Positions 1 to 64,000 of a DNA stretch of 64,000 bases are shown here, in pieces. The stretch lies in the NCBI RefSeq assembly GCF_003095375.1, contig NZ_QEHR01000005.1:248001-312000 (forward strand). Reading direction: 5' to 3'. The DNA is from Marixanthomonas spongiae (lineage in GTDB: Bacteria > Bacteroidota > Bacteroidia > Flavobacteriales > Flavobacteriaceae). Position 1 is the first letter of the stretch; each line of letters begins with the position of its first letter. The notes below the pieces were generated by a model, which did not search any database, was not told where the DNA came from, and saw nothing but the letters and a program-made list of their open reading frames with translations. Both the position numbers and the translations under genes were made by a program.

Positions 1-373
1 CTGAAAACAAAAAAACTTCAATGCCATTGGCCGAAAAAACATTGGCAACCACTTGGGCCAGCTCTTTGCTGTTATGGCGGCAATCGTAGGCAATCGCGAC
101 TTTTATGGTTTGGTTAGGAAATTGTTTTTTTAAGTAATTGGAAAGGCCTTGTGTGTTTTTTCCAAGGGTGTATTTATTGATACGGTTATCGCCAACGCCC
201 ATTATTCCGCGCATACCGCCGGTGCCAAAAGCTAAATTTTTATAAAAACTGTCTTCCAGCCCTTCGGGGTCGTGGGCGATCATTTCTTTTATAGTGTATT
301 GCGTCTGGTCATCGAAAAAAGGGGTAAGCCATTTATTGACGCGTTCTAATATGGAAGGATCTACGTAAATCAT
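1..373 (-). CDS. Phosphoglucomutase/phosphomannomutase family protein (N-terminal part, cut by window edge)
   Basis: Only the first 124 codons lie in the window; the rest runs off the left edge. The start is the ATG at 373-371. Visible features are a short helical N-terminus, the segment FGTGGMRG at about residues 49-56, which corresponds to the GTAG(L)RG stretch of the alpha-D-phosphohexomutase fold, and AYDCRHNS at about residues 95-102, the usual 'YDxRxxS' strand of domain 1. The catalytic phosphoserine loop would lie beyond the edge. Family members interconvert hexose 1- and 6-phosphates in the cytosol. The family is clear; whether glucose, mannose or glucosamine phosphate is preferred cannot be told from this part. 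Confidence 0.85.
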   Translation of the reverse strand, partial: MIYVDPSILERVNKWLTPFFDDQTQYTIKEMIAHDPEGLEDSFYKNLAFGTGGMRGIMGVGDNRINKYTLGKNTQGLSNYLKKQFPNQTIKVAIAYDCRHNSKELAQVVANVFSANGIEVFLFS

Positions 374-433
374 GTTTCAAAATTAATAAAAGCCGCTATG
401 GCAGGCAGGTGCAAAAATAAGGAAACCAATTCG

Positions 434-1387
434 TTATTCTTTAACGTTTCGGTGTTCTTTAATAATGTAGTTTTTGGAGCCGTTTTTGCTGCGCAAGATG
501 AGTTCGCCCAAAAATCCGGCCAAGAAAAGTTGGGTGCCCAAGATCATAGCGGTAAGGGCGATAAAAAATTCGGGACGCTCGGCCAATAGCCTACCTTTGG
601 TATGGATAAACAGTTTATCGATACCCAAGTACAGCGCGAAACAGAAGCCCACAAAGAGCATAAAAGCGCCCCAAGCCCCAAAAAGGTGCATAGGCCGTTT
701 TCCAAAGCGGGTTAAAAAAGAAATGGTGATTAAATCTAAAAAACCGCGCACAAACCGTTCGGCCCCAAACTTGGTGGTACCGTATTTTCGGGCTTGATGT
801 TGCACTTCTTTTTCGCTGATTTTGTTGAAACCGGCATTTTTGGCCAGTACCGGGATGTACCGGTGCATTTCGCCAGTAACCTCAATGGTTTTTATCACCT
901 CGTTTTTATAGGCCTTTAGTCCACAGTTAAAATCGTGCAGTTTTACACCCGAGGTTTTCCGGGCGGCAAAGTTGAAGAGTTTGGAAGGCATGTTTTTGGA
1001 AACTACCGAGTCGTACCGTTTCTTTTTCCAGCCGGAAACCAGATCGTAGCCTTCTTTAACCACCATATTGTATAGTGCTGGGATTTCCTCTGGATTGTCC
1101 TGTAAATCGGCATCCATGGTGATTACCACATCGCCAATGGCAAGGGCGAAGCCGGCATGTAAGGCTTGGGATTTTCCGAAATTTTTTAAAAACCGGATGG
1201 CTTTCACTTCCTTATGCTCACGGGAAAGCGTATCGATTATGTTCCAAGAATTGTCGGTACTACCATCGTCTATAAAGATGAGCTCATATAAAAAGCCATT
1301 GGATTGCATAACGTTTGCAATCCAATGGTAGAGTTCGTTTATGGACTCCTCTTCGTTGAGAAGTGGAATGACGATGGATAGGTTCAT
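434..1387 (-). CDS. Family 2 glycosyltransferase, polyisoprenyl-phosphate sugar transferase type
   Basis: A 317-aa GT-A fold enzyme. The N-terminus carries IDDGSTD (about residues 39-45) and DADLQD (about 92-97), the nucleotide-sugar and metal-binding motifs of family 2 transferases. Two hydrophobic segments near residues 235-260 and 275-300 anchor it in the inner membrane. This arrangement is that of DPM1/GtrB/ArnC-like enzymes, which move a sugar from a nucleotide donor to undecaprenyl or dolichyl phosphate. The donor sugar cannot be read from sequence. The DUF4199 gene lies directly upstream on the same strand with an 8-bp gap, so the two are probably co-transcribed; this pairing is common in flavobacteria as far as I recall. 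Confidence 0.9.
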   Translation of the reverse strand: MNLSIVIPLLNEEESINELYHWIANVMQSNGFLYELIFIDDGSTDNSWNIIDTLSREHKEVKAIRFLKNFGKSQALHAGFALAIGDVVITMDADLQDNPEEIPALYNMVVKEGYDLVSGWKKKRYDSVVSKNMPSKLFNFAARKTSGVKLHDFNCGLKAYKNEVIKTIEVTGEMHRYIPVLAKNAGFNKISEKEVQHQARKYGTTKFGAERFVRGFLDLITISFLTRFGKRPMHLFGAWGAFMLFVGFCFALYLGIDKLFIHTKGRLLAERPEFFIALTAMILGTQLFLAGFLGELILRSKNGSKNYIIKEHRNVKE

Positions 1388-1395
1388 AGAGCTGT

Positions 1396-1926
1396 CTATT
1401 CGTGTGTTGGCCTAGGTTGTTTCATTATAAGACCGGCAATCAATGAAATGATAAAGCCGAAGAAAAGCGAAGCAATCATTCCCATGGCAAACATAATCCA
1501 GGGGCTCATAAACTTCTCGGTCATTCCCATGGCCATATCCATCTGCTCTTGTGTCATATTAGGATTTTGCTCAATCATTTTTTCTTGGGTTGTATCGAGC
1601 ATTTGACTAATAAAATCCGGTTCAATAAACGTAATAAAAATATAAGAAAAAACAGAACCTATAATACCCGATACCAAGGCGATGATCAAGCCGGTTTTAA
1701 GCGCGTCGCCCAACGATAAAAAACCGCCGCTCTCATTTTTAAAGGCTTTAAGGCCATAAACGATACATAAGGTCATAAAAACGAAATTGAGCACAGATTG
1801 CCACCAAGGTTGCTCTAGGTGCAAACCTAAAACATACACGATTACAGAAAGTCCTACGACCAATAAGGAGAGGATAAGACCATAATTAAGACCGATTTTT
1901 TTAACAGATGCAGTTTGATTTTCCAT
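1396..1926 (-). CDS. DUF4199 family membrane protein
   Basis: A 176-aa protein with four predicted membrane helices (about residues 12-32, 38-58, 75-100 and 143-168). A polar, methionine-rich stretch between helices three and four is probably periplasmic or cytosolic loop. The pattern matches DUF4199, a Bacteroidota-restricted family of unknown function. It is the first gene of a two-gene unit with the glycosyltransferase just downstream, which suggests a role near lipid-linked sugar transfer, but that is inference from position only. Confidence 0.75.
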   Translation of the reverse strand: MENQTASVKKIGLNYGLILSLLVVGLSVIVYVLGLHLEQPWWQSVLNFVFMTLCIVYGLKAFKNESGGFLSLGDALKTGLIIALVSGIIGSVFSYIFITFIEPDFISQMLDTTQEKMIEQNPNMTQEQMDMAMGMTEKFMSPWIMFAMGMIASLFFGFIISLIAGLIMKQPRPTHE

Positions 1927-2082
1927 GGTTTGAAGTTTATAGCCTCCAATTACTGATAGGCTGGTTTGGTTGGTTAGTAAGCAAAAATACTAAATTGTTA
2001 CGGTTTATTTTTCTGAAATATGCAATCTGTATATTTTTGAACGATACGTAGGTTTTTCTTTTTCAAAAAAATAACATTTACT

Positions 2083-2113
2083 ATTGTCTGTTTAGTAAAA
2101 ATAATTAAATTTG
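2083..2113 (+). promoter_or_regulatory. Bacteroidota-type promoter of rpmE2
   Basis: A perfect -7 box TAAATTTG at 2106-2113 (consensus TAnnTTTG) with a TTG -33 element at 2084-2086, separated by 19 bp. The rpmE2 start codon follows 38 bp downstream. The spacing fits the housekeeping sigma factor of Bacteroidota. Confidence 0.7.
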
Positions 2114-2151
2114 CATTCTCAAAATCGAGACCCTATTAAAAAGACAAGAAG

Positions 2152-2442
2152 ATGAAAAAAGGTATCCATCCTGAAAATTATAGAGTAGTTGCTTTTAAAG
2201 ACATGTCCAATGACGACGTTTTTTTAACAAAATCGACTGCACAGACAAAAGAGACGATCGAGGTTGACGGTACAGAATACCCATTGGTAAAGCTGGAAAT
2301 CTCCAGAACTTCTCACCCGTATTACACAGGTAAAGCTAAATTGCTTGATACTGCCGGACGTATCGATAAGTTCAAGAACAAGTACGCAAAATTCAAGAAA
2401 TCACCTAAAAAACAGGAAGAGGAAGCTAAAGAAAGCGAATAA
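2152..2442 (+). CDS. rpmE2: Type B 50S ribosomal protein L31
   Basis: A 96-aa protein starting [10 protein letters not shown], the signature N-terminus of L31, with the typical core around the SHPYYTG segment. It contains no cysteine, so it is the zinc-independent (type B, C-minus) form. The last 20 or so residues are a lysine- and glutamate-rich tail. L31 sits on the 50S subunit near the central protuberance and bridges to 30S. The gene is monocistronic, with a good promoter upstream and a strong terminator 20 bp downstream. Confidence 0.95.
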
Positions 2443-2463
2443 CCTTTTTTTGATACGATATAT

Positions 2464-2497
2464 AAAAGCCTTCGAAATTTCTTCGGGGGCTTTTTTT
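2464..2497 (+). terminator. Rho-independent terminator of rpmE2
   Basis: The stem AAAAGCC/GGCTTTT is extended inward by two T-G wobbles and CGAA/TTCG, giving about 13 pairs around an ATTTC loop, and runs into eight T residues. It begins 22 bp after the rpmE2 stop codon. Confidence 0.85.
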
Positions 2498-2659
2498 TGT
2501 TTATTTGTTTTTTTTAAATCGGTGGTTTCGATACATTTTCCTGAAATTACTGCCAGTAATTTCAGGAAAACACTCAACCGCCTAATTTTTTGATTTGTAT
2601 ATTTACTCAGCATAAAAATACATTGTTGATAACCGACAACTCAAAACACACAACTGAAC

Positions 2660-3835
2660 ATGAATTACATCCTTTTTGACGGTACCGTTCGCAACCAATT
2701 GCTTCCTTTCACTTTCACACGTCCTGTGGCCGATATCCGTATAGGCATATTGACCATTCGTGAAAAATGGGAAAAACTATTAGGATTTACCACCACTACG
2801 ATAACGGAGGATTATTTGTCAGAAAAGTTTCCAATGGTTGAAATGGAGCAGAACATTTTAATCAATGCTTCTTTTCTTCCTTCAGAAAATTTGGTGAATA
2901 TCATAAAAGAACTATCAGAAAACCAGGCCATATTTTATGATGAAGAACCGATTGCCTTTTACACCCTTGAAGGACAGGAAGTGGATTTTGAAAGCTACGA
3001 CATTATTCAATATACGTATGATGACGTCTTTCAAGTAGCACATACTTGGGATATATTTTCAAAAAACCATGAAGCCATTAAACGTGATTTTGAGTTGTTG
3101 ACCAAGAACAGGCAATCGCAGCCCATACCAGAAATGACCGTGGCTTTTAATAAAAAACAGATTTTTATTGAAGAAGGCGCGAAACTTCCCCTATGCTCTT
3201 TAAACGCAACCGAAGGCCCCATCTATATTGGTAAAGATGCCGAAATCATGGAAGGTTCTATGATTCGCGGTCCGTTTGCCCTTTGTGATCATGCTACGGT
3301 AAAAATGAATGCAAAAATTTATACCGGTTGTACTATTGGTCCGCACAGTAAAGTAGGTGGAGAGCTTAACAACTCGGTTATTTTTGGATATTCCAACAAA
3401 GGCCACGATGGCTTTTTGGGGAATGCGGTAATTGGCGAATGGTGCAATTTGGGTGCCGATACCAATAACAGTAATTTAAAAAATAATTATGCTGAGGTCC
3501 GTTTATGGGATTACGAAACCGAAGGTTTTGCCAAAACCGGATTGCAATTTTGTGGCTTGATGATGGGCGATCACAGCAAATGTGGCATCAATACCATGTT
3601 CAATACCGGAACAGTGGTAGGTGTGAGTGCCAATATCTTCGGAAGCGGTTTCCCGCGTAATTTTGTCCCCAGTTTTAGCTGGGGTGGAAGCGGCGGCATG
3701 ACTACCTACAAAACCAACAAGGCCTTTGAAGTGGCCAAAGTGGTGATGGCAAGACGAAGTGTTGAATTTTCTAAGGAAGATGCTAAGATTTTAGAACATG
3801 TTTTTGAAGAGACGGCACAATGGCGTCGCGGGTAG
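2660..3835 (+). CDS. GlmU-family putative sugar nucleotidyltransferase/acyltransferase (Bacteroidota type)
   Basis: A 391-aa protein matching the Bacteroidota 'alternative GlmU' family. The first 150 or so residues form a divergent nucleotidyltransferase-like domain (start MNYILFDGTVRNQ) that lacks the classical LxAGxGTRM loop. The second half (about residues 180-370) has the repeating hexapeptide pattern of a left-handed beta helix (IYIGKDAEIMEG, GGELNNSVIFGYSNKGHDGFLGN), as in acyltransferases. The expected role is making UDP-GlcNAc for peptidoglycan and glycans, combining GlcN-1-P acetylation and uridylylation. The family assignment is strong. The degenerate N-domain means the exact activity of this group is less sure than for true GlmU. 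Confidence 0.85.
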   Translation: MNYILFDGTVRNQLLPFTFTRPVADIRIGILTIREKWEKLLGFTTTTITEDYLSEKFPMVEMEQNILINASFLPSENLVNIIKELSENQAIFYDEEPIAFYTLEGQEVDFESYDIIQYTYDDVFQVAHTWDIFSKNHEAIKRDFELLTKNRQSQPIPEMTVAFNKKQIFIEEGAKLPLCSLNATEGPIYIGKDAEIMEGSMIRGPFALCDHATVKMNAKIYTGCTIGPHSKVGGELNNSVIFGYSNKGHDGFLGNAVIGEWCNLGADTNNSNLKNNYAEVRLWDYETEGFAKTGLQFCGLMMGDHSKCGINTMFNTGTVVGVSANIFGSGFPRNFVPSFSWGGSGGMTTYKTNKAFEVAKVVMARRSVEFSKEDAKILEHVFEETAQWRRG

Positions 3836-3889
3836 TACTGTTTCCCGAAGAGTCGCGGAGGCACAAAGAAATGGTGTGAAATTAAGGGG

Positions 3890-4201
3890 CTATTTCATTT
3901 TAAATTTAATGGGCTTAGCCGGTTCCAGTTCAAGAAAGAACAAAAAGTAAATGATGATGGCAATAATGACTACCATGACAGTCCCAAATGTTATAAATAG
4001 CCTACGTCTGTTTTTTCTGTTGGTTTCTTTTAGCTTTTGTTGAAAGTCCGCAAAGGCTTCCGGGCTCATTTTTTTGTGGTCCACAAATTTGCCATACATT
4101 GGCGAGGCTTCGTCAACACCTTTATCAAATTTTGTGATACGGTCTCGCCTATTGTTTTTAAGCGTCTGTATCATGTCAATAACAAAACCGGCTCCGAACA
4201 T
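3890..4201 (-). CDS. Small single-span membrane protein, unknown function
   Basis: A 103-aa protein with a charged N-terminal two-thirds (many Lys, Arg, Asp) and one strong membrane helix at about residues 68-92 followed by a short lysine-rich tail. It is the last gene of a minus-strand run that includes a zinc-ribbon membrane protein 54 bp upstream and a substrate-binding lipoprotein before that. I recognise no domain. Similar small proteins occur in flavobacteria, so it is likely real rather than a chance frame. Confidence 0.65.
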   Translation of the reverse strand: MFGAGFVIDMIQTLKNNRRDRITKFDKGVDEASPMYGKFVDHKKMSPEAFADFQQKLKETNRKNRRRLFITFGTVMVVIIAIIIYFLFFLELEPAKPIKFKMK

Positions 4202-4255
4202 AATTTTATTGTGTTATACGTGTTGTTTTTCATTTTCTACCTTAATACCTGTAAT

Positions 4256-4960
4256 TTAAGCCAAAGGCGGCCACAAGTTGTTTTCTTTTAGGTTTTCTGG
4301 ATTGCAAACCACCCAAATATGTTCCCCTTTTGGGCGTTTCAGGTTAGCACGGTCCCAAACCCTAACCGAATCGTGACGGGTTTTTAAAGGAGTGTCAAAT
4401 TCATATTCTATTTTTAGGGGATGTTTCTTGTTGATACTTTGCGTGGTGTCTACGTAAACCTTTTTTATTACCCCACGGGTAGGCACCCCAAATTGAAGCG
4501 CATTTAACTTTTGATTGGAATTTTTGTTACTTTTTTTGACTAAAAAGAAACCAATTACAGGAAAAACAAGGCTGAACACGATAAAGGGAATATTAATCAG
4601 TCCTTCAAAAATTTCAAATATAGAAATTGCCAATGCTGGGAGCCCAACGATCATAAAAATAATTCCGATCATCATTAACGCATTTCCCGTATATTTTACC
4701 CTTATTTTATAGGAGAAGCTCAAATTTCTGGGCTGTTTGGGAGGTTCGGGTTGCCTGGAGCTGCCGGGAATGCTTGGCAACTGTCCACCGCAACTTATAC
4801 AGTGGCTCACCTGGTCGCGCCTGTTAGAGGTTTTGCACCAACCGCATTGCAACACCCACGGTTCCAAAACGGCCACAGGCCCACCACAATTATTACAACG
4901 GGTGGTATTGTTACTGTTTTCGGTGAGGCACCATTCGCATTTTGTTATTCCTCGTTTCAT
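4256..4960 (-). CDS. Double zinc-ribbon membrane protein, unknown function
   Basis: A 234-aa protein. Eight cysteines form two zinc ribbons in the first 60 residues: C8-x2-C11/C22-x2-C25 and C39-x2-C42/C54-x2-C57. Two hydrophobic segments follow at about residues 95-120 and 123-148. The C-terminal 70 residues look like a small soluble beta-rich domain (after GVPTRGVIKKVYVD), reminiscent of DUF3592-like extracytoplasmic domains, though that match is only by eye. Its start overlaps the stop of the upstream substrate-binding protein gene by 4 bp (ATGA), so the two are translationally coupled. A role as a cytosolic sensor or scaffold at the membrane is inference. Confidence 0.7.
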   Translation of the reverse strand: MKRGITKCEWCLTENSNNTTRCNNCGGPVAVLEPWVLQCGWCKTSNRRDQVSHCISCGGQLPSIPGSSRQPEPPKQPRNLSFSYKIRVKYTGNALMMIGIIFMIVGLPALAISIFEIFEGLINIPFIVFSLVFPVIGFFLVKKSNKNSNQKLNALQFGVPTRGVIKKVYVDTTQSINKKHPLKIEYEFDTPLKTRHDSVRVWDRANLKRPKGEHIWVVCNPENLKENNLWPPLA

Positions 4961-6600
4961 TTTTTCTTTTTAACGTGTTTTAAAACCAAAAAATTCTGTG
5001 GATTGATGCCCAAGCCAGACACTTTTTTGTTCACAAACCGTATGGCAACATCATAAAACAAAGGGACAACAGGTGCTTCAGCAACCACTATGGAATCCAT
5101 TTTTACATAAAGCCGCTTTCTTTTTTCAATGTTTGAAATGGTCAGTGATTTTTCGTACAAACTATCAAAAACAACATTTTTAAAATGTGTATAATTGGGG
5201 CCATTAGGTGTGAAGTTTTCACTGTAAAACAACGACAGGTAATTTTCGGCATCGGGATAATCGGCAATCCAACTGGCCCGGAAAATATCCAGCTCGCCAC
5301 TGCTTTTCATTTGCCGTAGGGTGGAAGGGGGCATCACATCGATTTCTACTGCAATCCCTATTTTTTCCAATTCCCGTTGTATATACTCGCAAATGTCCAG
5401 ATACTGGCTGTTAGTGCCAATGGTAATTTCCGGTTGGGTGTCTCCTGTTTCGGTTTTGTATTGCTCGATTAATTGTCGGGCTTTATCAGGGTTGTAGTCA
5501 TATCCTTCAATAGAAGCAAACCCTGGCAGTCCTTTTGGTATAAAACCGTGCGTGGCGGGCGTACCCATTCCGTTGCGGAGGTAGGTTACCATTTTTTTAC
5601 GGTCAAATCCATAATTGACTGCTTTTCTTAATTCTTTTGATTCAATTTCAGAGGTTTCGGTTTCCATGAAAAAACCCAAATATTCGGTGTTCAAATATGG
5701 GGTTGTGATTAGTTTTACCCGGTCTCTGTATTTTTTCTGAAGCGTTCCTTGAGTGGTTATTATTTCGTCTTTATACGAATTGTCCAAGCCTGAAATAAAA
5801 TCCAATTTTCCCTGTGCAAATTGTAGAAACTCACTTTGTTTATCGGGTAAAAAGGTAATGGCAACGGCTTCCAGATACGGCAATTGGTTTCCCTGTGCAT
5901 CGGTTTCAAAATACAACGGGTTTTTCCGAAGGACCAACTTCACATTTTCTTCCCACAGCTTAAACCGGAACGGGCCTGTGCCTACTGGGTTGCTCCTGAA
6001 TTCATTTCCGTAGAAGTTAATTGCTTCTTCTGGCACTACCGAGCAATACCGCATGGACAGCAAACCCAAAAAAGCAGGAAAGGGTTGTTTTAATTGAATA
6101 ACCAACGTGGTATCGTTTTTTGCTTTATAGTTTTTAACGGTGTTCATCACCCAACTTCCAGGCGAAGCGACGTCGGCATCGGTCAAACGGTCAAAGCTGA
6201 ACACAAAATCGTGAGCGGTAACCGTTCGGGTTGAATCGCTTCCAAAGCATTGGTTTTTATGAAAATAAACATCGTCCCGCAAATAAAAAGTATAGGTAAA
6301 CGTGCTGTCATTCACTTCCCATCGCTTAGCGATATCGGGTTCAATGTTTAATGAATCGTCCAATTGTATAAGGCCGTTAAATAATTGATTGGTAGGCCAG
6401 ATGTTTTGCGGATTTCTGGCGAATGCCGGGTCCAGGGAGCTTATGTTGCTGTGCTCGTTGTAGCGGAAAACGAGGTGGTTATTGTTGGAGGTATTGTTCT
6501 TTCCACAAGAAAAAAGAGTGAACAATACTATTATTATTCCCCATAAAAAATTGGGTACTGGATGCTGGGTGCTCGATGAGATTCGGTCTCGTATTGTCAT
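4957..6600 (-). CDS. Peptide/nickel-type ABC substrate-binding lipoprotein (SBP_bac_5)
   Basis: A 547-aa member of the OppA/DppA cluster. A hydrophobic signal ends in LFSC (lipobox), so the mature protein is tethered to a membrane. The family pattern is clear: SLDPAFARNPQNIWPTNQLF near the N-terminus, then KRWEVNDSTFTYTFYLRDDVYFHKN, VGTGPFRF, and IFRASWIADYPDAENYL. Such proteins bind oligopeptides or similar ligands for an ABC importer, but no permease or ATPase genes are next to it, so it works with a distant importer or has another role. The N-terminal 16 residues before the signal are encoded by a copy of a dispersed 'ATGCTGG' intergenic repeat, so the annotated start may be extended; no closer ATG is in frame. 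Confidence 0.85.
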   Translation of the reverse strand: MTIRDRISSSTQHPVPNFLWGIIIVLFTLFSCGKNNTSNNNHLVFRYNEHSNISSLDPAFARNPQNIWPTNQLFNGLIQLDDSLNIEPDIAKRWEVNDSTFTYTFYLRDDVYFHKNQCFGSDSTRTVTAHDFVFSFDRLTDADVASPGSWVMNTVKNYKAKNDTTLVIQLKQPFPAFLGLLSMRYCSVVPEEAINFYGNEFRSNPVGTGPFRFKLWEENVKLVLRKNPLYFETDAQGNQLPYLEAVAITFLPDKQSEFLQFAQGKLDFISGLDNSYKDEIITTQGTLQKKYRDRVKLITTPYLNTEYLGFFMETETSEIESKELRKAVNYGFDRKKMVTYLRNGMGTPATHGFIPKGLPGFASIEGYDYNPDKARQLIEQYKTETGDTQPEITIGTNSQYLDICEYIQRELEKIGIAVEIDVMPPSTLRQMKSSGELDIFRASWIADYPDAENYLSLFYSENFTPNGPNYTHFKNVVFDSLYEKSLTISNIEKRKRLYVKMDSIVVAEAPVVPLFYDVAIRFVNKKVSGLGINPQNFLVLKHVKKKK

Positions 6601-6606
6601 ATTGTG

Positions 6607-6960
6607 TTATAAAAATCTTCTTCGGTAAGCAATTAACATATTCATTAAATGATAGCAAAAATCATACTTTTCATCAAAATAATCCTGATTTATATAATTT
6701 CTATTCTTTGCCTTATAAAGACAAGTCACAACTTCTGCTAAAGAACGAATAGAATACCCTAAAAATTTCTTTTGTTCAGGGTCTGATTGCAAAATTGACC
6801 CTTCCGAAATATTAAGCGCAATTGAATCGGCTGCTCTTCTTATCTGACTGCTAAGATTGAACAGCTCTTTTTTGGGAAAAGTGTCTGCTATAGCATCAAC
6901 ATCTTCACCTAATTCCATAGCTTTTTTCCAAATATTCAATTTTTCAAATTTAAAGCTCAT
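6607..6960 (-). CDS. Four-helix bundle protein (23S rRNA intervening-sequence protein family)
   Basis: A 117-aa protein starting at MSFKFEKLNIWKKAME; the ATG at 6960 is preferred over one six codons upstream because family members begin with this motif. It has the conserved stretch SSQIRRAADSIALNISEG (about residues 38-55) and the C-terminal helix pair typical of the IVP/S23 family. First described in inserts inside 23S rRNA genes, these proteins are also found as free-standing chromosomal genes in Bacteroidota. Function is unknown; RNA or ribosome-related binding is only suspected. It starts the minus-strand run with the substrate-binding protein, 6 bp upstream of it. Confidence 0.85.
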   Translation of the reverse strand: MSFKFEKLNIWKKAMELGEDVDAIADTFPKKELFNLSSQIRRAADSIALNISEGSILQSDPEQKKFLGYSIRSLAEVVTCLYKAKNRNYINQDYFDEKYDFCYHLMNMLIAYRRRFL

Positions 6961-7055
6961 CCTGTCTGTTTTTTTCAAAGATAATGTATTGTGATTTCAT
7001 AAATCAATCATCCAGCGCCCAGCATCACACACCCTGCAAATTAAATAGAAAATAG

Positions 7056-7063
7056 TACCTTTG
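7056..7063 (+). promoter_or_regulatory. Likely -7 box of mtaB
   Basis: TACCTTTG matches TAnnTTTG and lies 16 bp upstream of the mtaB start codon, implying a very short leader. No good -33 TTG is visible at the right distance. Confidence 0.45.
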
Positions 7064-7079
7064 CACTTCAATAAATACT

Positions 7080-8417
7080 ATGAACGCTACAAAAAAAGTC
7101 GCATTTTATACCTTAGGTTGTAAGCTCAATTTTAGTGAAACTTCTACCATTGCTAGAAATTTTAAAGATGAAGGGTTTAGTCGAGTAGATTTTTCTGAAA
7201 AAGCAGATATCTACGTTATTAATACGTGTAGTGTAACCGAAAATGCAGATAAGCGTTTTAAAACTATTGTAAAGAAAGCTCAAAAAGTAAATCCTGATGC
7301 TTTTGTGGCGGCTGTAGGTTGCTACGCGCAATTGAAGCCCGAAGAATTAGCCGATGTTGATGGTGTTGATTTGGTTTTAGGGGCTACAGAAAAATTTAAA
7401 ATCACCGATTACTTAAATGATCTCTCTAAAAATGATTTCGGGGAAGTACATTCGTGTGAAATAGACGAAGCAGACTTTTATGTCGGTTCGTATTCTATTG
7501 GTGATCGAACGAGAGCATTTTTAAAAGTTCAAGATGGCTGTGATTATAAATGTACGTATTGCACCATTCCTTTGGCACGGGGAATTTCCCGAAGTGATAC
7601 CTTGGAAAATGTGCTTAAAAATGCTGCTGAAATTTCAGAAAAAGGAATTAAAGAAATTGTTTTAACTGGTGTAAATATTGGCGACTACGGAAAAGGCGAG
7701 TTTGGCAACAAAAAACACGAGCACACTTTTTTTGAACTTTGCGAAGCCTTGGATGAAGTTTCCGGAATTGAACGCTTACGCATTTCTTCCATAGAACCTA
7801 ATTTGTTGAAAAATGAAACGATAGATTTTGTTGCAGGCTCACGAACTTTTGTACCGCATTTTCATATTCCGTTGCAAAGCGGAAGCAATGATTTGTTAAA
7901 ACTGATGCGTCGCCGGTATATGCGCGAGTTGTATGTAGATAGGGTAGCACGCATTAAAGATGCGATGCCTCATGCGTGCATTGGCGTTGATGTTATCGTA
8001 GGCTTTCCCGGGGAAACGGAAGAACGGTTTTTGGAAACATACAACTTTTTAAACGAACTGGATATTTCGTACCTGCACGTATTTACCTATTCAGAAAGAG
8101 ATAATACCCCAGCTGCCGAAATGGACGGTGTAGTGCCGAATAAAGTACGCAAAAAACGAAGTAAAATGCTACGGGGACTTTCAGCTAAGAAAAGAAGGGC
8201 TTTTTATGAAAGTCAATTAGGGAGTTTGCGAACGGTGCTTTTTGAAGGCGAAAACAAGAAAGGCTATATCCACGGGTTTACCGAAAATTATGTAAAAGTA
8301 AAAGCACCGTGGAATCCGGAGTTGGTCAATACACTGCATACAATTCAACTTACCGAAATAGATGAAGATGGTCTGGTGCGGTTTGAATTTGTGAACAATA
8401 AAGCAATGGCCAGTTAA
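7080..8417 (+). CDS. mtaB: tRNA (N6-threonylcarbamoyladenosine(37)-C2)-methylthiotransferase
   Basis: A 445-aa radical SAM methylthiotransferase. The N-terminal UPF0004 domain carries the cysteines of the auxiliary cluster (TLGCKLN, INTCSV, AVGCYAQ). The radical SAM motif is CDYKCTYC at about residues 153-160, followed by IPLARGISRS. A C-terminal TRAM-like domain is present. MtaB adds a methylthio group to t6A37 of ANN-decoding tRNAs in the cytosol; MiaB acts on i6A instead. The start TLGCKLNFSE and overall length fit MtaB rather than MiaB or RimO. Its 3' end overlaps the convergent GNAT gene by 4 bp. Confidence 0.92.
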   Translation: MNATKKVAFYTLGCKLNFSETSTIARNFKDEGFSRVDFSEKADIYVINTCSVTENADKRFKTIVKKAQKVNPDAFVAAVGCYAQLKPEELADVDGVDLVLGATEKFKITDYLNDLSKNDFGEVHSCEIDEADFYVGSYSIGDRTRAFLKVQDGCDYKCTYCTIPLARGISRSDTLENVLKNAAEISEKGIKEIVLTGVNIGDYGKGEFGNKKHEHTFFELCEALDEVSGIERLRISSIEPNLLKNETIDFVAGSRTFVPHFHIPLQSGSNDLLKLMRRRYMRELYVDRVARIKDAMPHACIGVDVIVGFPGETEERFLETYNFLNELDISYLHVFTYSERDNTPAAEMDGVVPNKVRKKRSKMLRGLSAKKRRAFYESQLGSLRTVLFEGENKKGYIHGFTENYVKVKAPWNPELVNTLHTIQLTEIDEDGLVRFEFVNNKAMAS

Positions 8418-8713
8418 ATACTAATGCCTACGGGCAGTAAATCGCGGTATTTCCTCCTGTTTTTTCGCATAAAACCTGCAATCTCCGGGCTGGTGGGCAC
8501 CAAACTAATGCCACGGTCCCGTACTTCTTCAAACACAGCTTTAATAAAAATATCTCTAAAGCCTTGGTCTTCCAGGTCTTCTGGCATATCATATTTGGTC
8601 AAAAATATTTTACGGTCTTGGAGGGCATATTCTATTCGCGCCATATTGTCGCCAATCTCAAGTTCGAATTGCCTTAAAAATTCATTGTCGGTAATCTCTA
8701 CATCTTCAATCAT
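8414..8713 (-). CDS. Small GNAT-like N-acetyltransferase (YjdJ type)
   Basis: A 99-aa protein of the Acetyltransf_CG (YjdJ-like) group, a minimal GNAT fold. It shows MARIEYALQDRKIFLTKYDMPEDLEDQGFRD-like strands and a helix rich in acidic residues, then a C-terminal VPTSPEIAGFMRKN that replaces the usual C-P-x-A/Y motif. Family members are short acetyltransferase-like proteins with unknown substrates. It follows the pirin gene by 17 bp on the same strand and is probably co-transcribed. Confidence 0.8.
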   Translation of the reverse strand: MIEDVEITDNEFLRQFELEIGDNMARIEYALQDRKIFLTKYDMPEDLEDQGFRDIFIKAVFEEVRDRGISLVPTSPEIAGFMRKNRRKYRDLLPVGISI

Positions 8714-8730
8714 GGGAGTTATTTTATAAT

Positions 8731-9447
8731 TTAGTTCATGGGTATTTCAATACGTAAAACGCGACTGTTTTTACTGGCAGTAACATCAATACTGTCTGTG
8801 TCCCATATTTCTTCTATGGCATCACGTTTGTTAAGTGTTTCATTGTCAACAAGAATGGTGCCGTCTATCACAAAAACGTAAACGCCGTAGGTTTTGTTAT
8901 GCAATGAATAGGAAGTTTTGGTTTTTTCTGAAAAGGTACCTAAACTAAAATAGGCTTGTTCTTGGGTCCACAGCTTGTTTTCTTTGGTTTGTTTAAGCTT
9001 TACCATGGTGCTGCAACCGTTTTTTTGTAATAGGGGAGCGATTTTTTTCTGGTTGTAACGGGGTGCAACGCCTTCATTTTCAGGCAAGATCCAAATTTGA
9101 AACAATGAAACCGCTTCGGTAGTGCTTGTATTTACTTCTCTTTGCTCAACACCCGTACCTGCGCTTATTACCTGTATGTCACCAGATTTTATAATTCCGC
9201 TACTTCCCGTAGAGTCTTGATGTTTCAAAGCACCGGAATGTGGGATGGTAACAATTTCCGTATTCTTGTGGGGATGCTTGCCAAAACCCATTGCTGGATC
9301 AATCTGGTCGTCGTTCAAAACACGAAGTTTGCCAAATTGAAGACGGTCCGGATTGTAATAATTGGCAAAACTGAAAGAATATCTGGCTTGTAGCCAACCA
9401 AAATTTGCTGTACCACGACTTTCAGCAGGATGTAAAATAGTTTTCAT
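8731..9447 (-). CDS. Pirin family protein
   Basis: A 238-aa bicupin. The start MKTILHPAESRG at 9447 is chosen because pirins usually begin just before the 'RG' motif; an ATG three codons upstream is less likely. Signature elements are FSFANYYNPDRLQFGKLRVLNDD, GFGKHPHKNTEIVT (metal-binding histidines, about residues 57-63) and an E about 40 residues later. Pirins bind Fe(II) through 3 His and 1 Glu in the first cupin; some oxidise quercetin, others act in regulation. The residues needed for iron are visible, so metal binding is likely. The physiological role is unknown. Confidence 0.9.
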   Translation of the reverse strand: MKTILHPAESRGTANFGWLQARYSFSFANYYNPDRLQFGKLRVLNDDQIDPAMGFGKHPHKNTEIVTIPHSGALKHQDSTGSSGIIKSGDIQVISAGTGVEQREVNTSTTEAVSLFQIWILPENEGVAPRYNQKKIAPLLQKNGCSTMVKLKQTKENKLWTQEQAYFSLGTFSEKTKTSYSLHNKTYGVYVFVIDGTILVDNETLNKRDAIEEIWDTDSIDVTASKNSRVLRIEIPMN

Positions 9448-9473
9448 ACGCTCCAATAGCTATAAGATAATAG

Positions 9474-9481
9474 TATCTTTG
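9474..9481 (+). promoter_or_regulatory. Likely -7 box upstream of the hydrolase gene
   Basis: TATCTTTG, a perfect TAnnTTTG, about 58 bp before the hydrolase start codon and divergent from the pirin gene. Confidence 0.45.
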
Positions 9482-9539
9482 CTTAACAAAGTTACAAAAA
9501 ATTAGTGTGCTGAAACGCATATAATCCCGATAATCCTTT

Positions 9540-10202
9540 ATGGCTCTTGAAATGACACACGTTTATTTTATTCCGGGAATGGCTGCCGGAAAAGAGATTT
9601 TCAAAAACATCAAGCTTCCCGAAGACCGCTTTAAAACGCACATATTAGAATGGTTGATTCCTGAAAAAGACGAACCTATCGCCTTGTACGCCAAACGGAT
9701 GGCAGAACGGGTAAAAGCACCCAATTCGGTATTGGTAGGGGTGTCTTTTGGGGGTGTGGTAGCACAGGAAATGGCGCAATACCTCACCTTGAAAAACCTG
9801 ATCATTATTTCCAGCGTGAAGTCTGAAAAAGAATTGCCCACCCGTATGAAATTTGCCCGCAAAACGGGAGCATATAAGTTAATACCCACGCGCTTGGTGT
9901 TGAGTGCCGATGACCTTACTAAATTTTCGATAGGCCCACGGTCTAAAAAACGGCTTCAACTGTACCAAGAATTTCTTCACGTTCGCAATAAGCAGTATTT
10001 AGACTGGGCCATAAAAAACATGGTAAAATGGCAACGTAAAGAACCTATGGAAAACGTGGTACACATACACGGTGACAAAGATGTGGTGTTTCCCATAAAA
10101 AACATTGATGATTGCGTTACATTAGAAGGAGGCACCCATATTATGCTTTTGAATAAAGGAACGAAAATTTCAGAAAAACTAGTGGAAATAATTTCTAAGT
10201 AA
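9540..10202 (+). CDS. Alpha/beta hydrolase fold protein
   Basis: A 220-aa small hydrolase; translation may start at this ATG or at Met5 (9552), which fits the family better since the core begins THVYFIPGMAAG. The nucleophile elbow is GVSFGG (about residues 67-72), an acidic residue lies in HIHGDKD (about 178-184), and a histidine in GGTHIML near the C-terminus completes a Ser-Asp-His triad. There is no signal peptide, so it acts in the cytosol. The substrate is unknown. It is followed closely by a lytic transglycosylase gene, but nothing links the two functionally. Confidence 0.8.
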   Translation: MALEMTHVYFIPGMAAGKEIFKNIKLPEDRFKTHILEWLIPEKDEPIALYAKRMAERVKAPNSVLVGVSFGGVVAQEMAQYLTLKNLIIISSVKSEKELPTRMKFARKTGAYKLIPTRLVLSADDLTKFSIGPRSKKRLQLYQEFLHVRNKQYLDWAIKNMVKWQRKEPMENVVHIHGDKDVVFPIKNIDDCVTLEGGTHIMLLNKGTKISEKLVEIISK

Positions 10203-10265
10203 TGCTGTGTTAATTAATTGAAAAGAGGTATATTATATGGTATATTTAGAAAAAAAATAAAAGTT

Positions 10266-11228
10266 ATGAGTTTTTTATCAAAAATAGGGCTGGGGGCAAT
10301 CTTGTTCGTTATTAGCGGGCTGTCCATCAATGCGGTACAAGAGCCAAAAACCGATAAAGCGGTGCAAAATCCGCCCGGAAGCGAGAAGTTTGAAGAAAGT
10401 TTAGTAAACGATTATAATGTGTATGCCTTGCCAACACCTGAATATTTGGAGTTTGCAGGGGAACCCGTTCCCTTGAACGAGCCAGACATACGAGAACGTT
10501 TTGACCGGGAATTGTTGGTAAACACGTATTGGCAATCCAACGGGCTGTTGATTATAAAACGAGCCAACAAATATTTCCCAATTATTGAACCAATGCTCAA
10601 AAAATATGGTCTGCCAGACGATTTTAAATACCTTGCCGTAGCCGAAAGTGGACTGATGAACAACCGTTCGCCAGCTGGTGCCGCAGGATTTTGGCACTTT
10701 TTAAGCAGTACTGGACGGGAATATGGATTGGAAATCAATGATTATGTGGATGAACGGTATAACCTAGAGTTGGCTACAAAAGTTGCCGCAGAGTACCTAA
10801 AAAAGTCTAAAGAGCGATTCGGAAGCTGGACTTTGGCCGCTGCCGCATACAACGCGGGCAATTACGGGGTAAGCAAACAGATAGACCGACAGAAGGCCGA
10901 AAACGATTATTACGATATTCTTTTAAACGATGAAACAAGCCGTTACGTATTTAGGATATTGGCTTTTAAAACCATCTTGTCCAACCCCAAAAAATACGGC
11001 TTCAATTTTAGGGAACAGGACCTCTACCACCAAGTGCCCACCTTTAAGGTAAAAGTGGATACCGCAATAACCGATATACCAGACTTTGCCCATAAATATG
11101 ATATTAGCTATAAGGTGTTGAAAATACACAACCCTTGGTTGCGCGAAACATATTTAAAAAATGCTTCGGGAAAAGAATATTTTATCGAGATCCCTAAAAA
11201 GGGCTATTACGATACAACTACAAAATAG
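10266..11228 (+). CDS. Lytic transglycosylase (SLT domain, MltD-like)
   Basis: A 320-aa exported murein hydrolase. The ATG at 10266 (MSFLSKIGLG) is preferred over an upstream TTG because it begins a good signal peptide. The SLT domain has the catalytic glutamate in AVAESGLMNNRSPAGAAGFW (about residues 120-140) and FGSWTLAAAAYNAGNYG further on. The C-terminal 70 residues (YDISYKVLKIHNPWLRE) resemble a degenerate LysM-like peptidoglycan-binding unit. The enzyme would cleave the MurNAc-GlcNAc bond in the periplasm to make anhydromuropeptides. A strong terminator follows 22 bp downstream. Confidence 0.88.
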   Translation: MSFLSKIGLGAILFVISGLSINAVQEPKTDKAVQNPPGSEKFEESLVNDYNVYALPTPEYLEFAGEPVPLNEPDIRERFDRELLVNTYWQSNGLLIIKRANKYFPIIEPMLKKYGLPDDFKYLAVAESGLMNNRSPAGAAGFWHFLSSTGREYGLEINDYVDERYNLELATKVAAEYLKKSKERFGSWTLAAAAYNAGNYGVSKQIDRQKAENDYYDILLNDETSRYVFRILAFKTILSNPKKYGFNFREQDLYHQVPTFKVKVDTAITDIPDFAHKYDISYKVLKIHNPWLRETYLKNASGKEYFIEIPKKGYYDTTTK

Positions 11229-11250
11229 GAAACACGTTTTTTAAAAAGAC

Positions 11251-11287
11251 AAAGACCGGTAGCTTATTTCTAAAGTACCGGTCTTTT
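11251..11287. terminator. Bidirectional terminator between convergent genes
   Basis: An 11-bp perfect stem AAAGACCGGTA/TACCGGTCTTT with a 14-nt loop, ending in TTTT on the plus strand and A-rich on the other side. It lies between the transglycosylase and the TlpA-like gene and can serve both. Confidence 0.85.
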
Positions 11288-11309
11288 GCATTTTGGTTAG
11301 TTTACCCGT

Positions 11310-12014
11310 TCACGGGTTGTCTTTTGCTACAACGGTTGTCCGGCTTTTTCCGTCAAAACTTTTTATAAGGGTAATGCCGTTGTGGTATGCATCGTAGTTC
11401 ATTTCAAATGAAGCGTCATAGGTCTCGTTATAAGGGTGTAAAACGCCACGTCTAACATCGATAATGGTTTTGTTTGAATCGATAAAGAACGTAGTAGGGA
11501 AGCCCAAGCTGTGCTTCAAGGTCTGCACGATGTGGTCGTGGGTGTTTTCGGTTTCGTCAACATAGGCCACGGTTATGTTTTTGCTGTATTTGCGGGCCTG
11601 CTGTCTTGCCTTTCGCTTCGTGTCCCAAAAAAGCACCACAAAATCGATTTCTTGATGGTTTTCGTCCACGATTTTGTTTAAAGCAGGGATTTCCCCTATG
11701 CCAGGCGTACACCATGAGGCATAACTTATTAAAAACACCGGTTTGTCAAAATCGTAAAAGTTTATTTTTTTTCCTGAAGTTTTCCGGATGTCAAAATTGT
11801 CTAACCGGCTTCCATTGATTACGTGGTTTACCAACGAATCGAACAGGAAAGTTGCCCGTTCGTAATTGTGGTCCATGAACGCTTGTTTCGATTGGAGTTT
11901 GTATTTTTTGATGTTTTTTCCAATCGCTTGGGAGAATAGGGTTTCATGCTCAACTTCTTGAGAGAGCGCTGTATATGAAACCAATAAGAATAGAAGAAGT
12001 AGTTTTCTACCCAT
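11310..12014 (-). CDS. TlpA-like thioredoxin-fold protein with one redox cysteine lost
   Basis: A 234-aa exported protein (signal peptide about residues 1-18) with a C-terminal thioredoxin fold. The segment YASWCTPGIGEIPAL (from about residue 98) is aligned with the WCxxC active site of TlpA/ResA proteins, but the second cysteine is a glycine: Cys102-Thr-Pro-Gly105. The cis-proline region is intact (GFPTTFFID). With only the N-terminal cysteine left it cannot do a standard dithiol exchange, though a monothiol or non-redox role remains possible. Family members usually reduce periplasmic disulfides. No cytochrome-maturation genes are nearby. The assignment to the fold is firm; activity is doubtful. 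Confidence 0.8.
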   Translation of the reverse strand: MGRKLLLLFLLVSYTALSQEVEHETLFSQAIGKNIKKYKLQSKQAFMDHNYERATFLFDSLVNHVINGSRLDNFDIRKTSGKKINFYDFDKPVFLISYASWCTPGIGEIPALNKIVDENHQEIDFVVLFWDTKRKARQQARKYSKNITVAYVDETENTHDHIVQTLKHSLGFPTTFFIDSNKTIIDVRRGVLHPYNETYDASFEMNYDAYHNGITLIKSFDGKSRTTVVAKDNP

Positions 12015-12154
12015 AAGCGTTTTGTTAGTTAACGCTTCAAAGGTATTAAGGTGTTAAGAGAAAACAGTATTTTTTCGATTAAGCAGCCGTATAATCGATT
12101 AACAACTAAATTTTGTAAGATAGTACGTGTTTACACGTAGTGGTTTGTAAGAAA

Positions 12155-12727
12155 TTAACGGCGCCCACCACGGCGTCCGGCCCGGCCACCACCAAAATGT
12201 TGGTTGGGCTGCCCAGCACGTTTCATTTGCTGTTTCATCATTTTTATCTGGTCGTCCAGCATATTGTGCTTGTCCAGGCTTTTGGCTTCATTTAAGAGTA
12301 TTTGCGCTTCACGCTTTCTATTTTTGGTCATGGCAATCCCAGCGAGGTTTAATTTGGCCATGGCCATATCGGCACTCATGTTCAAGCCTAAGCTTATGGC
12401 TTTTTTAAAATATTTTTCGGCTTCGTTCATATTGGTTTGCGACACCATCAACCCGTTTAGATAATAATAATACCCTTGCTGTTTCTGGACCAAAGAAGCT
12501 TCTGGGTTTTTAATCTTGTCCAACCATTTTTTGGCACCGTCAAAATTTTGCTTTCTCAATTGAAGGAAAGCAAGTAGGATGATTTCGTTTTTGAAATACA
12601 GGAAAATGAAAATCAAGGAAAGGAATATCAACATAATCCCATTGCCAATGTTATTTTCAAAAAACTGCCAAACGGCTGCTGCAATAACGAGCGCAGCCAA
12701 TACTAATTTTATATTTTTGTTGAACAT
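12155..12727 (-). CDS. Membrane-anchored TPR-like protein
   Basis: A 190-aa protein with two membrane helices at the N-terminus (about residues 8-24 and 27-47) and three TPR-like helix pairs after residue 55 (for example YYYYLNGLMVSQTNMNEAEKYFKKA). The last 20 residues are glycine- and arginine-rich (FGGGRAGRRGGRR), suggesting nucleic-acid or protein contacts. No close functional relative comes to mind. It stands alone on the minus strand next to rpmH, which diverges from it. Confidence 0.65.
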   Translation of the reverse strand: MFNKNIKLVLAALVIAAAVWQFFENNIGNGIMLIFLSLIFIFLYFKNEIILLAFLQLRKQNFDGAKKWLDKIKNPEASLVQKQQGYYYYLNGLMVSQTNMNEAEKYFKKAISLGLNMSADMAMAKLNLAGIAMTKNRKREAQILLNEAKSLDKHNMLDDQIKMMKQQMKRAGQPNQHFGGGRAGRRGGRR

Positions 12728-12793
12728 GAACTATCTGTTTTTATAGGGTTGGCAAAGGTACTAAAAACTAATAAATATTTTTTCAAAATTCCA

Positions 12794-12824
12794 TTTGGAA
12801 ACCTGATAAATGATTGTATATTTG
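12794..12824 (+). promoter_or_regulatory. Bacteroidota-type promoter of rpmH
   Basis: TTTG at 12794-12797 and TATATTTG at 12817-12824 are separated by 19 bp, a full match to the Bacteroidota housekeeping promoter. The rpmH start codon is 63 bp downstream. Confidence 0.8.
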
Positions 12825-12887
12825 CACCCGACTTTTAACAGAGGTCTTATTTAAAATTTTTCAGAAGAAGTTATAACATAAGTTACC

Positions 12888-13046
12888 ATGAAAAGAACAT
12901 TTCAGCCATCAAAAAGAAAAAGGAGAAACAAACACGGTTTTAGAGAGCGTATGGCTTCAGTAAACGGTAGAAAAGTGTTGGCTGCCCGCAGAGCGAAAGG
13001 CAGAAAAAAACTATCTGTGTCTTCTGAAACCCGCCACAAGAAATAA
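12888..13046 (+). CDS. rpmH: 50S ribosomal protein L34
   Basis: A 52-aa, strongly basic protein beginning [19 protein letters not shown], the unmistakable L34 signature, followed by [20 protein letters not shown]. It is shorter than many gene callers' cut-offs. In many bacteria rpmH neighbours dnaA and rnpA; here neither is present, and carB follows instead after a terminator. Confidence 0.97.
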
Positions 13047-13069
13047 TGTTTATATCCTATTAAATAATA

Positions 13070-13102
13070 AAGGTGTTGTTTTTATACAACGCCTTTTTTT
13101 TT
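13070..13102 (+). terminator. Rho-independent terminator of rpmH
   Basis: A 10-bp stem AAGGTGTTGT/ACAACGCCTT (one T-G wobble) with a TTTTAT loop, then a run of T residues. It starts 24 bp after the rpmH stop. Confidence 0.9.
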
Positions 13103-13152
13103 ACCCATACGTAACGTAATTTTACGCACCGAAAAAAAAATCTTCTTTAACA

Positions 13153-16005
13153 ATGCCTAAAAACGAAAAATTAAAATCCATCTTGATCATTGGTTCTGGC
13201 CCTATTGTCATTGGGCAGGCGTGTGAATTCGACTATTCTGGTTCCCAGTCCTTACGCTCTCTTCGTGAAGACGGAATTGAAACCATACTTATAAACAGCA
13301 ACCCGGCAACCATTATGACCGACCCTGCCATGGCAGACCACGTCTATCTCTTGCCGCTTACCACAAAATCGCTGGTCAAGATTTTAAAGGAACATCCACA
13401 AATCGATGCCGTGTTGCCTACAATGGGCGGGCAAACAGCGCTCAACCTCTGTATCGAGGCCGATGAAAAAGGGATTTGGGAAGATTTTGACGTAAAACTC
13501 ATTGGGGTGGATATCGACGCCATTAATATTACCGAAGACCGCGAAGAATTTAAACAACTAATGGGACGTATTGGTGTTCCCGTGGCTCCTGCCAAAACTG
13601 CTAAATCGGTTTTACAGGGGAAAGAAATTGCCCAAGAATTTGGCTTGCCTTTGCTTATTCGCGCATCGTTTACCTTAGGTGGGGCAGGAGCGGCCTTTGT
13701 GGAAACCGAAGATGAATTTGAAAAAGCGCTTACACACGGATTGGAAGTTTCCCCAATTCACGAGGTGCTTATCGATAAAGCGTTACAAGGTTGGAAAGAA
13801 TACGAATTGGAACTGCTTCGCGACAAAAACGACAACGTTGTTATAATTTGTACTGTTGAGAATATGGACCCAATGGGGATCCATACAGGCGATTCCATTA
13901 CCGTGGCCCCAGCGATGACTTTGAGCGATTCGGCTTTTCAGCGTATGCGCGATATGGCTATTAAAATGATGCGGAACATTGGGGATTTTGCTGGTGGTTG
14001 CAACGTGCAGTTTGCCGTAAGCCCAGATGAAAAAGAAGACATCATCGCCATTGAAATCAACCCGCGTGTTTCCCGCTCTTCAGCTTTGGCTTCTAAAGCC
14101 ACGGGCTATCCCATCGCTAAAATTGCGGCGAAATTGGCTTTGGGCTATACCCTTGATGAATTGGACAACCAAATTACCAAAACCACTTCAGCTTTATTTG
14201 AACCTACCTTAGATTATGTGATCGTGAAAATACCACGGTGGAACTTTGATAAATTTGAAGGTTCCAACAGGTTGCTCGGTCCACAAATGAAATCGGTAGG
14301 CGAGGTGATGGGCATTGGCCGTTCGTTTCAGGAAGCACTGCATAAAGCCACCCAATCCCTCGAAATAAAACGAAATGGGATAGGAGCCGACGGAAAAGGC
14401 TATACCAACTACGAGCAAATACTCGATAAGCTTAAAAACCCCAGCTGGGACCGGGTGTTTGTCATTTATGACGCCATACAGCTTGGCATTCCTTTGAGCC
14501 GCATTCACGACATCACAAAGATAGATATGTGGTTTTTAAAGCAATACGAAGAACTGTATTTGCTTGAAAAGGAAATTTCAGAATATACATTAGACACCTT
14601 ACCAAGAGAACTATTGTTGGAAGCCAAACAAAAAGGCTATGGCGACAGGCAAATAGCCCATATGCTTAAATGTTTGGAAAGCCAGGTCTATAAAAAGCGG
14701 GAAGAACTCAATATACAGCGGGTTTACAAGTTAGTGGACACCTGTGCCGCCGAGTTTGAAGCCCAAACTCCATATTACTACTCTACTTTTGAAAACGAAG
14801 TGGAAACCGCCCAAGGAGATCGCTATGTGGAAAACGACAGCAAGGTTTCCGATAAAAAGAAAATCGTGGTCTTAGGCTCAGGACCCAACCGTATTGGGCA
14901 GGGAATCGAGTTTGATTATTGTTGTGTGCACGGCGTTTTGGCCGCTGCCGAATGTGGGTACGAAACCATTATGATCAATTGCAACCCCGAAACCGTATCG
15001 ACCGATTTTGACATTGCCGACAAATTGTATTTTGAACCCGTGTTCTGGGAACATATTTACGATATCATCCGCCACGAAAAACCAGAAGGTGTTATCGTAC
15101 AGCTCGGAGGACAGACGGCATTGAAATTGGCCGAAAAACTGGACCGTTACGGCATCAAAATTATGGGAACCAGCTACAAGGCGCTGGATTTGGCCGAAGA
15201 CCGGGGCAGTTTCTCAACAATCCTGAAAGAAAACGACATTCCTTATCCAGAATTTGGAACTGCTGAAACCACACAACAAGCTCTGGAGTTGGCCGATCAA
15301 TTGGATTTCCCTTTATTGATACGTCCTTCGTATGTATTGGGAGGCCAAGGAATGAAAATCGTAATCAACAAAGAAGAACTGGAAGAACACGTGGTTGATT
15401 TACTTCGGAAAATACCAAACAACAAACTCTTGTTGGACCATTATTTAGACGGTGCCATAGAAGCTGAAGCCGATGCCATTTGCGATGGCGAGAACGTCTA
15501 TATCATTGGTATTATGGAACATATTGAACCCTGCGGAATACACAGTGGCGACTCGAACGCGCTGTTGCCACCTTTCAGTTTGGGCGATTTGGTGATTCAA
15601 CAAATAAAAGACCATACCGAAAAAATCGCCTTGGCCTTGAACACCGTTGGGCTTATCAACATTCAGTTTGCCGTTAAGGACGATAAGGTTTATATTATCG
15701 AGGCTAACCCAAGGGCGTCGCGTACCGTGCCGTTTATCGCCAAAGCGTATGGCGAACCGTATGTAAATTACGCCACCAAGGTAATGTTGGGCGAGAAGAA
15801 ACTTTCAGATTTCGATTTCAATCCACACTTGGATGGTTATGCGATTAAGCGGCCGGTGTTCAGTTTTAATAAATTCCCGAATGTGAACAAGCAATTGGGT
15901 CCCGAAATGAAGAGTACCGGTGAAAGCATTTTGTTTATCGAGAACTTAAAAGACGATGATTTTTATGAGCTTTACGCTCGAAGAAAAATGTACTTGACCC
16001 GTTAA
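13153..16005 (+). CDS. carB: Carbamoyl-phosphate synthase large subunit, short form
   Basis: A 950-aa synthetase with two ATP-grasp halves: the first begins SILIIGSGPIVIGQACEFDY (residues 9-28), the second around VVLGSGPNRIGQGIEFDYCC (about 575). The oligomerisation domain lies between. With the glutaminase subunit CarA it makes carbamoyl phosphate from glutamine, bicarbonate and two ATP for pyrimidine and arginine synthesis. Compared with about 1073 aa in E. coli, the protein stops right after the second ATP-grasp half, so the C-terminal MGS-like allosteric domain that senses UMP and ornithine is absent. To my knowledge this short form is usual in flavobacteria. carA is not in the window. 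Confidence 0.95.
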   Translation: MPKNEKLKSILIIGSGPIVIGQACEFDYSGSQSLRSLREDGIETILINSNPATIMTDPAMADHVYLLPLTTKSLVKILKEHPQIDAVLPTMGGQTALNLCIEADEKGIWEDFDVKLIGVDIDAINITEDREEFKQLMGRIGVPVAPAKTAKSVLQGKEIAQEFGLPLLIRASFTLGGAGAAFVETEDEFEKALTHGLEVSPIHEVLIDKALQGWKEYELELLRDKNDNVVIICTVENMDPMGIHTGDSITVAPAMTLSDSAFQRMRDMAIKMMRNIGDFAGGCNVQFAVSPDEKEDIIAIEINPRVSRSSALASKATGYPIAKIAAKLALGYTLDELDNQITKTTSALFEPTLDYVIVKIPRWNFDKFEGSNRLLGPQMKSVGEVMGIGRSFQEALHKATQSLEIKRNGIGADGKGYTNYEQILDKLKNPSWDRVFVIYDAIQLGIPLSRIHDITKIDMWFLKQYEELYLLEKEISEYTLDTLPRELLLEAKQKGYGDRQIAHMLKCLESQVYKKREELNIQRVYKLVDTCAAEFEAQTPYYYSTFENEVETAQGDRYVENDSKVSDKKKIVVLGSGPNRIGQGIEFDYCCVHGVLAAAECGYETIMINCNPETVSTDFDIADKLYFEPVFWEHIYDIIRHEKPEGVIVQLGGQTALKLAEKLDRYGIKIMGTSYKALDLAEDRGSFSTILKENDIPYPEFGTAETTQQALELADQLDFPLLIRPSYVLGGQGMKIVINKEELEEHVVDLLRKIPNNKLLLDHYLDGAIEAEADAICDGENVYIIGIMEHIEPCGIHSGDSNALLPPFSLGDLVIQQIKDHTEKIALALNTVGLINIQFAVKDDKVYIIEANPRASRTVPFIAKAYGEPYVNYATKVMLGEKKLSDFDFNPHLDGYAIKRPVFSFNKFPNVNKQLGPEMKSTGESILFIENLKDDDFYELYARRKMYLTR

Positions 16006-16025
16006 GTTTAAAGCTTTTAAAAGTG

Positions 16026-16056
16026 AAAGCAGGGCAATGTTCGCTCTGCTTTTTTC
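16026..16056 (+). terminator. Rho-independent terminator of carB
   Basis: A stem AAAGCAG/CTGCTTT with a loop of about 13 nt, followed by TTTTT, 20 bp after the carB stop codon. It also reads as a hairpin for the converging thioesterase gene. Confidence 0.8.
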
Positions 16057-16063
16057 TTGTTCC

Positions 16064-16609
16064 TTATTTTTTATAAGAAACAATCACGTTGTGTTCTTTT
16101 AAAACGTGCAAGTGCTCTGCCACCTCAAAACTGGATTCTTGATATTTTTGTTGTTTGTTCACTTTCAACCGATGTTCACTTTTTAAAAAACGGCGTATTT
16201 CGGTTTTCGAATCCAAGATCAACCCGGGAACTTCTACATTATTGCCGTCATCATCTTTGGCAACCATGGTAAAATAGGACGAATTACAGTGCTTTTTAAC
16301 GCCCGTATGAATGTTTTCGGCCTCCACGCGAATACCAATGACCATAGAGGTTTTTCCCACATAATTTACGGAAGCTTTCATAGTGACCAACTCCCCAACT
16401 TCAATGGATTTTAAAAAGTTTACGGTATCAACAGAAGCCGTTACGCAATAATTTTTACTGTGTTTGGATGCGCACGCAAAAGCAATCTGGTCCATAAGCG
16501 ATAAAATGTACCCACCGTGAATTTTTCCGCTGAAATTGGTGTGCGAGGGCAGCATCAGTTCGGAAATGGTCACTTGCGATTCTTCTACGTGTTTGTGGAT
16601 TTTTTCCAT
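16064..16609 (-). CDS. Acyl-CoA thioesterase, hotdog fold (YciA/ACOT type)
   Basis: A 181-aa hotdog protein. The core HTNFSGKIHGGYILSLMDQIAFACASKH (from about residue 22) is the typical N/D-x-x-G-x-x-x-GG-helix of the YciA/ACOT group; D40 in the central helix is the expected general base. A 50-residue C-terminal extension (after PGLILDSKTEIRRF) is longer than in YciA. It hydrolyses acyl-CoA thioesters in the cytosol; chain-length preference is unknown. It begins directly after the stop of a small membrane protein gene, so the two form an operon. Confidence 0.9.
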   Translation of the reverse strand: MEKIHKHVEESQVTISELMLPSHTNFSGKIHGGYILSLMDQIAFACASKHSKNYCVTASVDTVNFLKSIEVGELVTMKASVNYVGKTSMVIGIRVEAENIHTGVKKHCNSSYFTMVAKDDDGNNVEVPGLILDSKTEIRRFLKSEHRLKVNKQQKYQESSFEVAEHLHVLKEHNVIVSYKK

Positions 16610-16978
16610 TTAATTCCTGTTAAAGTGCGGTGAATTTTCTTGGGAAACATCGGTTACAAAATATTTGGTGTCGCCCCAAAAGAAAAAGGTGTCGTAGCGT
16701 TCCACATAAGTCAATTTCACATAGCTGCCTTGGTATTCTTTCAGTTTTTCGATTACATCGGCCTCTTTATCCATGACCGAAAACGAAAATATCTGTGCCC
16801 CGCTGATGCCTTGGCTTATTTCGCCTTCCCAAGTTTTTACAACAATCCCTCGATGACTGAATTTTATGAGCTCGCCTGCCCGCGTACCCTCGCTAAAGGT
16901 TACAAAATAAACAAAAGCAAAGTACGCTAAGTACAACGCCAATAGGCTTCCGAGAATGATAAAGAGTATTTTTTTCAT
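16610..16978 (-). CDS. Small membrane-anchored protein, unknown function
   Basis: A 122-aa protein with an N-terminal membrane anchor or uncleaved signal (about residues 3-26) and a soluble, beta-rich remainder (GTRAGELIKFSHRGIVVKTWEGEI...). Close relatives in flavobacteria have sometimes carried the label '6-phosphogluconate dehydrogenase', which the sequence does not support: there is no Rossmann fold and the size is wrong. It lies immediately upstream of the thioesterase gene with no gap. A stable GAAA-tetraloop hairpin sits 6 bp upstream of its start codon. Confidence 0.7.
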   Translation of the reverse strand: MKKILFIILGSLLALYLAYFAFVYFVTFSEGTRAGELIKFSHRGIVVKTWEGEISQGISGAQIFSFSVMDKEADVIEKLKEYQGSYVKLTYVERYDTFFFWGDTKYFVTDVSQENSPHFNRN

Positions 16979-16983
16979 AATAT

Positions 16984-17012
16984 CCCCTGCGAAAGCAGGG
17001 GTTTTTTTTTTA
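16984..17012 (+). terminator. Terminator-like GNRA hairpin with T tract
   Basis: CCCCTGC-GAAA-GCAGGGG, a 7-bp GC-rich perfect stem closed by a GAAA tetraloop, followed by about ten T residues on the plus strand. No plus-strand gene ends here; carB already has its own terminator 950 bp back. On the minus strand it forms the 5' leader of the small membrane protein gene. Confidence 0.6.
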
Positions 17013-17224
17013 ACTTAAAGAATGTTTGAGTTTTAATCTTTCGTCTGCTTTATCTTTTTTATTGTACAATTTTATATGTCATTACACAGAGTGTCGCAGA
17101 GCTTCACTGAGATGCCTGCCTTTAAAAACAGGAAAAGTAATAGTCAACCATAAATATAATGATTAGCTACTTTATTAACAATCCTGTCCTAAACATTTAA
17201 CTTGTTCATTTTTTCCATTGATGA

Positions 17225-17415
17225 AAAAACGAACCAAAAAAATCTAGGCTTACGAAACTTTATCTAAATTTTTTGTTCGCCCCCTAAATTTTAGGAACTC
17301 GCCTTTAAAAATAGTGCTTTGGGAACTATTTTGGCTGGCTCAAACAGCCTAAAATTTTACGGGGTCTTCACTTCAAATTTTACGATAAACTTTCGATAGG
17401 CACAAAATGGGCTGT
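17225..17415. repeat. Folded, repeat-like intergenic element
   Basis: The 670-bp gap between 16979 and 17651 has no plausible gene. Within it an element of about 190 bp is bounded by imperfect inverted arms: 17247-17273 (GGCTTACGAAACTTTATC...) and 17375-17401 (...GATAAACTTTCGATAGGC). Inside lie three more hairpins: CCTAAA/TTTAGG (17283-17295), AAAATAGT/ACTATTTT (17308-17332) and GGCTG/CAGCC (17333-17349). From memory similar stretches recur between genes in marine flavobacteria, but I could not check this. It may be a non-autonomous mobile repeat or a structured RNA. Confidence 0.5.
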
Positions 17416-17528
17416 TATAAAAAACAACCTTAAAAATTGATAATATTGTTAAAACTTGCTTGAATAAAGGCTTTCAGAGTTTATTTTAAAATCGTTTAGG
17501 ACGATATTGCTTTATTAAATATAATATT

Positions 17529-17548
17529 ATCTCTAATTTTTTAGAGAT
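17529..17548. repeat. Perfect 8-bp hairpin downstream of rmuC
   Basis: ATCTCTAA-TTTT-TTAGAGAT. It lies about 100 bp beyond the rmuC stop codon on the minus strand. There is no T tract on either side, so a terminator role is uncertain. Confidence 0.4.
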
Positions 17549-17651
17549 TAATGCTTTTTGAATGTTTAAATCGTTTTGTTTTTGTTTTTGTTTGGAATTT
17601 GTGTTTTGTTTTTTTGGAACTTGACACCTTATATGATTGAATCAAGTTGAG

Positions 17652-18974
17652 TTATTCTTCATCTTCCTCTTCCGAACGTTTCAACAACTTACTGTCAATG
17701 GTTTTACTGGCTTTGGCGCCCAGTTTTTTCAGTTTTTCCACACGACGGATGAGATTTCCCCTTCCGGTTAATTTTTTCATGGCACTTTCATAACTGTTCT
17801 GTACCGTGCCTATTTGTTTGCCCACTTTAATGAGCTCATCGGTTAAATTGGTGAACGAATCGTATAAAGCGCCGGCTTGTTTGGCAATATCGAGCGCGTT
17901 TTGTTTCTGGCGGTCGTTTTGCCATAAATTATCCACTAACCGTAAAGCGGCCAATAAAGTAGCAGGCGTAACTATGATCACCTGCTTGTCAAAAGCCTGT
18001 TCGTACAAATTGGGTTCGTGGGCCGAAGCGATGGCAAAAGCTGGTTCTATGGGGATAAACATGAAAACCGTATCTGGGCTTTCATCGATTAAATACTGAT
18101 AGTTTTTGGCGCTCAACTGTTCTACATGCCGTTTGATGGAAGCGATATGTTGTTTTAAATGCACTTGCTTCTGTTCCTCATCTTCTTCCGAAACAAACCG
18201 CTCAAAATGAACCAAGGAAACCTTGCTGTCGATGATCATTTTCTTTCCATCGGGTAGATGAATTAAAACATCTGTTTGCAATCGTTTTCCTTCGGGAGTG
18301 GTGTGGCTGTCCTGCACGGTGTATTCGCGGTCTTTCTCCAATCCGGATTTTTCAAGGATTCTGGTCAAGATCAATTCGCCCCAATTTCCTTGCATCTTAC
18401 TGTCTCCTTTTAGGGCTTTGGTAAGGTTGTCGGCATCCTTGCTCATTTGTTGGTTGAGCTCAGAAAGGTGTTTTAATTGCTCTTTCAGCTCGCTGTGGCG
18501 CCCCACATTTTCCTTGTTGGTGTCTTCCACGCGTTTTTCAAATGTCTTTATTTTTTCCTGAAGCGGATTCAACAACACTTCCAGGCTTTCTTTGTTTTGT
18601 TTGGTGAATTTTGTCGATTTCTCTTCCAAGATTTTATTGGCGAGGTTTTCAAATTCCTTGGTGAACTTTTCCTGCAGTTTTTCCACTTCGGCTTTTTGTT
18701 CCCTGTTTTTTTCTTGCAGATTATCATATTCCGCAACAGTACGCACCAATTGGTTGTTAAGTGCTTCTTTTTCTTTCCTTATGGCTTCCCGCTCGGCTTC
18801 AACTGCACTGATGCGCTGTTGGAGTTTTTCTTCTTGATTCAGTAACTGGTTGATGCGTTCTTCCAGTTTTCCGGTTTCAGATTTAAGTTTTAAGCGTGCA
18901 AACAGATTGCCGAGAAAAAAGCCGATCAATATAAAAACAACGGCAATGAGTAAAAAGATAAGTGTTTCGTTCAA
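17652..18974 (-). CDS. rmuC: DNA recombination protein RmuC
   Basis: A 440-aa protein with an N-terminal membrane helix (about residues 4-24), a long coiled coil (about 30-180) full of Glu/Lys/Gln heptads, and the RmuC domain starting near QGNWGELILTRILEKSGL, with DSKVSLVHFERF and FMFIPIEPAFA further on. The C-terminus is acidic (RSEEEDEE). RmuC limits inversions between short inverted repeats and has a nuclease-like (PD-(D/E)XK-like) fold. The gene stands alone here. Confidence 0.93.
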   Translation of the reverse strand: MNETLIFLLIAVVFILIGFFLGNLFARLKLKSETGKLEERINQLLNQEEKLQQRISAVEAEREAIRKEKEALNNQLVRTVAEYDNLQEKNREQKAEVEKLQEKFTKEFENLANKILEEKSTKFTKQNKESLEVLLNPLQEKIKTFEKRVEDTNKENVGRHSELKEQLKHLSELNQQMSKDADNLTKALKGDSKMQGNWGELILTRILEKSGLEKDREYTVQDSHTTPEGKRLQTDVLIHLPDGKKMIIDSKVSLVHFERFVSEEDEEQKQVHLKQHIASIKRHVEQLSAKNYQYLIDESPDTVFMFIPIEPAFAIASAHEPNLYEQAFDKQVIIVTPATLLAALRLVDNLWQNDRQKQNALDIAKQAGALYDSFTNLTDELIKVGKQIGTVQNSYESAMKKLTGRGNLIRRVEKLKKLGAKASKTIDSKLLKRSEEEDEE

Positions 18975-19146
18975 AAGAAAAGCGTTTTAAGGGGTTGTTT
19001 TAGGGTTTTAAAATAACGACTCATACTATCGATAATACCGCTAAAGTAGCGATTTTTTTGGTTTAAGCATAGGTTTTGGCAACTTGGAGTAGATGAAATC
19101 CAACTTCAATGAAGCCGAAGAATAAAGAAAGAGGCAGTAGTTACGG

Positions 19147-19698
19147 TTAAATAAGCAAAATAAGTATAATTGTGCCACCAAATGCTACAACCGAAGTGAT
19201 TGTGCGGAGGTTCTTTCCAGGGCCTAAAAATATCCCTTTTAGTTGGTTTCGGTCAATTTCCACGAGTTCTTTTGTTCGTTTTTTTGACTTTGTTTTATAC
19301 TTAATCGTTGCTTCTGCTATAAGCACATTTTCTTTAAGTTCTAACAGTTTTAAGTATTTAATGGTAGCAAGGTCGTTCTTTAATTTTCGTCTGGAATAAA
19401 AAAGTATTTCTTTGTGGTTTTTGGGTTCTCTTCTCTTTTTCTGGGTAAAATTAAGGGAGGTATCGTTTATTTTAACCTGAATGTCATCTTGATGTGATAA
19501 TACATCAAAATACCTATTCTCTAGATTTTTACCCAATAACTTATTGGAACCTTTTAACTCAATTTTCCCGTCGCCGTCCATCTGATAATAAACAGTATTT
19601 CCAAATCGGTCCATTGGGGTAAATGGCCAAAATTGAGCGTAACTTATACTTGGAATTAAAAGAAGTAAAAGTAAAAATCCTATTATAGTGTTTTTCAT
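19147..19698 (-). CDS. Exported protein of unknown function, cassette-like context
   Basis: A 183-aa protein with a signal peptide (about residues 1-21, ending SYAQ) and a hydrophobic C-terminal segment (TSVVAFGGTIILILLI). The middle is strongly basic, with strand-like and helix-like stretches and no motif I recognise. It is AT-rich compared with neighbouring housekeeping genes and lies first in a run of three same-strand unknown genes separated by imperfect palindromes. A core-like sequence (GCCTAACAACAGG) lies 30 bp upstream of its start codon. Confidence 0.65.
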   Translation of the reverse strand: MKNTIIGFLLLLLLIPSISYAQFWPFTPMDRFGNTVYYQMDGDGKIELKGSNKLLGKNLENRYFDVLSHQDDIQVKINDTSLNFTQKKRREPKNHKEILFYSRRKLKNDLATIKYLKLLELKENVLIAEATIKYKTKSKKRTKELVEIDRNQLKGIFLGPGKNLRTITSVVAFGGTIILILLI

Positions 19699-19728
19699 AA
19701 CTGTTTATTTAATTGTGCTTCAAAGGAT

Positions 19729-19940
19729 GCCTAACAACAGGTTTATTTACCTTTTTTCTATTTTCTTGGCATTTGGTTATTTTAAGAAAGCTTAAAAATC
19801 CCTGTCGAATTTAAAGTAGGGTTTCGCTCCAAAGTATTGTGTGTTTTGGTTATGGGTTTTAACGGTTGGTATAACTGTCCGTTACGGGATAAAAATACAG
19901 AATTTCGGTTTAGTACTGGTATTATGGCTATAAATTGTTG
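19729..19940. repeat. Possible cassette-type recombination site (degenerate)
   Basis: The 413-bp gap between 19699 and 20112 has no convincing gene. Its first half is bounded by GCCTAACAACAGGTTTATT at 19729 and TATAAATTGTTG at 19929-19940; the two ends are imperfect inverse complements (CAACA...TTTAT). The same right-end 12-mer closes the better-formed site at 20893-21088. Internal pairing is weak here, so I call this one only by its likeness to the other. Confidence 0.35.
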
Positions 19941-20112
19941 CCAACTGTACTTTTTTGTTTTCAAGGTAAATGGAATAGTTGAACTGCCATTTGTATTTCT
20001 TTGTTTTTCCAAAACACTGGATTATCTGTGAAATTTGGAATACCAGAAAGGTGTTGTATCATCATTTTCAATGCTTACAATCCATTTGGCTTTTTTGTGT
20101 TTTTATTAATTT

Positions 20113-20877
20113 TTAATCTTCGATAATCGTGTCTATTTCCTTTATAATGCTTAAGCCTACATTTTTTAATTCATTGTATCGATGAATCATCGTATCAAAC
20201 TGCCAGGCAGCTAAACTAATTACGTTTCGAAAGGCAGGAAATGAAGTATATTCTTTAAAATCGGTAAAATACTCAGTTTGTGAAGTGGCTCTAATGTTAA
20301 GTGAATCGGGTGGTAAAAAGGCATATGCCAAAATCAAAGACCTGTCAAATTGAGTGGAAAGATATGCCTCCTGACTTTCTGAATATTCATTATAACTCTT
20401 TTCATTTAATGCAATTTCGCCAATAATGGTATGGTATCTTGTTAAAAGCGAATCCAAAGCCGTATTGTTTATTTTCCCATAATAATTTGAATTCTTTAAG
20501 GCTTCATACCCATCAATGCTAGGATTAAAATAAAGGTCAATAAAAGCCCAACCACTGGACATAAAAAGCATAGTGTTTTCATCTTCCGTCTTGTCCAAAA
20601 TACTAGTACGTGCCTTTTTACATAGCTCAGCTATTTGTCTTCTTCCTATTGTTAAGGAGTCTAGCTCGATAATATCTTCCAAAGTATTGGATTTGATTTT
20701 TACTAAATACTCTTTCAAGGCTATATCGCCTTTTCTGGATTCATTCCAATTGTTGATTTGTAAGGCAATTAAAATTCCGATTACAACCAATACAATTTCT
20801 CCTAAAGCATACTTTAGGTATTGAACTTTTTTGTTGTCTAAAATCAGCTTATGTCGTATTCTTCTAAATAATTTCAT
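20113..20877 (-). CDS. DUF6090 family membrane-anchored protein
   Basis: A 254-aa protein with the diagnostic DUF6090 N-terminus: MKLFRRIRHKLI..., then YLKYALGEIVLVVIGILIAL and QINNWNE just after the single membrane helix (about residues 24-43). The rest is a predicted helical soluble domain. The family is abundant in Bacteroidota, often in many diverse copies per genome, with unknown function. The gene is AT-rich and its start codon lies only about 15 bp from the left arm of the palindromic site at 20893, as expected for a mobile cassette. Confidence 0.85.
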   Translation of the reverse strand: MKLFRRIRHKLILDNKKVQYLKYALGEIVLVVIGILIALQINNWNESRKGDIALKEYLVKIKSNTLEDIIELDSLTIGRRQIAELCKKARTSILDKTEDENTMLFMSSGWAFIDLYFNPSIDGYEALKNSNYYGKINNTALDSLLTRYHTIIGEIALNEKSYNEYSESQEAYLSTQFDRSLILAYAFLPPDSLNIRATSQTEYFTDFKEYTSFPAFRNVISLAAWQFDTMIHRYNELKNVGLSIIKEIDTIIED

Positions 20878-20892
20878 TTAGTTGATTCAAAT

Positions 20893-21088
20893 TAGCCACA
20901 ACGTCTAGTATAAGAAAAGTAGGGCAGATGGTAAGCGAAGACCTTTGGGTATAGCCACAAGCCAAAACTTTTGCATTTTGTTTTTATATTAATTTTCTAA
21001 AAGCCAAATCAAAAGATTTGGCGGTCTTCGCAAATACGCCCAAGCCTTTCTTTAAGTGCCAAACCGCCCTATTTTTTATAAATTGTTG
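20893..21088. repeat. Integron-cassette-like palindromic site
   Basis: A 196-bp imperfect palindrome. Outer arms: GCCACAACG...TATAAGAAAAGTAGGGC at 20894-20924 against the inverse complement of GCCCTATTTTTTATAA (from 21065). Middle arms: GCGAAGACC (about 20935-20943) against GGTCTTCGC (about 21023-21031). An inner hairpin GCCAAATC-AAAA-GATTTGGC lies at 21003-21022. The right end is TATAAATTGTTG, and the stop codon of the next gene (21076) lies inside the right arm. Layout and size resemble attC sites, but the canonical core RYYYAAC is not exact. Confidence 0.5.
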
Positions 21089-21654
21089 TAGTGCGTTTTT
21101 TTTCCGCTAATAGCTCTTATTCCGAGTAATATTAAAATAATAATCAGAGTAACGAAAAATACACTTGTCGAGATACTCTTTATGACCGAAAATAAACTTG
21201 TTGTACTTACCATTCCCTGTGTCAAATCGGGATAACTCTTCAACATTGCAATAATTCCGAAATTCTCCATATAATCTGCAATTCCCGCAATTATCGGCAG
21301 TAGGCATAGATAAATGTATGGTGCATTTAATTTTTTTAGTTTCTTGAGAAAGTATGCCAAAATAAAACCGTAAGAAAGTCCGAAAAGTAGCGGATAAATC
21401 ATATCCACAGGAATTTGGTTTGTTAGGTAAGTCCGACGCCCAATTTCCCCGAGCGAATTGAATAATTCGCCTACATAGTTCAAGTCATATCCCGCTGGCA
21501 TCATATCCAAAAGATTTAATCCGTTTGAGTGGTTCATTGTTTTCGGAATCGTAACGGTCAGCATAAAGATGTAGACAACATTTGTCAAGATAAAAAGTCC
21601 TAAAACCTTTTTTCCCGATATGTTTCTTTCTATGAATTTTGTTAATTGTTTCAT
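21076..21654 (-). CDS. Four-span membrane protein, unknown function, cassette-like context
   Basis: A 192-aa protein; the ATG at 21654 (MKQLTKFIERN) is preferred over one 12 codons upstream, which would fall inside the flanking core sequence. Four membrane helices are predicted at about residues 17-37, 84-104, 115-135 and 158-182. No motif is recognised. The last codons and stop lie inside the right arm of the downstream palindrome, and an ACCACAACGG core lies 13 bp upstream of the start, so the gene is framed by similar sequences on both sides. Confidence 0.7.
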   Translation of the reverse strand: MKQLTKFIERNISGKKVLGLFILTNVVYIFMLTVTIPKTMNHSNGLNLLDMMPAGYDLNYVGELFNSLGEIGRRTYLTNQIPVDMIYPLLFGLSYGFILAYFLKKLKKLNAPYIYLCLLPIIAGIADYMENFGIIAMLKSYPDLTQGMVSTTSLFSVIKSISTSVFFVTLIIILILLGIRAISGKKTHYNNL

Positions 21655-21666
21655 TTTATTAAATGT

Positions 21667-21695
21667 ACCACAACGGTTGTATGTAAACAATACGC
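21667..21695. repeat. Half-site resembling the left core of the cassette-like sites
   Basis: CCACAACGGTTGTATGTAAA shares CCACAACG and the following TATRTAA-like bases with the left arm at 20894. No matching right arm is evident beyond it, so it may be the scar of a lost cassette or the array edge. Confidence 0.35.
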
Positions 21696-21819
21696 TTATA
21701 TCTCCACAAAAGTAAATATACGAACAAATTCAATAAACGTATTTGGTAAAAGCTGTAAACGTAGTTTTTAGGCTGTTGTGTTTGAGATGTTTGTTTTAAT
21801 AGAGGTTAGAAGGTTAAAA

Positions 21820-21910
21820 CTTTGGCATTGACCCTTCCGACCCTTCGGGCCACCCCTGCCCGACTAGTCATTCAGGCGGGTTCCCTTAGCAAGGGAAGGA
21901 GATAGAGTTT
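21820..21910. repeat. Clustered small hairpins downstream of the B12 ABC operon
   Basis: A GC-rich stretch with several short dyads, the clearest being TTCCCTT-AGC-AAGGGAA and a CCGACCCTTCGG stem. It lies 3' of the ABC ATPase gene (minus strand) and may help end transcription, though no T tract follows directly. Confidence 0.35.
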
Positions 21911-21938
21911 GCTAGCTACTTTATAAAGTCGCAAACCT

Positions 21939-22733
21939 TTATTTTCTTACTGTAAACCGGCCTGTGTTTTTATCGAAATGAATGGTATCCTTCGGAAAAA
22001 GCGCATCAAAATGTCCCGCTTCAATTAAATTACAGGGCGTATCAAAATAATTGGCGTTCCCCGTCATCACCAGCATGGTATCACTTAACTGAATGGCAAG
22101 ATCGATTTCGTGAGTAGAAAAAAGAATTGTTTTTTTGTTTTCGGAAGCAAGTTTCTTCAACAACTTTAAAATATAGGCGCGGTGGTATAAATCGAGATGG
22201 GTGGTGGGTTCATCAAGAAGAATAATGGGCGTGTCTTGTGCCAAGGCTCTGGCAATGGCGACACGTTGCATTTGGCCATCGCTGAGCTCGAAACATTTTC
22301 TATGGGCCATCGATTGGGTTTCGGTGGCTTGCAGTGCGTTTTGGACCGCCGTTTTATCTTTTTCGCTCAAGGTGCCCATCCAGCTGGTGTAAGGTTGCCT
22401 TCCCAAGGAAATCAGTTCTAAAACAGTCAGGTTCTTAGAGGCAGGTGGTTCAGTAAGCACTACGCTTATTTGGTTGGCCAAGGCCAAGGTTGAATAGTCC
22501 TCCAATGGTTTTTCGTTCACCAAGATGGCTCCGGAAAGTCTGGGTTGCATCCCGGCCAAGGTTCTTAACAAGGTGGATTTGCCAATTCCGTTGGCGCCCA
22601 CCAAGCCAATGAGCTCGCCTTCAGAAAAACTGAAATCTATAGTTTCGGCGACGGCTTTTTTGGCTTTCTTGTTGAAATAACCCACACTTAAATCCTGTGC
22701 CTGTAAGGTGATATGTTTTGTTTCCGAAGTCAT
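21939..22733 (-). CDS. btuD: Cobalamin/iron-siderophore type ABC transporter, ATP-binding protein
   Basis: A 264-aa ABC ATPase: Walker A GANGIGKSTLL (about residues 43-53), signature LSDGQMQRVAIARALAQ, Walker B IILLDEPTTHLD, and an H-loop STHE. It energises the FecCD-type permease encoded just upstream (1-bp overlap). The substrate is not fixed by the ATPase itself. Corrinoid is inferred because the same locus has a TonB receptor behind a cobalamin riboswitch. Confidence 0.85.
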   Translation of the reverse strand: MTSETKHITLQAQDLSVGYFNKKAKKAVAETIDFSFSEGELIGLVGANGIGKSTLLRTLAGMQPRLSGAILVNEKPLEDYSTLALANQISVVLTEPPASKNLTVLELISLGRQPYTSWMGTLSEKDKTAVQNALQATETQSMAHRKCFELSDGQMQRVAIARALAQDTPIILLDEPTTHLDLYHRAYILKLLKKLASENKKTILFSTHEIDLAIQLSDTMLVMTGNANYFDTPCNLIEAGHFDALFPKDTIHFDKNTGRFTVRK

Positions 22734-23764
22734 TAAAACAGCAATTTACGTTTTCTTACCAACAACCAAATTACTACCGGTGCCCCAACAAGTGAGGTAA
22801 TGGCATTGATGGGCAGGGTGTGTTCACTGAACGGAAGTTGTGCAATGGTATCACAGACCAACATCAACAGGCTGCCGCACAGCAATACTGCTGGAATTAA
22901 AACCAAATGGTTGGACGTTTTAAAAAATTGCCGGGTAATATGCGGTACTGCCAAGCCCACAAAAGCAATGGGACCGGCAAACGCCGTAATGGCGCCAGCC
23001 AAGATACTGGTGGCAAGTATAATGGCAAAAGTGGTGCGCTTTATATGAAGCCCCATGCTCTTAGCATAGTTTTCCCCGAGCAACAACGCATTTAACGACT
23101 TACTGCTGGCAACGGCAATTAAAAGTCCCAATACGGCACAACAGCTCAATATAATAATGCCTTCCCACGATTGGTTGCCCAAACTCCCAAAGCTCCAAAA
23201 AATGTACTGTTGCAGTTTTTCGGCATTACTAAAATAAGAGAGCACGGCGACCACCGCAGCGGTAACGCTCCCGAACATCAATCCTATAATTAATATCGCC
23301 ATCGTATCTTTTACCCGAAACGTCACCATTAAAACCGCCAAAAGCACCAAGAAACTGCCCACTGCCGAAGCAATGACCAAGCTCCATTCGCTTACCAAAG
23401 CATTTCCTAAAAAACCGCCAAAGGCCCCGGCGCCTAAAATTAAAAGTGCAACACCCAAACTGGCGCCACTGCTTAAGCCTAATACAAAAGGACCGGCCAA
23501 AGGATTTCTAAACAATGTTTGCATTAACAAACCCGAAACGGCCAGCCCGCCACCGGCCAAAATTGCAGTGATGGCCTTGGGCAATCGGTAATCGATAATG
23601 ATGTAGTTCCAAGTCCCTTTTGAGGCATTCCCGCCAAAAATCCCTTTTACTACTTCATCTATTGGGATGGAAACTGACCCCAAACTGATGTTCGCCAGAA
23701 AAACAGCAAGCAATGCGATGAGCAACACCACAAAAAAGACACGGTATGTTTGGGTGGTCTGCAT
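22733..23764 (-). CDS. btuC: Cobalamin/iron-siderophore type ABC transporter, permease (FecCD family)
   Basis: A 343-aa inner-membrane protein with about ten membrane helices. Family landmarks are YRLPKAITAILAGGGLAVSGLLMQTLFRNPLAGPFVLG near the N-terminus and GPIAFVGLAVPHITR towards the C-terminus, the coupling region that contacts the ATPase. It forms the translocation path for a corrinoid or siderophore. It is sandwiched between the binding-protein gene (3-bp gap) and the ATPase gene (1-bp overlap), so the three form an operon. Confidence 0.88.
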   Translation of the reverse strand: MQTTQTYRVFFVVLLIALLAVFLANISLGSVSIPIDEVVKGIFGGNASKGTWNYIIIDYRLPKAITAILAGGGLAVSGLLMQTLFRNPLAGPFVLGLSSGASLGVALLILGAGAFGGFLGNALVSEWSLVIASAVGSFLVLLAVLMVTFRVKDTMAILIIGLMFGSVTAAVVAVLSYFSNAEKLQQYIFWSFGSLGNQSWEGIIILSCCAVLGLLIAVASSKSLNALLLGENYAKSMGLHIKRTTFAIILATSILAGAITAFAGPIAFVGLAVPHITRQFFKTSNHLVLIPAVLLCGSLLMLVCDTIAQLPFSEHTLPINAITSLVGAPVVIWLLVRKRKLLF

Positions 23765-23767
23765 CTT

Positions 23768-24922
23768 TTATTTCAATTTACTGAAAAAGTACAATTCGTG
23801 TTCCGGCAATACTTCTGGATGCAAGATTTTAATGATGTCTTTTAGCACAATATCGGGACGGTTTGGGGCGAGCTCATAATATATCACGCCGCCGGTTTCG
23901 CCCACTAATGTAGTATTGGTGTAAATAGTATTGTTTTTATAGGCTGCAAATTCGCTATATACCGAATGCGCATCTTTTAATTGCTGTTTGCTGGAAAACT
24001 GTCCAGGGCTAATCCAATAATCGGCATCTTTCCCTTTTTCTAAAACAGATTCCAGATTGAGTGAAAGACTTCCTGTGCCTTCGGTGTCATTCCATAAATA
24101 GGTTCCGTTGGCATCTTTTATAAATTGTGCACCCCAACTTCCGCCTTTGGGCATATACCAAACATCTTTGTACATGGCACCGCTTAAAGTAGTGGGAGAA
24201 GTGGTAGCTTTAGCAGCTTTTTTCTTGGCGGAAAGGTATTCGGTTTCAATGTTCTTGAAAATACTATCGGCTTTTTGTTCTTTGTTGAATATCGCTCCAA
24301 AAAATTTGATCCACTCTGCTTTTCCTAATGGGGATTGCTCGGTCCAATCGGAGTTGTAAAAAACCGGAATCCCTGTTTTTTCAATGGTGGAAACCGTTTT
24401 GTTGTTTCCTTTTACGGCAAAAGTGACGACCAGATCAGGGTTTAAGTCGATCAATACTTCGGTGTTTATAGATTCGTTTTTACCCAGCTCCTTAACGTTC
24501 CCTGCATCAATTCGCTTTCTTGTTTCTTTAGAAGAAATATAAGAGAGGTTTGGAAATCCAACCAAGGATTTTGTTTCGCCCAACATATCCAACGAAGGAA
24601 TATGTGTGGTAGAGGTTACCACAATGTTATTTACGGGCATCTGCACTACGGCGTCAAAGTCGGCATCGTCTGGTAATGCTCCCTTTTCTTCAACCAACGC
24701 ATATTTAAATTCAGTTTCGGTATCTGGCCAAGGCTCTTTTATGGTAAGCACTTTGTAACCGTCGTACAGATCGATAGCAAAACCTTTTGCATAAGTTATG
24801 TCAACCTGCTTTTTGGATTTGTTTGAGGAGGTTTCATTTTTTAATGTATCGTTTTGATTGTTTTGCTCCTTACACGAAAAAAACAGAAGGAGGAAAGCGG
24901 TAAATAGGACAATTTTTTGCAT
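23768..24922 (-). CDS. btuF: ABC transporter substrate-binding lipoprotein (BtuF-like)
   Basis: A 384-aa cluster A-II binding protein. The ATG at 24922 is chosen over an upstream TTG. The signal ends in LLLFFSCKEQ, so it is a lipoprotein. The fold shows two lobes joined by a long helix (LGKAEWIKFFGAIFNKEQKADSIF). Typical stretches are IVVTSTTHIPSLDMLG and VETSxK-like LVGFPNLSY. It presents ligand to the BtuCD-like transporter in the periplasm. Its promoter region is divergent from the riboswitch-controlled receptor; no second riboswitch is seen on this strand. Confidence 0.82.
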   Translation of the reverse strand: MQKIVLFTAFLLLFFSCKEQNNQNDTLKNETSSNKSKKQVDITYAKGFAIDLYDGYKVLTIKEPWPDTETEFKYALVEEKGALPDDADFDAVVQMPVNNIVVTSTTHIPSLDMLGETKSLVGFPNLSYISSKETRKRIDAGNVKELGKNESINTEVLIDLNPDLVVTFAVKGNNKTVSTIEKTGIPVFYNSDWTEQSPLGKAEWIKFFGAIFNKEQKADSIFKNIETEYLSAKKKAAKATTSPTTLSGAMYKDVWYMPKGGSWGAQFIKDANGTYLWNDTEGTGSLSLNLESVLEKGKDADYWISPGQFSSKQQLKDAHSVYSEFAAYKNNTIYTNTTLVGETGGVIYYELAPNRPDIVLKDIIKILHPEVLPEHELYFFSKLK

Positions 24923-24972
24923 ATCCAAAAATAAAGGTTTTTGTTTGGGTGGTGCAACGAAAATAAAATCTT

Positions 24973-24980
24973 ATTTTTGC
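24973..24980 (+). promoter_or_regulatory. -7 box for the riboswitch-receptor transcript
   Basis: TATTTTTG matches TAnnTTTG and would start transcription a few bases before the riboswitch. Confidence 0.5.
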
Positions 24981-24987
24981 AGTGAAT

Positions 24988-25183
24988 TTTGGTGAGAATT
25001 TTCAACCACGATTGAAAATTCTCTTAAAAAGGGAATTCGGTTAAAATCCGAAGCTGTTCCCGCAACTGTAAACCGTCTCACATTCGTTGAGATTATGAAA
25101 ACTTCACCACTGTCCTGAACATTGGGGATGGGAAGGTTCATAGAAAAGGTAAGCCAGGAGACCTGCCAGCATTCAACCAATTG
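24988..25183 (+). promoter_or_regulatory. Cobalamin riboswitch
   Basis: All hallmarks are present in order: closing stem TTGGT (24990) with ACCAA (25176-25180); a perfect 10-bp hairpin GAGAATTTTC/GAAAATTCTC; GGGAATTCGG...CCGAAGC and the near-invariant GCTGTTCCCGCAACTGTAA around 25053; and AAGCCAGGAGACCTGCC around 25151. It lies 98 bp upstream of a TonB receptor gene on the same strand. Binding of adenosyl- or other cobalamin should lower receptor expression. A small hairpin CAAAC/GTTTG follows at about 25185-25207 without a T tract, so control is more likely at translation than by termination. Confidence 0.95.
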
Positions 25184-25280
25184 TCAAACTTTCGGGATAA
25201 AGGTTTGAGAAGATATTTTAGCATCTGTACCTAAACATCTGTTATAGTTCTTCTTTCTTTTTCCGTTTTAATCTTTTAAA

Positions 25281-27209
25281 ATGAAAAAACATGTACTTGT
25301 GGCATTATGCCTTGGTGCAAGCATTGTATCGCTTGCCCAAAACAACAATCCAGAAAAACTGGATACGGTGGTTTTAGACACCAAAACCCCAATTGCGAGG
25401 AAAAACAGCGGGAAAACAGTCATTACCATTGACAAGGAAACCTTAGAAAACAGCCCCGGGCAGTCAGTTGCTGAAGTGCTGAACACTGTGTCGGGCATCG
25501 AAATAAACGGCGCACGGAGTTATGACGGGCAAAATCTGAATTATTATGTGCGTGGCGGTAGAAACCGTCAAGTGGTGATTATGGTAGATGGCGTGCAATT
25601 AAATGACCCATCGCACATTGCCAATGATTACGACTTGCGTTTGGTGTCGGCTTCTTCAGTAGAAAAAATTGAAATATTAAAAGGAGCTTCGAGTGTTCTG
25701 TATGGTTCTGGAGCGGCAACTGCGGTTATTAACATTACCACCAAAAAAGCATCGAAAGAACCCATTGCCGCTACTATAAGTTCCACGTTGGGTACGAATA
25801 GACCAACTGAAAGTGATAAAAACACAAAACTTCAAGCGTTTACAAGCCACGCAACAGTAAATGGAACATTGAACAATTTTTTTTACAATGCTAATTTCAG
25901 TAATCGATATACCGATGGACTTTCGGCCCTAGCTGCGCCAAAAGGGGAAGCGTTGTTTGAAAGCGATGTGTTCAATAGGTACGACGGACGCATAAATTTA
26001 GGGTATCATATTTCAGAAGATATCACCGTTAGTCAATTTTTCAGTTTTGACAAGTTCAAAGCCGGTTTTGATAATTTTGATTTTACCGATGCCGAGTTCC
26101 GTTCCATTAGTGAGCAATTAAAAACTGGAGGCCATTTTGAGTGGAACTATAAAAACGGCACCTATATATTTAACGATACCTACACGTGGATTGAACGGGA
26201 AATAGCGTCTGGATTTCCTTCAAAATACGATTCAGATTCTTATACTTTTGATACGTATATAAACCATCGCTTTACCAATCAATTGCAGGTTGTGGTAGGG
26301 TTAAACGGAAACTTTAGCAGTTTTAATTCGTTTTCAATTCCTTTTGGCGAAACTGATTTTAACCAAGATGTAGATGAAGATACAGCTAAATTCAATATCA
26401 TTGATCCTTATGTAAATGCAGTATATATTTCAGATTTTGGGCTTACGGTTAACGCTGGGGCGCGGTTGAACATTCACAGTGTTTATGATACCCATTTGGT
26501 GTATAATGTGAACCCGTCGTATGCTTTCGGTCTTGGCAACAACACTTTGAAAGTATTAGGCTCTTACAGCACCGCTTATATTACGCCTTCATTGTTTCAG
26601 CTTTATGACCCGCTTTACGGAAACGAGGAGTTGATCCCTGAAGAAAACACAACGATTGAAGGTGGTTTGGAGTTTGCTTCGGAAGAAGGGTTTCGCGTTA
26701 GCGCCCTTTATTTTAACAGGGAAGAAAAAAACTATGTGGATTTTGTGACCATTGACCCTGATCTATTTATTTCGCAATACCTTAATATAGATGAAACGTT
26801 CAACACCAGCGGGATTGAAGTTGAAGTGTATAAAAAATTTGGTAAAAAGGTAACGGTGCAGGCCAATTATACCAATACCCAAGCCGATGAACGCTTTGCC
26901 TTGCGCATCCCGGAACATAAAGCAAATGCTTCCATTGGATATAAGGTGACTGAGCGTGTGTTTTTAGGGTTGGATTATCAATATGTAAGTGAACGTGAAG
27001 ATACTTTTTTTAGTCAAGACACTTTTATGAATGAGGATGTTACCTTAGAAAGTTATGGGTTGTTGAATTTTAAAATCAATGGGCAAGTAACCAAAAACCT
27101 GAAACTTTTTGCAGGCGTAAGCAATATCCTTGATGAAGAATATGAAGAATTGTACCAGTACCAAACCCGCGGAAGAAACATCCACACCGGATTTACTTTA
27201 AACCTTTAA
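25281..27209 (+). CDS. btuB: TonB-dependent outer-membrane receptor, probable corrinoid uptake (BtuB-like)
   Basis: A 642-aa receptor with a signal peptide (about residues 1-19), a plug domain (VITIDKETLENSPGQSVAEVL; YYVRGGRNRQVVIMVDGVQLNDP; VEKIEILKGASSVLYGSGA), and a 22-strand-type barrel ending in an aromatic C-terminal residue pattern (GFTLNL). Its size matches BtuB rather than SusC proteins. The cobalamin riboswitch directly upstream and the divergent BtuFCD-like genes make vitamin B12 or another corrinoid the likely ligand. A strong hairpin terminator follows. Confidence 0.9.
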   Translation: MKKHVLVALCLGASIVSLAQNNNPEKLDTVVLDTKTPIARKNSGKTVITIDKETLENSPGQSVAEVLNTVSGIEINGARSYDGQNLNYYVRGGRNRQVVIMVDGVQLNDPSHIANDYDLRLVSASSVEKIEILKGASSVLYGSGAATAVINITTKKASKEPIAATISSTLGTNRPTESDKNTKLQAFTSHATVNGTLNNFFYNANFSNRYTDGLSALAAPKGEALFESDVFNRYDGRINLGYHISEDITVSQFFSFDKFKAGFDNFDFTDAEFRSISEQLKTGGHFEWNYKNGTYIFNDTYTWIEREIASGFPSKYDSDSYTFDTYINHRFTNQLQVVVGLNGNFSSFNSFSIPFGETDFNQDVDEDTAKFNIIDPYVNAVYISDFGLTVNAGARLNIHSVYDTHLVYNVNPSYAFGLGNNTLKVLGSYSTAYITPSLFQLYDPLYGNEELIPEENTTIEGGLEFASEEGFRVSALYFNREEKNYVDFVTIDPDLFISQYLNIDETFNTSGIEVEVYKKFGKKVTVQANYTNTQADERFALRIPEHKANASIGYKVTERVFLGLDYQYVSEREDTFFSQDTFMNEDVTLESYGLLNFKINGQVTKNLKLFAGVSNILDEEYEELYQYQTRGRNIHTGFTLNL

Positions 27210-27228
27210 TTTTTTTTGATGTTAAGCC

Positions 27229-27267
27229 AAGCGCCGGGTTTTTAATATTTTAAACTCGGCGCTTTTT
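27229..27267. terminator. Bidirectional terminator after the receptor gene
   Basis: Stem AAGCGCCG/CGGCGCTT extended by TTT/AAA pairs, followed by TTTTT on the plus strand. The S41 peptidase gene ends 3 bp beyond on the minus strand, so it serves both. Confidence 0.85.
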
Positions 27268-27269
27268 AT

Positions 27270-28673
27270 TTAATGCTCAGCCAACATAATTTGATGTAAA
27301 GGCGAGTTTGCCTTGCTTTCAGAAATCTCTTCCAACTCATTAAAAGAACCGCGTGAAGCAGGTTTTGGGAAACCGGGCACGATTTCGGAAAGGGCCGTCG
27401 CCAAAAAAGGCTCGTTTACATCTCCTAATATGCCTAAATTGGCGTAATCCTCATCTATGGCAATATCTGGGGTTAATCCGTCCACGTAATCGGTGTTTCC
27501 AACGGCATTGGCAGTTTTAAACACTAACGGCAACATGGCATACGTGTGATCTGGGTTGGCTTGACTGCGCCGAAAACCAGGTGCGGGCGCATCGTACAAT
27601 AAAAACGAAGCTTGAAATTTCCCCGTGGTGTTTTGGCCAATTTGTACCACATTAATGTAAGGGTCGAGGCCGTTGATTACCAGCTCGCTTGCTGAGGCGG
27701 TACGACCGGTGGTCAAAATATAAACGGTGGTAAGGCCTAAACTGTTAATGGCGCTGCCGTCACTTATGGCTGCGTTAAAAAGTCCGTTTTCGGCATATTC
27801 TTCTTGGCGGTCTGGGTTCCATTGTTCGGTATAAAACAGTTCGCCGTTAAACTGACCGGTAATCATACCGGCCAGATCGACCGCAGTTTCCACGGCGCCG
27901 CCCCCATTGTAACGAAGGTCTAAAACTAAATCTGTCACGCCATCTGCCTGTAAAGATCCAAAAGCAGCGTTGAGGTCATTATCAAAATCCCTTGTGAAGC
28001 TATTGTACATTACATACCCTATTTTTTGCCCTTGAACATCCAAGGTCTTGGCAATATAGACAGGGTTTTCGGTGTATTGTGTTTTTGTAAGCGAGGCCGT
28101 TTCTCCGGTGGAATTTACGTTTGTACCGTCAAAAGTTGCGAGGCCAATAGTGTAACTATCTTGTGATAGCAATGCGTTAAAATTGTTTTCGTTAAGTTGT
28201 TGTCCATCGATAGAGTTAAAAATATCGCCACGTTGCAACCCTTTGGTCTCGGCATCGGTATTTGGCAATACGTAGCGCACATACCCAAATACATTTGTTG
28301 GGTTATTGGGGTAGCGTACCAGGCCAAATTCCATTCCGTTGCTTTTGGAAACACCGGAAAGTGCATTTTCCAATTCGATATAATCATCTACCAAAATACT
28401 GAAACGGTCTTGTGGCACGGTCAGAAAGTCGAATAGGCTTTCGGGGGAATCATAACTGCTTAAAAAGTTATTCAATTCCTGCTCATTGGCAAAAGCATCA
28501 TCGGCAAGTTCGGGTTTGTCAGCTTTATAGAGATAGAAAAAATTAAGGCCGCGGTAAATGAAATCCTGTATTTCCAACTGGGAGGCGGTACGGGGGTTGT
28601 CGTCGCTATCTTCAAAACAAGAAGTGAATAGAGTAGCGACAATCAGTAAAAGTAGTATGAGTTTCTTTTTCAA
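27270..28673 (-). CDS. S41 family (C-terminal processing) peptidase, lipoprotein
   Basis: A 467-aa protein. The signal ends in TLFTSCFED (lipobox), so it is membrane-tethered. A PDZ-like segment (GFVRYVLPNTDAETKGLQRGDIFNSIDG-type) lies around residues 130-170, then the S41 core: VLDLRYNGGGAVETA, and the serine in TTGRTASASELV with a lysine in QNTTGKFQ about 27 residues later forming the Ser-Lys dyad. It probably degrades or trims envelope proteins. It differs from CtpA by its N-terminal helical segment. It is divergent from the ECF sigma operon. Confidence 0.88.
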   Translation of the reverse strand: MKKKLILLLLIVATLFTSCFEDSDDNPRTASQLEIQDFIYRGLNFFYLYKADKPELADDAFANEQELNNFLSSYDSPESLFDFLTVPQDRFSILVDDYIELENALSGVSKSNGMEFGLVRYPNNPTNVFGYVRYVLPNTDAETKGLQRGDIFNSIDGQQLNENNFNALLSQDSYTIGLATFDGTNVNSTGETASLTKTQYTENPVYIAKTLDVQGQKIGYVMYNSFTRDFDNDLNAAFGSLQADGVTDLVLDLRYNGGGAVETAVDLAGMITGQFNGELFYTEQWNPDRQEEYAENGLFNAAISDGSAINSLGLTTVYILTTGRTASASELVINGLDPYINVVQIGQNTTGKFQASFLLYDAPAPGFRRSQANPDHTYAMLPLVFKTANAVGNTDYVDGLTPDIAIDEDYANLGILGDVNEPFLATALSEIVPGFPKPASRGSFNELEEISESKANSPLHQIMLAEH

Positions 28674-28825
28674 GATGTTGGGGTTTTATTTCGATTTAGT
28701 CTAATAACCCCAAAATACTTACAATATTGTAAATATGAAAATTACGGGGTTTACAGTTGATTTTCAAAATCAAATATAATATATCTGCGGTTTACTTGTA
28801 GTTTTATAGTTTCAGAAATGTAAAT

Positions 28826-28854
28826 GTAACAAATATTATAGTTGTTCGTCGTAA
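28826..28854 (+). promoter_or_regulatory. Probable ECF-sigma-dependent autoregulatory promoter
   Basis: GTAAC (AAC at 28828-28830) and CGTC (28847-28850) are separated by exactly 16 bp, the classical AAC-N16-CGTC pattern of ECF sigma promoters. It lies about 47 bp upstream of an ECF sigma gene. No TAnnTTTG box is seen in this gap, so the operon probably transcribes itself. Confidence 0.6.
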
Positions 28855-28897
28855 GTATAGAGAGCCATCACAAAAGCTTTCCCACAACCACCAAAAA

Positions 28898-29404
28898 ATG
28901 AAACAAAAAGAATTTATAGCAACCGTGCTTCCTTTTAAGGATAAGTTATATCGTCTTGCAAAACGGATTCTTGTTTCGGGCGATGAAGCTGAAGATGCCA
29001 TACAGGAAGTGTATTTGAAACTATGGAAAGGCCGCAATAAAATTGGAAACTATAGAAACCCTGAAGCTTTTGCCGTGACCATGACAAAAAATTATTGTCT
29101 GGATCGGTTAAAATCGAAACAGGCTTCCAATTTAAAGATTGTTCACAACAACTTTCAGACTTCAGAAAATGTAGAAAAGAAAATTGAAGCAAATGATGGG
29201 GTACAATTGGTTTTTAAAATAATGGAAACTTTGCCCGAACAACAACGCATTGTATTGCAATTGCGGGACGTGGAACAGTTTGAATTTTCAGAAATCGCAA
29301 AAATGCTGGACAGTAACGAAACCGCAGTGCGCGTAAATTTGTCCCGGGCAAGAAAAACAGTACGGGAACAACTGATTAAAAAACACAATTATGGAATTAG
29401 CTAA
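28898..29404 (+). CDS. RNA polymerase sigma factor, ECF subfamily
   Basis: A 168-aa sigma-70 family protein with region 2 (about residues 10-77; YRLAKRILVSGDEAEDAIQEVYLKLW) and region 4 (about 108-160; LPEQQRIVLQLRDVEQFEFSEIAKML...AVRVNLSRAR), and no region 3, as in ECF factors. It starts a four-gene operon with an anti-sigma-like protein and two DUF4252 proteins. The promoter upstream fits an ECF consensus, which suggests autoregulation. The stimulus is unknown; envelope stress would fit the exported products of the operon. Confidence 0.9.
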   Translation: MKQKEFIATVLPFKDKLYRLAKRILVSGDEAEDAIQEVYLKLWKGRNKIGNYRNPEAFAVTMTKNYCLDRLKSKQASNLKIVHNNFQTSENVEKKIEANDGVQLVFKIMETLPEQQRIVLQLRDVEQFEFSEIAKMLDSNETAVRVNLSRARKTVREQLIKKHNYGIS

Positions 29405-29825
29405 AATAGAAAAATTGCTGGATGCCTATTTTGAAGGCAACACCACCTTGGCCGAAGAAGCCATGTTACGGGACTATTTTGCACAAGATGAAATAGCGCC
29501 ACAAGTAGCGATGTATCAGCCATTGTTTGTAGGTTTGGTCGCCGCAAAAGAAGAGGTTTCTGATCGGGAACTGAAACTGCCAAAAAACCAATTTAAAATA
29601 AAGAATTGGTGGTATGCTGCGGCAGCATCGGTAGTGCTGGCCATTGGCGTGGCGGGGTTTGTGTTTTCTGAACCAAAACTAACACAAGAAGAACAAGAAG
29701 CTTTGGCCGCATTTGAAAAAACCAAGGAAGCCATGCAGTTTATGTCTAAAAACTTTAATAAAGGAGCCGAAGAGCTCACGTACATTTCAACATTTACCGA
29801 AACAAAAAACAAAATTTTAAAATAA
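29391..29825 (+). CDS. Probable anti-sigma factor-like membrane protein
   Basis: A 144-aa protein with an acidic helical N-terminal segment (IEKLLDAYFEGNTTLAEEAMLRDYF), one membrane helix (about residues 72-90) and a short outer segment. The gene overlaps the sigma gene by 14 bp, the usual sign of a translationally coupled sigma/anti-sigma pair. The N-terminal 'LxAYFEGxTTxxEExxLRxYF' pattern is common in proteins at this position in Bacteroidota. There is no HxxxCxxC zinc motif, so it is not a ZAS-type anti-sigma factor. Its role is inferred from position. Confidence 0.7.
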   Translation: MELAKIEKLLDAYFEGNTTLAEEAMLRDYFAQDEIAPQVAMYQPLFVGLVAAKEEVSDRELKLPKNQFKIKNWWYAAAASVVLAIGVAGFVFSEPKLTQEEQEALAAFEKTKEAMQFMSKNFNKGAEELTYISTFTETKNKILK

Positions 29826-29842
29826 CCCTTAACACTTTAAAC

Positions 29843-30379
29843 ATGAAAAAGTCACTTATATTAATTGCCCTATTGGCGGTACCTTTCTTCGCTTCGGCGC
29901 AAAAAGCCTTCGATGTATTCGAAGATGAAAAAGACGTAACCTCTTTTGTAGCCACCAAAAATATGTTCAAGCTTCTCAGCAAGATGGATTTTGACTCCAA
30001 CGACCCCGAGGTAAAAGAATACCTGGAATTGGTCAACAGCCTGGACAACATCAAGATTTTTACTACCGATAACCTTTCGGTCGCTTCAAAAATGAACGAT
30101 GCCGTTTCAAAATATGTCGCCGGCAATTCCAAACTTTCTGAACTGATGCGGGTAAAAGACGATGGCAAAAACATCAAGTTTTATTCAAAAGAAGGAAAAA
30201 CCGATAATTACGTAAGCGAACTCTTGATGCACCTTACCGGAAACCTGGAGGGCAAAGAGCGTACCGTGATCATGAGCATTACCGGAAACATCGACCTTAA
30301 AAAAGTCTCCAAACTCACCAAAGACCTTAACGTTCCGGGAAGCGACGCACTGAAGAACCTTGACGATAAAAAACAATAA
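29843..30379 (+). CDS. DUF4252 family exported protein
   Basis: A 178-aa protein with a clear signal peptide (MKKSLILIALLAVPFFASAQ). The body shows the DUF4252 pattern: SFVATKNMFKLLSKM, then LDNIKIFTTDN, and VSELLMHLTG...VIMSITGNIDLKKVSKL at the C-terminus. DUF4252 proteins are periplasmic or surface proteins of unknown function, restricted mostly to Bacteroidota. It is third in the ECF operon and is followed 2 bp later by a paralogue, which suggests the two work together. Confidence 0.85.
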   Translation: MKKSLILIALLAVPFFASAQKAFDVFEDEKDVTSFVATKNMFKLLSKMDFDSNDPEVKEYLELVNSLDNIKIFTTDNLSVASKMNDAVSKYVAGNSKLSELMRVKDDGKNIKFYSKEGKTDNYVSELLMHLTGNLEGKERTVIMSITGNIDLKKVSKLTKDLNVPGSDALKNLDDKKQ

Positions 30380-30381
30380 TT

Positions 30382-30951
30382 ATGACACTTGCAAAATATA
30401 TATTAGGTATTACCTTAGCGAGCCTAGCGCTGTTTTCCTGCGACAACTCGGAATCGCTACAACAATATTTAGTTGACAAACAGGATGACGATAAATTCTT
30501 AAAAGTGGATTTGGCCACTAGTTTGCTACAAAATGAAAACAGCGATTTTACCCGGGAAGAGAAAGACATCTTGGCAACCGTTAAAAAAATAAACGTTGTC
30601 GCATATCCTTTAAAAGGCGATAACAAAACCGATTATCAAACCGAAAAAGACAAGGTGAAATCCATTCTTGCGGAAGAAAAATACAAAACCTTACTTAAAA
30701 TGGGCTCTAACAATCGTGGTGCTACTTTAAAATACACAGGGGAAGAAGATGCCATTGATGAGTTGATTGTCTTTGCCAGTGATGAAGAGCGTGGTTTTGC
30801 GGTATTCAGACTGTTAGGCGAGAAGATGCGACCGGATCAAATGATGAAATTAATGAAATCCATTGACAAGGGCGACATCAATATAGACCAATTAAGCGGA
30901 ATAGGAGATATTTTGAGTATGGGCGCTGATAGTACTGCTGTTAAACAATAG
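30382..30951 (+). CDS. DUF4252 family lipoprotein
   Basis: A 189-aa paralogue of the preceding gene. The signal ends in LALFSCDNSE, so this copy is a lipoprotein whereas its neighbour is soluble. The core pattern is similar but diverged (VKKINVVAYPLKGDN; ELIVFASDEERGFAVFRLLGEKM). It is the last gene of the ECF operon and is followed by a strong terminator. Confidence 0.82.
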   Translation: MTLAKYILGITLASLALFSCDNSESLQQYLVDKQDDDKFLKVDLATSLLQNENSDFTREEKDILATVKKINVVAYPLKGDNKTDYQTEKDKVKSILAEEKYKTLLKMGSNNRGATLKYTGEEDAIDELIVFASDEERGFAVFRLLGEKMRPDQMMKLMKSIDKGDINIDQLSGIGDILSMGADSTAVKQ

Positions 30952-30971
30952 TATTTATTTCTAAACTCAAT

Positions 30972-31008
30972 AAAAAAAAGCTTCAGGTGTTTTCTGAAGC
31001 TTTTTTTA
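30972..31008. terminator. Bidirectional terminator after the ECF operon
   Basis: AAAAAAGCTTCAG/CTGAAGCTTTTTT, a perfect stem of at least 12 bp with a GTGTTTT loop, with A and T tracts on either side. It separates the DUF4252 gene from the converging purB. Confidence 0.92.
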
Positions 31009-31018
31009 TATTAGGTTT

Positions 31019-32362
31019 TTAAATCCCTGTATAATTAGAAGGTGTAATCACCCGCATTTCTTCTTTTACGGCTTCGGAAACATCCAAGGTTTCAATAAAA
31101 TCGGCTATGGATTGCTTGGTGATGGCTTCGTTGGTTCTAGTTAGACCTTTTAATGCTTCATAAGGGTTTGCATAGCCTTCCCGTCGTAGAATGGTTTGGA
31201 TGGCTTCGGCCACGACCGCCCAGTTTTTTTCAAGGTCTTCATTGAATTTGGCTTCGTTCAGTAATAATTTATCCAACCCTTTTAACGTGGACTGAAAACC
31301 GATTAAAGTGTGGCCAATGGGAACACCGATGTTTCGTAAAACGGTGCTATCGGTTAAATCGCGTTGCAAGCGGCTAATGGGCAACTTGGCCGAAAGATGT
31401 TCGAAGAGAGCGTTTGCGATACCGAGATTCCCTTCGCTGTTCTCAAAATCGATCGGGTTTACTTTATGCGGCATGGCCGAAGACCCTACTTCACCCTTCT
31501 TTATTTTCTGTTTAAAATAATCCATGGACACATAGCTCCAGATATCCCGGTCTAGATCGATTAAAATAGTGTTGATGCGTTTTAGGCAATCAAACAACGC
31601 CGCCATATGGTCGTAATGCTCAATTTGTGTAGTTGGGAAGGAATGGTGCAATCCTAATTTAGATTGTACAAAATTTTGTCCAAACGCTTTCCAATCTACA
31701 TCAGGATAAGCAACTTTATGGGCATTAAAATTCCCAGTAGCACCGCCAAATTTCGCTGCACTTTTAATATTGTCCAGCAGGCCGAACTGCTCTTCGATAC
31801 GCGTTACAAACACATCGATTTCTTTCCCTAAACGGGTAGGAGAAGCCGGTTGGCCGTGGGTTCGTGCCAACATGGGTACGTTTGCCCAATCCTTGGCCAA
31901 TTCTTTCAACTTCTTTTTTACATCAAGCAACAAGGGCACATACACCTCGTTCATCGCTTCTTTTAGCGATAGCGGAATGGCGGTATTATTAATGTCCTGC
32001 GAGGTTAGGCCAAAATGAATGAATTCCTTAAAACCCTGAAGCCCTAAACCGTCAAATTTTTCTTTTATAAAATATTCAACCGCTTTCACATCGTGGTTGG
32101 TCACTTTTTCGGTGTCCTTAATTTGTTGGGCATCTTCCGTGGAAAAATCAGTATATAATTTCCGAAGCGCTTCAAATTTTGAGGTGTCAAAACTGTTTAG
32201 CTGAGGGAGTGGAAGCGTTACCAAAGCGATAAAATACTCCACTTCTACCTGCACGCGGTATTTTATCAGTGCTTCTTCAGAAAAGAAAGGGATAAGGTCT
32301 TTTGTTTTCGATGCGTAGCGTCCGTCAATGGGCGAAATTGCTTGTAATGCGTTGCTGGCCAT
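31019..32362 (-). CDS. purB: Adenylosuccinate lyase
   Basis: A 447-aa member of the fumarase/aspartase superfamily. It has the purB start (LQAISPIDGRYASKT), TSQDINNTAIP, and the signature loop GSSAMPHKVNPIDFEN holding the catalytic serine. It splits fumarate from adenylosuccinate and from SAICAR in purine synthesis, in the cytosol. The protein is full length. A good -7 box lies 20 bp upstream, and a HEAT-like protein gene and a sirtuin gene lie upstream on the same strand. Confidence 0.96.
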   Translation of the reverse strand: MASNALQAISPIDGRYASKTKDLIPFFSEEALIKYRVQVEVEYFIALVTLPLPQLNSFDTSKFEALRKLYTDFSTEDAQQIKDTEKVTNHDVKAVEYFIKEKFDGLGLQGFKEFIHFGLTSQDINNTAIPLSLKEAMNEVYVPLLLDVKKKLKELAKDWANVPMLARTHGQPASPTRLGKEIDVFVTRIEEQFGLLDNIKSAAKFGGATGNFNAHKVAYPDVDWKAFGQNFVQSKLGLHHSFPTTQIEHYDHMAALFDCLKRINTILIDLDRDIWSYVSMDYFKQKIKKGEVGSSAMPHKVNPIDFENSEGNLGIANALFEHLSAKLPISRLQRDLTDSTVLRNIGVPIGHTLIGFQSTLKGLDKLLLNEAKFNEDLEKNWAVVAEAIQTILRREGYANPYEALKGLTRTNEAITKQSIADFIETLDVSEAVKEEMRVITPSNYTGI

Positions 32363-32381
32363 AGGTTGAAATTTAAAGGTG

Positions 32382-32389
32382 CAAAGATA
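32382..32389 (-). promoter_or_regulatory. -7 box of purB
   Basis: TATCTTTG on the minus strand, a perfect TAnnTTTG, 20 bp from the purB start codon. Confidence 0.55.
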
Positions 32390-32407
32390 CCTTTTTCCAT
32401 TCAGAAT

Positions 32408-32980
32408 TCAGGATTCAGGATTCCGAATTTTTCCAAGGATTTTCTTACCCCTTGCTTTATATCCTGCGCTTCCTTGGTGGATGTTTTGCTCCAAGATTTG
32501 CCGTAACTGGTGATGTATCCATTCAAACTCGGTGCCTAAATAATATAAAGCCGTCATGGCACGCGCTTGGCAAGCCACTTTTTTATCGGTTATCAACCAG
32601 TCGAAACAACACTCCGTCATTGTTTTTTTATGGGTTTCAGATAAACAAGAAACTATCTTTTTTTCCTTCTTTTTATAATATGAAATAGCAATCATCTCAC
32701 AAATATGCGCCATTGGCCTCAAGGTTTGGTCGCGTGTTACCGTAGGCAGTTTTTCAAAAAATATATCTAAGTGTGGAAATAATAAACTTGGTTGTTCTAA
32801 ATACACAAACTCCAGTACCCACGCGGCTTTGTATGATACATCGTCTTCATTTTTAAAACAACATGTAAGCAGTTCGCCAAAGGTTCCGGGGTGATCGATC
32901 ACCCAATGGGCAGCTTGCAAGCGGTTTTTTCGGTACGCTTTTTTATAACTGAGTTGCTGTAATAAACCGGTATCACTCAT
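32408..32980 (-). CDS. HEAT/ARM-like helical protein, unknown function
   Basis: A 190-aa all-helical protein with repeating helix pairs (for example SYKAAWVLEFVYLEQPSLLFPHLDIFFEKL and ARAMTALYYLGTEF), typical of HEAT or ARM-like repeats that bind proteins. No catalytic motif is seen. Its start overlaps the sirtuin gene by 8 bp, so the two are translationally coupled, and purB follows 45 bp downstream. Relatives between these genes exist in flavobacteria as far as I recall, and some are mislabelled as adenylosuccinate lyase. Confidence 0.7.
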   Translation of the reverse strand: MSDTGLLQQLSYKKAYRKNRLQAAHWVIDHPGTFGELLTCCFKNEDDVSYKAAWVLEFVYLEQPSLLFPHLDIFFEKLPTVTRDQTLRPMAHICEMIAISYYKKKEKKIVSCLSETHKKTMTECCFDWLITDKKVACQARAMTALYYLGTEFEWIHHQLRQILEQNIHQGSAGYKARGKKILGKIRNPES

Positions 32981-33662
32981 TATACGGAGCGTTTTCTATT
33001 TCTGAAATAACCTTGGGCACCCCCGTCGAGGCTTTTTCAGCAAAGACCGAAACCCGTTCTGAAGAAGAAATAGATGGGTTGGGATCCACAAAATAAATAG
33101 GCACGTTTTCTGAAGCAAATTGAAGCAATCCCGCAGCGGGATACACCTGCATAGAGGTGCCAACGATTATTAAAATATCGGCTTCAGAAACGTGTTTCAT
33201 CGCTTCGTCCATCATAGGCACCATTTCACCAAACCAAACCACGTGCGGTCGCAATTGGTGGTTTTCATCGCAGCAATCGCCAAGGTTGAGGTCTTTTTTC
33301 CACTCTAAAACCGTGGTTTCGTTGCCGGTACTGCGCACTTTCAACAATTCGCCGTGCAAATGTACGACGTTGGTACTGCCAGCCCGTTCGTGCAGGTCGT
33401 CCACATTTTGGGTTATAATGGTAACGGCGTGGTTTTTTTCAAGTTGGGCCAAGGCTTTATGGGCAGCATTGGGTTGCACTTCCAATAACTGTTTTCGTCG
33501 TTTGTTGTAAAAATCCAGTACCAGTTCTGGGTTTTTGGCAAAACCTTCGGGGGAGGCCACTTCCATAATATCGTGGTTTTCCCACAGGCCGTTGCTGTCC
33601 CTAAAGGTATTGATGCCACTTTCGGCACTTACGCCGGCACCGGTCAAAACTACAATGTTCAT
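32973..33662 (-). CDS. NAD-dependent protein deacylase (sirtuin), without zinc ribbon cysteines
   Basis: A 229-aa SIR2 protein. NAD site GAGVSAESGI (residues 8-17), TQNVDDLHERAGS (84-96), catalytic His103 in HLHGE, and GTSMQVYPAAGL near the C-terminus. Bacterial sirtuins usually have four zinc-binding cysteines after the catalytic histidine; here that region has only Cys130-Cys131 (GDCCDENHQLRPH), so the zinc module is missing or collapsed. It removes acyl groups from lysines using NAD. The gene is divergent from trmH with 46 bp between. Confidence 0.88.
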   Translation of the reverse strand: MNIVVLTGAGVSAESGINTFRDSNGLWENHDIMEVASPEGFAKNPELVLDFYNKRRKQLLEVQPNAAHKALAQLEKNHAVTIITQNVDDLHERAGSTNVVHLHGELLKVRSTGNETTVLEWKKDLNLGDCCDENHQLRPHVVWFGEMVPMMDEAMKHVSEADILIIVGTSMQVYPAAGLLQFASENVPIYFVDPNPSISSSERVSVFAEKASTGVPKVISEIENAPYNE

Positions 33663-33708
33663 TGCGCTATTTTTTTATATCTTCGTTTTTTAAAAATACA
33701 CAATTTCA

Positions 33709-34389
33709 TTGGATACCCAACTGTTTGAATACCTGCAAAGCTATCTTACCGACCGCCGCAAGGCACTTTTTAAAGAAGTGTTGGCCAAACGTACCCGCCA
33801 TTTTACGGTGGTGACCGAAGATGTGTACCAATTGCACAACACCAGTGCCGTAATGCGGACCTGCGATGTATTTGGCATTCAGGATCTTCACGTCGTAGAA
33901 GAAAAATTGGGCAAACGGGTAGATCGCGAAATTGCCATGGGTGCGCAAAAATGGGTGAGCTTAAACCGGTACAGCAGCATTGAAAACTGTATGAAAAACC
34001 TAAAAGTCCAAGGCTATCAATTAATTGCCACGACGCCACATAACGAGTCAACCATGCTGCAAGATTTTGATGTGTCCAGAAAAAGCGCTTTTTTCTTCGG
34101 AAAAGAGAGCGAAGGTCTTAGCGATGCCGTTCTTGATCAAGCCGACGGGTTCCTGAAAATACCGATGTATGGATTTACCGAAAGCTTAAACATTTCCGTT
34201 TCGGCAGCTATTATCCTTCAAGACGTTGTTACCAGACTTAAAAAAAGTGGTTTGCCATGGCAACTTTCAGAAGCCGAAAAACGTGAGATTGAAATGGATT
34301 GGACCCAAAAGTGCATTAAAAGTTCCGAAGATATTATAAAACGATACCATGCCGGAAAGCAGACGGGGTATCAGGGAAAAAAACAGTAA
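33709..34389 (+). CDS. trmH: SpoU-family tRNA/rRNA 2'-O-methyltransferase (TrmH-like)
   Basis: A 226-aa SPOUT methyltransferase. Three SpoU motifs are seen: NTSAVMRTCDVFGIQ (about residues 44-58, with the catalytic Arg), FFFGKESEGLSD (about 128-139) and NISVSAAIILQ (about 163-173). The N-terminal segment (LFEYLQSYLTDRRKALFKEVLAKRT) matches TrmH, which methylates G18 of tRNA. The start is a TTG; no in-frame ATG precedes the conserved N-terminus, and the next ATG is at residue 48, inside motif 1. It could also be a 23S rRNA-specific member. Confidence 0.85.
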   Translation: MDTQLFEYLQSYLTDRRKALFKEVLAKRTRHFTVVTEDVYQLHNTSAVMRTCDVFGIQDLHVVEEKLGKRVDREIAMGAQKWVSLNRYSSIENCMKNLKVQGYQLIATTPHNESTMLQDFDVSRKSAFFFGKESEGLSDAVLDQADGFLKIPMYGFTESLNISVSAAIILQDVVTRLKKSGLPWQLSEAEKREIEMDWTQKCIKSSEDIIKRYHAGKQTGYQGKKQ

Positions 34390-34461
34390 ATGGGAGGTTA
34401 AATGCTGAATGCTGCCTGCCAACGAGCCAGAGATGCTGGAATTATACTGAAACTACAATTT

Positions 34462-34488
34462 CCTGCAAGGTTTTAAAAACCCTGTAGG
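34462..34488. repeat. 27-bp imperfect palindrome (dispersed type)
   Basis: CCTGCAAGG and CCCTGTAGG arms around TTTTAAAAA. It lies between trmH and the VOC gene. Its AAGGTTTTA half resembles the hairpin at 45114-45186. Confidence 0.5.
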
Positions 34489-34555
34489 TATAAAAATAGT
34501 TACGGAAAAAAGCAGTAAATTAGGGGTTGAATTGCAAACACTAAAATCTACGATT

Positions 34556-34930
34556 ATGAACCACAACCCTTTTGCCTGGATAGAAATTCCCGTTTCCAAT
34601 ATGGAACGCGCCATACAGTTTTATGAAAAAGTTTTTGACACCACCATAAAACCCGTTGATTTCGGGGGCTTAAAAATGGGTTGGTTTCCTTTTGCTGAAG
34701 GTGCTCCCGGAGCCACTGGAACTCTAATTCAACAAGAAAGTTACATCCCCAGTGAAGAAGGCCCGTTAGTCTATTTTTACAGTGAAGATGTTAAAAATGA
34801 ACTAAATAGAGTAGAAGGTGCTGGTGGAAAAATCTATCAAGAAAAAACCGAAATTTCTCCAGAACACGGCTTTATAGGGGTTTTTATAGATTCTGAAGGA
34901 AATAGGGTAGCTTTGCATTCACAAAAATAA
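34556..34930 (+). CDS. VOC (glyoxalase/bleomycin resistance-like) family protein
   Basis: A 124-aa protein with the two beta-alpha-beta-beta-beta units of the vicinal oxygen chelate fold: WIEIPVSNMERAIQFYEKVF at the start and HGFIGVFIDSEGNRVALHSQ at the end. The ATG at 34556 is preferred over an upstream in-frame TTG. The usual metal ligands are only partly conserved (a C-terminal E is not obvious), so it may be a binding protein rather than an enzyme. Substrate unknown. Confidence 0.82.
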   Translation: MNHNPFAWIEIPVSNMERAIQFYEKVFDTTIKPVDFGGLKMGWFPFAEGAPGATGTLIQQESYIPSEEGPLVYFYSEDVKNELNRVEGAGGKIYQEKTEISPEHGFIGVFIDSEGNRVALHSQK

Positions 34931-34962
34931 AATTCCTGCGAAAAAAACTTCAAATTCAAATA

Positions 34963-35535
34963 ATGAAATTAGTTTTTGCCACACATAATAAAAACAAACT
35001 GAAAGAGGTAAAAGCTTTGTTGCCCAAATATATTCAGGTATTGAGCCTAACTGATATTGGTTGCACCGAAGACATCCCTGAAACAGCCGATACCATTGAA
35101 GGCAACGCTATTTTAAAAGCCAATTATGTGCGCGATAATTACGACCTTAATTGCTTCGCAGACGATACTGGCTTAGAGGTCGCTGCCCTTGACGGGGAAC
35201 CTGGGGTGTATAGTGCACGTTATGCCGGGGAGGAAAAAAATTCAGAAGCGAATATCGAAAAGCTCTTAGAAAACCTTGACGGGAAAGAGGATCGTTCTGC
35301 CCGCTTTAAAACCGCAATCGCATTGACGTTAAATCATTCCGAAGTGTTGTTTCTTGGAATTTGTGAAGGGGAAATCACCACCGAAAAGAAAGGTGATAGC
35401 GGTTTTGGTTACGACCCAATCTTCAAGCCCGATGGCTTTAATGAAACCTTCGCCGAAATGAAACTCACCCAAAAAAGTGAAATAGGCCACCGGGGCAAGG
35501 CCATGCGGCAACTTATTGAGTACCTTAAAGAGTGA
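34963..35535 (+). CDS. rdgB: Non-canonical purine NTP pyrophosphatase (RdgB/HAM1)
   Basis: A 190-aa ITPase. It begins MKLVFATHNKNKLKEVK, the invariant T-x-N-x-x-K nucleotide loop, then FADDTGLEVAALDGEPGVYSARYAG (about residues 66-90) with the catalytic acids, and GFGYDPIF and HRGKAM near the end. It removes ITP, dITP and XTP from the nucleotide pool in the cytosol. Full length, no oddities. It follows the VOC gene by 32 bp and may share its transcript. Confidence 0.95.
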   Translation: MKLVFATHNKNKLKEVKALLPKYIQVLSLTDIGCTEDIPETADTIEGNAILKANYVRDNYDLNCFADDTGLEVAALDGEPGVYSARYAGEEKNSEANIEKLLENLDGKEDRSARFKTAIALTLNHSEVLFLGICEGEITTEKKGDSGFGYDPIFKPDGFNETFAEMKLTQKSEIGHRGKAMRQLIEYLKE

Positions 35536-35611
35536 AGATTAATGGCTTAGCGCCGTGTCAGTAAAAATGAAAATAACTTACCGAAATCCTATTTAAGTCA
35601 ATAGTTAGTAG

Positions 35612-35619
35612 TATCTTTG
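35612..35619 (+). promoter_or_regulatory. -7 box of the deaD-like gene
   Basis: TATCTTTG (TAnnTTTG) about 104 bp upstream of the helicase start codon; the transcript would begin at or just inside the hairpin that follows at 35620. Confidence 0.55.
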
Positions 35620-35664
35620 CCGCTTCAAAAAAAATCCTCAGGGTGAGGATTTGTGTTGAAGCGG
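35620..35664 (+). promoter_or_regulatory. Two-storey hairpin in the helicase leader
   Basis: Outer stem CCGCTTCAA/TTGAAGCGG (9 bp, perfect; 35620-35628 with 35656-35664) and inner stem AAATCCTC/GAGGATTT (8 bp, perfect) with an AGGGT loop. No T tract follows, so it is not a terminator. It lies at the very 5' end of the predicted mRNA, with 58 nt to the start codon. A role in mRNA stability or temperature-linked control is inferred. Confidence 0.6.
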
Positions 35665-35722
35665 AGCCCAAGGTTTAACAGTCGTTTGCTTCCAACCAAC
35701 ACGCAAACATTTAAACCATTAT

Positions 35723-37477
35723 ATGGCTACATTTACACAATTGGGCCTTGAGAAAAACTTACTTCAGGCCATTACCGACATGGGTTTTGAAACCCCTTCG
35801 GAAGTACAAGAAAAAACAATCCCTATTTTATTGGACCGGGAAACAGATATCGTTTCCTTAGCACAAACCGGGACCGGTAAAACCGCAGCGTTTGGGTTCC
35901 CGATGCTCCAAAAAATACACATAGAAAGCCGCACCACGCAAGGGCTTATTCTTTCGCCAACCCGTGAGCTTTGTTTACAGATCACCAAAGAGCTGGAAAG
36001 CTACGGAAAACATAAAAAAGGACTTAATGTGGTCGCCATTTACGGTGGTGCCAGCATTAGCGATCAAGCCCGCCAAATTAAAAAAGGAGCACAGATTATC
36101 GTTGCCACGCCCGGAAGGATGAAAGACATGATTGGCCGCGGGATGATCGATATTTCAAAAATTGAATATTGCGTTCTCGACGAAGCAGATGAGATGCTGA
36201 ACATGGGCTTCTACGAAGACATCACTGAAATACTGTCACATTCGCCAAAAGATAAAAGTACGTGGCTGTTTAGCGCAACCATGCCAAAAGACGTGGCAAA
36301 AATTGCCAAGAAGTTTATGCACAGTCCGGTTGAAATTACCGTGGGCAGCAAAAACGTAGGTACCGAAAACGTTTCGCACGAATATTACTTGGTCAATGCC
36401 AGGGACCGGTATTTGGCGTTGAAACGGTTGGCCGATGCCAACCCCGATATCTTTTCGGTAGTCTTTTGCCGCACCAAGCGCGATACCCAAAAAGTCGCTG
36501 AAAAACTGATTGAAGACGGCTACAACGCTGCTGCCCTGCACGGTGATTTGAGTCAGAACCAGCGTGATTTGGTCATGAAATCATTCCGTACGCGACAAAT
36601 ACAGATGTTGGTCGCAACCGATGTTGCCGCCCGTGGTATTGATGTGGACGATATTACCCACGTGATCAATTACCAATTGCCAGACGAAATTGAAACCTAT
36701 ACCCACCGTAGCGGCCGTACCGGTCGTGCTGGAAAAAGCGGGGTTTCTATGGTAATTGTCTCAAAAAGTGAGCTCCGGAAAATCAAGAGCATTGAAAAAA
36801 TCATTCAAAGAAGCTTTACCAAAAAAGAAATCCCCAGCGGGATGGAAATCTGTGAAACGCAACTGTTCCATTTGGCCAATAGCATCAAAAACACCGAGGT
36901 CAATCAAGAGATCGAACCTTATTTGCCAAATATCAATGAGGTCTTAGAAGGTTTCAGCAAAGAAGAATTGATTAAAAAAGTATTTTCGGTAGAGTTTACG
37001 CGTTTTTACAATTATTACAAAAACGAAAAAGACCTCAATGCTGCGGCCGGCGATCCTTCGGCGGGTCATAATCCAGATAGTGTGCGTTATTTCATCAATA
37101 TTGGAGGGCGCGACGATTTCAACTGGATGAGCCTAAAAGATTTCTTAAAAGATTTACTTAGTTTAGGTCAGGACGATGTGTTCCGTGTAGATGTAAAGGA
37201 TTCGTTTTCCTTTTTCAATACCGATAAAAAGCATCAAGATTTGGTTTTGAGCATTTTTGACGATTTTAAGCTGGATGGACGTAACATTTCAGTAGAAATA
37301 AGCAAGGACGGCCGAAAAAAAGGTGGCGGAAAAAGTGGTGGCAAAGGCCGGAAATCGGGCAGACGAAGCGGAAAAAGTTTTGACGGCGGAAAACCGAATT
37401 TTAAAGGCAAAAGCCGGAGGAGAGGCCAAAAACCTTCCGGAAAAGGTACCGGCGGTAAACGCAGAAGACGCAATTAA
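35723..37477 (+). CDS. deaD: DEAD-box ATP-dependent RNA helicase (DeaD/CsdA-like)
   Basis: A 584-aa helicase. Motifs: Q-motif (residues about 3-26), I AQTGTGKTAA (about 49-58), II DEAD (about 155), III SAT, and VI HRSGRTGRAGKSG (about 325). A DbpA-like RNA-binding domain (VRYFINIGGRDDFNWMSLKDFL onwards, about residues 450-530) is followed by a lysine-, glycine- and arginine-rich tail of about 55 residues. This order is that of DeaD/CsdA, which unwinds RNA during ribosome assembly and at low temperature. The structured leader upstream may be regulatory. Confidence 0.93.
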   Translation: MATFTQLGLEKNLLQAITDMGFETPSEVQEKTIPILLDRETDIVSLAQTGTGKTAAFGFPMLQKIHIESRTTQGLILSPTRELCLQITKELESYGKHKKGLNVVAIYGGASISDQARQIKKGAQIIVATPGRMKDMIGRGMIDISKIEYCVLDEADEMLNMGFYEDITEILSHSPKDKSTWLFSATMPKDVAKIAKKFMHSPVEITVGSKNVGTENVSHEYYLVNARDRYLALKRLADANPDIFSVVFCRTKRDTQKVAEKLIEDGYNAAALHGDLSQNQRDLVMKSFRTRQIQMLVATDVAARGIDVDDITHVINYQLPDEIETYTHRSGRTGRAGKSGVSMVIVSKSELRKIKSIEKIIQRSFTKKEIPSGMEICETQLFHLANSIKNTEVNQEIEPYLPNINEVLEGFSKEELIKKVFSVEFTRFYNYYKNEKDLNAAAGDPSAGHNPDSVRYFINIGGRDDFNWMSLKDFLKDLLSLGQDDVFRVDVKDSFSFFNTDKKHQDLVLSIFDDFKLDGRNISVEISKDGRKKGGGKSGGKGRKSGRRSGKSFDGGKPNFKGKSRRRGQKPSGKGTGGKRRRRN

Positions 37478-37551
37478 TAAATAAATTGCCCACCTTTTGA
37501 AACTTTGGCACGGATGTTTCGTCTATTTATGTAAATTTACCCAAATTAGCT

Positions 37552-38319
37552 ATGAAAAAACATCTTTTACTTTTAGTGTTCTGTACGATATCGTGGATGG
37601 CCTTCTCGCAAGAAAACGCGCCCATCAAGGGAAAGGTGCTCAGCAGTGCCACCGATGAGCCACTGGAAAATGTGAACATCGTGAACCTGAGCGAGGTAAT
37701 TGGTACCACGACCGATAAGGATGGTGATTTTTCCATTCGTGCCAAAGTGAATGACACGCTTTATTTCAGTTATTTAGGGTATAAATCCATTAGGGTTCGC
37801 GTGACCAATGACTGGCTTAAATTTGGCGACATTAAAGTAAAAATGACCGAGCTGGGCATCGCCTTGGAAGAAGTGGTGGTTAAACCCGTACAGCTCACCG
37901 GATATGTAGAGGTCGATGCCAAAATAATCCCGGTGTACGACAATTACCGCTACCGTATTTCGGGTTTGAGCACAGGTTACGAAGGCGGAAGCAGGCAACC
38001 AGGAGCCGTCAACAAAGTGTTGAGCGCCATATTTAACCCGGCCGATTTTCTTTACAATGTCTTCGGAAAACGGCCCAAACAAATGCGCAAGCTCCGTAAA
38101 ATGAAGGAAGATGACGAAATACGCAACTTGCTTGCCAATAAATACGATAGGGAAACCCTTATGGCAGTGCTACAATTGGAACGCGTGGATATTGACGAGA
38201 TATTGAACAATTGCAGCTATTCCGAAAACTTCATAAAAACAGCAAGCGATCTCCAAATCCTCGACGCCATTAGTGAATGCTACGAAGAATATAAGGTGTT
38301 GAACCGGGGGAAAGGGTAA
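37552..38319 (+). CDS. Carboxypeptidase-regulatory-like domain exported protein
   Basis: A 255-aa protein with a signal peptide (about residues 1-19, ending AFSQ) and a CarboxypepD_reg-like beta sandwich (about residues 24-110: IKGKVLSSATDEPLENVNIVNLSEVIGTTTDKDGDFSI...). The C-terminal half is helical (MRKLRKMKEDDEIRNLLANKYDRE) and similar to a group found widely in flavobacteria. The domain occurs at the front of SusC receptors; here it is free-standing. Function unknown, location periplasm or outer membrane. Confidence 0.82.
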   Translation: MKKHLLLLVFCTISWMAFSQENAPIKGKVLSSATDEPLENVNIVNLSEVIGTTTDKDGDFSIRAKVNDTLYFSYLGYKSIRVRVTNDWLKFGDIKVKMTELGIALEEVVVKPVQLTGYVEVDAKIIPVYDNYRYRISGLSTGYEGGSRQPGAVNKVLSAIFNPADFLYNVFGKRPKQMRKLRKMKEDDEIRNLLANKYDRETLMAVLQLERVDIDEILNNCSYSENFIKTASDLQILDAISECYEEYKVLNRGKG

Positions 38320-38386
38320 ATAGGTTCTTTGTTTCAGTGTTTTGGATGGGCTTTTTGTATTTTAGTGTGCTCATAAACCAAGCGCC

Positions 38387-39751
38387 ATGAAGCAACTGAT
38401 CGCAACTCAAAAAGAATTTTTTAACACCCACACCACAAAAGCTGTTTCCTTCAGGAAAAAACAACTCAATACATTAGAGACCGTTTTAAAGGAAAACGAA
38501 AGCTTATTGAACGAAGCCATTTATGGCGATTTTAAAAAATCGGGGTTCGAAACGTATGTGAGCGAGTTGGCTTTGCTGTACCACGATATAAAACAAGCCA
38601 AACGCAACCTGAAAAATTGGTCCGGTAGAAAACGGGTTTCAACCAACTTGCTGAATTTCCCGGCAACAAGTTACATTATACCCGAACCTCTTGGAGTCTG
38701 CTTGGTCATTGGCGCGTGGAATTACCCTTACCAATTGTCCCTTGCTCCCGTTGTAGCTGCATTGGCCGCCGGTAATACAGTGGTTTTAAAACCCAGTGAA
38801 CTGCCTGCAAATACCAGTAACATTATTGCTCAATTGATCAATGAAAACTTTGACCCGAGAGTGTTTAAGGTAATCGAAGGTGGTGTACCCGAAACAACCG
38901 AACTTTTAAAACAGGATTTCGATAAGATTTTCTTTACCGGAAGTACCAAAGTGGGCAAGATTGTATATAAAGCCGCTGCCGAAACCCTCACGCCCGTCAC
39001 CTTGGAAATGGGCGGAAAGAGTCCGGCTTTTGTTACCGAAGACTGCAATATGAAAATGACCGCAAAAAGATTGGTCTGGGCCAAGTTTTTAAATGCTGGC
39101 CAAACCTGTATTGCGCCAGACTATGTAATGGTGCACGAACGCGTAAAAGATGAATTTTTAGAGCTGCTAAAAGCCGAAATCGAGAAAGAGCGCTTTGCCT
39201 TTGAAAATGATAACTGCGTCCAGATTATCAATGATGATAATTTTGACCGGCTTGAAAAAATGATTCCGCAGGATAAAATATACTACGGTGGAACCTTGAG
39301 CAAAGAAAGCCGTTACATACAACCTACAGTTCTTCAAAATATTTCATTTGATGATGCGCCAATGCAAGAAGAAATTTTCGGCCCCATTTTACCGGTGATT
39401 GCTTATACTAATGTAGAAGATGCTATATCTAAGGTGCGAACATTTCCGAAGCCGTTGTCCTGCTATGTGTTCACCAGCGATAAGAAAACAAAACAGAAAA
39501 TCCTGAAAGAAATTTCCTTTGGAGGAGGCGCCGTAAACGATGCGGTGATGCACATTTCGAACCCAAACCTGCCTTTTGGTGGCGTGGGCCAGAGCGGAAT
39601 AGGCAGTTACCACGGCAAAGCCGGTTTTGACTGTTTTACGCATTATAAAAGCATTCTCGATAAACCTACCTGGCTGGAGCTTCCCATTAAATATTATCCG
39701 CATACCAAAAACAAACTGAAGTGGATCAAACGGATGATGCGTTGGCAGTAA
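38387..39751 (+). CDS. Aldehyde dehydrogenase (class 3-like)
   Basis: A 454-aa NAD(P)-dependent enzyme. Landmarks: GAWNYPYQLSLAPVVAALAAGNTVVLKPSE (about residues 106-135), FTGSTKVGK (about 183-191), general base Glu in TLEMGGKSPAF (about 206-216) and catalytic Cys in NAGQTCIAPDYV (about 240-251). The shorter length and C-terminal PNLPFGGVGQSGIGSYHGKAGFDCFTHYKSI fit class 3 (fatty and aromatic aldehydes). A C-terminal hydrophobic anchor is not obvious. Monocistronic by spacing. Confidence 0.93.
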   Translation: MKQLIATQKEFFNTHTTKAVSFRKKQLNTLETVLKENESLLNEAIYGDFKKSGFETYVSELALLYHDIKQAKRNLKNWSGRKRVSTNLLNFPATSYIIPEPLGVCLVIGAWNYPYQLSLAPVVAALAAGNTVVLKPSELPANTSNIIAQLINENFDPRVFKVIEGGVPETTELLKQDFDKIFFTGSTKVGKIVYKAAAETLTPVTLEMGGKSPAFVTEDCNMKMTAKRLVWAKFLNAGQTCIAPDYVMVHERVKDEFLELLKAEIEKERFAFENDNCVQIINDDNFDRLEKMIPQDKIYYGGTLSKESRYIQPTVLQNISFDDAPMQEEIFGPILPVIAYTNVEDAISKVRTFPKPLSCYVFTSDKKTKQKILKEISFGGGAVNDAVMHISNPNLPFGGVGQSGIGSYHGKAGFDCFTHYKSILDKPTWLELPIKYYPHTKNKLKWIKRMMRWQ

Positions 39752-40017
39752 AATTTTATCGTTGGTTTTACGAGATACTGTAATAATGGCAAGATTAAGC
39801 CATTGGCGAGGTTTGAAATATTTACAAAACCCTGTGCCAGAATATTGAAATTCAAATGTTTGGGTCTGTGTGAGTAAGAAACCTCCTGAAATTTTTCATA
39901 TAAGTTAGGGTTTAGTGTTATTATTGTGTGAGAATACAAAAAATGAAACTGCTGCAGGATATTGAATGGTGCAGCTAACCGTTTATTAACCTTTTTTTCT
40001 CGATAGTTTATATAAAA

Positions 40018-40329
40018 ATGCTTCAGACTTTTATTCATTATACCCTTCATTTTCTGGCTCCAGGTCTTATTGCATTTGTTTTTTTCAGAAACAATTGGAA
40101 AAAGGCTTGGTTGATCATGATTGCTACCATGCTCGTAGATGTGGATCATGTATTGGCAGATCCAATATTTTCTCCAGAACGCTGTAGCATTGGGTTTCAT
40201 CCCTTGCATTCGTATTATGCCATTGGGGTTTACGTACTGCTTCTGTTCTTCAAAAAAACCAGAATCGTTGCCGTAGGATTGCTGTTTCATATGCTAACAG
40301 ATTTTATTGATTGTTGGTGGATCAAGTAG
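40018..40329 (+). CDS. DUF6122 family small membrane protein
   Basis: A 103-aa protein with three to four membrane helices and several conserved histidines and aspartates at membrane ends: LHFLAPG, DVDHVLADPIF, GFHPLHSYYAIGVY, FHMLTDFIDC. The regular H/D pattern recalls metal-dependent membrane hydrolases (YdjM/PAP2-like 'membrane-bound metal-dependent hydrolase'), so a catalytic role is possible. The family is named but uncharacterised. The 265-bp gap upstream holds nothing I can recognise. Confidence 0.8.
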   Translation: MLQTFIHYTLHFLAPGLIAFVFFRNNWKKAWLIMIATMLVDVDHVLADPIFSPERCSIGFHPLHSYYAIGVYVLLLFFKKTRIVAVGLLFHMLTDFIDCWWIK

Positions 40330-40414
40330 TGATTTGGTGGAAAACGATATATAAATAAAAAATCGCTATCTTTCTTCCCTGTTGAACTCCCCCGTTATTA
40401 AATTCTGAAGAACT

Positions 40415-41956
40415 ATGCTCACAAAAGTTTATGGGAGTGCCGTGTTTGGCGTAGAAGCGACCACGATAACCGTTGAAGTGAATACCGACATAGGCGTTGG
40501 CTATCATCTGGTTGGCCTGCCAGACAATGCCATTAAAGAAAGCAATTACCGTATTGCCGCCGCTTTACAGAACAACGGTTTTAGAATCCCTGGAAAAAAG
40601 ATAACCCTCAACATGGCGCCAGCCGATCTTCGTAAAGAAGGCTCGGCCTACGACCTTACTTTAGCCCTCGGCATTTTGGTCTCAACCGGACAAATAAAAG
40701 AGAACAATCCGCTTTCTGAATACATTATCATGGGCGAACTCTCCTTGGACGGAAGTTTGCAACCCATTCGCGGCGCCTTGCCCATTGCCATAAAAGCTAA
40801 AGAAGAAGGCTTTAAAGGTTTTATTCTCCCAAAGCAGAATGCCAAGGAAGCTGCGATAGTTGACGGCTTGGAAGTCTATGGCGTAGGTACCATTGAAGAA
40901 GTGATCGACTTTTTTAATGCTGAAATCCCGCTGGAACAAACTCTCGTCGATATGGAAGCCGAATTTTACGAACATTTGGAAAATCCTGAATTCGACTTTA
41001 GCGATGTAAAAGGACAGGAAAGCATTAAACGTTGTATGGAAATTGCGGCTGCCGGCGGGCATAATATTATATTGATCGGGCCGCCGGGTTCGGGAAAAAC
41101 GATGTTGGCCAAACGTTTGCCCAGTATTTTACCGCCCTTGTCACTAAGTGAAGCTTTGGAAACCACTAAAATACACAGTGTCGCCGGCCGAACAAAAGAA
41201 AAAGGCGGTATTATGACTGCGCGGCCTTTCCGAAGTCCCCACCACACCATTAGCGACGTCGCTTTAGTTGGTGGCGGCCAATATCCACAACCGGGAGAAA
41301 TTTCATTGGCACACAACGGTGTTTTGTTTCTCGATGAACTGCCCGAATTTAAACGCAGTGTTCTCGAAGTAATGCGCCAACCACTCGAAGATAGGGACGT
41401 TACCATTTCCCGGGCGCGGTTTACGGTTACCTATCCGTCCAGTTTTATGTTGGTGGCAAGTATGAATCCCAGTCCCGGCGGTTACTTCAACGATCCCGAT
41501 GCCCCGGTTACCTCTTCGCCGGCTGAAATGCAACGGTACTTGAGCAAAATATCCGGCCCGTTGTTGGATAGGATCGATATCCACATAGAAGTGACCCCAG
41601 TCCCATTTGAAAAATTGAGCGAAGACCGAAAAGGAGAGTCCAGTGTCATAATACGGGAGCGGGTAACAAAGGCCAGAAAAATACAGTCTGAACGTTTTGC
41701 CGAAATTGAAAACATCCATTACAATGCACAAATGGGCGTCAAACAAATTAGAAAATTCTGTAAACTGGACGAAGCCTCCTTACAGTTGCTGAAAACCGCC
41801 ATGGAACGCTTAAACCTTTCCGCCCGTGCGTACGATCGGATTTTAAAAGTATCCAGAACCATAGCCGATTTAGATAATTCAGAAAACATTACTGGCAACC
41901 ATATTTCCGAAGCCATTCAGTACAGAAGCTTGGACCGGGATGGGTGGTTTGGATAA
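40415..41956 (+). CDS. YifB-family Mg-chelatase-like AAA ATPase
   Basis: A 513-aa protein with the three-part YifB layout: an N-terminal S5/Lon-like ChlI domain (VFGVEATTITVEVNTDIGVGYHLVGLP), a central AAA domain with Walker A GPPGSGKTMLAKRLP (about residues 221-235) and Walker B VLFLDELPEF, and a C-terminal Mg_chelatase_C domain (ARAYDRILKVSRTIADLD). YifB/ComM proteins are helicases that help integrate transforming DNA by branch migration in naturally competent bacteria. A role in recombination is the best guess here. Confidence 0.92.
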   Translation: MLTKVYGSAVFGVEATTITVEVNTDIGVGYHLVGLPDNAIKESNYRIAAALQNNGFRIPGKKITLNMAPADLRKEGSAYDLTLALGILVSTGQIKENNPLSEYIIMGELSLDGSLQPIRGALPIAIKAKEEGFKGFILPKQNAKEAAIVDGLEVYGVGTIEEVIDFFNAEIPLEQTLVDMEAEFYEHLENPEFDFSDVKGQESIKRCMEIAAAGGHNIILIGPPGSGKTMLAKRLPSILPPLSLSEALETTKIHSVAGRTKEKGGIMTARPFRSPHHTISDVALVGGGQYPQPGEISLAHNGVLFLDELPEFKRSVLEVMRQPLEDRDVTISRARFTVTYPSSFMLVASMNPSPGGYFNDPDAPVTSSPAEMQRYLSKISGPLLDRIDIHIEVTPVPFEKLSEDRKGESSVIIRERVTKARKIQSERFAEIENIHYNAQMGVKQIRKFCKLDEASLQLLKTAMERLNLSARAYDRILKVSRTIADLDNSENITGNHISEAIQYRSLDRDGWFG

Positions 41957-41995
41957 TAAATGATTTGTAATCGAAAAGCAAAGAGTAGAACAAGG

Positions 41996-42039
41996 ACACT
42001 GAGTGATCCCGATTTTTCATCGGGATTGTATCGAAGTGT
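41996..42039. repeat. Nested hairpin of the flavobacterial intergenic type
   Basis: Outer ACACT/AGTGT and inner ATCCCGAT-TTTTC-ATCGGGAT (8 bp, perfect; 42006-42026). The outline resembles the dispersed 'CACTGAGCG...TCGAAGTG' repeat known from flavobacterial genomes, here carrying an inner palindrome. Confidence 0.55.
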
Positions 42040-42086
42040 TCATCGGGATTGTATCGGAGTGTGCATCAAGATTGTATGGCAATGTG
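42018..42086 (+). repeat. Tandem repeat, three 23-bp units
   Basis: Units at 42018-42040, 42041-42063 and 42064-42086, each beginning CATC(G/A)(G/A)GATTGTAT. The first two differ at 2 positions of 23; the third is more diverged. They duplicate the right arm of the hairpin at 41996-42039. They lie in the gap before the M16 peptidase gene. Confidence 0.75.
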
Positions 42087-42172
42087 ATAGAGCCGAAACT
42101 ATTTTTAACATTTCATTAAGACCGCCACCAACTTGCAATTGTATCTTTAACGCTTCATTAAACCAAAAAAAC

Positions 42173-45046
42173 ATGATTTTAAAAAATTCCCTAAAAACAA
42201 CGTTGGCCATTTTAATGATGACGGCGTTGGTTTTTACGGCCTGTAAGAATGAAAAGGCCGTGGCAGACAAAGAAGAAAGCGCCTCGCTTTCTGTCGATTT
42301 TGAAAAGTATGAACTGGAAAACGGCTTGGACGTGGTCTTGCATCAAGATACAAGCGATCCCATTGTTTCGGTCGCCATCCAATATGGGGTGGGTTCCAAC
42401 CGTGAAAAAACCGGGCGTACGGGTTTTGCGCATTTGTTTGAGCATATGCTGTTTCAAGAATCGGAGAACGTTCCTCAGGATCAATTCTTCAAAAAAATAC
42501 AGGATGCCGGCGGGACTTTAAACGGTGGTACGTGGAAAGACGGTACCATTTATTATGAAGTGGTGCCCAAAAACGCCATGGAAATGGTGCTTTGGATGGA
42601 AAGCGACCGTATGGGGTATTTAATCAATACCGTAACCGAAAGTGCGTTTTATAACCAACAGGAAGTGGTTCAAAATGAAAAGAGGCAGCGCGTTGATAAT
42701 AACCCGTACGGACACACCAACTGGGTGATCGACAAAAACATCTATCCGGAAGGGCATCCGTACAATTGGCAGGTTATTGGCGAATTAAAAGACCTTCAAA
42801 ATGCGACGGTGGAAGATGTGCGCGAATTTTACGACCGCTTCTATGGCCCAAACAATGCGACACTGGTGTTGGCAGGTGATTTTGAAAAATCGGAAACAAA
42901 AGACTTGATAGAAAAATATTTCGGCGAAATTAAAAAACGGCAAGAGGTCGAAAAAATGGAACCACAGCCGGTTACCATTTCAGAAACCAAACGCCTGTAC
43001 CACGAAGATAATTTTGCGAATGCCCCGCAATTGAATATGGTATGGCCAACGGTACAGCAATACACCGACGATGCGTATGCGTTGGATTTCTTGGCTGAAA
43101 TCCTTTCCGATGGAAAAAAAGCACCTTTATATAAGGTACTGGTTAAAGATAAAAATTTGACTTCACGAACTTCGGCTTACAACAGTTCGCAGGAACTGGC
43201 CGGGGAATTCAGGATCAACATTACTGCTAATAATGGCGTAGACCTGGACAGCGTAGAAGCCGGAATAAAAGAGGCTTTTGCGTTATTTGAACAAGAAGGC
43301 GTGACCGATCGTGATATTGAACGCATTAAAGCGGGTCTGGAAACAGATTTTTACAACGGCATCAGCAGTGTGTTGGGGAAATCGTTTCAGCTGGCACGTT
43401 ACAATACCTTTACGGGCGACCCTGGCTTTATCGAGGAAGATATTGAAAACATCAAAGACGTCACCAAAGAAGATGTGATGCGCGTGTACAATAAATACAT
43501 AAAAGACAAGCCTTTTGTATTGACCAGCTTCGTCCCAAAAGGCCAAATGGAACTGGTTGCTGAAAATTCAGAAAAAGCACCGGTTGTAGAAGAGGAAATA
43601 AAAGAAAACGTAGAAAAAAACATAACAGAATCCAATGAAACGATCGCCAAAACACCTTCAAGTTTCGACCGCTCCGTAGAGCCCGAACAAGGCCCGGCAC
43701 CAGCATTGAGCATCCCAGATACGTGGACCGCCCAATTGGAAAACGGTATGGAAGTTTATGGCATAGAGCAAAATGAAATCCCTACGGTCAATTTCAGTTT
43801 AGTGATTGAAGGCGGCCATTTAATGGACAGCAAAGACAAAAACGGCGTCGCTAATCTGATGACCGACATTATGATGGAAGGCACCCAAAACAAAACCCCG
43901 GAAGAACTGGAAGAAGCCATCGATCTATTGGGAGCGTCCATCAATATGTACACCACCAACGAGTCTATTGTCATCCGTGGAAATACGTTAACGCGTAATT
44001 TTGATAAAACAATGGATTTGGTCGAGGAAATTTTATTGGAACCACGTTGGGACCAAGAGGAGTTGGGCCGAATAAAAACCAAGACCATTAACCAGATAAA
44101 ACGTAGTGCTGCCAATCCTAATCGGGTGGCGAGCAATGTGTACAATAAGTTGCTGTATGGCGAAGATCATATTTTCAGCCTGCCCACCAGCGGAAGCGAA
44201 GAATCTGTAGGAGCCATAACAATGGCAGACTTAAAAGAATTCTACAACGAGAATTTTTCGCCTTCTATCAGTACGTTTCACGTGGTCGGTAAAATAGACC
44301 AAGAAGAAACCCTGAAACAATTGAACGGACTGGAAAAACGTTGGGAAGCCAAAGACGTCACCATTCCCGAATATCCAATGCCAGAGAAGCGCGACAAAGC
44401 TTCCCTGTATTTTGTTGACATTCCAAATGCCAAGCAGTCTGTAATCAATATTGGTTATATCGCGTTACCACGAACTGATAAGGACTTTTACCCTGCTGAG
44501 GTAATGAACTACAAATTAGGTGGTTCTTTTAACGGTAATGTAAACCTGATCCTGCGAGAAGAAAAAGGATACACTTACGGAGCTCGTACCGGTTTCAGCG
44601 GTAGTAAAACCCCAGGTAAGTTTACCGCATCGTCCAGTGTGCGAACCAATACCACAGGCGAGTCGGTACAAATATTCAAAGATCAAATTGCCAAGTACAA
44701 AGAAGGCATCAGCGAAGAAGATTTGGAGTTCACCAAAAATGCAATGATCAAATCGAACGCCCGCCGTTTTGAAACCCAGTTCTCGTTATTGGGCATGCTT
44801 CAGGAAATGAGCAGTTACGAGCTACCTGAAAATTATATTGAAAACGAAGAGTCCATTGTTAAAAACATGACCTTGGAACAACATCGAGCCTTGGCCAACA
44901 AATATTTGGATGAATCCAAGATGGCTTATGTAGTGGTTGGTGATGCCGCTACCCAGTTTGCCCAATTTAAGGATATGGGCTTTGATGAAGTGAAACTCTT
45001 GAACAAAGAAGGCGAGGAAGTAAAGCTGGAAGAAGTTGAAATGTAA
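42173..45046 (+). CDS. M16 family zinc metallopeptidase, two-domain lipoprotein
   Basis: A 957-aa insulinase-like peptidase. The start at 42173 gives a lipoprotein signal (MILKNSLKTTLAILMMTALV...TAC24); the frame stays open for another 71 codons upstream, but those overlap the tandem repeat and are not protein-like. The first M16 half has the inverted zinc motif H87-L-F-E90-H91. The second half (from about residue 510) has the fold without zinc ligands, as usual. A charged linker (KAPVVEEEIKENVEKN) joins the halves. It degrades peptides in the periplasm or on the membrane. Two strong hairpins follow. Confidence 0.92.
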   Translation: MILKNSLKTTLAILMMTALVFTACKNEKAVADKEESASLSVDFEKYELENGLDVVLHQDTSDPIVSVAIQYGVGSNREKTGRTGFAHLFEHMLFQESENVPQDQFFKKIQDAGGTLNGGTWKDGTIYYEVVPKNAMEMVLWMESDRMGYLINTVTESAFYNQQEVVQNEKRQRVDNNPYGHTNWVIDKNIYPEGHPYNWQVIGELKDLQNATVEDVREFYDRFYGPNNATLVLAGDFEKSETKDLIEKYFGEIKKRQEVEKMEPQPVTISETKRLYHEDNFANAPQLNMVWPTVQQYTDDAYALDFLAEILSDGKKAPLYKVLVKDKNLTSRTSAYNSSQELAGEFRINITANNGVDLDSVEAGIKEAFALFEQEGVTDRDIERIKAGLETDFYNGISSVLGKSFQLARYNTFTGDPGFIEEDIENIKDVTKEDVMRVYNKYIKDKPFVLTSFVPKGQMELVAENSEKAPVVEEEIKENVEKNITESNETIAKTPSSFDRSVEPEQGPAPALSIPDTWTAQLENGMEVYGIEQNEIPTVNFSLVIEGGHLMDSKDKNGVANLMTDIMMEGTQNKTPEELEEAIDLLGASINMYTTNESIVIRGNTLTRNFDKTMDLVEEILLEPRWDQEELGRIKTKTINQIKRSAANPNRVASNVYNKLLYGEDHIFSLPTSGSEESVGAITMADLKEFYNENFSPSISTFHVVGKIDQEETLKQLNGLEKRWEAKDVTIPEYPMPEKRDKASLYFVDIPNAKQSVINIGYIALPRTDKDFYPAEVMNYKLGGSFNGNVNLILREEKGYTYGARTGFSGSKTPGKFTASSSVRTNTTGESVQIFKDQIAKYKEGISEEDLEFTKNAMIKSNARRFETQFSLLGMLQEMSSYELPENYIENEESIVKNMTLEQHRALANKYLDESKMAYVVVGDAATQFAQFKDMGFDEVKLLNKEGEEVKLEEVEM

Positions 45047-45075
45047 TTCATAAATTCCAAGTCAATGATAAATAG

Positions 45076-45102
45076 GGATGCCAATTGGTGTCCCTTTTTT
45101 AT
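45076..45102 (+). terminator. Terminator after the M16 peptidase gene
   Basis: GGGATGCC-AATT-GGTGTCCC (two G-T wobbles), followed by TTTTTT, 29 bp after the stop codon. Confidence 0.85.
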
Positions 45103-45113
45103 AAAAACTGCAT

Positions 45114-45186
45114 AGACCTCAAGGGTTTTAGCTTGTCCGCCGGAGCTATTTCAGCGTAGGAGGTAAAACCTTTAAGGTCTTTTTTT
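45114..45186 (+). terminator. Long repeat-like hairpin with T tract
   Basis: The arms at 45114-45130 (AGACCTCAAGGGTTTTA) and 45164-45180 (TAAAACCTTTAAGGTCT) pair over 17 positions with two mismatches, an inner AGCT..AGCT hairpin sits in the loop, and seven T residues follow. It looks like a dispersed palindromic repeat that can also end transcription. Confidence 0.65.
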
Positions 45187-45231
45187 CTATCTTTAGCTTT
45201 TCATCCTGAATTAATTCTGAAATAAGCTGTT

Positions 45232-46395
45232 ATGAAGACACGCTCCTTTTTTATCCTATTACTTTCAATAATCGTAAGTTGTAATCCTTCCGAAGAAAAA
45301 AAGAAGACCAAAACCAAGATGGAACCTGAACATAACACCGCAGCCAAATCTGAAATCGAGCAATACGATGCTCCTTCGTTTACAGTTGCTGAAGCCAACC
45401 AGTTAATTGAATTTCCTTTGCACTGTGTGGAAAACGAATACCCCAATAAGTTAGGGCAGACCATCGGCAGCGATGAAGATTTGCAGTCCCCCGAGGCGTT
45501 GCATCCCATTTTTTACGGCTGTTTTGACTGGCATAGTGCCGTGCACGGTTATTGGTCTATGGTAACCTTGTTAAAACAGTTTCCCGATATGGAAAAGGCT
45601 GATGAAATAAAACAACTGCTCCAGAAGAACATGACCACTAAAAACGTTTTAAAAGAGTTGGACTATTTTCAAAAAGACATCAATAAAACCTACGAGCGCA
45701 CTTATGGGTGGGCGTGGTTGTTGAAACTCACCGAAGCGTTGCACAGCTGGGACGACCCCATGGCCCAACAATTGGCAGAAAACCTACAGCCATTGACCGA
45801 TGAAATCGTTTTAAAATACAAAGAATATTTGCCCAAACTGGTATATCCCATCCGTGTGGGCGAACACACCAACACTGCTTTCGGCTTGGCGTTTGCGTGG
45901 GATTATGCAAATGCGACCGGTGATACAGCATTTAAGAAGCTGATTGAAAAAAGAGCCAAAGACTTTTACCTGAAAGACGAAAATTGCCCCATCACTTGGG
46001 AACCCAGCGGATATGATTTTCTCTCGCCCTGCTTAGAAGAAGTGGATATTATGCGACGCGTACTTTCTGAAACGGAATTTAAAGACTGGTTAGACACCTT
46101 TTTACCCGCTTTAAAAAACAATGACTACCATCTTGAACCGGGAAAAGTAGGCGATAGAAGCGATGGAAAATTAGTACACCTTGACGGGCTTAACTTTAGT
46201 CGGGCTTGGGTGTTTTATGGTTTGGCAAATCAATATCCCGAATACAAACACCTAACAAATAGTGCAAATGAACATGTTTCCTATTCATATCCTAATTTAG
46301 TGGGCGATTCGTATGAAGGCGGACACTGGCTGGCGAGTTTTGCCATTTATGCCCTTCAGCAAAACCGTAGCGATGAAGGTAAAGCACCGCATTAA
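45232..46395 (+). CDS. DUF2891 family lipoprotein
   Basis: A 387-aa protein. The signal ends in LSIIVSCNPSEE (lipobox). The rest matches DUF2891: FPLHCVENEYPNKLGQ, HPIFYGCFDWHSAVHGYW, TYGWAWLLKLTEAL, GEHTNTAFGLAFAWDYA and ENCPITWEPSGYDFLSPCLEE. The many conserved W, H and E residues and helical pattern suggest an (alpha/alpha)6 barrel like glycoside hydrolases, but no activity is known. The last 23 bp overlap the next gene, an Nramp-like transporter, so they are translationally coupled. pxpABC follow. Confidence 0.88.
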   Translation: MKTRSFFILLLSIIVSCNPSEEKKKTKTKMEPEHNTAAKSEIEQYDAPSFTVAEANQLIEFPLHCVENEYPNKLGQTIGSDEDLQSPEALHPIFYGCFDWHSAVHGYWSMVTLLKQFPDMEKADEIKQLLQKNMTTKNVLKELDYFQKDINKTYERTYGWAWLLKLTEALHSWDDPMAQQLAENLQPLTDEIVLKYKEYLPKLVYPIRVGEHTNTAFGLAFAWDYANATGDTAFKKLIEKRAKDFYLKDENCPITWEPSGYDFLSPCLEEVDIMRRVLSETEFKDWLDTFLPALKNNDYHLEPGKVGDRSDGKLVHLDGLNFSRAWVFYGLANQYPEYKHLTNSANEHVSYSYPNLVGDSYEGGHWLASFAIYALQQNRSDEGKAPH

Positions 46396-47602
46396 AAATA
46401 TTGGTCCCGGTGCCTTGGTGGCTGCCGCTTTTATAGGTCCGGGAACGGTAACCGTTTGCATTGTTACCGGAGTTGCGTATGGTTTTACCTTAATCTGGGC
46501 CATGGTGTTGTCGATCATCGCCACCATCGTGCTTCAGGAAATGGCCGTTAGGTTGGGCTTGGTGTACGGAAAAGGGCTGGCCGAAGCGGTCCGTAGCGAA
46601 ATAACTTCAAAAACAGTCCGCGTGGTCGCTTTGCTGCTTATCCTTTCGGCCATATTAATAGGAAACGCTGCCTACGAAGCCGGCAACATTACTGGCGGAA
46701 TGTTGGGTGTAGAAACCTTGCTTTCAAAATCCACTCTGTCCATTGCTGCCATGGAATTCAATTTTTTAAGTGTATTGATCGGTGCCATTGCTTTTATATT
46801 ATTGTTTATAGGAAATTATAAAATAATAGAGCGCAGTCTCGTTGCTTTGGTAGTTTTAATGAGCCTTTCTTTTATAATCACCGCGTTTTTAACCCAGCCC
46901 AACTGGATGGAAGTGTTGAAAGGGATGTTTGTGCTTACCATCCCCAAAGAAGGTGTTTTGGCTATCATCGCCTTGGTAGGGACAACTGTGGTACCCTATA
47001 ACCTTTTTTTGCATGCGGCATTGGTCAACGAAAAATGGAAGGGGAAAGAAAATTTAAAAGCAGCTAAAACCGATCTGTATTTTTCGGTCGTTCTTGGCGG
47101 GTTGGTTTCCATTGCCATTATTGTTTGTGCGGCTTCCATTGGCAGTTCAGAAATCAACAATGCGGCAGACTTGGCGCAAAGTTTGGAACCGCTATTTGGT
47201 GGTTTTGCAAAATACTTTTTGAGCTTAGGGCTGTTCGCCGCGGGGATTACTTCAGCCATTACGGCACCTTTGGCGACGGCGTATGTGGCAAGGGGCTGTT
47301 TTAACTGGGATGCCGGACTGCAATCGAAAAAATTCCGTGCTGTGTGGATGCTCGTACTGCTAACGGGTGTGCTTTTTTCTTCGGTAGGATTTAAACCAAT
47401 TGAAGTCATTCATTTTGCACAAGTGGCCAACGGTATTTTATTACCGGTCATCGCTGGTTTTTTGTTATGGGCCGTAAATAAAAAAACAGTGTTGGGGCCT
47501 TTTAAGAACACTGCAGCCCAAAATGTTTTAGGTTTTCTTATTGTGCTTGTTGCGGTTGTTTTAGGCCTTCGAAGCCTTGCAAAAGTGTTTTTTGATATTT
47601 AA
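46373..47602 (+). CDS. Nramp-fold transporter lacking the metal-binding residues
   Basis: A 409-aa protein with 11 membrane helices; the start at 46373 (MKVKHRIKNIGPG) is chosen because upstream codons overlap DUF2891. True Nramp metal carriers have D-P-G-N in helix 1 and M-P-H in helix 6. Here helix 1 reads G22-P-G-T25 and helix 6 reads V207-P-Y209, so the Asp, Asn and Met that hold Mn/Fe are all gone. It sits before pxpABC. In Bacillus subtilis, ycsG (an Nramp homologue) likewise neighbours the 5-oxoprolinase genes ycsF/kipI/kipA. An organic substrate such as 5-oxoproline or a related acid is a reasonable inference, unproven. Calling it MntH would be misleading. Confidence 0.85.
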   Translation: MKVKHRIKNIGPGALVAAAFIGPGTVTVCIVTGVAYGFTLIWAMVLSIIATIVLQEMAVRLGLVYGKGLAEAVRSEITSKTVRVVALLLILSAILIGNAAYEAGNITGGMLGVETLLSKSTLSIAAMEFNFLSVLIGAIAFILLFIGNYKIIERSLVALVVLMSLSFIITAFLTQPNWMEVLKGMFVLTIPKEGVLAIIALVGTTVVPYNLFLHAALVNEKWKGKENLKAAKTDLYFSVVLGGLVSIAIIVCAASIGSSEINNAADLAQSLEPLFGGFAKYFLSLGLFAAGITSAITAPLATAYVARGCFNWDAGLQSKKFRAVWMLVLLTGVLFSSVGFKPIEVIHFAQVANGILLPVIAGFLLWAVNKKTVLGPFKNTAAQNVLGFLIVLVAVVLGLRSLAKVFFDI

Positions 47603-47755
47603 ATGCTGGACACTGAATGCTGGAATTTGGAAAAATGTACTTCCCTATAAATAGTGTTGACCGTTTTGAGAGTCATTAGTTTTCAGAAAAAAAATTGATT
47701 TTTCAACCAATTAATTGATTTGTTGTTTTTACCTTAACGGATACCGATTACAGGT

Positions 47756-47775
47756 GGCTGAGCGGAGTCGAAACC
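47756..47775. repeat. Copy of the GGCTGAGCGGAGTCGAA intergenic repeat
   Basis: GGCTGAGCGGAGTCGAAACC in the 192-bp gap before pxpA. This short element is widespread between genes in flavobacteria, from memory. The rest of the gap shows no terminator or promoter I can defend. Confidence 0.5.
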
Positions 47776-47795
47776 CCGGAAATAAAACCCAAAAC

Positions 47796-48530
47796 ATGAA
47801 ACATATAGACATCAACGCAGATTTGGGCGAGGGCAGTGGTTTTGACAAAGCCATTATGCCATTGATTGCTTCTTGCAGTATTGCCTGTGGCGGGCATTAT
47901 GGTAACGAAAGTACGATGCGCACGGCCATTCAATTGGCAAAGAAGTACGATGTGAAAATTGGTGCTCATCCTTCGTTTCCCGATAAAGATAACTTCGGAA
48001 GGAAGATCATTACGATGACCAAAAAAGAGCTCACCGCAACCGTTTTTAACCAATTGCTGCATTTTTTGGCGGTTTGTGAAACCGAAGAAGCCACCATCCA
48101 TCATATAAAATTGCACGGCGCTTTATATAATTATGCCGCCAAAGATGCCCCCACGGCCGATGCGGTAGTGGAAGCGATTGTACAGACAAAAGTACGCCCT
48201 AAATTGTATGTGCAATACAATTCGGTTTTGCACCGTAAGGCCGAAAACTTGCTGCCTTTGGAATTTGAAGCGTTCATTGACAGACGCTACAACGACGACC
48301 TTTCTTTGGTTTCCCGAAGTGAGCCCGGTGCGCTCATAGAAAAACCAAGAACTGCTTGGAAACAGCTGTTTACCATGGTTTCCGAAGAAAAGGTGACAAC
48401 CGCCTCCGGGATTGCTAAACCAATCAATGCCTCTACCTATTGCATTCATAGCGATAACCAACAATCGGTTGAAATTTTGCAGTACATCCATAACCAAATG
48501 AAAAATAATGGGTTAACTTTAAACCGATGA
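47796..48530 (+). CDS. pxpA: 5-oxoprolinase subunit A (LamB/YcsF family)
   Basis: A 244-aa protein. The start is the ATG at 47796 (MKHIDINADLGEG), which matches the family N-terminus exactly; the open frame upstream is not protein-like. Conserved stretches are DINADLGEGSGFD, SIACGGHYGNESTMR and IGAHPSFPDKDNFGR. With PxpB and PxpC it hydrolyses 5-oxo-L-proline to glutamate using ATP in the cytosol. Its stop overlaps the pxpB start (ATGA). Confidence 0.95.
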   Translation: MKHIDINADLGEGSGFDKAIMPLIASCSIACGGHYGNESTMRTAIQLAKKYDVKIGAHPSFPDKDNFGRKIITMTKKELTATVFNQLLHFLAVCETEEATIHHIKLHGALYNYAAKDAPTADAVVEAIVQTKVRPKLYVQYNSVLHRKAENLLPLEFEAFIDRRYNDDLSLVSRSEPGALIEKPRTAWKQLFTMVSEEKVTTASGIAKPINASTYCIHSDNQQSVEILQYIHNQMKNNGLTLNR

Positions 48531-49252
48531 AACAGCCAAATATAAAACCCTATGGTGAAAAGGCCGTATTGATCGAGTGGAGCCCTTCCATCGACAATGA
48601 AACCCTTACCCACGTTTTGCAGGCAAAACAGTTGGTCTTGGAAACATTTCCTGAACAGGTGCTCGAAACCGTTCCTGCTTACAGTTCTTTGGCAGTTTTT
48701 TTGAACAAAGCGGTGCAACAAGATGCTTTTATCGAACAATTGGCGGAAAAACTGAAAAACACGGCTAAGGCAGAGCCGGCAATTTCGCGGGTGTTGCAAA
48801 TTCCGGTGTGTTACGACCCAAAATTTGCCCTCGATATTGAAAAAGTGGCAAAGAAAAACAACTTAACGGTTGCGGAAGTTATCGAGCTTCATACCCAACC
48901 ACAATACAAGGTCTATTTTTTGGGCTTTTTGCCCGGTTTCCCTTACTTAGGTGGCTTGGACGGGCGTTTAAAAACACCCAGAAGAGAAAATCCGAGAGAG
49001 AAAATAGAAACAGGGTCGGTTGCCATTGCAGGCTCACAAACGGGAATTTATACCGCTTCTTCCCCTGGCGGATGGAACATAATAGGAAAATGTCCTTTGC
49101 GATTTTTTTCCATTGAAAAGAAACCACCTGCTTTATTGAAGTTTGGGGATTTTATAAAGTTTGTCTCCATCTCTAAAGATGAATACCGTAAAATTGAAGT
49201 GGAAGTAAATGTCGATATCTATAAAATAGGGGAGGAGGCCAAAAATGATTGA
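48527..49252 (+). CDS. pxpB: 5-oxoprolinase subunit B (KipI/AHS1 family)
   Basis: A 241-aa protein with the AHS1 (allophanate hydrolase subunit 1-like) fold: IKPYGEKAVLIEWSP at the start, then YFLGFLPGFPYLGGLDGRLKTPRRENPRE and GSVAIAGSQTGIYTASSPGGWNIIGKCPL. It forms the B/C part of the 5-oxoprolinase complex. It overlaps pxpA by 4 bp and pxpC by 8 bp. The B. subtilis homologue KipI also inhibits the sporulation kinase KinA, which has no counterpart here. Confidence 0.94.
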   Translation: MKQPNIKPYGEKAVLIEWSPSIDNETLTHVLQAKQLVLETFPEQVLETVPAYSSLAVFLNKAVQQDAFIEQLAEKLKNTAKAEPAISRVLQIPVCYDPKFALDIEKVAKKNNLTVAEVIELHTQPQYKVYFLGFLPGFPYLGGLDGRLKTPRRENPREKIETGSVAIAGSQTGIYTASSPGGWNIIGKCPLRFFSIEKKPPALLKFGDFIKFVSISKDEYRKIEVEVNVDIYKIGEEAKND

Positions 49253-50099
49253 AGTGTTGAAACCAGGACTGTTCACCACGGTACAAGACAAAGGCCGGAT
49301 GGGTTATCGCAGCTTGGGCGTACCATTGAGTGGCGCAATGGACGCCATGTCGGCAGCTATGGCCAACAAATTAGTGCACAATAACACCCAAACCGCGGTT
49401 TTGGAATTTACTATGATGGGACCCCGACTTTTATTTAAAGCGCCCACCGTTATAGCTGTTTGTGGAGCGGGTTTTCACGTGAGGATAAACGATAGGCCAA
49501 TCGAACTGGACAAAGCCACTGAAATTGCCGAAAACGATGTGTTGAAAATTGACCATCCCGACTACGGGAATTATGGTTATTTGGCCGTTATGGGCGGTTT
49601 TGATACCGAAAAGGTCTTGGAAAGCCAGAGTTTTTACCGTACCATCACAAAAAAAGAACAACTTGCCAAAGGCGACCTGTTGAAATTTACAACGGCTTCT
49701 TCCGAAAGAATAAGGCGCCATGCTTCATTTTCATTAGACAGACACCATTTTAAAAATGAAACGGTTGAAGCATTTCCAGGTCCTGAATTTGATTTGCTTC
49801 CGAAGACATTTCAGAAAAAAGTATTAGAATCACACTTAAAGGTAAAACCACAAAGCAACCGTATGGCGTTTGTTATGGAAGGACTGGAGGGCGTTTCGGC
49901 AAAAGAAATCATAACTGCCCCTGTACAGCCAGGAACGGTGCAGCTAACGCCATCGGGCAACTGTGCGGTGTTGATGCGCGACGCCCAGACCACTGGCGGT
50001 TATGCACGGATACTGCAATTGACCGAACAGGCCATCTGCAAACTGGCGCAAAAACGGGCAGGGGAAAAGGTACGGTTTAAAGTAAAGGAACTTTTATAA
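49245..50099 (+). CDS. pxpC: 5-oxoprolinase subunit C (KipA/AHS2 family)
   Basis: A 284-aa AHS2-type protein beginning IEVLKPGLFTTVQDKGRMGYRSLGVPLSGAMD, the family signature, with TPSGNCAVLMRDAQTTGGYARI towards the C-terminus. It pairs with PxpB. A short length relative to some homologues (about 310 aa) is within range. It ends the operon, overlapping the converging patatin-like gene by 6 bp with no terminator between. Confidence 0.94.
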   Translation: MIEVLKPGLFTTVQDKGRMGYRSLGVPLSGAMDAMSAAMANKLVHNNTQTAVLEFTMMGPRLLFKAPTVIAVCGAGFHVRINDRPIELDKATEIAENDVLKIDHPDYGNYGYLAVMGGFDTEKVLESQSFYRTITKKEQLAKGDLLKFTTASSERIRRHASFSLDRHHFKNETVEAFPGPEFDLLPKTFQKKVLESHLKVKPQSNRMAFVMEGLEGVSAKEIITAPVQPGTVQLTPSGNCAVLMRDAQTTGGYARILQLTEQAICKLAQKRAGEKVRFKVKELL

Positions 50100-52703
50100 G
50101 GACAACTGTGGTGCTTTGTTTGTTTCCACACGTTTAGAAGCAATAATACTTTCAATTTCCTCGAATTGCTCGGTGAGCAAAGGATGCTTCAATATGGCCC
50201 TTACGTAGTTGATGCTGCTCTTGCTTAAATGACGGGAAAGCGTGGGTTCATAATATTCCCAAGGTTCAAAAAAAGATTTGTCCTGTTTTTCGGTAAGGGA
50301 AAGTATGCGGTTGTTTTCTTCGGAAAGAAAAGTGTTAAGTTCTTTTTCAATATTTGCTGAAAGGATATAGCCTTTCAAATGGCTTTCAACGTCGGAATAG
50401 GTTACTTTATGCGGCATCATGATCTTGAAATAACGAATGGAGCCTTCGCTGGTTTTTTCGAGGTTGGTAATGTAATCGCTTAAATAGCCGGGGATTTTAT
50501 CGAGATTGAGTCCGGTTTCCAAATCGGCGATAATGTTGTCCGTTTCATTTTCATTCACGGGAATATGATCGATGTGATACTGTTTTTTGAATTTCTGTAT
50601 TAAATGATCGGTGTACAGGCCTTTACTGTTAATGATTTCAATGTAGGCAATTTGTTTGTCGCCCAGCACTTTTTTGTCGCGCATTAAATAATTGTGCACA
50701 TCGAGGCAGCCCAACAGGCCGCTGTTGTCTATGGCCCCGGCATCGATAAAATAGCCATAGCCGGGTATTTTTGCCGCTGGACTGAACACCGGGAACCTAT
50801 TGGTGGTCGATACTGCTTGATAATAGGGGATGGTTTGGTTATTTGTTAAATCGGCCAAGTTTACGGCGAATGGAAATACTTTTTCAAAATCATCTTGTTT
50901 TACAGACCAAAGGATGCCGCGGCTGCCCTGCGTTCCTGCAGTATTCATGATCAATGATGGAAAATAGCCGTTTTTGTTGAAGGCTTCTTTCCAGTAATCC
51001 CGAAATGAAATTTTGGAAAGTTTGTCGCTTGCTGTGTTCTCAATTTCATTTTGATAGTTCCGCATGGCGTAGTAAGGCCGGTCACGAAGGCCGTAGCGTT
51101 GACTGAATGGCCATATTTTACGGTACGAATCGAGCCCGAAGGTTAAGGAAAGATCGAGCGAGGTGTAATTTTGGGCGGCCAAATGATCTATTTTTTTCTG
51201 AATTTTAGTGAAATCAGTGCCGTTTTCTTTATAAAGCCCCGTGTATAATGCCAGTCCTAGCGAACCTCCAGATGCGCCGGAAAGTGCAATGGTTTGATCC
51301 AACAACCTGCCCTGGGTGTTTTTTTGTAAAGTGTTTACTACGTTGAGGGTCCAAACATTGGCTTTAAGTCCACCGCCATGCGAAGCAATGAAAAACAGCG
51401 TATTGTCGTCTTTGGCCCGCAAGCTGTCAATGAAAGCTGTTTCGGTAATTTCAGATTTAGAGTTTTTAACCAGGTCCAGTTGGTGGGTTTTAACTTCCAC
51501 TGGTGCAAAAAAAGTAATGACAAAAAGCCCTACAATGACTCCCAAGGCAATGAAAATCGTTTTGTATAACTGGGTTCCGAACAGGTTGAGTTTTTTGGTC
51601 ACAAAAAAATATTTGCCCAGACTCGCCAAAACAAAATAATAAAAATAAAAAAACGACAACAGGATAGGGATGCCGTTGAGCAACGGCCAACCCTCGATAC
51701 TCCCCACTGTGGAAACCACAATTATGACCAAGGCGACTAAAAAGTTAAGGTTGTACAAAAGCAGGTAATTTTCTGAACGTTCCAGGAAAAGCAATCTTCC
51801 AACGATAAATTTAAAAGGGCTTAATACTTTAGAAGTACCCATTGCGGTGTAAATAGGTGTCAACTTGGTGCGCAACAGCCTAAAAAACACATAATTGAAT
51901 ATAAGCGCATAACTGGTGAGCAATAACAGGACAAAGCCTCCAGGGCTAAAGTTGCCCACTGTTATGGTCAAGACGAGCAACAATAGGCAGACAAAGGCCA
52001 AACTAACGTACCAAACACCTAATTTTATATAGAGTTTGTTTTCTTTGTCAAGACGCTCTTGGTGTGTGCCTGCGGAACTATCGGCGGTCTTGGCACTCGG
52101 CGACTGTTTGAGGGCGGTGAACTTCTCCTTGTAAACAATATATACCACCAACGGAACAAGCAACAGCGGGTACACGATGATCTTTACCGTTGCAAAGGGA
52201 AAGGAGTCGAAAAGAAAATTTGGCGCAAAACTGCTTATTATAAAGTGCACCCAGACACAATGGATCAATATCCCGATAGAGTACCGTAGGTAGTTGGCCC
52301 AATTGTCGGGTTTGTAATTGGACTCTGGGTTGGTGGTAAACACAAAGATGGGGAATTTTTTAAAAGGCCAAAACGGGATGGGATGGGTCTTGTGCCAATT
52401 GGTGTAATCTTCAGAATTATTGAGGTCGGCCGCATAATACGTGTAAATGGGATAATGCGACAACACAAGGGCCAAGGCATTGATAATGAAGAAACAAAGC
52501 AACAACGAAAACTTGCTGGTTTCCATCATATCGACCAGCATGGTAAATGCTTGGTCCATTTGCGTGAGCAGCAATAAAATGATCACGATGACCACCAAGC
52601 TTAAAAACGACGATTTAAAAAAGTTTTTGAACGATCGCAGAAAATGGTTCACGCCGTTTACAAAACGGACAAATAAGGACGCTTTTTTTTGTTTAGCATT
52701 CAT
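50094..52703 (-). CDS. Membrane-embedded patatin-like phospholipase
   Basis: An 869-aa protein. About eight membrane helices fill the first 420 residues. The patatin domain follows, with the oxyanion loop SHGGGLKANVW (about residue 435), the nucleophile serine in GASGGSLG (about 475) and the aspartate in DAGAIDNSG (about 655), which forms the Ser-Asp dyad. It would cut acyl chains from membrane lipids on one face of the inner membrane. It is the last gene of a minus-strand group with two unknown proteins 43 bp and further upstream. Membrane-fused patatins of this length are uncommon in my knowledge; the physiological substrate is unknown. Confidence 0.82.
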   Translation of the reverse strand: MNAKQKKASLFVRFVNGVNHFLRSFKNFFKSSFLSLVVIVIILLLLTQMDQAFTMLVDMMETSKFSLLLCFFIINALALVLSHYPIYTYYAADLNNSEDYTNWHKTHPIPFWPFKKFPIFVFTTNPESNYKPDNWANYLRYSIGILIHCVWVHFIISSFAPNFLFDSFPFATVKIIVYPLLLVPLVVYIVYKEKFTALKQSPSAKTADSSAGTHQERLDKENKLYIKLGVWYVSLAFVCLLLLVLTITVGNFSPGGFVLLLLTSYALIFNYVFFRLLRTKLTPIYTAMGTSKVLSPFKFIVGRLLFLERSENYLLLYNLNFLVALVIIVVSTVGSIEGWPLLNGIPILLSFFYFYYFVLASLGKYFFVTKKLNLFGTQLYKTIFIALGVIVGLFVITFFAPVEVKTHQLDLVKNSKSEITETAFIDSLRAKDDNTLFFIASHGGGLKANVWTLNVVNTLQKNTQGRLLDQTIALSGASGGSLGLALYTGLYKENGTDFTKIQKKIDHLAAQNYTSLDLSLTFGLDSYRKIWPFSQRYGLRDRPYYAMRNYQNEIENTASDKLSKISFRDYWKEAFNKNGYFPSLIMNTAGTQGSRGILWSVKQDDFEKVFPFAVNLADLTNNQTIPYYQAVSTTNRFPVFSPAAKIPGYGYFIDAGAIDNSGLLGCLDVHNYLMRDKKVLGDKQIAYIEIINSKGLYTDHLIQKFKKQYHIDHIPVNENETDNIIADLETGLNLDKIPGYLSDYITNLEKTSEGSIRYFKIMMPHKVTYSDVESHLKGYILSANIEKELNTFLSEENNRILSLTEKQDKSFFEPWEYYEPTLSRHLSKSSINYVRAILKHPLLTEQFEEIESIIASKRVETNKAPQLSL

Positions 52704-52746
52704 ACCATAACGATAAGACGGTATTAAAGATACAGATTAATTGCCG

Positions 52747-53289
52747 TTATACCTTTACTAACTTTTTTTTGCCATTGGTGTTTGATGGAGTGGGTGCAGT
52801 GAAAAATTCTTTTTTCCCGGCTTTTATGTTGTAAAGGGTAACACCAAAATTAAGCATTTCAAAGACTGTTTTTTTAGGGTGTTGGTTTGAAATTTCAGCA
52901 ATCAATTTATGGAACCCCAACTGGAAATCTGCTTCATTTTTATGGCAAAAAAACAGCATCCAAAAAAATATTTTGTATTTTGATTCCCGTAGCGGTGCAG
53001 GGGTTTTCAAAATATGTATTTTATTCGTTTTAGACACGTCTAAAAATTGAATTAAAAATTGTATAATAAACTTATTATCAGTTTCTTTAATTAAGTTAAC
53101 TAAAGTTTTTATTTCATTTGTAATTAAAAAAGTGTTTTTGCTGTATTCCGCTCGTTCTATAATGGATTCAATGGTATTTTTCCCTGAAATCGATGCGTTT
53201 TCAAATACATAGGTAGGTATGTTCACGTTCAATAAACGTGCAAATTCTTGTTCTTTTTTTCTGGTGGCAGTATTGTTTTTTGCGATCAT
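52747..53289 (-). CDS. Unknown protein, AT-rich gene
   Basis: A 180-aa helical protein without signal peptide or membrane helix. I recognise no domain. It starts MIAKNNTATRKKEQEFARLLNV and ends in a lysine-rich tail (NTNGKKKLVKV). Base composition is clearly more AT-rich than its neighbours, a possible sign of transfer. It lies 43 bp before the patatin gene and 36 bp after another unknown gene, so all three are probably one transcript. Confidence 0.6.
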   Translation of the reverse strand: MIAKNNTATRKKEQEFARLLNVNIPTYVFENASISGKNTIESIIERAEYSKNTFLITNEIKTLVNLIKETDNKFIIQFLIQFLDVSKTNKIHILKTPAPLRESKYKIFFWMLFFCHKNEADFQLGFHKLIAEISNQHPKKTVFEMLNFGVTLYNIKAGKKEFFTAPTPSNTNGKKKLVKV

Positions 53290-53325
53290 CTTTTCTTCTT
53301 TTAGTTGTGTTTTCCTGTGAGGGTT

Positions 53326-54195
53326 TTAGTTGATGAAAATTTCGGAAATCGTTTTGGTGACATTGCCAAATTCATCTTTTTCAAAAATCAATCTGTTGGG
53401 CGAAGCCGGAGGCTGTTTTTTGCTGTTAAACTCATATGCGACCATCCCGTTTTTTACCAGCGGCAATTTTTTGGGCTCGGTAGAATGCAACAAATCGTTG
53501 TTCAGGGCATTTTTATAGTGCCATATGGTTTTGCGGTTCGCCATCTGTATTTTAAACGTTTTTGGTTCTATTTTCGGTACAGCTTCGTTATTTAGCATAT
53601 TTCGGTTGTTTCCATCATAGGTTCTGGTCTGGTCACCGGGCATGTTTAAACAAACCACACCGAACAGGCTCTCCTTTTCGGTCTCTGAAAATTGGTTGCC
53701 GATGCCCTGCCAAGTGGTCTCGGTTATCCTGTAACTGGACAAAGGGGTCTTGGTATGCTCCAAATTGATATAATGGAAGCCTTTTCCTTCAGAAGCTGGT
53801 TTTTTGTTCGAAAAATAAAAAGGTACCCTTGGGATAGCGTTGACCATGGAGTAATTTTCAAACAGGAAATCATTTATGTACAGCAAAAAGTTGAGGTCGG
53901 TATGTGTAGGCACGGGGACTTTAGGGCTGTCACCCTGCGCTTTTTCGCACTCTTTGATCTGTGTGAGCACGGTAAAGCCGGTTTTCGTGGGCTTGTACAT
54001 CATTTTATGGCAGTTCATGGTGTGGTAGGTTTCTTCGGTAGGGACAATGTCTATAAACTCTCGGGCATCGTAGGCCGTTAACTGTTTGCTTTTTAGTTTT
54101 TCTGAAATATCAAAAGGCACCCATCCGTCGTTCAAAAAATATTCGTGATAAATGTTTAGGTGAAAAAGCGGCTTGTAGGTTATTGAAAAATCCAT
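53326..54195 (-). CDS. Unknown protein at the head of the patatin group
   Basis: A 289-aa soluble protein, no signal peptide. It begins MDFSITYKPLFHLNIYHEYFLNDG, a beta-strand-rich opening, and continues with mixed strands (TDLNFLLYINDFLFENYSMV; WHYKNALNNDLLHSTEPKK). I do not recognise a family with confidence; I recall similar openings in uncharacterised Bacteroidota proteins. It is first in a three-gene minus-strand unit and its start is 230 bp from the divergent signalling operon, with which it may share regulation. Confidence 0.65.
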   Translation of the reverse strand: MDFSITYKPLFHLNIYHEYFLNDGWVPFDISEKLKSKQLTAYDAREFIDIVPTEETYHTMNCHKMMYKPTKTGFTVLTQIKECEKAQGDSPKVPVPTHTDLNFLLYINDFLFENYSMVNAIPRVPFYFSNKKPASEGKGFHYINLEHTKTPLSSYRITETTWQGIGNQFSETEKESLFGVVCLNMPGDQTRTYDGNNRNMLNNEAVPKIEPKTFKIQMANRKTIWHYKNALNNDLLHSTEPKKLPLVKNGMVAYEFNSKKQPPASPNRLIFEKDEFGNVTKTISEIFIN

Positions 54196-54271
54196 AATAC
54201 ACTCTGTTTTACCACAAAATTAAAACGTACCATGTGATCAAATGGCAGGTAAATAGCCTAAATAACACAAG

Positions 54272-54351
54272 GTTTTTCTTCACGGAAAAACAGGAAAAGA
54301 CCCTTTGAAAGCACAGGAAAAAACCCTGTCCTGCAATAGGATTTTTCCTAT
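54272..54351 (+). promoter_or_regulatory. Cluster of direct and inverted repeats between divergent operons
   Basis: In the 229-bp gap: hairpin GTTTTTC/GAAAAAC (54272-54291); direct repeat ACAGGAAAA(G/A)ACCC at 54290-54303 and 54313-54326, offset by 23 bp (about two helical turns); and the perfect palindrome ATAGGA-TTTT-TCCTAT at 54336-54351. They precede the two-component operon and probably contain regulator-binding sites. The nature of the binding protein is inferred. Confidence 0.5.
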
Positions 54352-54425
54352 TTAATGTACGTAAGCCTATAACAAACAAGATAATTTTATAAATTGCCAT
54401 ACTAACTAACCAAAAAAATACTTAA

Positions 54426-54782
54426 ATGACCAAACCAGCAAAATGCATAAGTGTTGACGAAGCAAGGCAGTTACAGGACAATTGGGTAAACACCCGGGCT
54501 GTAGAAATAGAGCGCGCTCAAGGAAGCGTAGATACACGCGAGTTTTTTTATACAGTCGATGAGCTACAGGAGTACTTGGATTACGTAAAGGACCTTTCAA
54601 AAAAACAAAAGATAGACAGTCCCGGGATACGCATCTATTTTGCCGCCCACGACAGTAGCTTGGACGACAAAGCAACGGTTTTTCTGGCTCCAACAATGGG
54701 CGATACGGTGCACTCCAACAACAATTATGACATAGAAGCATTGAACTCCTCTTCAGGAGGCTGGCCACCAAAGAATTATTAA
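54426..54782 (+). CDS. Small protein of unknown function, first gene of a signalling operon
   Basis: A 118-aa acidic, soluble protein. The N-terminus is helical (ISVDEARQLQDNWVNTRAVEIERAQG), the middle has an alternating strand-helix pattern (FFYTVDELQEYLDYVKDL; GIRIYFAAHDSS; ATVFLAPTM), and the tail is a flexible SSSGGWPPKNY. I do not recognise a named family. It is followed 15 bp later by a seven-span membrane protein, then a histidine kinase and a response regulator, all on one strand. A ligand-binding or accessory signalling role is inference. Confidence 0.65.
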   Translation: MTKPAKCISVDEARQLQDNWVNTRAVEIERAQGSVDTREFFYTVDELQEYLDYVKDLSKKQKIDSPGIRIYFAAHDSSLDDKATVFLAPTMGDTVHSNNNYDIEALNSSSGGWPPKNY

Positions 54783-54797
54783 AACTATTTTTTTGTT

Positions 54798-55505
54798 TTG
54801 AAAGAATATATAATCCAAATGTTGCCCATGATTCTGGTCGAGGTTTTGGCTGCAATTGCAGGGCTGGTTTTAATCAGTAATACAAAAACAGTCAAGGCAA
54901 CAAAATACTTTGTGTATTTTCTGTGTTTTACGGTCTTGGTCGAAATTACAGGCAATTACGCACCTGTGGCCTATTATTCTGGTTATACGCTATTCTCTTT
55001 TGTAGAAAACACAGTTTATGAAAATAATTATTGGCTGTTCAATGGCTATCTAATAATAAGCTATGCCCTTTACATCAGTTATTTTAAATGGCATTTGGAC
55101 AGTGTGCCATTACGACGGTTTTTAAATGTGATATTGATATCCTTCACTGGTGCCGCTATCTTAAATTTAATTTTTTCAGATGTTTATTTCGTTGCGTTTT
55201 CAGCCTTCACCAACGTAGTGGGCACCGTACTGGTGTTACTATCGATAAGCCTGTATTATTATGAGCTGTTGAACAGTGATTCCATTTTAAAATTTGATAG
55301 ATCACTGCCTTTCTATATTTCTTTAGGCGCCATTTTAATGCATTTGGTATTGACTCCAATATTTTTGTACAGCCGTTATTTCGATTCAGAAAGTCCTGAA
55401 TTTGTAGAATTGTACAAAACAATACTTTTATTTACAATCCTATTGGTATATTTACTCTACACAATTGGATTTGTTATATGTCTAAGGAAGAAAGATTCCT
55501 CATAA
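54798..55505 (+). CDS. Polytopic membrane protein, probable sensor component
   Basis: A 235-aa protein with about seven membrane helices (roughly residues 7-27, 38-58, 75-95, 108-128, 134-156, 170-190 and 205-227) and short loops. The start is a TTG at 54798; Met8 (54819) is the alternative. Its 3' end overlaps the histidine kinase gene by 28 bp, so translation is tightly coupled. The layout suggests a split version of a 7TM-type receptor kinase, where the membrane sensor and the kinase are separate chains. No family name is known to me. Confidence 0.7.
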   Translation: MKEYIIQMLPMILVEVLAAIAGLVLISNTKTVKATKYFVYFLCFTVLVEITGNYAPVAYYSGYTLFSFVENTVYENNYWLFNGYLIISYALYISYFKWHLDSVPLRRFLNVILISFTGAAILNLIFSDVYFVAFSAFTNVVGTVLVLLSISLYYYELLNSDSILKFDRSLPFYISLGAILMHLVLTPIFLYSRYFDSESPEFVELYKTILLFTILLVYLLYTIGFVICLRKKDSS

Positions 55506-56269
55506 TTTACTTTACCTTAATATTAATACTTGCGATGGTGGTATTGGTAGCTTTTTTTATTGCCTTTCATCGCCGCAAAAATAAATTGTTGCTACGGCAA
55601 GCCGAACAAAAACGGCAGTTTGAGAATGAACTGTCCAACGCGCAGATAGAAATTCAAGAACAAACCTTGAAAAACATCGCTTGGGAACTCCACGATAACA
55701 TTGGGCAATTGCTTTCTGTTGCCAATATTCAAATGAATATGCTGCTGCCAACACTTCCTGAAGAATCCCGCGACCAATTATTGGAAACCAAATCTGTTGT
55801 GCAAGAAACCGTTACCGAAGTGCGGAACCTTTCAAAAACCCTCAATAACGATGTGGTCTATAAAAATGGGTTGATAAACTCATTAAAAGTAGAATTGGAA
55901 CGCTTTAACCGGCTCGATTTTTTAAATGCAACACTAAAAATAAGCGGGGAGGTAAAAGAAATGGACCGCACCAATGAGATTATCATTTTCAGGATTCTTC
56001 AAGAGTTTTCCACCAATGTGTTGAAACACGCCCACGCAACCGAACTATTCGTACATTTAAATTACACCGAAACCACACTTCAAATTGAAGCAAAGGACAA
56101 CGGTGTTGGTTTTGATATGGCACAGCAAAAAGGCAATTCAGGTATGGAGACCATGAAAAGCCGGGCCAGATTGTTGAATGCAGCGTTTACAATTGATTCT
56201 GAAAAAGAAAAAGGAACCATATTACATTTAATTTACCCTTATAAAAATGAACAAAACAGCCCCTCATAA
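55478..56269 (+). CDS. Sensor histidine kinase (HisKA_3/NarX type)
   Basis: A 263-aa kinase with one N-terminal membrane helix (about residues 9-31), a short coiled coil (to about 65), the phosphoacceptor His72 in WELHDNIGQLLS, and an HATPase_c domain with N-box EFSTNVLKHAHA (about 183) and G-box DNGVGFDM. It lacks any periplasmic sensing domain, so the signal must come from a partner, most likely the membrane protein encoded just upstream. It overlaps the response regulator gene by 23 bp. Confidence 0.9.
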   Translation: MSKEERFLIIYFTLILILAMVVLVAFFIAFHRRKNKLLLRQAEQKRQFENELSNAQIEIQEQTLKNIAWELHDNIGQLLSVANIQMNMLLPTLPEESRDQLLETKSVVQETVTEVRNLSKTLNNDVVYKNGLINSLKVELERFNRLDFLNATLKISGEVKEMDRTNEIIIFRILQEFSTNVLKHAHATELFVHLNYTETTLQIEAKDNGVGFDMAQQKGNSGMETMKSRARLLNAAFTIDSEKEKGTILHLIYPYKNEQNSPS

Positions 56270-56897
56270 CATTGTAATAGTAGATGACCACGCCTTATTC
56301 GCCAGTTCGCTGGAAAAACTCGTGAACTCTTTTAATGGGTTCAATGTGCTCTACCACGCCCGAAACGGAAAAGACCTGCAATTGAAACTGAAACAGATAC
56401 CGGATAAGCCCGAATTGATACTCTTGGACCTCAACATGCCAGTAATGGACGGTTTTGAAACCATGGAATGGCTGCGTGAAAATCAAGAGGAAATCAAGGT
56501 GTTGGCATTGACCATGGAAGATGATGAAGAAAAAATAATAAAAATGTTGAGCAGCGGGGCAAAAGGCTATTTGCTGAAAGACATCCATCCCGAAAAACTC
56601 AATGAAGCGTTGGTGCAGACACTGGAAAAAGGCTTCTACCATTCTGAAAAAGTGGCCGAGTCGCTGTTGCATTCCCTAAACTCCAACCCCAGTGAAAAAC
56701 CGGAATTCAAGGAGCGGGAAATCGATTTTATGAAATTGGCCTGTACCGAAATGACTTATAAGGAAATAGCCGATAAAATGAACCTGAGCCCAAAGACGAT
56801 CGATGGCTACCGCCAAGAATTGTTCAACAAACTGGATGTGAAAAACAGGGTGGGCTTAGTGATTTATGCTTTAAAAAACGATATCACGAAAATCTAA
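56247..56897 (+). CDS. Response regulator, NarL/LuxR type
   Basis: A 216-aa regulator. The receiver has acidic pair D13-D14, phosphoacceptor D61 in ILLDLNMP, and K in GYLLKD. The C-terminal LuxR-type HTH (about residues 150-205) reads EREIDFMKLACTEMTYKEIADKMNLSPKTIDGYRQELF. It should be phosphorylated by the kinase upstream. Proteins of this class bind paired inverted sites, which fits the repeats at 54272-54351, possibly for autoregulation. It overlaps the converging pseudouridine synthase gene by 4 bp. Confidence 0.92.
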   Translation: MNKTAPHNIVIVDDHALFASSLEKLVNSFNGFNVLYHARNGKDLQLKLKQIPDKPELILLDLNMPVMDGFETMEWLRENQEEIKVLALTMEDDEEKIIKMLSSGAKGYLLKDIHPEKLNEALVQTLEKGFYHSEKVAESLLHSLNSNPSEKPEFKEREIDFMKLACTEMTYKEIADKMNLSPKTIDGYRQELFNKLDVKNRVGLVIYALKNDITKI

Positions 56898-57595
56898 TCA
56901 CAGGCATTCCACAAAGGATCTTGCGGTAGTGGAGCGATAATGGTAAGCTTTTCCTTCCTCACGGGATGGACAAACGTCAATTCCCTTGCGTGCAAGTGGA
57001 TGCTGGCGTCTTTGTTGCTTCGGTCAAACCCGTATTTTAAATCTCCTTTTATCGGGCAGCCTATCGCTGAAAGCTGCGATCGTATTTGATGGTGTCTTCC
57101 GGTTTCCAGATTGATTTCCAATAAAAAATAGTTGTCCAGCTCTTTTATAACTTGATAATGAAGAATCCCTTTTTTGCTGCTCGGCACTTCCTTAACATGC
57201 GAATACGATTTGTTTTGCTTAGGGTTCCGTTTTAAATAATGAATTAACGTGCCGGAATCCGTGGAGGGCTTGTTTTTAACCAAGGCCCAATACGTTTTTT
57301 CGGTTTCCCGTTCAGCAAACAGCTTGTTTAAACGCGATAATGCTTTTGATGTCCTTGCAAAAACCACCACGCCGCTGGTGGGACGGTCTAACCTATGTAC
57401 CACGCCCAGATAAACGGCACCTGGTTTGTTGTATTTTTCGGCAATGTATTCCTTGGCAACCTCAGAAAGGGGTTTGTCGCCGGTTTTGTCGCCTTGAACG
57501 ATATCGCCTGCCCGTTTGTTTACGATAAGCAAGTGGTTGTCTTCAAATAAAACTTTTAAATTGTTTTTTGTAGATATGGTTTTCTTTGAACTCAT
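56894..57595 (-). CDS. RluA-family pseudouridine synthase
   Basis: A 233-aa enzyme with the catalytic aspartate in VVHRLDRPTSGVVVFART (about residues 64-81) and the later KGILHYQVI and LETGRHHQIRSQL stretches. No S4 domain is present, so it resembles TruC/YqcB or short RluA types. It would isomerise uridine in rRNA or tRNA; the exact site cannot be told. Confidence 0.9.
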   Translation of the reverse strand: MSSKKTISTKNNLKVLFEDNHLLIVNKRAGDIVQGDKTGDKPLSEVAKEYIAEKYNKPGAVYLGVVHRLDRPTSGVVVFARTSKALSRLNKLFAERETEKTYWALVKNKPSTDSGTLIHYLKRNPKQNKSYSHVKEVPSSKKGILHYQVIKELDNYFLLEINLETGRHHQIRSQLSAIGCPIKGDLKYGFDRSNKDASIHLHARELTFVHPVRKEKLTIIAPLPQDPLWNACD

Positions 57596-57704
57596 ATTAG
57601 ATGTGAGAAATTAGATTTTTAGCTGTGGGCTTGTAGCTTTGAGACGTGAGCGGTCAAATTAAGCACAGATACGGAATGCACTATATGGATTTTTTTCTTT
57701 TTAA

Positions 57705-57720
57705 GCACCAGCACCCAGCA
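57705..57720. repeat. Copy of the ATGCTGG-type intergenic repeat
   Basis: GCACCAGCACCCAGCA, the inverse form of the short ATGCTGGGTGCT-like stretch also seen at 6556, 7009, 34402 and 47602. It lies 3' of panB in a gap with no other feature. Confidence 0.4.
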
Positions 57721-57726
57721 CTCTTT

Positions 57727-58545
57727 CTAATACTGCTCTTTATCACTAGGAAAATCACCACTTTTCACATCGTCGATGTATTTTTTGAAAGCACCGGTCA
57801 TTTCGGCATATAAATCTAAATACCTGCGTAAAAACCGTGGGTTGAACTCATGCGTCATGCCAACCATATCGTGGGTGACCAAAACTTGGCCGTCCACACC
57901 ATTACCGGCACCAATGCCTATAATGGGGATGGTTAATTCTTTGGCTACCTCGGCGGCGAGTTTTGCAGGCACTTTTTCCAAAACAATGGCAAAACAACCT
58001 ATTTTTTCCAGTAATTTGGCGTCTGCTTTTAGTTTTTCGGCTTCGGCATCTTCCTTGGCGCGAACGGTGTAGGTGCCAAATTTATAGATGGATTGCGGGG
58101 TTAACCCCAAATGGCCCATGACGGGAATACCGGCGTTTAAAATGCGTTTAACCGATTCTTTTATCTCTTTCCCGCCTTCCAGTTTTACGGCATGGCCACC
58201 GCTCTCCTTCATAATGCGAATGGCAGAGCGCAAAGCCTCCTTGGGGTCGCTTTGGTAACTCCCAAAAGGAATGTCCACCACAACCAAGCTACGCTCAATG
58301 GCACGCACCACCGAACTGGCGTGGTAGATCATTTGGTCTAAAGTAATGGGCAAGGTAGTTTCGTGTCCAGCCATAACATTGGAGGCTGAGTCGCCTACCA
58401 AAATAACATCTACTCCAGAACCATCCACGATTTTCGCCATAGTAAAATCGTAGGCGGTAAGCATGGATATTTTTTCCCCTTTTTTCTTCATATCCACCAA
58501 GGTTTTGGTGGTTATGCGTTTGTACTCCTTTTTTGCGATTGACAT
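57727..58545 (-). CDS. panB: 3-methyl-2-oxobutanoate hydroxymethyltransferase
   Basis: A 272-aa enzyme with the PanB signature: [36 protein letters not shown] (metal-binding Asp), [13 protein letters not shown], and [21 protein letters not shown]. It transfers a hydroxymethyl group from methylene-THF to ketoisovalerate, the first step of pantothenate synthesis, in the cytosol. panC is not nearby. Full length. Confidence 0.96.
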
Positions 58546-58585
58546 ATTTTTTCTTGTTCTAACAATTATTAAGCTATAAAAGTAC

Positions 58586-58593
58586 TAATTTTG
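58586..58593 (+). promoter_or_regulatory. -7 box of the NTF2-like gene
   Basis: TAATTTTG (TAnnTTTG) 26 bp upstream of the start codon. Confidence 0.5.
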
Positions 58594-58618
58594 AAAAGAA
58601 CCAAATAAATATCTTATT

Positions 58619-59080
58619 ATGAAAACCATACTCTGCATCGTGTTCTTGTGCACTGCGTCAATATCTTTTTCACAACCCGATCTTTCAGAAAGCAATGCTA
58701 AAATAATTATAGGTGAATTTTTCAGGGGGTTCCATGAGCGCGATACCGTAAGGATGAAACGCGTTATTGCGCCTCATATGCAAATGCGCACCTTTTACTT
58801 ATCTAAAGACGGCGAAAACAAAGTGCGCTATTTGCGTATCGAAGATCTATTGAAAGCCGTGGCTTTACGGCCAGAAGACCAAAAATGGGACGAACGTTTA
58901 TTGGATTACAAGGTGCAAAGCGATGGCAACTTGGCGCACGTGTGGACTCCTTATGAATTCTATTTGAATGACGAATTTAGTCATTGCGGGGCAAATTCTT
59001 TTACCCTCACCTATACCGATGAAGGTTGGAAAATCCTCTTGTTGCTGGATTCACGTCGCATTGGCAGTTGCGATCAATAA
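58619..59080 (+). CDS. Exported NTF2/SnoaL-like protein
   Basis: A 153-aa protein with a signal peptide (about residues 1-19, ending SFSQ) and an NTF2-like cone: FFRGFHERDTVRMKRVIAPHMQMRT, a central strand, and AHVWTPYEFYLNDEFSHCGANSFTLTYTDEGWKILLL. Such domains bind small ligands or act as simple enzymes; no catalytic residues are evident here. Periplasmic, role unknown. Confidence 0.8.
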   Translation: MKTILCIVFLCTASISFSQPDLSESNAKIIIGEFFRGFHERDTVRMKRVIAPHMQMRTFYLSKDGENKVRYLRIEDLLKAVALRPEDQKWDERLLDYKVQSDGNLAHVWTPYEFYLNDEFSHCGANSFTLTYTDEGWKILLLLDSRRIGSCDQ

Positions 59081-59091
59081 GCACCCTTAAT

Positions 59092-60516
59092 TTAACAGTC
59101 GCTCATGTTCACGCGAACGGCCAAACCGCCTTCGCTGGTTTCTTTGTATTTGTTGCTCATGTCTTTGGCCGTTTCCCACATGGTTTCTATAACTTTATCC
59201 AAAGGCACTTTTGCCGAAAACGGATCGCTGTCGAGTGCCATTTCACAGGCATTGATGGCTTTTATGGCGCCCATGGCATTGCGTTCTATACAGGGTATTT
59301 GCACCAAACCGGCAATGGGGTCGCAAGTAAGGCCCAAATGATGTTCCATAGCGATTTCAGCAGCCATTAAACACTGTTCGGGGGTTCCACCCATCAATTC
59401 GGTCAAGGCACCAGCGGCCATCGACGACGAAACACCAATCTCGGCTTGGCATCCGCCCATTGCGGCCGATATGGTCGCACCTTTTTTAAACAAGCTACCA
59501 ATTTCGCCAGCCACCAACATAAATTTGCGAATATCGGTAAAATTGGCATCGTGGTTTTCAATGACCATATAATACATCATCACCGCAGGGATAACCCCTG
59601 CACTGCCATTTGTGGGCGCGGTAACAACCCTTCCCAGCGAAGCGTTCACTTCGTTTACCGCAAGGGCAAAGCAGGAAACCCACTTGAGTATTTGCCTAAA
59701 CTTAACTTCTGTGCCCCTGATGGCCTCGATCCATTCTGTGGCATTGTTGTAGGATGCATCGCCCATTAGGTTTTTGTGCATCTCAAAAGCACGGCGTTTT
59801 ACATTGAGGCCGCCTGGCAACTTCCCTTCGGTATGGCAGCCTACATACATGGAATCGAGCATAACGTCCCATATTTTTTGCAAGCCATCGTTTATTTCCT
59901 CTTCTGAACGGAGCGATTTTTCATTTTCCAAAACAAGTTCGCTAATACTTTTTCCTTCAGCTTTACAGTTGGAAAGCAACTCCACACCGCTGTGGACAGG
60001 AAACGGAAATTGTGCGAACTTCTTTTCTTTCATTTTTTTACGTTTCCGTTCTTTCTTGACCACAAAGCCGCCGCCAATGGAATAAAAGGTAGCCGTTTTT
60101 TTGGAACCATCGTTTAAAACGGCGTGAAAGCTGATACCATTAGGGTGGTATTCCAGAAACTTACGATTGAATGTAATGTGTTCCTTGGGATTGAAATCGA
60201 TTTCCCGTTCGTTGTTCAGCTTCAATTTGTGGTTTGAAGTAATAAAATCGATGGTTTCGTCAATTTTTTCAATAGGGAATGTAACCGGGTCAAAACCGCA
60301 CAGGCCGAGCATCGTGGCAATATCGGTAGCGTGGCCTTTTCCGGTAAGGGAAAGCGAACCGTACAAATTTACCTGTACCTTTTTCACTTGGTCAAAATGG
60401 CCTTTATCAATCAATTCGTCCACCCAGCGCTCTGCAGCGCGCCAAGGGCCCAAGGTGTGTGAGCTGGATGGCCCCACACCAATTTTTAACATATCAAAAA
60501 CACTTATACTTTCCAT
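59092..60516 (-). CDS. sdaA: L-serine ammonia-lyase (iron-sulfur type)
   Basis: A 474-aa fused alpha/beta serine dehydratase. N-terminal beta domain: ISVFDMLKIGVGPSSSHTLGPWRAAE. C-terminal alpha domain: TAPTNGSAGVIPAVMMYY, SAAMGGCQAEIGVSSSMAAGAL and LTCDPIAGLVQIPCIERNAMGA, which hold the cysteines for the [4Fe-4S] cluster. It converts L-serine to pyruvate and ammonia in the cytosol. It diverges from umuDC. Confidence 0.95.
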   Translation of the reverse strand: MESISVFDMLKIGVGPSSSHTLGPWRAAERWVDELIDKGHFDQVKKVQVNLYGSLSLTGKGHATDIATMLGLCGFDPVTFPIEKIDETIDFITSNHKLKLNNEREIDFNPKEHITFNRKFLEYHPNGISFHAVLNDGSKKTATFYSIGGGFVVKKERKRKKMKEKKFAQFPFPVHSGVELLSNCKAEGKSISELVLENEKSLRSEEEINDGLQKIWDVMLDSMYVGCHTEGKLPGGLNVKRRAFEMHKNLMGDASYNNATEWIEAIRGTEVKFRQILKWVSCFALAVNEVNASLGRVVTAPTNGSAGVIPAVMMYYMVIENHDANFTDIRKFMLVAGEIGSLFKKGATISAAMGGCQAEIGVSSSMAAGALTELMGGTPEQCLMAAEIAMEHHLGLTCDPIAGLVQIPCIERNAMGAIKAINACEMALDSDPFSAKVPLDKVIETMWETAKDMSNKYKETSEGGLAVRVNMSDC

Positions 60517-60540
60517 AGGCTTAAATCAAACTTGCAAACA

Positions 60541-60548
60541 CAAATATA
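60541..60548 (-). promoter_or_regulatory. -7 box of sdaA
   Basis: TATATTTG on the minus strand, a perfect TAnnTTTG, 25 bp upstream of the sdaA start codon. Confidence 0.55.
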
Positions 60549-60581
60549 CTTGTTCTTTCATGGATTATTGTTGAAAAGTAT

Positions 60582-60616
60582 ATGGAAATATTCCATCTAT
60601 TAAACGGAATAATTCC
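60582..60616 (+). promoter_or_regulatory. Twin GGAA-TTCC palindromes, candidate umuDC operators
   Basis: ATGGAA-ATA-TTCCAT at 60582-60596 and GGAAT-A-ATTCC at 60606-60616, with centres 22 bp apart (two helical turns). The second abuts the -7 box TAATTTTG at 60617, so a bound protein would block RNA polymerase. Such placement fits repression of an SOS-type operon. The binding protein is unknown; the sequence is unlike the LexA boxes of E. coli or Bacillus. Confidence 0.55.
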
Positions 60617-60624
60617 TAATTTTG
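60617..60624 (+). promoter_or_regulatory. -7 box of umuDC
   Basis: TAATTTTG (TAnnTTTG), only 5 bp before the umuD-like start codon, so the mRNA would be almost leaderless. Confidence 0.55.
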
Positions 60625-60629
60625 CAGTT

Positions 60630-60998
60630 ATGGAAATCACAACCTCTGGAAAGCTACAGAAAGTAAAAAACCGCCACGCGCCCGAAGTCTCTAAACAAAC
60701 GGGCTTTCCTAGTGCGGCTACACATTACTTAGAAGTGCCTATCGATTTGCACAAAGAGCTGATGCACAACCAAGATGCTACGTTTTTTATCCGGGTGGAC
60801 GGGGAAGGTTTTTCGACCTTCAACATCCATCACAACGATGTGCTCATTATAGACCGTTCGCTGGCTGCCGTTGCCAATAGGCTCGTGCTGGTAGTTAAAA
60901 ACGGTGCGTTTACGCTTCTTCGTGTTCCAGAAAATCCTTCAGAAGAACCCTATGTATTATGGGGCGTTGTTACCTATATAATTCATAATGTGTTATGA
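60630..60998 (+). CDS. umuD: UmuD-like S24 fold protein without the protease dyad
   Basis: A 122-aa protein; the ATG at 60630 is chosen because upstream codons lie in the operator region. It aligns without gaps with E. coli UmuD from residue 24 to 98 (recalled sequence): G25-FPS, Y33-x-E, I38-D-L, then the position of catalytic Ser60 is Gly (VDGEGF instead of SGDSM) and Lys97 is Leu (FTLLR instead of FTVKK). Cys24 of the cleavage site is Thr. So it keeps the fold, including the DRSL and WGVV strands, but cannot cleave itself as UmuD does. It overlaps umuC by 4 bp. It may act as a fixed partner of UmuC. Confidence 0.85.
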
Positions 60999-62293
60999 TA
61001 GCCATGGTCGATTGCAACAGCTTTTATGCCTCCTGTGAGCAAGTGTTCCGTCCCGATCTGTGGGGAAAACCGGTCGTGGTGTTAAGCAATAATGATGGTT
61101 GCATCATTGCAGCAAATAAAGAGGCCAAGGCAATAACGGATGTTCCGATGTTTGAGCCGGTTTTTAAAATTAAAGGTCAGTTGATAAAAAACCGGGTGAA
61201 ATTCTTTTCGTCCAACTATACCTTGTATGGCGAGATGTCGCAACGGGTTATGAACATACTGAAAACATTTTCGCCCATGGTGGAAGTGTACAGTATCGAT
61301 GAATCTTTTGTAGAAGTTAGTGGAATGGAACACATAAACCTTGAAGCCTACGGCCATGAAATAAAAAATACCATCAAGCAATTAACGGGTTTGCCGGTAG
61401 GGGTGGGGATTGCTCCAACCAAGGTATTGGCAAAGTTGGCCAATAAAATAGCCAAAAAGATGGAGGAGCATGATCATGTGTTTGTTATCGATTCGGAAGA
61501 AAAGCGGCTGAAATCCTTGCGATGGGCAAAAACAAAAGATGTTTGGGGGCTGGGCCGAAAGCACGTGGAACGGCTAAAAAACATTGGAGTGTTCACTGCC
61601 TATCAATTTACGCAACTTCCGTTGGCTTGGGTGCGAAAAGAAATGACCGTGGTGGGCGAACGGTTATGGCGGGAGTTGCAGGGCGAACCGTGCCTTGCAT
61701 TTACAGAAGTGCCCAAGCCCAAAAAAGGGATCGGGACGGCAAAATCGTTTGGCAAAAAACTGGAACGGCTGGACCTCATTGAAGAGGCATGTGCGTATTA
61801 CATCAGCGAGGTAAGCGAGGTGTTGCGGGCCCAGAATTCGTGCGCTACCTATATTCAGGTGTTCGTGCACACCAATTACCACAGCAATGTGGATAAACAG
61901 TATTCCAATAGCATCACAGTTACCTTGCCCATCCCTACCAACCATACGTTTCAATTAATTTCGGAAGCACGAAAGGCATTGCACAAAATCTATAAACCGG
62001 GCTATCGGTATAAAAAAGTGGGGGTTAATTTAAGCGGGATCGTTCCCCAAGAATATGTACAGGGAAACTTGTTCCACCAAGCGTTACCCAACGGTCGGCA
62101 GTTTTCAAAATTGAACAGCCAAGCACTCATTAAAATAGTTGACCAGCTGAACAAAAAATACGGAAAATCTACCGTAGCTTCCGCGATGATAGGAACGCGA
62201 AAAGAAGAATGGGAACTTATAAAGAAAGAGCGAAGTCCCCGCTACACCACGCAATGGAATGAGTTATTGACAATTGGCAGCAATAAACCGTAA
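60995..62293 (+). CDS. umuC: Error-prone Y-family DNA polymerase UmuC
   Basis: A 432-aa polymerase. Catalytic acids are Asp6 ([15 protein letters not shown]) and Asp102-Glu103 ([10 protein letters not shown]). Further stretches are [40 protein letters not shown] (helix-hairpin-helix) and a C-terminal DUF4113-like tail [11 protein letters not shown]. It copies past DNA lesions with low fidelity. It forms an operon with the UmuD-like gene, and twin palindromes precede the operon. Confidence 0.95.
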
Positions 62294-62400
62294 AGCATGA
62301 CAACCTGAATGTTAGACAGTCATTTTGTTAAACTTTTTATAAAAAAGATTAAACAAACATAGTTTGTGTGTATTTTAGCTTAAACATTAAAAAAAATACT

Positions 62401-63393
62401 ATGAAAAAGCTATTACTTATTTGTTTTGCCTTATTAGCATCGACAGTCGTATTTTCACAAACTGCCAGAGTACAAGTGATTCACAATTCAGCAGATGCTT
62501 TGGCCGCCGAAGTTGATGTGTATATCGATGCAGACTTGACCTTAGACGATTTTGCATTTAGAACCGCAACGCCCTTTGTCGATCTACCAGCAGGAACGGA
62601 GATTGAACTTTCTGTAGCACCTTCAAACAGTACAGGAGTGGGAGATGCTGTATTGACTGTTCCGGTAACATTGACCGAAAATGAAACGTATATCGTCGTT
62701 GCCGATGGTATCGTCAGTCCCACGGGGTATAACCCATCGCCTCCCATCACATTGCAAGTATATCCTATGGGAAGGGAGACAGCGACCGACGGTGCCAATA
62801 CCGATGTTTTGGTGCATCACGGCTCAACCGATGCTCCTACCGTAGATGTATTTGAAACAGGAGCAGGCGCCGGTCTAATAGTGGATAATATTTCATATTC
62901 TGAATATCAAGGTTACCTGGAACTTCCGACGGCAGACTACGTGCTTGAAGTACGTGATGAAACCGGGACGACAGGAGTAGCGGCTTATGAAGCACCTTTG
63001 AGCACATTGGGATTAGATGGAGCGGCAATTACTGTATTGGCGTCGGGCTTTTTAGATCCTTCCCAAAATTCTGACGGACCAGCTTTTGGTTTATGGGCAG
63101 CATTGGCCTCGGGGGGCGCTTTAGTGGAATTGCCAGGAGCACCTTTGGGCATAAATGATATAGAAGATGTAGCGATAAGCATTTATCCCAATCCGGTTTC
63201 GGACCAATTGACCATATCTGGACTGGAGTCAAACGAATATACTTTAGAAGTAATCGATATGCAAGGCCGCGTCATGAGTACTGAAATTTCAGAAAATACA
63301 ATAAATACAGCCAATCTCACTTCGGGGATTTATTTTTTAAACATCCGTAAAGGGGGAAAAATTGCTGAAAGCATCCGATTCATAAAAAAGTAA
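62401..63393 (+). CDS. Secreted DUF4397 protein with type IX sorting domain
   Basis: A 330-aa protein; the ATG at 62401 opens a clear signal peptide (MKKLLLICFALLASTVVFSQ). A DUF4397 domain follows (ARVQVIHNSADALAAEVDVYID; VLVHHGSTDAPTVDVFE), a beta-rich fold of unknown role that occurs in surface proteins, seemingly in two copies. The last 75 residues are a T9SS type A sorting domain: ISIYPNPVSDQLTISGL, LEVIDMQGRVMSTE, LTSGIYFLNIRKGGK. It is therefore exported by the Por system and left on the surface or released. The T9SS genes themselves are not in the window. Confidence 0.93.
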   Translation: MKKLLLICFALLASTVVFSQTARVQVIHNSADALAAEVDVYIDADLTLDDFAFRTATPFVDLPAGTEIELSVAPSNSTGVGDAVLTVPVTLTENETYIVVADGIVSPTGYNPSPPITLQVYPMGRETATDGANTDVLVHHGSTDAPTVDVFETGAGAGLIVDNISYSEYQGYLELPTADYVLEVRDETGTTGVAAYEAPLSTLGLDGAAITVLASGFLDPSQNSDGPAFGLWAALASGGALVELPGAPLGINDIEDVAISIYPNPVSDQLTISGLESNEYTLEVIDMQGRVMSTEISENTINTANLTSGIYFLNIRKGGKIAESIRFIKK

Positions 63394-63412
63394 GTTTATT
63401 GTTTATCATTTG

Positions 63413-63444
63413 AAAAAATGCCTGTGTAAAAGCGGGCATTTTTT
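63413..63444. terminator. Bidirectional terminator
   Basis: AAAAATGCC/GGCATTTTT (9 bp, perfect) with a 12-nt loop and A/T tracts, between the secreted protein gene and the converging SDR gene. Confidence 0.9.
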
Positions 63445-64000
63445 ATAGAGCCGTAATACTGATCCCGCCGTCAACCACAATATTCTGCCCGGTTATGTAA
63501 GATGATTTTTCCATGGCCAAAAAGGCGATTACGTTTGCCATCTCTTCGGCTTGTGCAACACGGCCCAATGGGGTATGTTTTAAAACGGGCTCGATGCGTT
63601 CCTTGATTTTAAGTAGCCCTTCGGTAAGCGGTGTTTGCGTGAACCAAGGCGAGATCGCATTAACGCGCATCCCATCGTTTGCCCATTCGGCAGCCAGGTT
63701 TTTGGTCTGCATTACCAAGGCGGCTTTGCTCATACCGTAAGGCGACCCGGTGTTGGTGTCCAATACAGCCGAAACGGATGCAACATTAACAATAGAAGCT
63801 CTTCCGGACTGCTTTAGGAATGGGTGCAATTTCCTGCTTAACTGGAACGGCGCCTTCATATTGATGGCAATAATTTTTGAAATTTCTTCTTCGGAATAGT
63901 CCAACGCTTTTTTCCGAATATTGATCCCGGCGTTATTTACAAGAATGTCTAAGGTATCCCAGCGTTTTTTCACTTCGGAAACAATGGCTTTGATTCCAGC
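63443..64000 (-). CDS. Short-chain dehydrogenase/reductase (5' end beyond window)
   Basis: At least 186 codons; the frame stays open to the right edge, so the N-terminal Rossmann glycine motif is outside. Visible features: [10 protein letters not shown], the catalytic serine in [13 protein letters not shown] (Tyr and Lys of the YxxxK dyad) and the C-terminal [35 protein letters not shown] classical SDR that oxidises or reduces an alcohol/carbonyl with NAD(P)H. Substrate cannot be told; gluconate 5-dehydrogenase-like enzymes have a similar C-terminus. Confidence 0.9.

Follow-up and report, generated by a model that had tools for sequence, protein, structure and literature searches.

Three proteins of the Nramp family, PxpT of C. 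glutamicum, YcsG/MntG of B. subtilis and PxpG of C. difficile, are encoded, like the protein described here, in pxpABC operons. They form part of another deep branch of the family (group II below), which is defined by the signature GPGF/GGTVGGY and to which they were assigned by gene order. PxpT, a distant Nramp-fold relative, is needed for the growth of C. glutamicum on 5-oxoproline according to the accessible part of its description (PMC13274462), and with it an Nramp-fold 5-oxoproline carrier of the YcsG/PxpT branch has already been published (2026). A rival claim, as far as the available text of two other reports goes, is that YcsG imports Mn: cells overproducing B. subtilis YcsG contain more Mn, and the ycsG promoter is under MntR control (PMC10448178, PMC13055313).

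Two further groups have to be compared. The NRMT proteins, which lack the Met ligand and transport Mg and Mn, have the signature DxxG in helix 1, where the Asp is kept, and TxxA/T in helix 6, as stated in the available sections of PMC8806188. The Slc11 "orphan outgroup" of PF01566 was defined by Cellier, and no substrate for it was found in print in the accessible parts of the two papers concerned (PMC10606218, PMC9606685). The 5-oxoproline transporter DUF969/DUF979 of C. jejuni (cj0552-0553) belongs to different protein families, but shares with the present locus a DUF2891 gene in the operon; after deletion of the operon, C. jejuni no longer grew on 5-oxoproline in a preliminary test, according to the accessible part of the source (PMC12795558).

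The Nramp gene of Marixanthomonas spongiae

The window, a stretch of 64,000 nucleotides from Marixanthomonas spongiae (contig NZ_QEHR01000005.1, positions 248,001 to 312,000), carries a locus with the gene order DUF2891-Nramp-pxpA-pxpB-pxpC, composed as follows (window coordinates):

45232..46395, + strand, DUF2891 gene, 387 aa, likely lipoprotein (PF11199, 464 bits)
46373..47602, + strand, Nramp-fold carrier of group I (GPGT clade), 409 aa, proposed 5-oxoproline importer (Pfam PF01566, fold model, linkage)
46436..46447, + strand, helix 1 GPGT, residues 22-25, replacing DPGN (sequence, alignment)
46982..46999, + strand, helix 6 TTVVPY, residues 204-209, replacing ATVMPH (sequence, alignment)
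47796..48530, + strand, pxpA, 5-oxoprolinase subunit A, 244 aa (PF03746, 251 bits; NF003814, 229.5 bits)
48527..49252, + strand, pxpB, 5-oxoprolinase subunit B, 241 aa (PF02682; TIGR00370, 194 bits)
49245..50099, + strand, pxpC, 5-oxoprolinase subunit C, 284 aa (PF02626; PxpC model, 185.5 bits)

The carrier gene precedes pxpABC (47796-50099), as an earlier note on this DNA had stated, and its ATG start codon at 46373 lies within the end of the DUF2891 gene, the overlap being 23 bases. PxpA exceeds the cut-off of the NCBIfam PxpA subfamily model NF003814 (226 bits), while the PxpA equivalog models stay below theirs; PxpB exceeds that of TIGR00370 (145.55 bits), and PxpC remains below that of the PxpC model (500 bits). 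An Rfam search of 44500-50300 gave no match, and promoter-like matches were no commoner than chance (8 versus 8.2). Terminator-like matches exceeded chance (16 versus 6.8), but were given no weight because several fall inside genes.

The carrier is the single Nramp found in the genome. It matches PF01566 with 286 bits (curated Pfam cut-off 29.8) and scores 82.4 bits with NCBIfam NF037982, "Nramp family divalent metal transporter" (cut-off 50), so that database annotation would give it the name of a metal transporter. Its structure model (pLDDT 88.6) has the LeuT fold, with helix 1 (13-20/23-36) and helix 6 (195-205/208-221) broken in mid-membrane, and superposes on DraNramp with a Z of 48.9 (rmsd 2.3 over 375 residues). 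The replacement of DPGN by GPGT (in the context IGPGT) and of MPH by VPY (in GTTVVPYN) was borne out by the ORF sequence and the alignment. It had also been supposed that all side chains holding Mn or Fe are missing; this is correct for helices 1 and 6 only, since Gln350 is retained in helix 10, a Gln common to metal Nramps, which in DraNramp contacts Mn. The retention of Gln350 is counted against the proposed import of 5-oxoproline.

The GPGT clade and its relatives

The clade with GPGT in helix 1 and GTTxVxY in helix 6 is referred to as group I. Fetched Nramps were divided according to the motif in helix 1 (172 GPGT proteins besides the window protein and 42 DPGN proteins, some loci being doubled), and helix 6 differed between the two sets without exception: Ala is replaced by Thr at residue 204, Met by Val at 207 and His by Tyr at 209. 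This difference is independent of the sorting, which used the helix 1 motif alone, and the identity of the GPGT proteins to the window protein, 36-100%, indicates that the motif is not due to chance. Helix 6 reads VGY in the Halobacteria loci read and VTY or VAY in some other group I members, and these variants are counted against the explanation preferred below.

With canonical Slc11/Nramp proteins (MntH, DMT1) the window protein shares the fold and the helix 10 Gln, but not the ligands of helices 1 and 6. The canonical signature (D-x-x-N; A/C-x-x-M with His) is absent, its places being taken by G-x-x-T, T-x-x-V and Tyr, and the identity to the 42 DPGN proteins is 22-28%. EleNRMT, an NRMT Mg transporter, is similar in fold (Z 45.8, 29% identity) and also has no Met ligand; however, the GxxT-TxxV of group I differs from DxxG-TxxA/T, and the window protein falls outside the group of NRMT rows in both the 88-row and the 57-row tree. 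Group I was rejected as a group of NRMTs, since it has no helix 1 Asp.

The window protein is also outside group II: it is without GPGF/GGTVGGY, is not in the group II clade, and has an identity of 19-24% to the 25 proteins of that group compared. Group II is a separate branch with a starred support of 100 in the 88-row and 57-row trees, which, like all trees here, are of the quick kind with support by SH-aLRT only. The window protein was rejected as a YcsG orthologue on the grounds of this separate clade and of 22% identity to the PDB 9a52 chain assumed to be YcsG. Gene orders in group II include pxpA-Nramp-hydro-lyase (B. badius), Nramp-pxpA after a divergent GntR gene, and pxpA-Nramp-pxpB-pxpC; the first of these is presumably also that of the B. 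subtilis ycsG locus. The claim that ycsG precedes the same genes in B. subtilis was not upheld: in the available passage of the literature it lies downstream of pxpA. Because YcsG belongs to a different branch, the analogy is functional and not orthologous.

In the 88-row tree groups I and II are apart, with other ligand-less Nramps between them, whereas in the 57-row tree, from which all 11 of these "other" rows were left out, the two join against the metal carriers (support 92, not starred). In an AU test, the tree with both groups held together was slightly ahead of the free tree, by 2.38 log units (p-AU 0.576), five "other" rows (three long-branch, one short, one grouping with canonical rows) being left out. 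The support of group I itself was 97 (starred) in the 88-row tree, and 41 and 93 in the 57-row and AU-test trees, for which its 42 rows were reduced to 22.

All the orphan-outgroup substituents that could be mapped fit group I: D-G and N-T in helix 1, Y and N four apart with four Gly in helix 3, A-T, M-V and H-Y in helix 6, and A-N-G in helix 10. Asn105 was aligned here to the helix 3 Glu of metal carriers, whereas the orphan-outgroup papers, in their accessible parts, align it to a Gly. By its signature in these four helices, group I fits the Slc11 orphan outgroup.

Linkage to 5-oxoprolinases and DUF2891

The loci of the best 80 matches from 84,980 scanned genomes were examined. A 5-oxoprolinase-type enzyme lies near the carrier in 77 of them (72 PxpABC, 5 of the unrelated OPLAH/HyuAB type), and is within 150 bp in 71; these linkage counts and those below ignore the kinship of the sampled genomes. 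The 30 strongest group I matches in 247 Bacteroidota genomes have at least 573 bits, and 29 of them are beside pxpA. The link to pxp genes, on whose conservation the earlier note had made its reading depend, is thus conserved in both samples. Fifty-one Bacteroidota pxpA loci comprise 29 with a group I Nramp, 6 with a YcsG-like one and 16 without an Nramp beside, the last being counted against 5-oxoproline import; as a control, no DPGN- or NRMT-type Nramp was found in these loci. The alternative transporter DUF979 had no match in the 247 genomes.

In Halobacteria, HyuA abuts the group I gene at each of the 30 loci read, as well as on the four named haloarchaeal plasmids read, the plasmid copies of the carrier being annotated as a metal transporter. 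On a quick tree the partner switched at least four times between PxpABC and the HyuAB/OPLAH type, and the replacement of one enzyme by an unrelated one of the same type is better explained by the substrate than by the history of one operon. The known substrate common to PxpABC and OPLAH is 5-oxoproline; HyuAB-family enzymes have further substrates, among them hydantoins and other lactams. The HyuAB-type partners tested had their best NCBIfam match in caprolactamase, below cut-off, and both points are also counted against the proposal.

An oxoprolinase is missing from the stretch read at several GPGT loci: L110, L168 and L147 (contig end) among the best 80, and L249, L250, L260-L262, L074 and L296-L298 besides. 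In the subgroup with 262-344 bits this is the case for 9 of 15 loci. Such members are likewise counted against the proposal, and one adjoins 2-oxoacid:ferredoxin oxidoreductase genes, suggesting that group I substrates may have diversified.

The DUF2891 gene adjoins the Nramp gene in 35 of the best 80 loci of the scan. It is present in 22 of the 247 Bacteroidota genomes, in 7 beside a strong group I gene and in one near a subgroup gene (L300, together with an OPLAH-type gene and the GPGT carrier), and is therefore not tied to this operon alone. Its product is likely a lipoprotein, as Cys17 follows a hydrophobic N terminus and is nearly invariant in relatives, and its model resembles C. jejuni Cj0554 (PDB 8iev; Z 40.3, 38% identity). 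This family, with a solved structure and no function found for it, is indicated as a candidate partner in 5-oxoproline use.

Candidate substrates and wider reading

Import of 5-oxoproline (pyroglutamate) by a secondary carrier of the Nramp (LeuT) fold, followed by its ATP-dependent opening to glutamate by PxpABC of the same operon, is considered the best explanation, with a probability of about 0.78. It is based on the predicted fold, the lost metal-ligand side chains of helices 1 and 6 and the linkage: import is very probable because a branch without the usual metal-holding residues is found with two unrelated types of pyroglutamate-splitting enzyme, in archaea as well as bacteria. The requirement for PxpT during growth on 5-oxoproline and the occurrence of DUF2891 both with an OPLAH-type gene and a GPGT carrier (L300) and with DUF969/DUF979 (C. 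jejuni) also speak for it. The same linkage supports the earlier suggestion of an organic-compound carrier, perhaps for 5-oxoproline. In APC amino acid carriers a G-x-G motif binds the carboxylate by main-chain NH groups; similarly, the unwound helix 1 (GPGT) might bind the carboxylate of 5-oxoproline through main-chain NH groups and Thr25, while the lactam ring would be held by the fixed Thr204, Tyr209 and Asn353 (helices 6 and 10) with Tyr/Phe101 and Asn105 (helix 3), and transport would proceed by alternating access. In the weakest step of this scheme, 5-oxoproline is probably supplied or presented by the DUF2891 lipoprotein on the outer side of the inner membrane.

It is rather unlikely that the substrate is another small lactam, a hydantoin or an amino acid (a 5-substituted hydantoin, 5-oxo-D-proline or a gamma-glutamyl compound, for example), 5-oxoproline being at most one of several. 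The caprolactamase matches agree with this, as do the Asp/Glu-racemase or arylmalonate-decarboxylase family genes near the carriers in L093, L250 and L283 and, in L278, a gene of the D-glutamate cyclase family that separates the carrier from pxpA, but PxpABC is the commonest partner and 5-oxoproline is the compound that it shares with OPLAH. Still less likely is an importer of Mn, Fe or Mg, whose link to pxp genes would reflect a metal need alongside glutamate or nitrogen metabolism. Family membership, the helix 10 Gln, the Mn and MntR results for YcsG (also counted against the preferred explanation) and the metal transport by NRMTs favour it; however, NRMTs keep the helix 1 Asp, which no row inside the GPGT clade has on the trees, YcsG is of a different branch, and a metal need leaves the switching between two unrelated 5-oxoprolinase types unexplained. 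Export or two-way movement of 5-oxoproline as an osmolyte, and not its import as food, appears very improbable: many hosts, including Halobacteria, are marine or halophilic, judged by their names, and some methanotrophs use 5-oxoproline as a compatible solute, but a catabolic enzyme is the usual neighbour of the carrier, and the distant homologue PxpT is required for growth on 5-oxoproline (both points on 5-oxoproline from the accessible part of PMC13274462).

With import of 5-oxoproline as the preferred explanation, a wider and distinctly tentative reading is that the orphan outgroup represents ancient carriers of 5-oxoproline (lactams) in bacteria and archaea, with an organic-solute ancestor and a salvage route involving DUF2891. 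If so, metal Nramps and 5-oxoproline carriers would share an ancestor handling an amino-acid-like solute, the metal site having appeared later, and the DUF2891-carrier-Pxp operon of Bacteroidota would salvage pyroglutamate present beyond the inner membrane, some of it derived from exported proteins whose N termini follow the Q-rule; DUF2891 would be a putative enzyme releasing 5-oxoproline. Through the linkage to 5-oxoprolinases, the orphan outgroup of an intensively studied family of metal carriers acquires a specific candidate substrate. The linkage also bears on the dispute over Mn or 5-oxoproline as the substrate of YcsG, and may allow a direct test of an origin of the Nramp metal site in a carrier of organic solutes.

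Carrier gene, operon and metal-site residues

The only Nramp match in this genome (3.41 Mb, 99.74% complete) is encoded between a DUF2891 gene, which overlaps its start by 23 bases, and pxpABC:

45232-46395, +, DUF2891 gene
46373-47602, +, Nramp-family carrier, 409 aa (Pfam Nramp 286 bits, cut-off 29.8)
47796-48530, +, pxpA
48527-49252, +, pxpB
49245-50099, +, pxpC

NCBIfam NF037982 (divalent metal transporter) also matches the carrier (82.4 bits, cut-off 50), and the automatic name derived from it would still be divalent metal transporter. The word GAGCGGAGTCGAAAC in the carrier-pxpA gap (47760-47774), found once in the window against 0 expected by chance, may be a repeat dispersed through the genome. 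A gene adjoining the operon (50094-52703, -) encodes 869 aa that include hydrophobic stretches and a GASGGS motif; the protein gave no Pfam match at E 0.001.

The earlier note held that all metal ligands are missing; this is borne out for helix 1 (IGPGT) and helix 6 (GTTVVPYN) but not for helix 10, where Gln350 is retained as in metal Nramps. The alignment (258 rows, some loci twice) was sorted by the helix 1 motif into 172 GPGT rows, besides the window protein, and 42 DPGN rows. Helix 6, which played no part in the sorting, splits between them without exception (A to T at 204, M to V at 207, H to Y at 209). The GPGT clade is called group I here, and the GPGF/GGTVGGY branch group II. Five other ligand-less Nramps, with GSGS, GTGS or GAGS in helix 1 (L241, L242, L243, L247, L251; four from Halobacteria, one from a Bacteroidia genome), are distant from both groups.

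AlphaFold, given 30 sequences, predicts helices 1 and 6 to be broken at residues 21-22 and 206-207 (mean pLDDT 88.6). The model is close to the metal carrier DraNramp (Z 48.9, rmsd 2.3, 375 residues), followed by the NRMT Mg transporter EleNRMT and BfraNramp (Z 45-46) and then by amino acid carriers such as AdiC (Z 31). In APC carriers a G-x-G motif binds carboxylate, and GPGT could act in a similar way.

Linkage to two unrelated enzymes

Of 247 Bacteroidota genomes, 168 match PF01566 and 52 match pxpA, 51 of the latter over the cut-off. About 6 kb on each side (less at contig ends) was read around 50 pxpA genes outside the window, giving 51 loci with the window. The Nramp gene beside pxpA is of group I in 29 and of group II (GPGF, YcsG-like) in 6, and 16 loci have neither; Nramps of the DPGN or NRMT type were not found at these 51 loci. 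The carrier-pxpA gap is at most 8 bp in 26 of the 29 group I loci; it is wider in the window, at 193 bp, and in two further loci, at 254 and 1216 bp.

With a group I profile, the same genomes gave 33 matches of at least 464 bits (next best 344), and 29 of the 30 at or above 573 bits are the group I genes beside pxpA. The exception (genome G053, L074:4815-9026) has consecutive genes for DUF2891, a GPGT carrier and a gamma-glutamyltranspeptidase, and its pxpABC genes lie at another site; the single gamma-glutamyltranspeptidase gene of the window's genome is on a different contig. No pxp genes were found in the 15 kb read around the three matches at 464-476 bits, whose genomes do have pxpA. Among 20 lower-scoring matches (262-344 bits), all 15 loci read encode GPGT. 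Five of these have an OPLAH/HyuAB-type enzyme no more than 1.3 kb away, one more has it at 4.9 kb, and none was found in the stretch read in the other nine. At one locus (L300) DUF2891 stands together with a GPGT carrier and an OPLAH-type protein of 1279 aa. In two Kordia records (L127:9255-10703, L163:9231-10682) pxpA and pxpB form one long frame, probably a fusion, between the GPGT carrier and pxpC.

For a wider sample, 84,980 species genomes were scanned with the group I profile, a divergent sequence being put first to broaden the sampling, and the best 80 of at least 595 confirmed stretches were analysed. Most come from Flavobacteriaceae or elsewhere in Bacteroidota; the rest are a few from Clostridia and their relatives and two each from Gammaproteobacteria and Halobacteria. 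The carrier stands by pxp genes in 72 and, in five, by HyuAB or an OPLAH-type fusion protein, at no more than 150 bp in 71 of 77 and 1 kb in 75 of 77; the far cases are divergent (L145 at 3 kb, L133 at 4 kb). The stretches read at L110, L168 and L147 (a contig end) held no oxoprolinase-type gene. The HyuAB/OPLAH partners tested carry Pfam Hydantoinase_A and Hydantoinase_B domains.

Among 116 Halobacteria genomes (the class of Haloarcula japonica), 32 group I matches reached at least 477 bits. HyuA abuts the carrier in 30 of 30 loci read, and no HyuA was seen in the 1.1-3.7 kb read on each side of the other two (L249, L250). Five haloarchaeal plasmid hits exceeded 45% identity among the 60 rows listed of 292 records, with the order Nramp-HyuA-HyuB in all four read. 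Pxp genes accompany 3 of 3 group I genes in the class of Natroniella (G249, 59 genomes) and 5 of 8 in the order of a clostridial genome (G248, 118 genomes), where one of the five is in divergent orientation at a distance of 2.7 kb.

In 35 of the best 80 loci DUF2891 is the carrier's same-strand neighbour, and in three it lies elsewhere in the locus; in the Bacteroidota sample it is beside a strong group I gene in only 7 of 22 DUF2891 genomes. Its model (mean pLDDT 80.2) resembles C. jejuni Cj0554 (PDB 8iev; Z 40.3, 38% identity). According to the available text of PMC12795558, the C. jejuni gene forms a three-gene operon with DUF969/DUF979, and a preliminary experiment found a mutant of this operon unable to grow on 5-oxoproline. 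DUF2891 thus accompanies two different 5-oxoproline transport systems.

Position of the branch and relation to YcsG

Group I falls on one side of a branch with support of 97, 41 and 93 in trees of 88, 57 and 63 rows, and group II forms one branch at 100 in all three. The two may be sisters: when they were held together, p-AU was 0.576, the joined tree being only slightly better. Group II was read as the YcsG/PxpT/PxpG kind from gene order. Chain A of PDB 9a52 (the 'YCSG-FABL' integrative model), taken as YcsG on the strength of its 404 residues, is 22% identical to the window-protein model, below BfraNramp (28%) and EleNRMT (29%). The parallel drawn earlier with ycsG therefore holds in that both Nramps are pxp-linked, but YcsG belongs to another branch.

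As far as the available text of Cellier's paper (PMC10606218) describes the Slc11 'orphan outgroup', group I shares every named substituent that could be mapped, in helices 1 (D to G, N to T), 3 (Y and N four apart, four Gly), 6 (A to T, M to V, H to Y) and 10 (A-N-G). Asn105 was aligned here to the Glu of metal carriers, whereas that paper, in the same text, aligns a Gly there. A 2026 preprint (PMC12873925, in part) describes Nramp-related proteins as paraphyletic with respect to canonical Nramps, so the metal site may be a derived condition.

Substrate of the carrier

In the portions of the literature on Nramp and 5-oxoproline and on the Slc11 outgroup that were available, no substrate of group I was found. 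For the Nramp-family PxpT of C. glutamicum, 50% identical to YcsG, the available text of PMC13274462 reports that the gene is needed for growth on 5-oxoproline and that a plasmid complements the mutant, growth being the readout. The B. subtilis protein YcsG was given the name MntG because its overproduction raised cell Mn (PMC10448178, followed in PMC13055313); the authors of the former, in the parts available, remarked that polar effects might underlie earlier ycsG data.

PxpABC and HyuAB/OPLAH fall into separate Pfam families, and a quick tree (60 GPGT proteins and 6 metal-type rows, with partner labels on 39) requires at least four changes between them. The carrier was kept while its enzyme gave way to an unrelated one acting on the same substrate, which points to 5-oxoproline. 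Caution is due, since HyuAB members also act on hydantoins and other lactams, any of which might be the substrate; the best NCBIfam match of the HyuAB-type partners tested is caprolactamase, below cut-off.

Some loci hint at other compounds. The GPGT proteins whose helix 6 reads VTY or VAY at L299:2749-6926 and L301:5756-9958 are encoded downstream of two genes, in L299 2-oxoacid:ferredoxin oxidoreductase subunits and in L301 in a like layout, and their substrate may differ. A clostridial D-glutamate cyclase family gene (PF07286, L278:5814-6644) between the GPGT carrier and pxpA hints at D-5-oxoproline. Group II Nramps on Klebsiella, Rhizobium, Paracoccus, Lactiplantibacillus and Moraxella plasmids (L098, L099, L100, L101, L237) stand with pxp-like genes and an added biotin carboxylase gene, so this module may have a substrate other than that of plain PxpABC.

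The general type, a carrier of Nramp fold for 5-oxoproline encoded in a pxp operon, has been known since PxpT; the group I branch, its pairing with two kinds of enzyme, its occurrence in archaea and the orphan-outgroup match were not found in print in the sources as available. On genomic evidence, the group I carrier probably imports 5-oxoproline (a probability of nearly four in five). As the available text of PMC10653852 describes pyroglutamate N termini on exported proteins of this phylum (the Q-rule), these could be one source of 5-oxoproline there.
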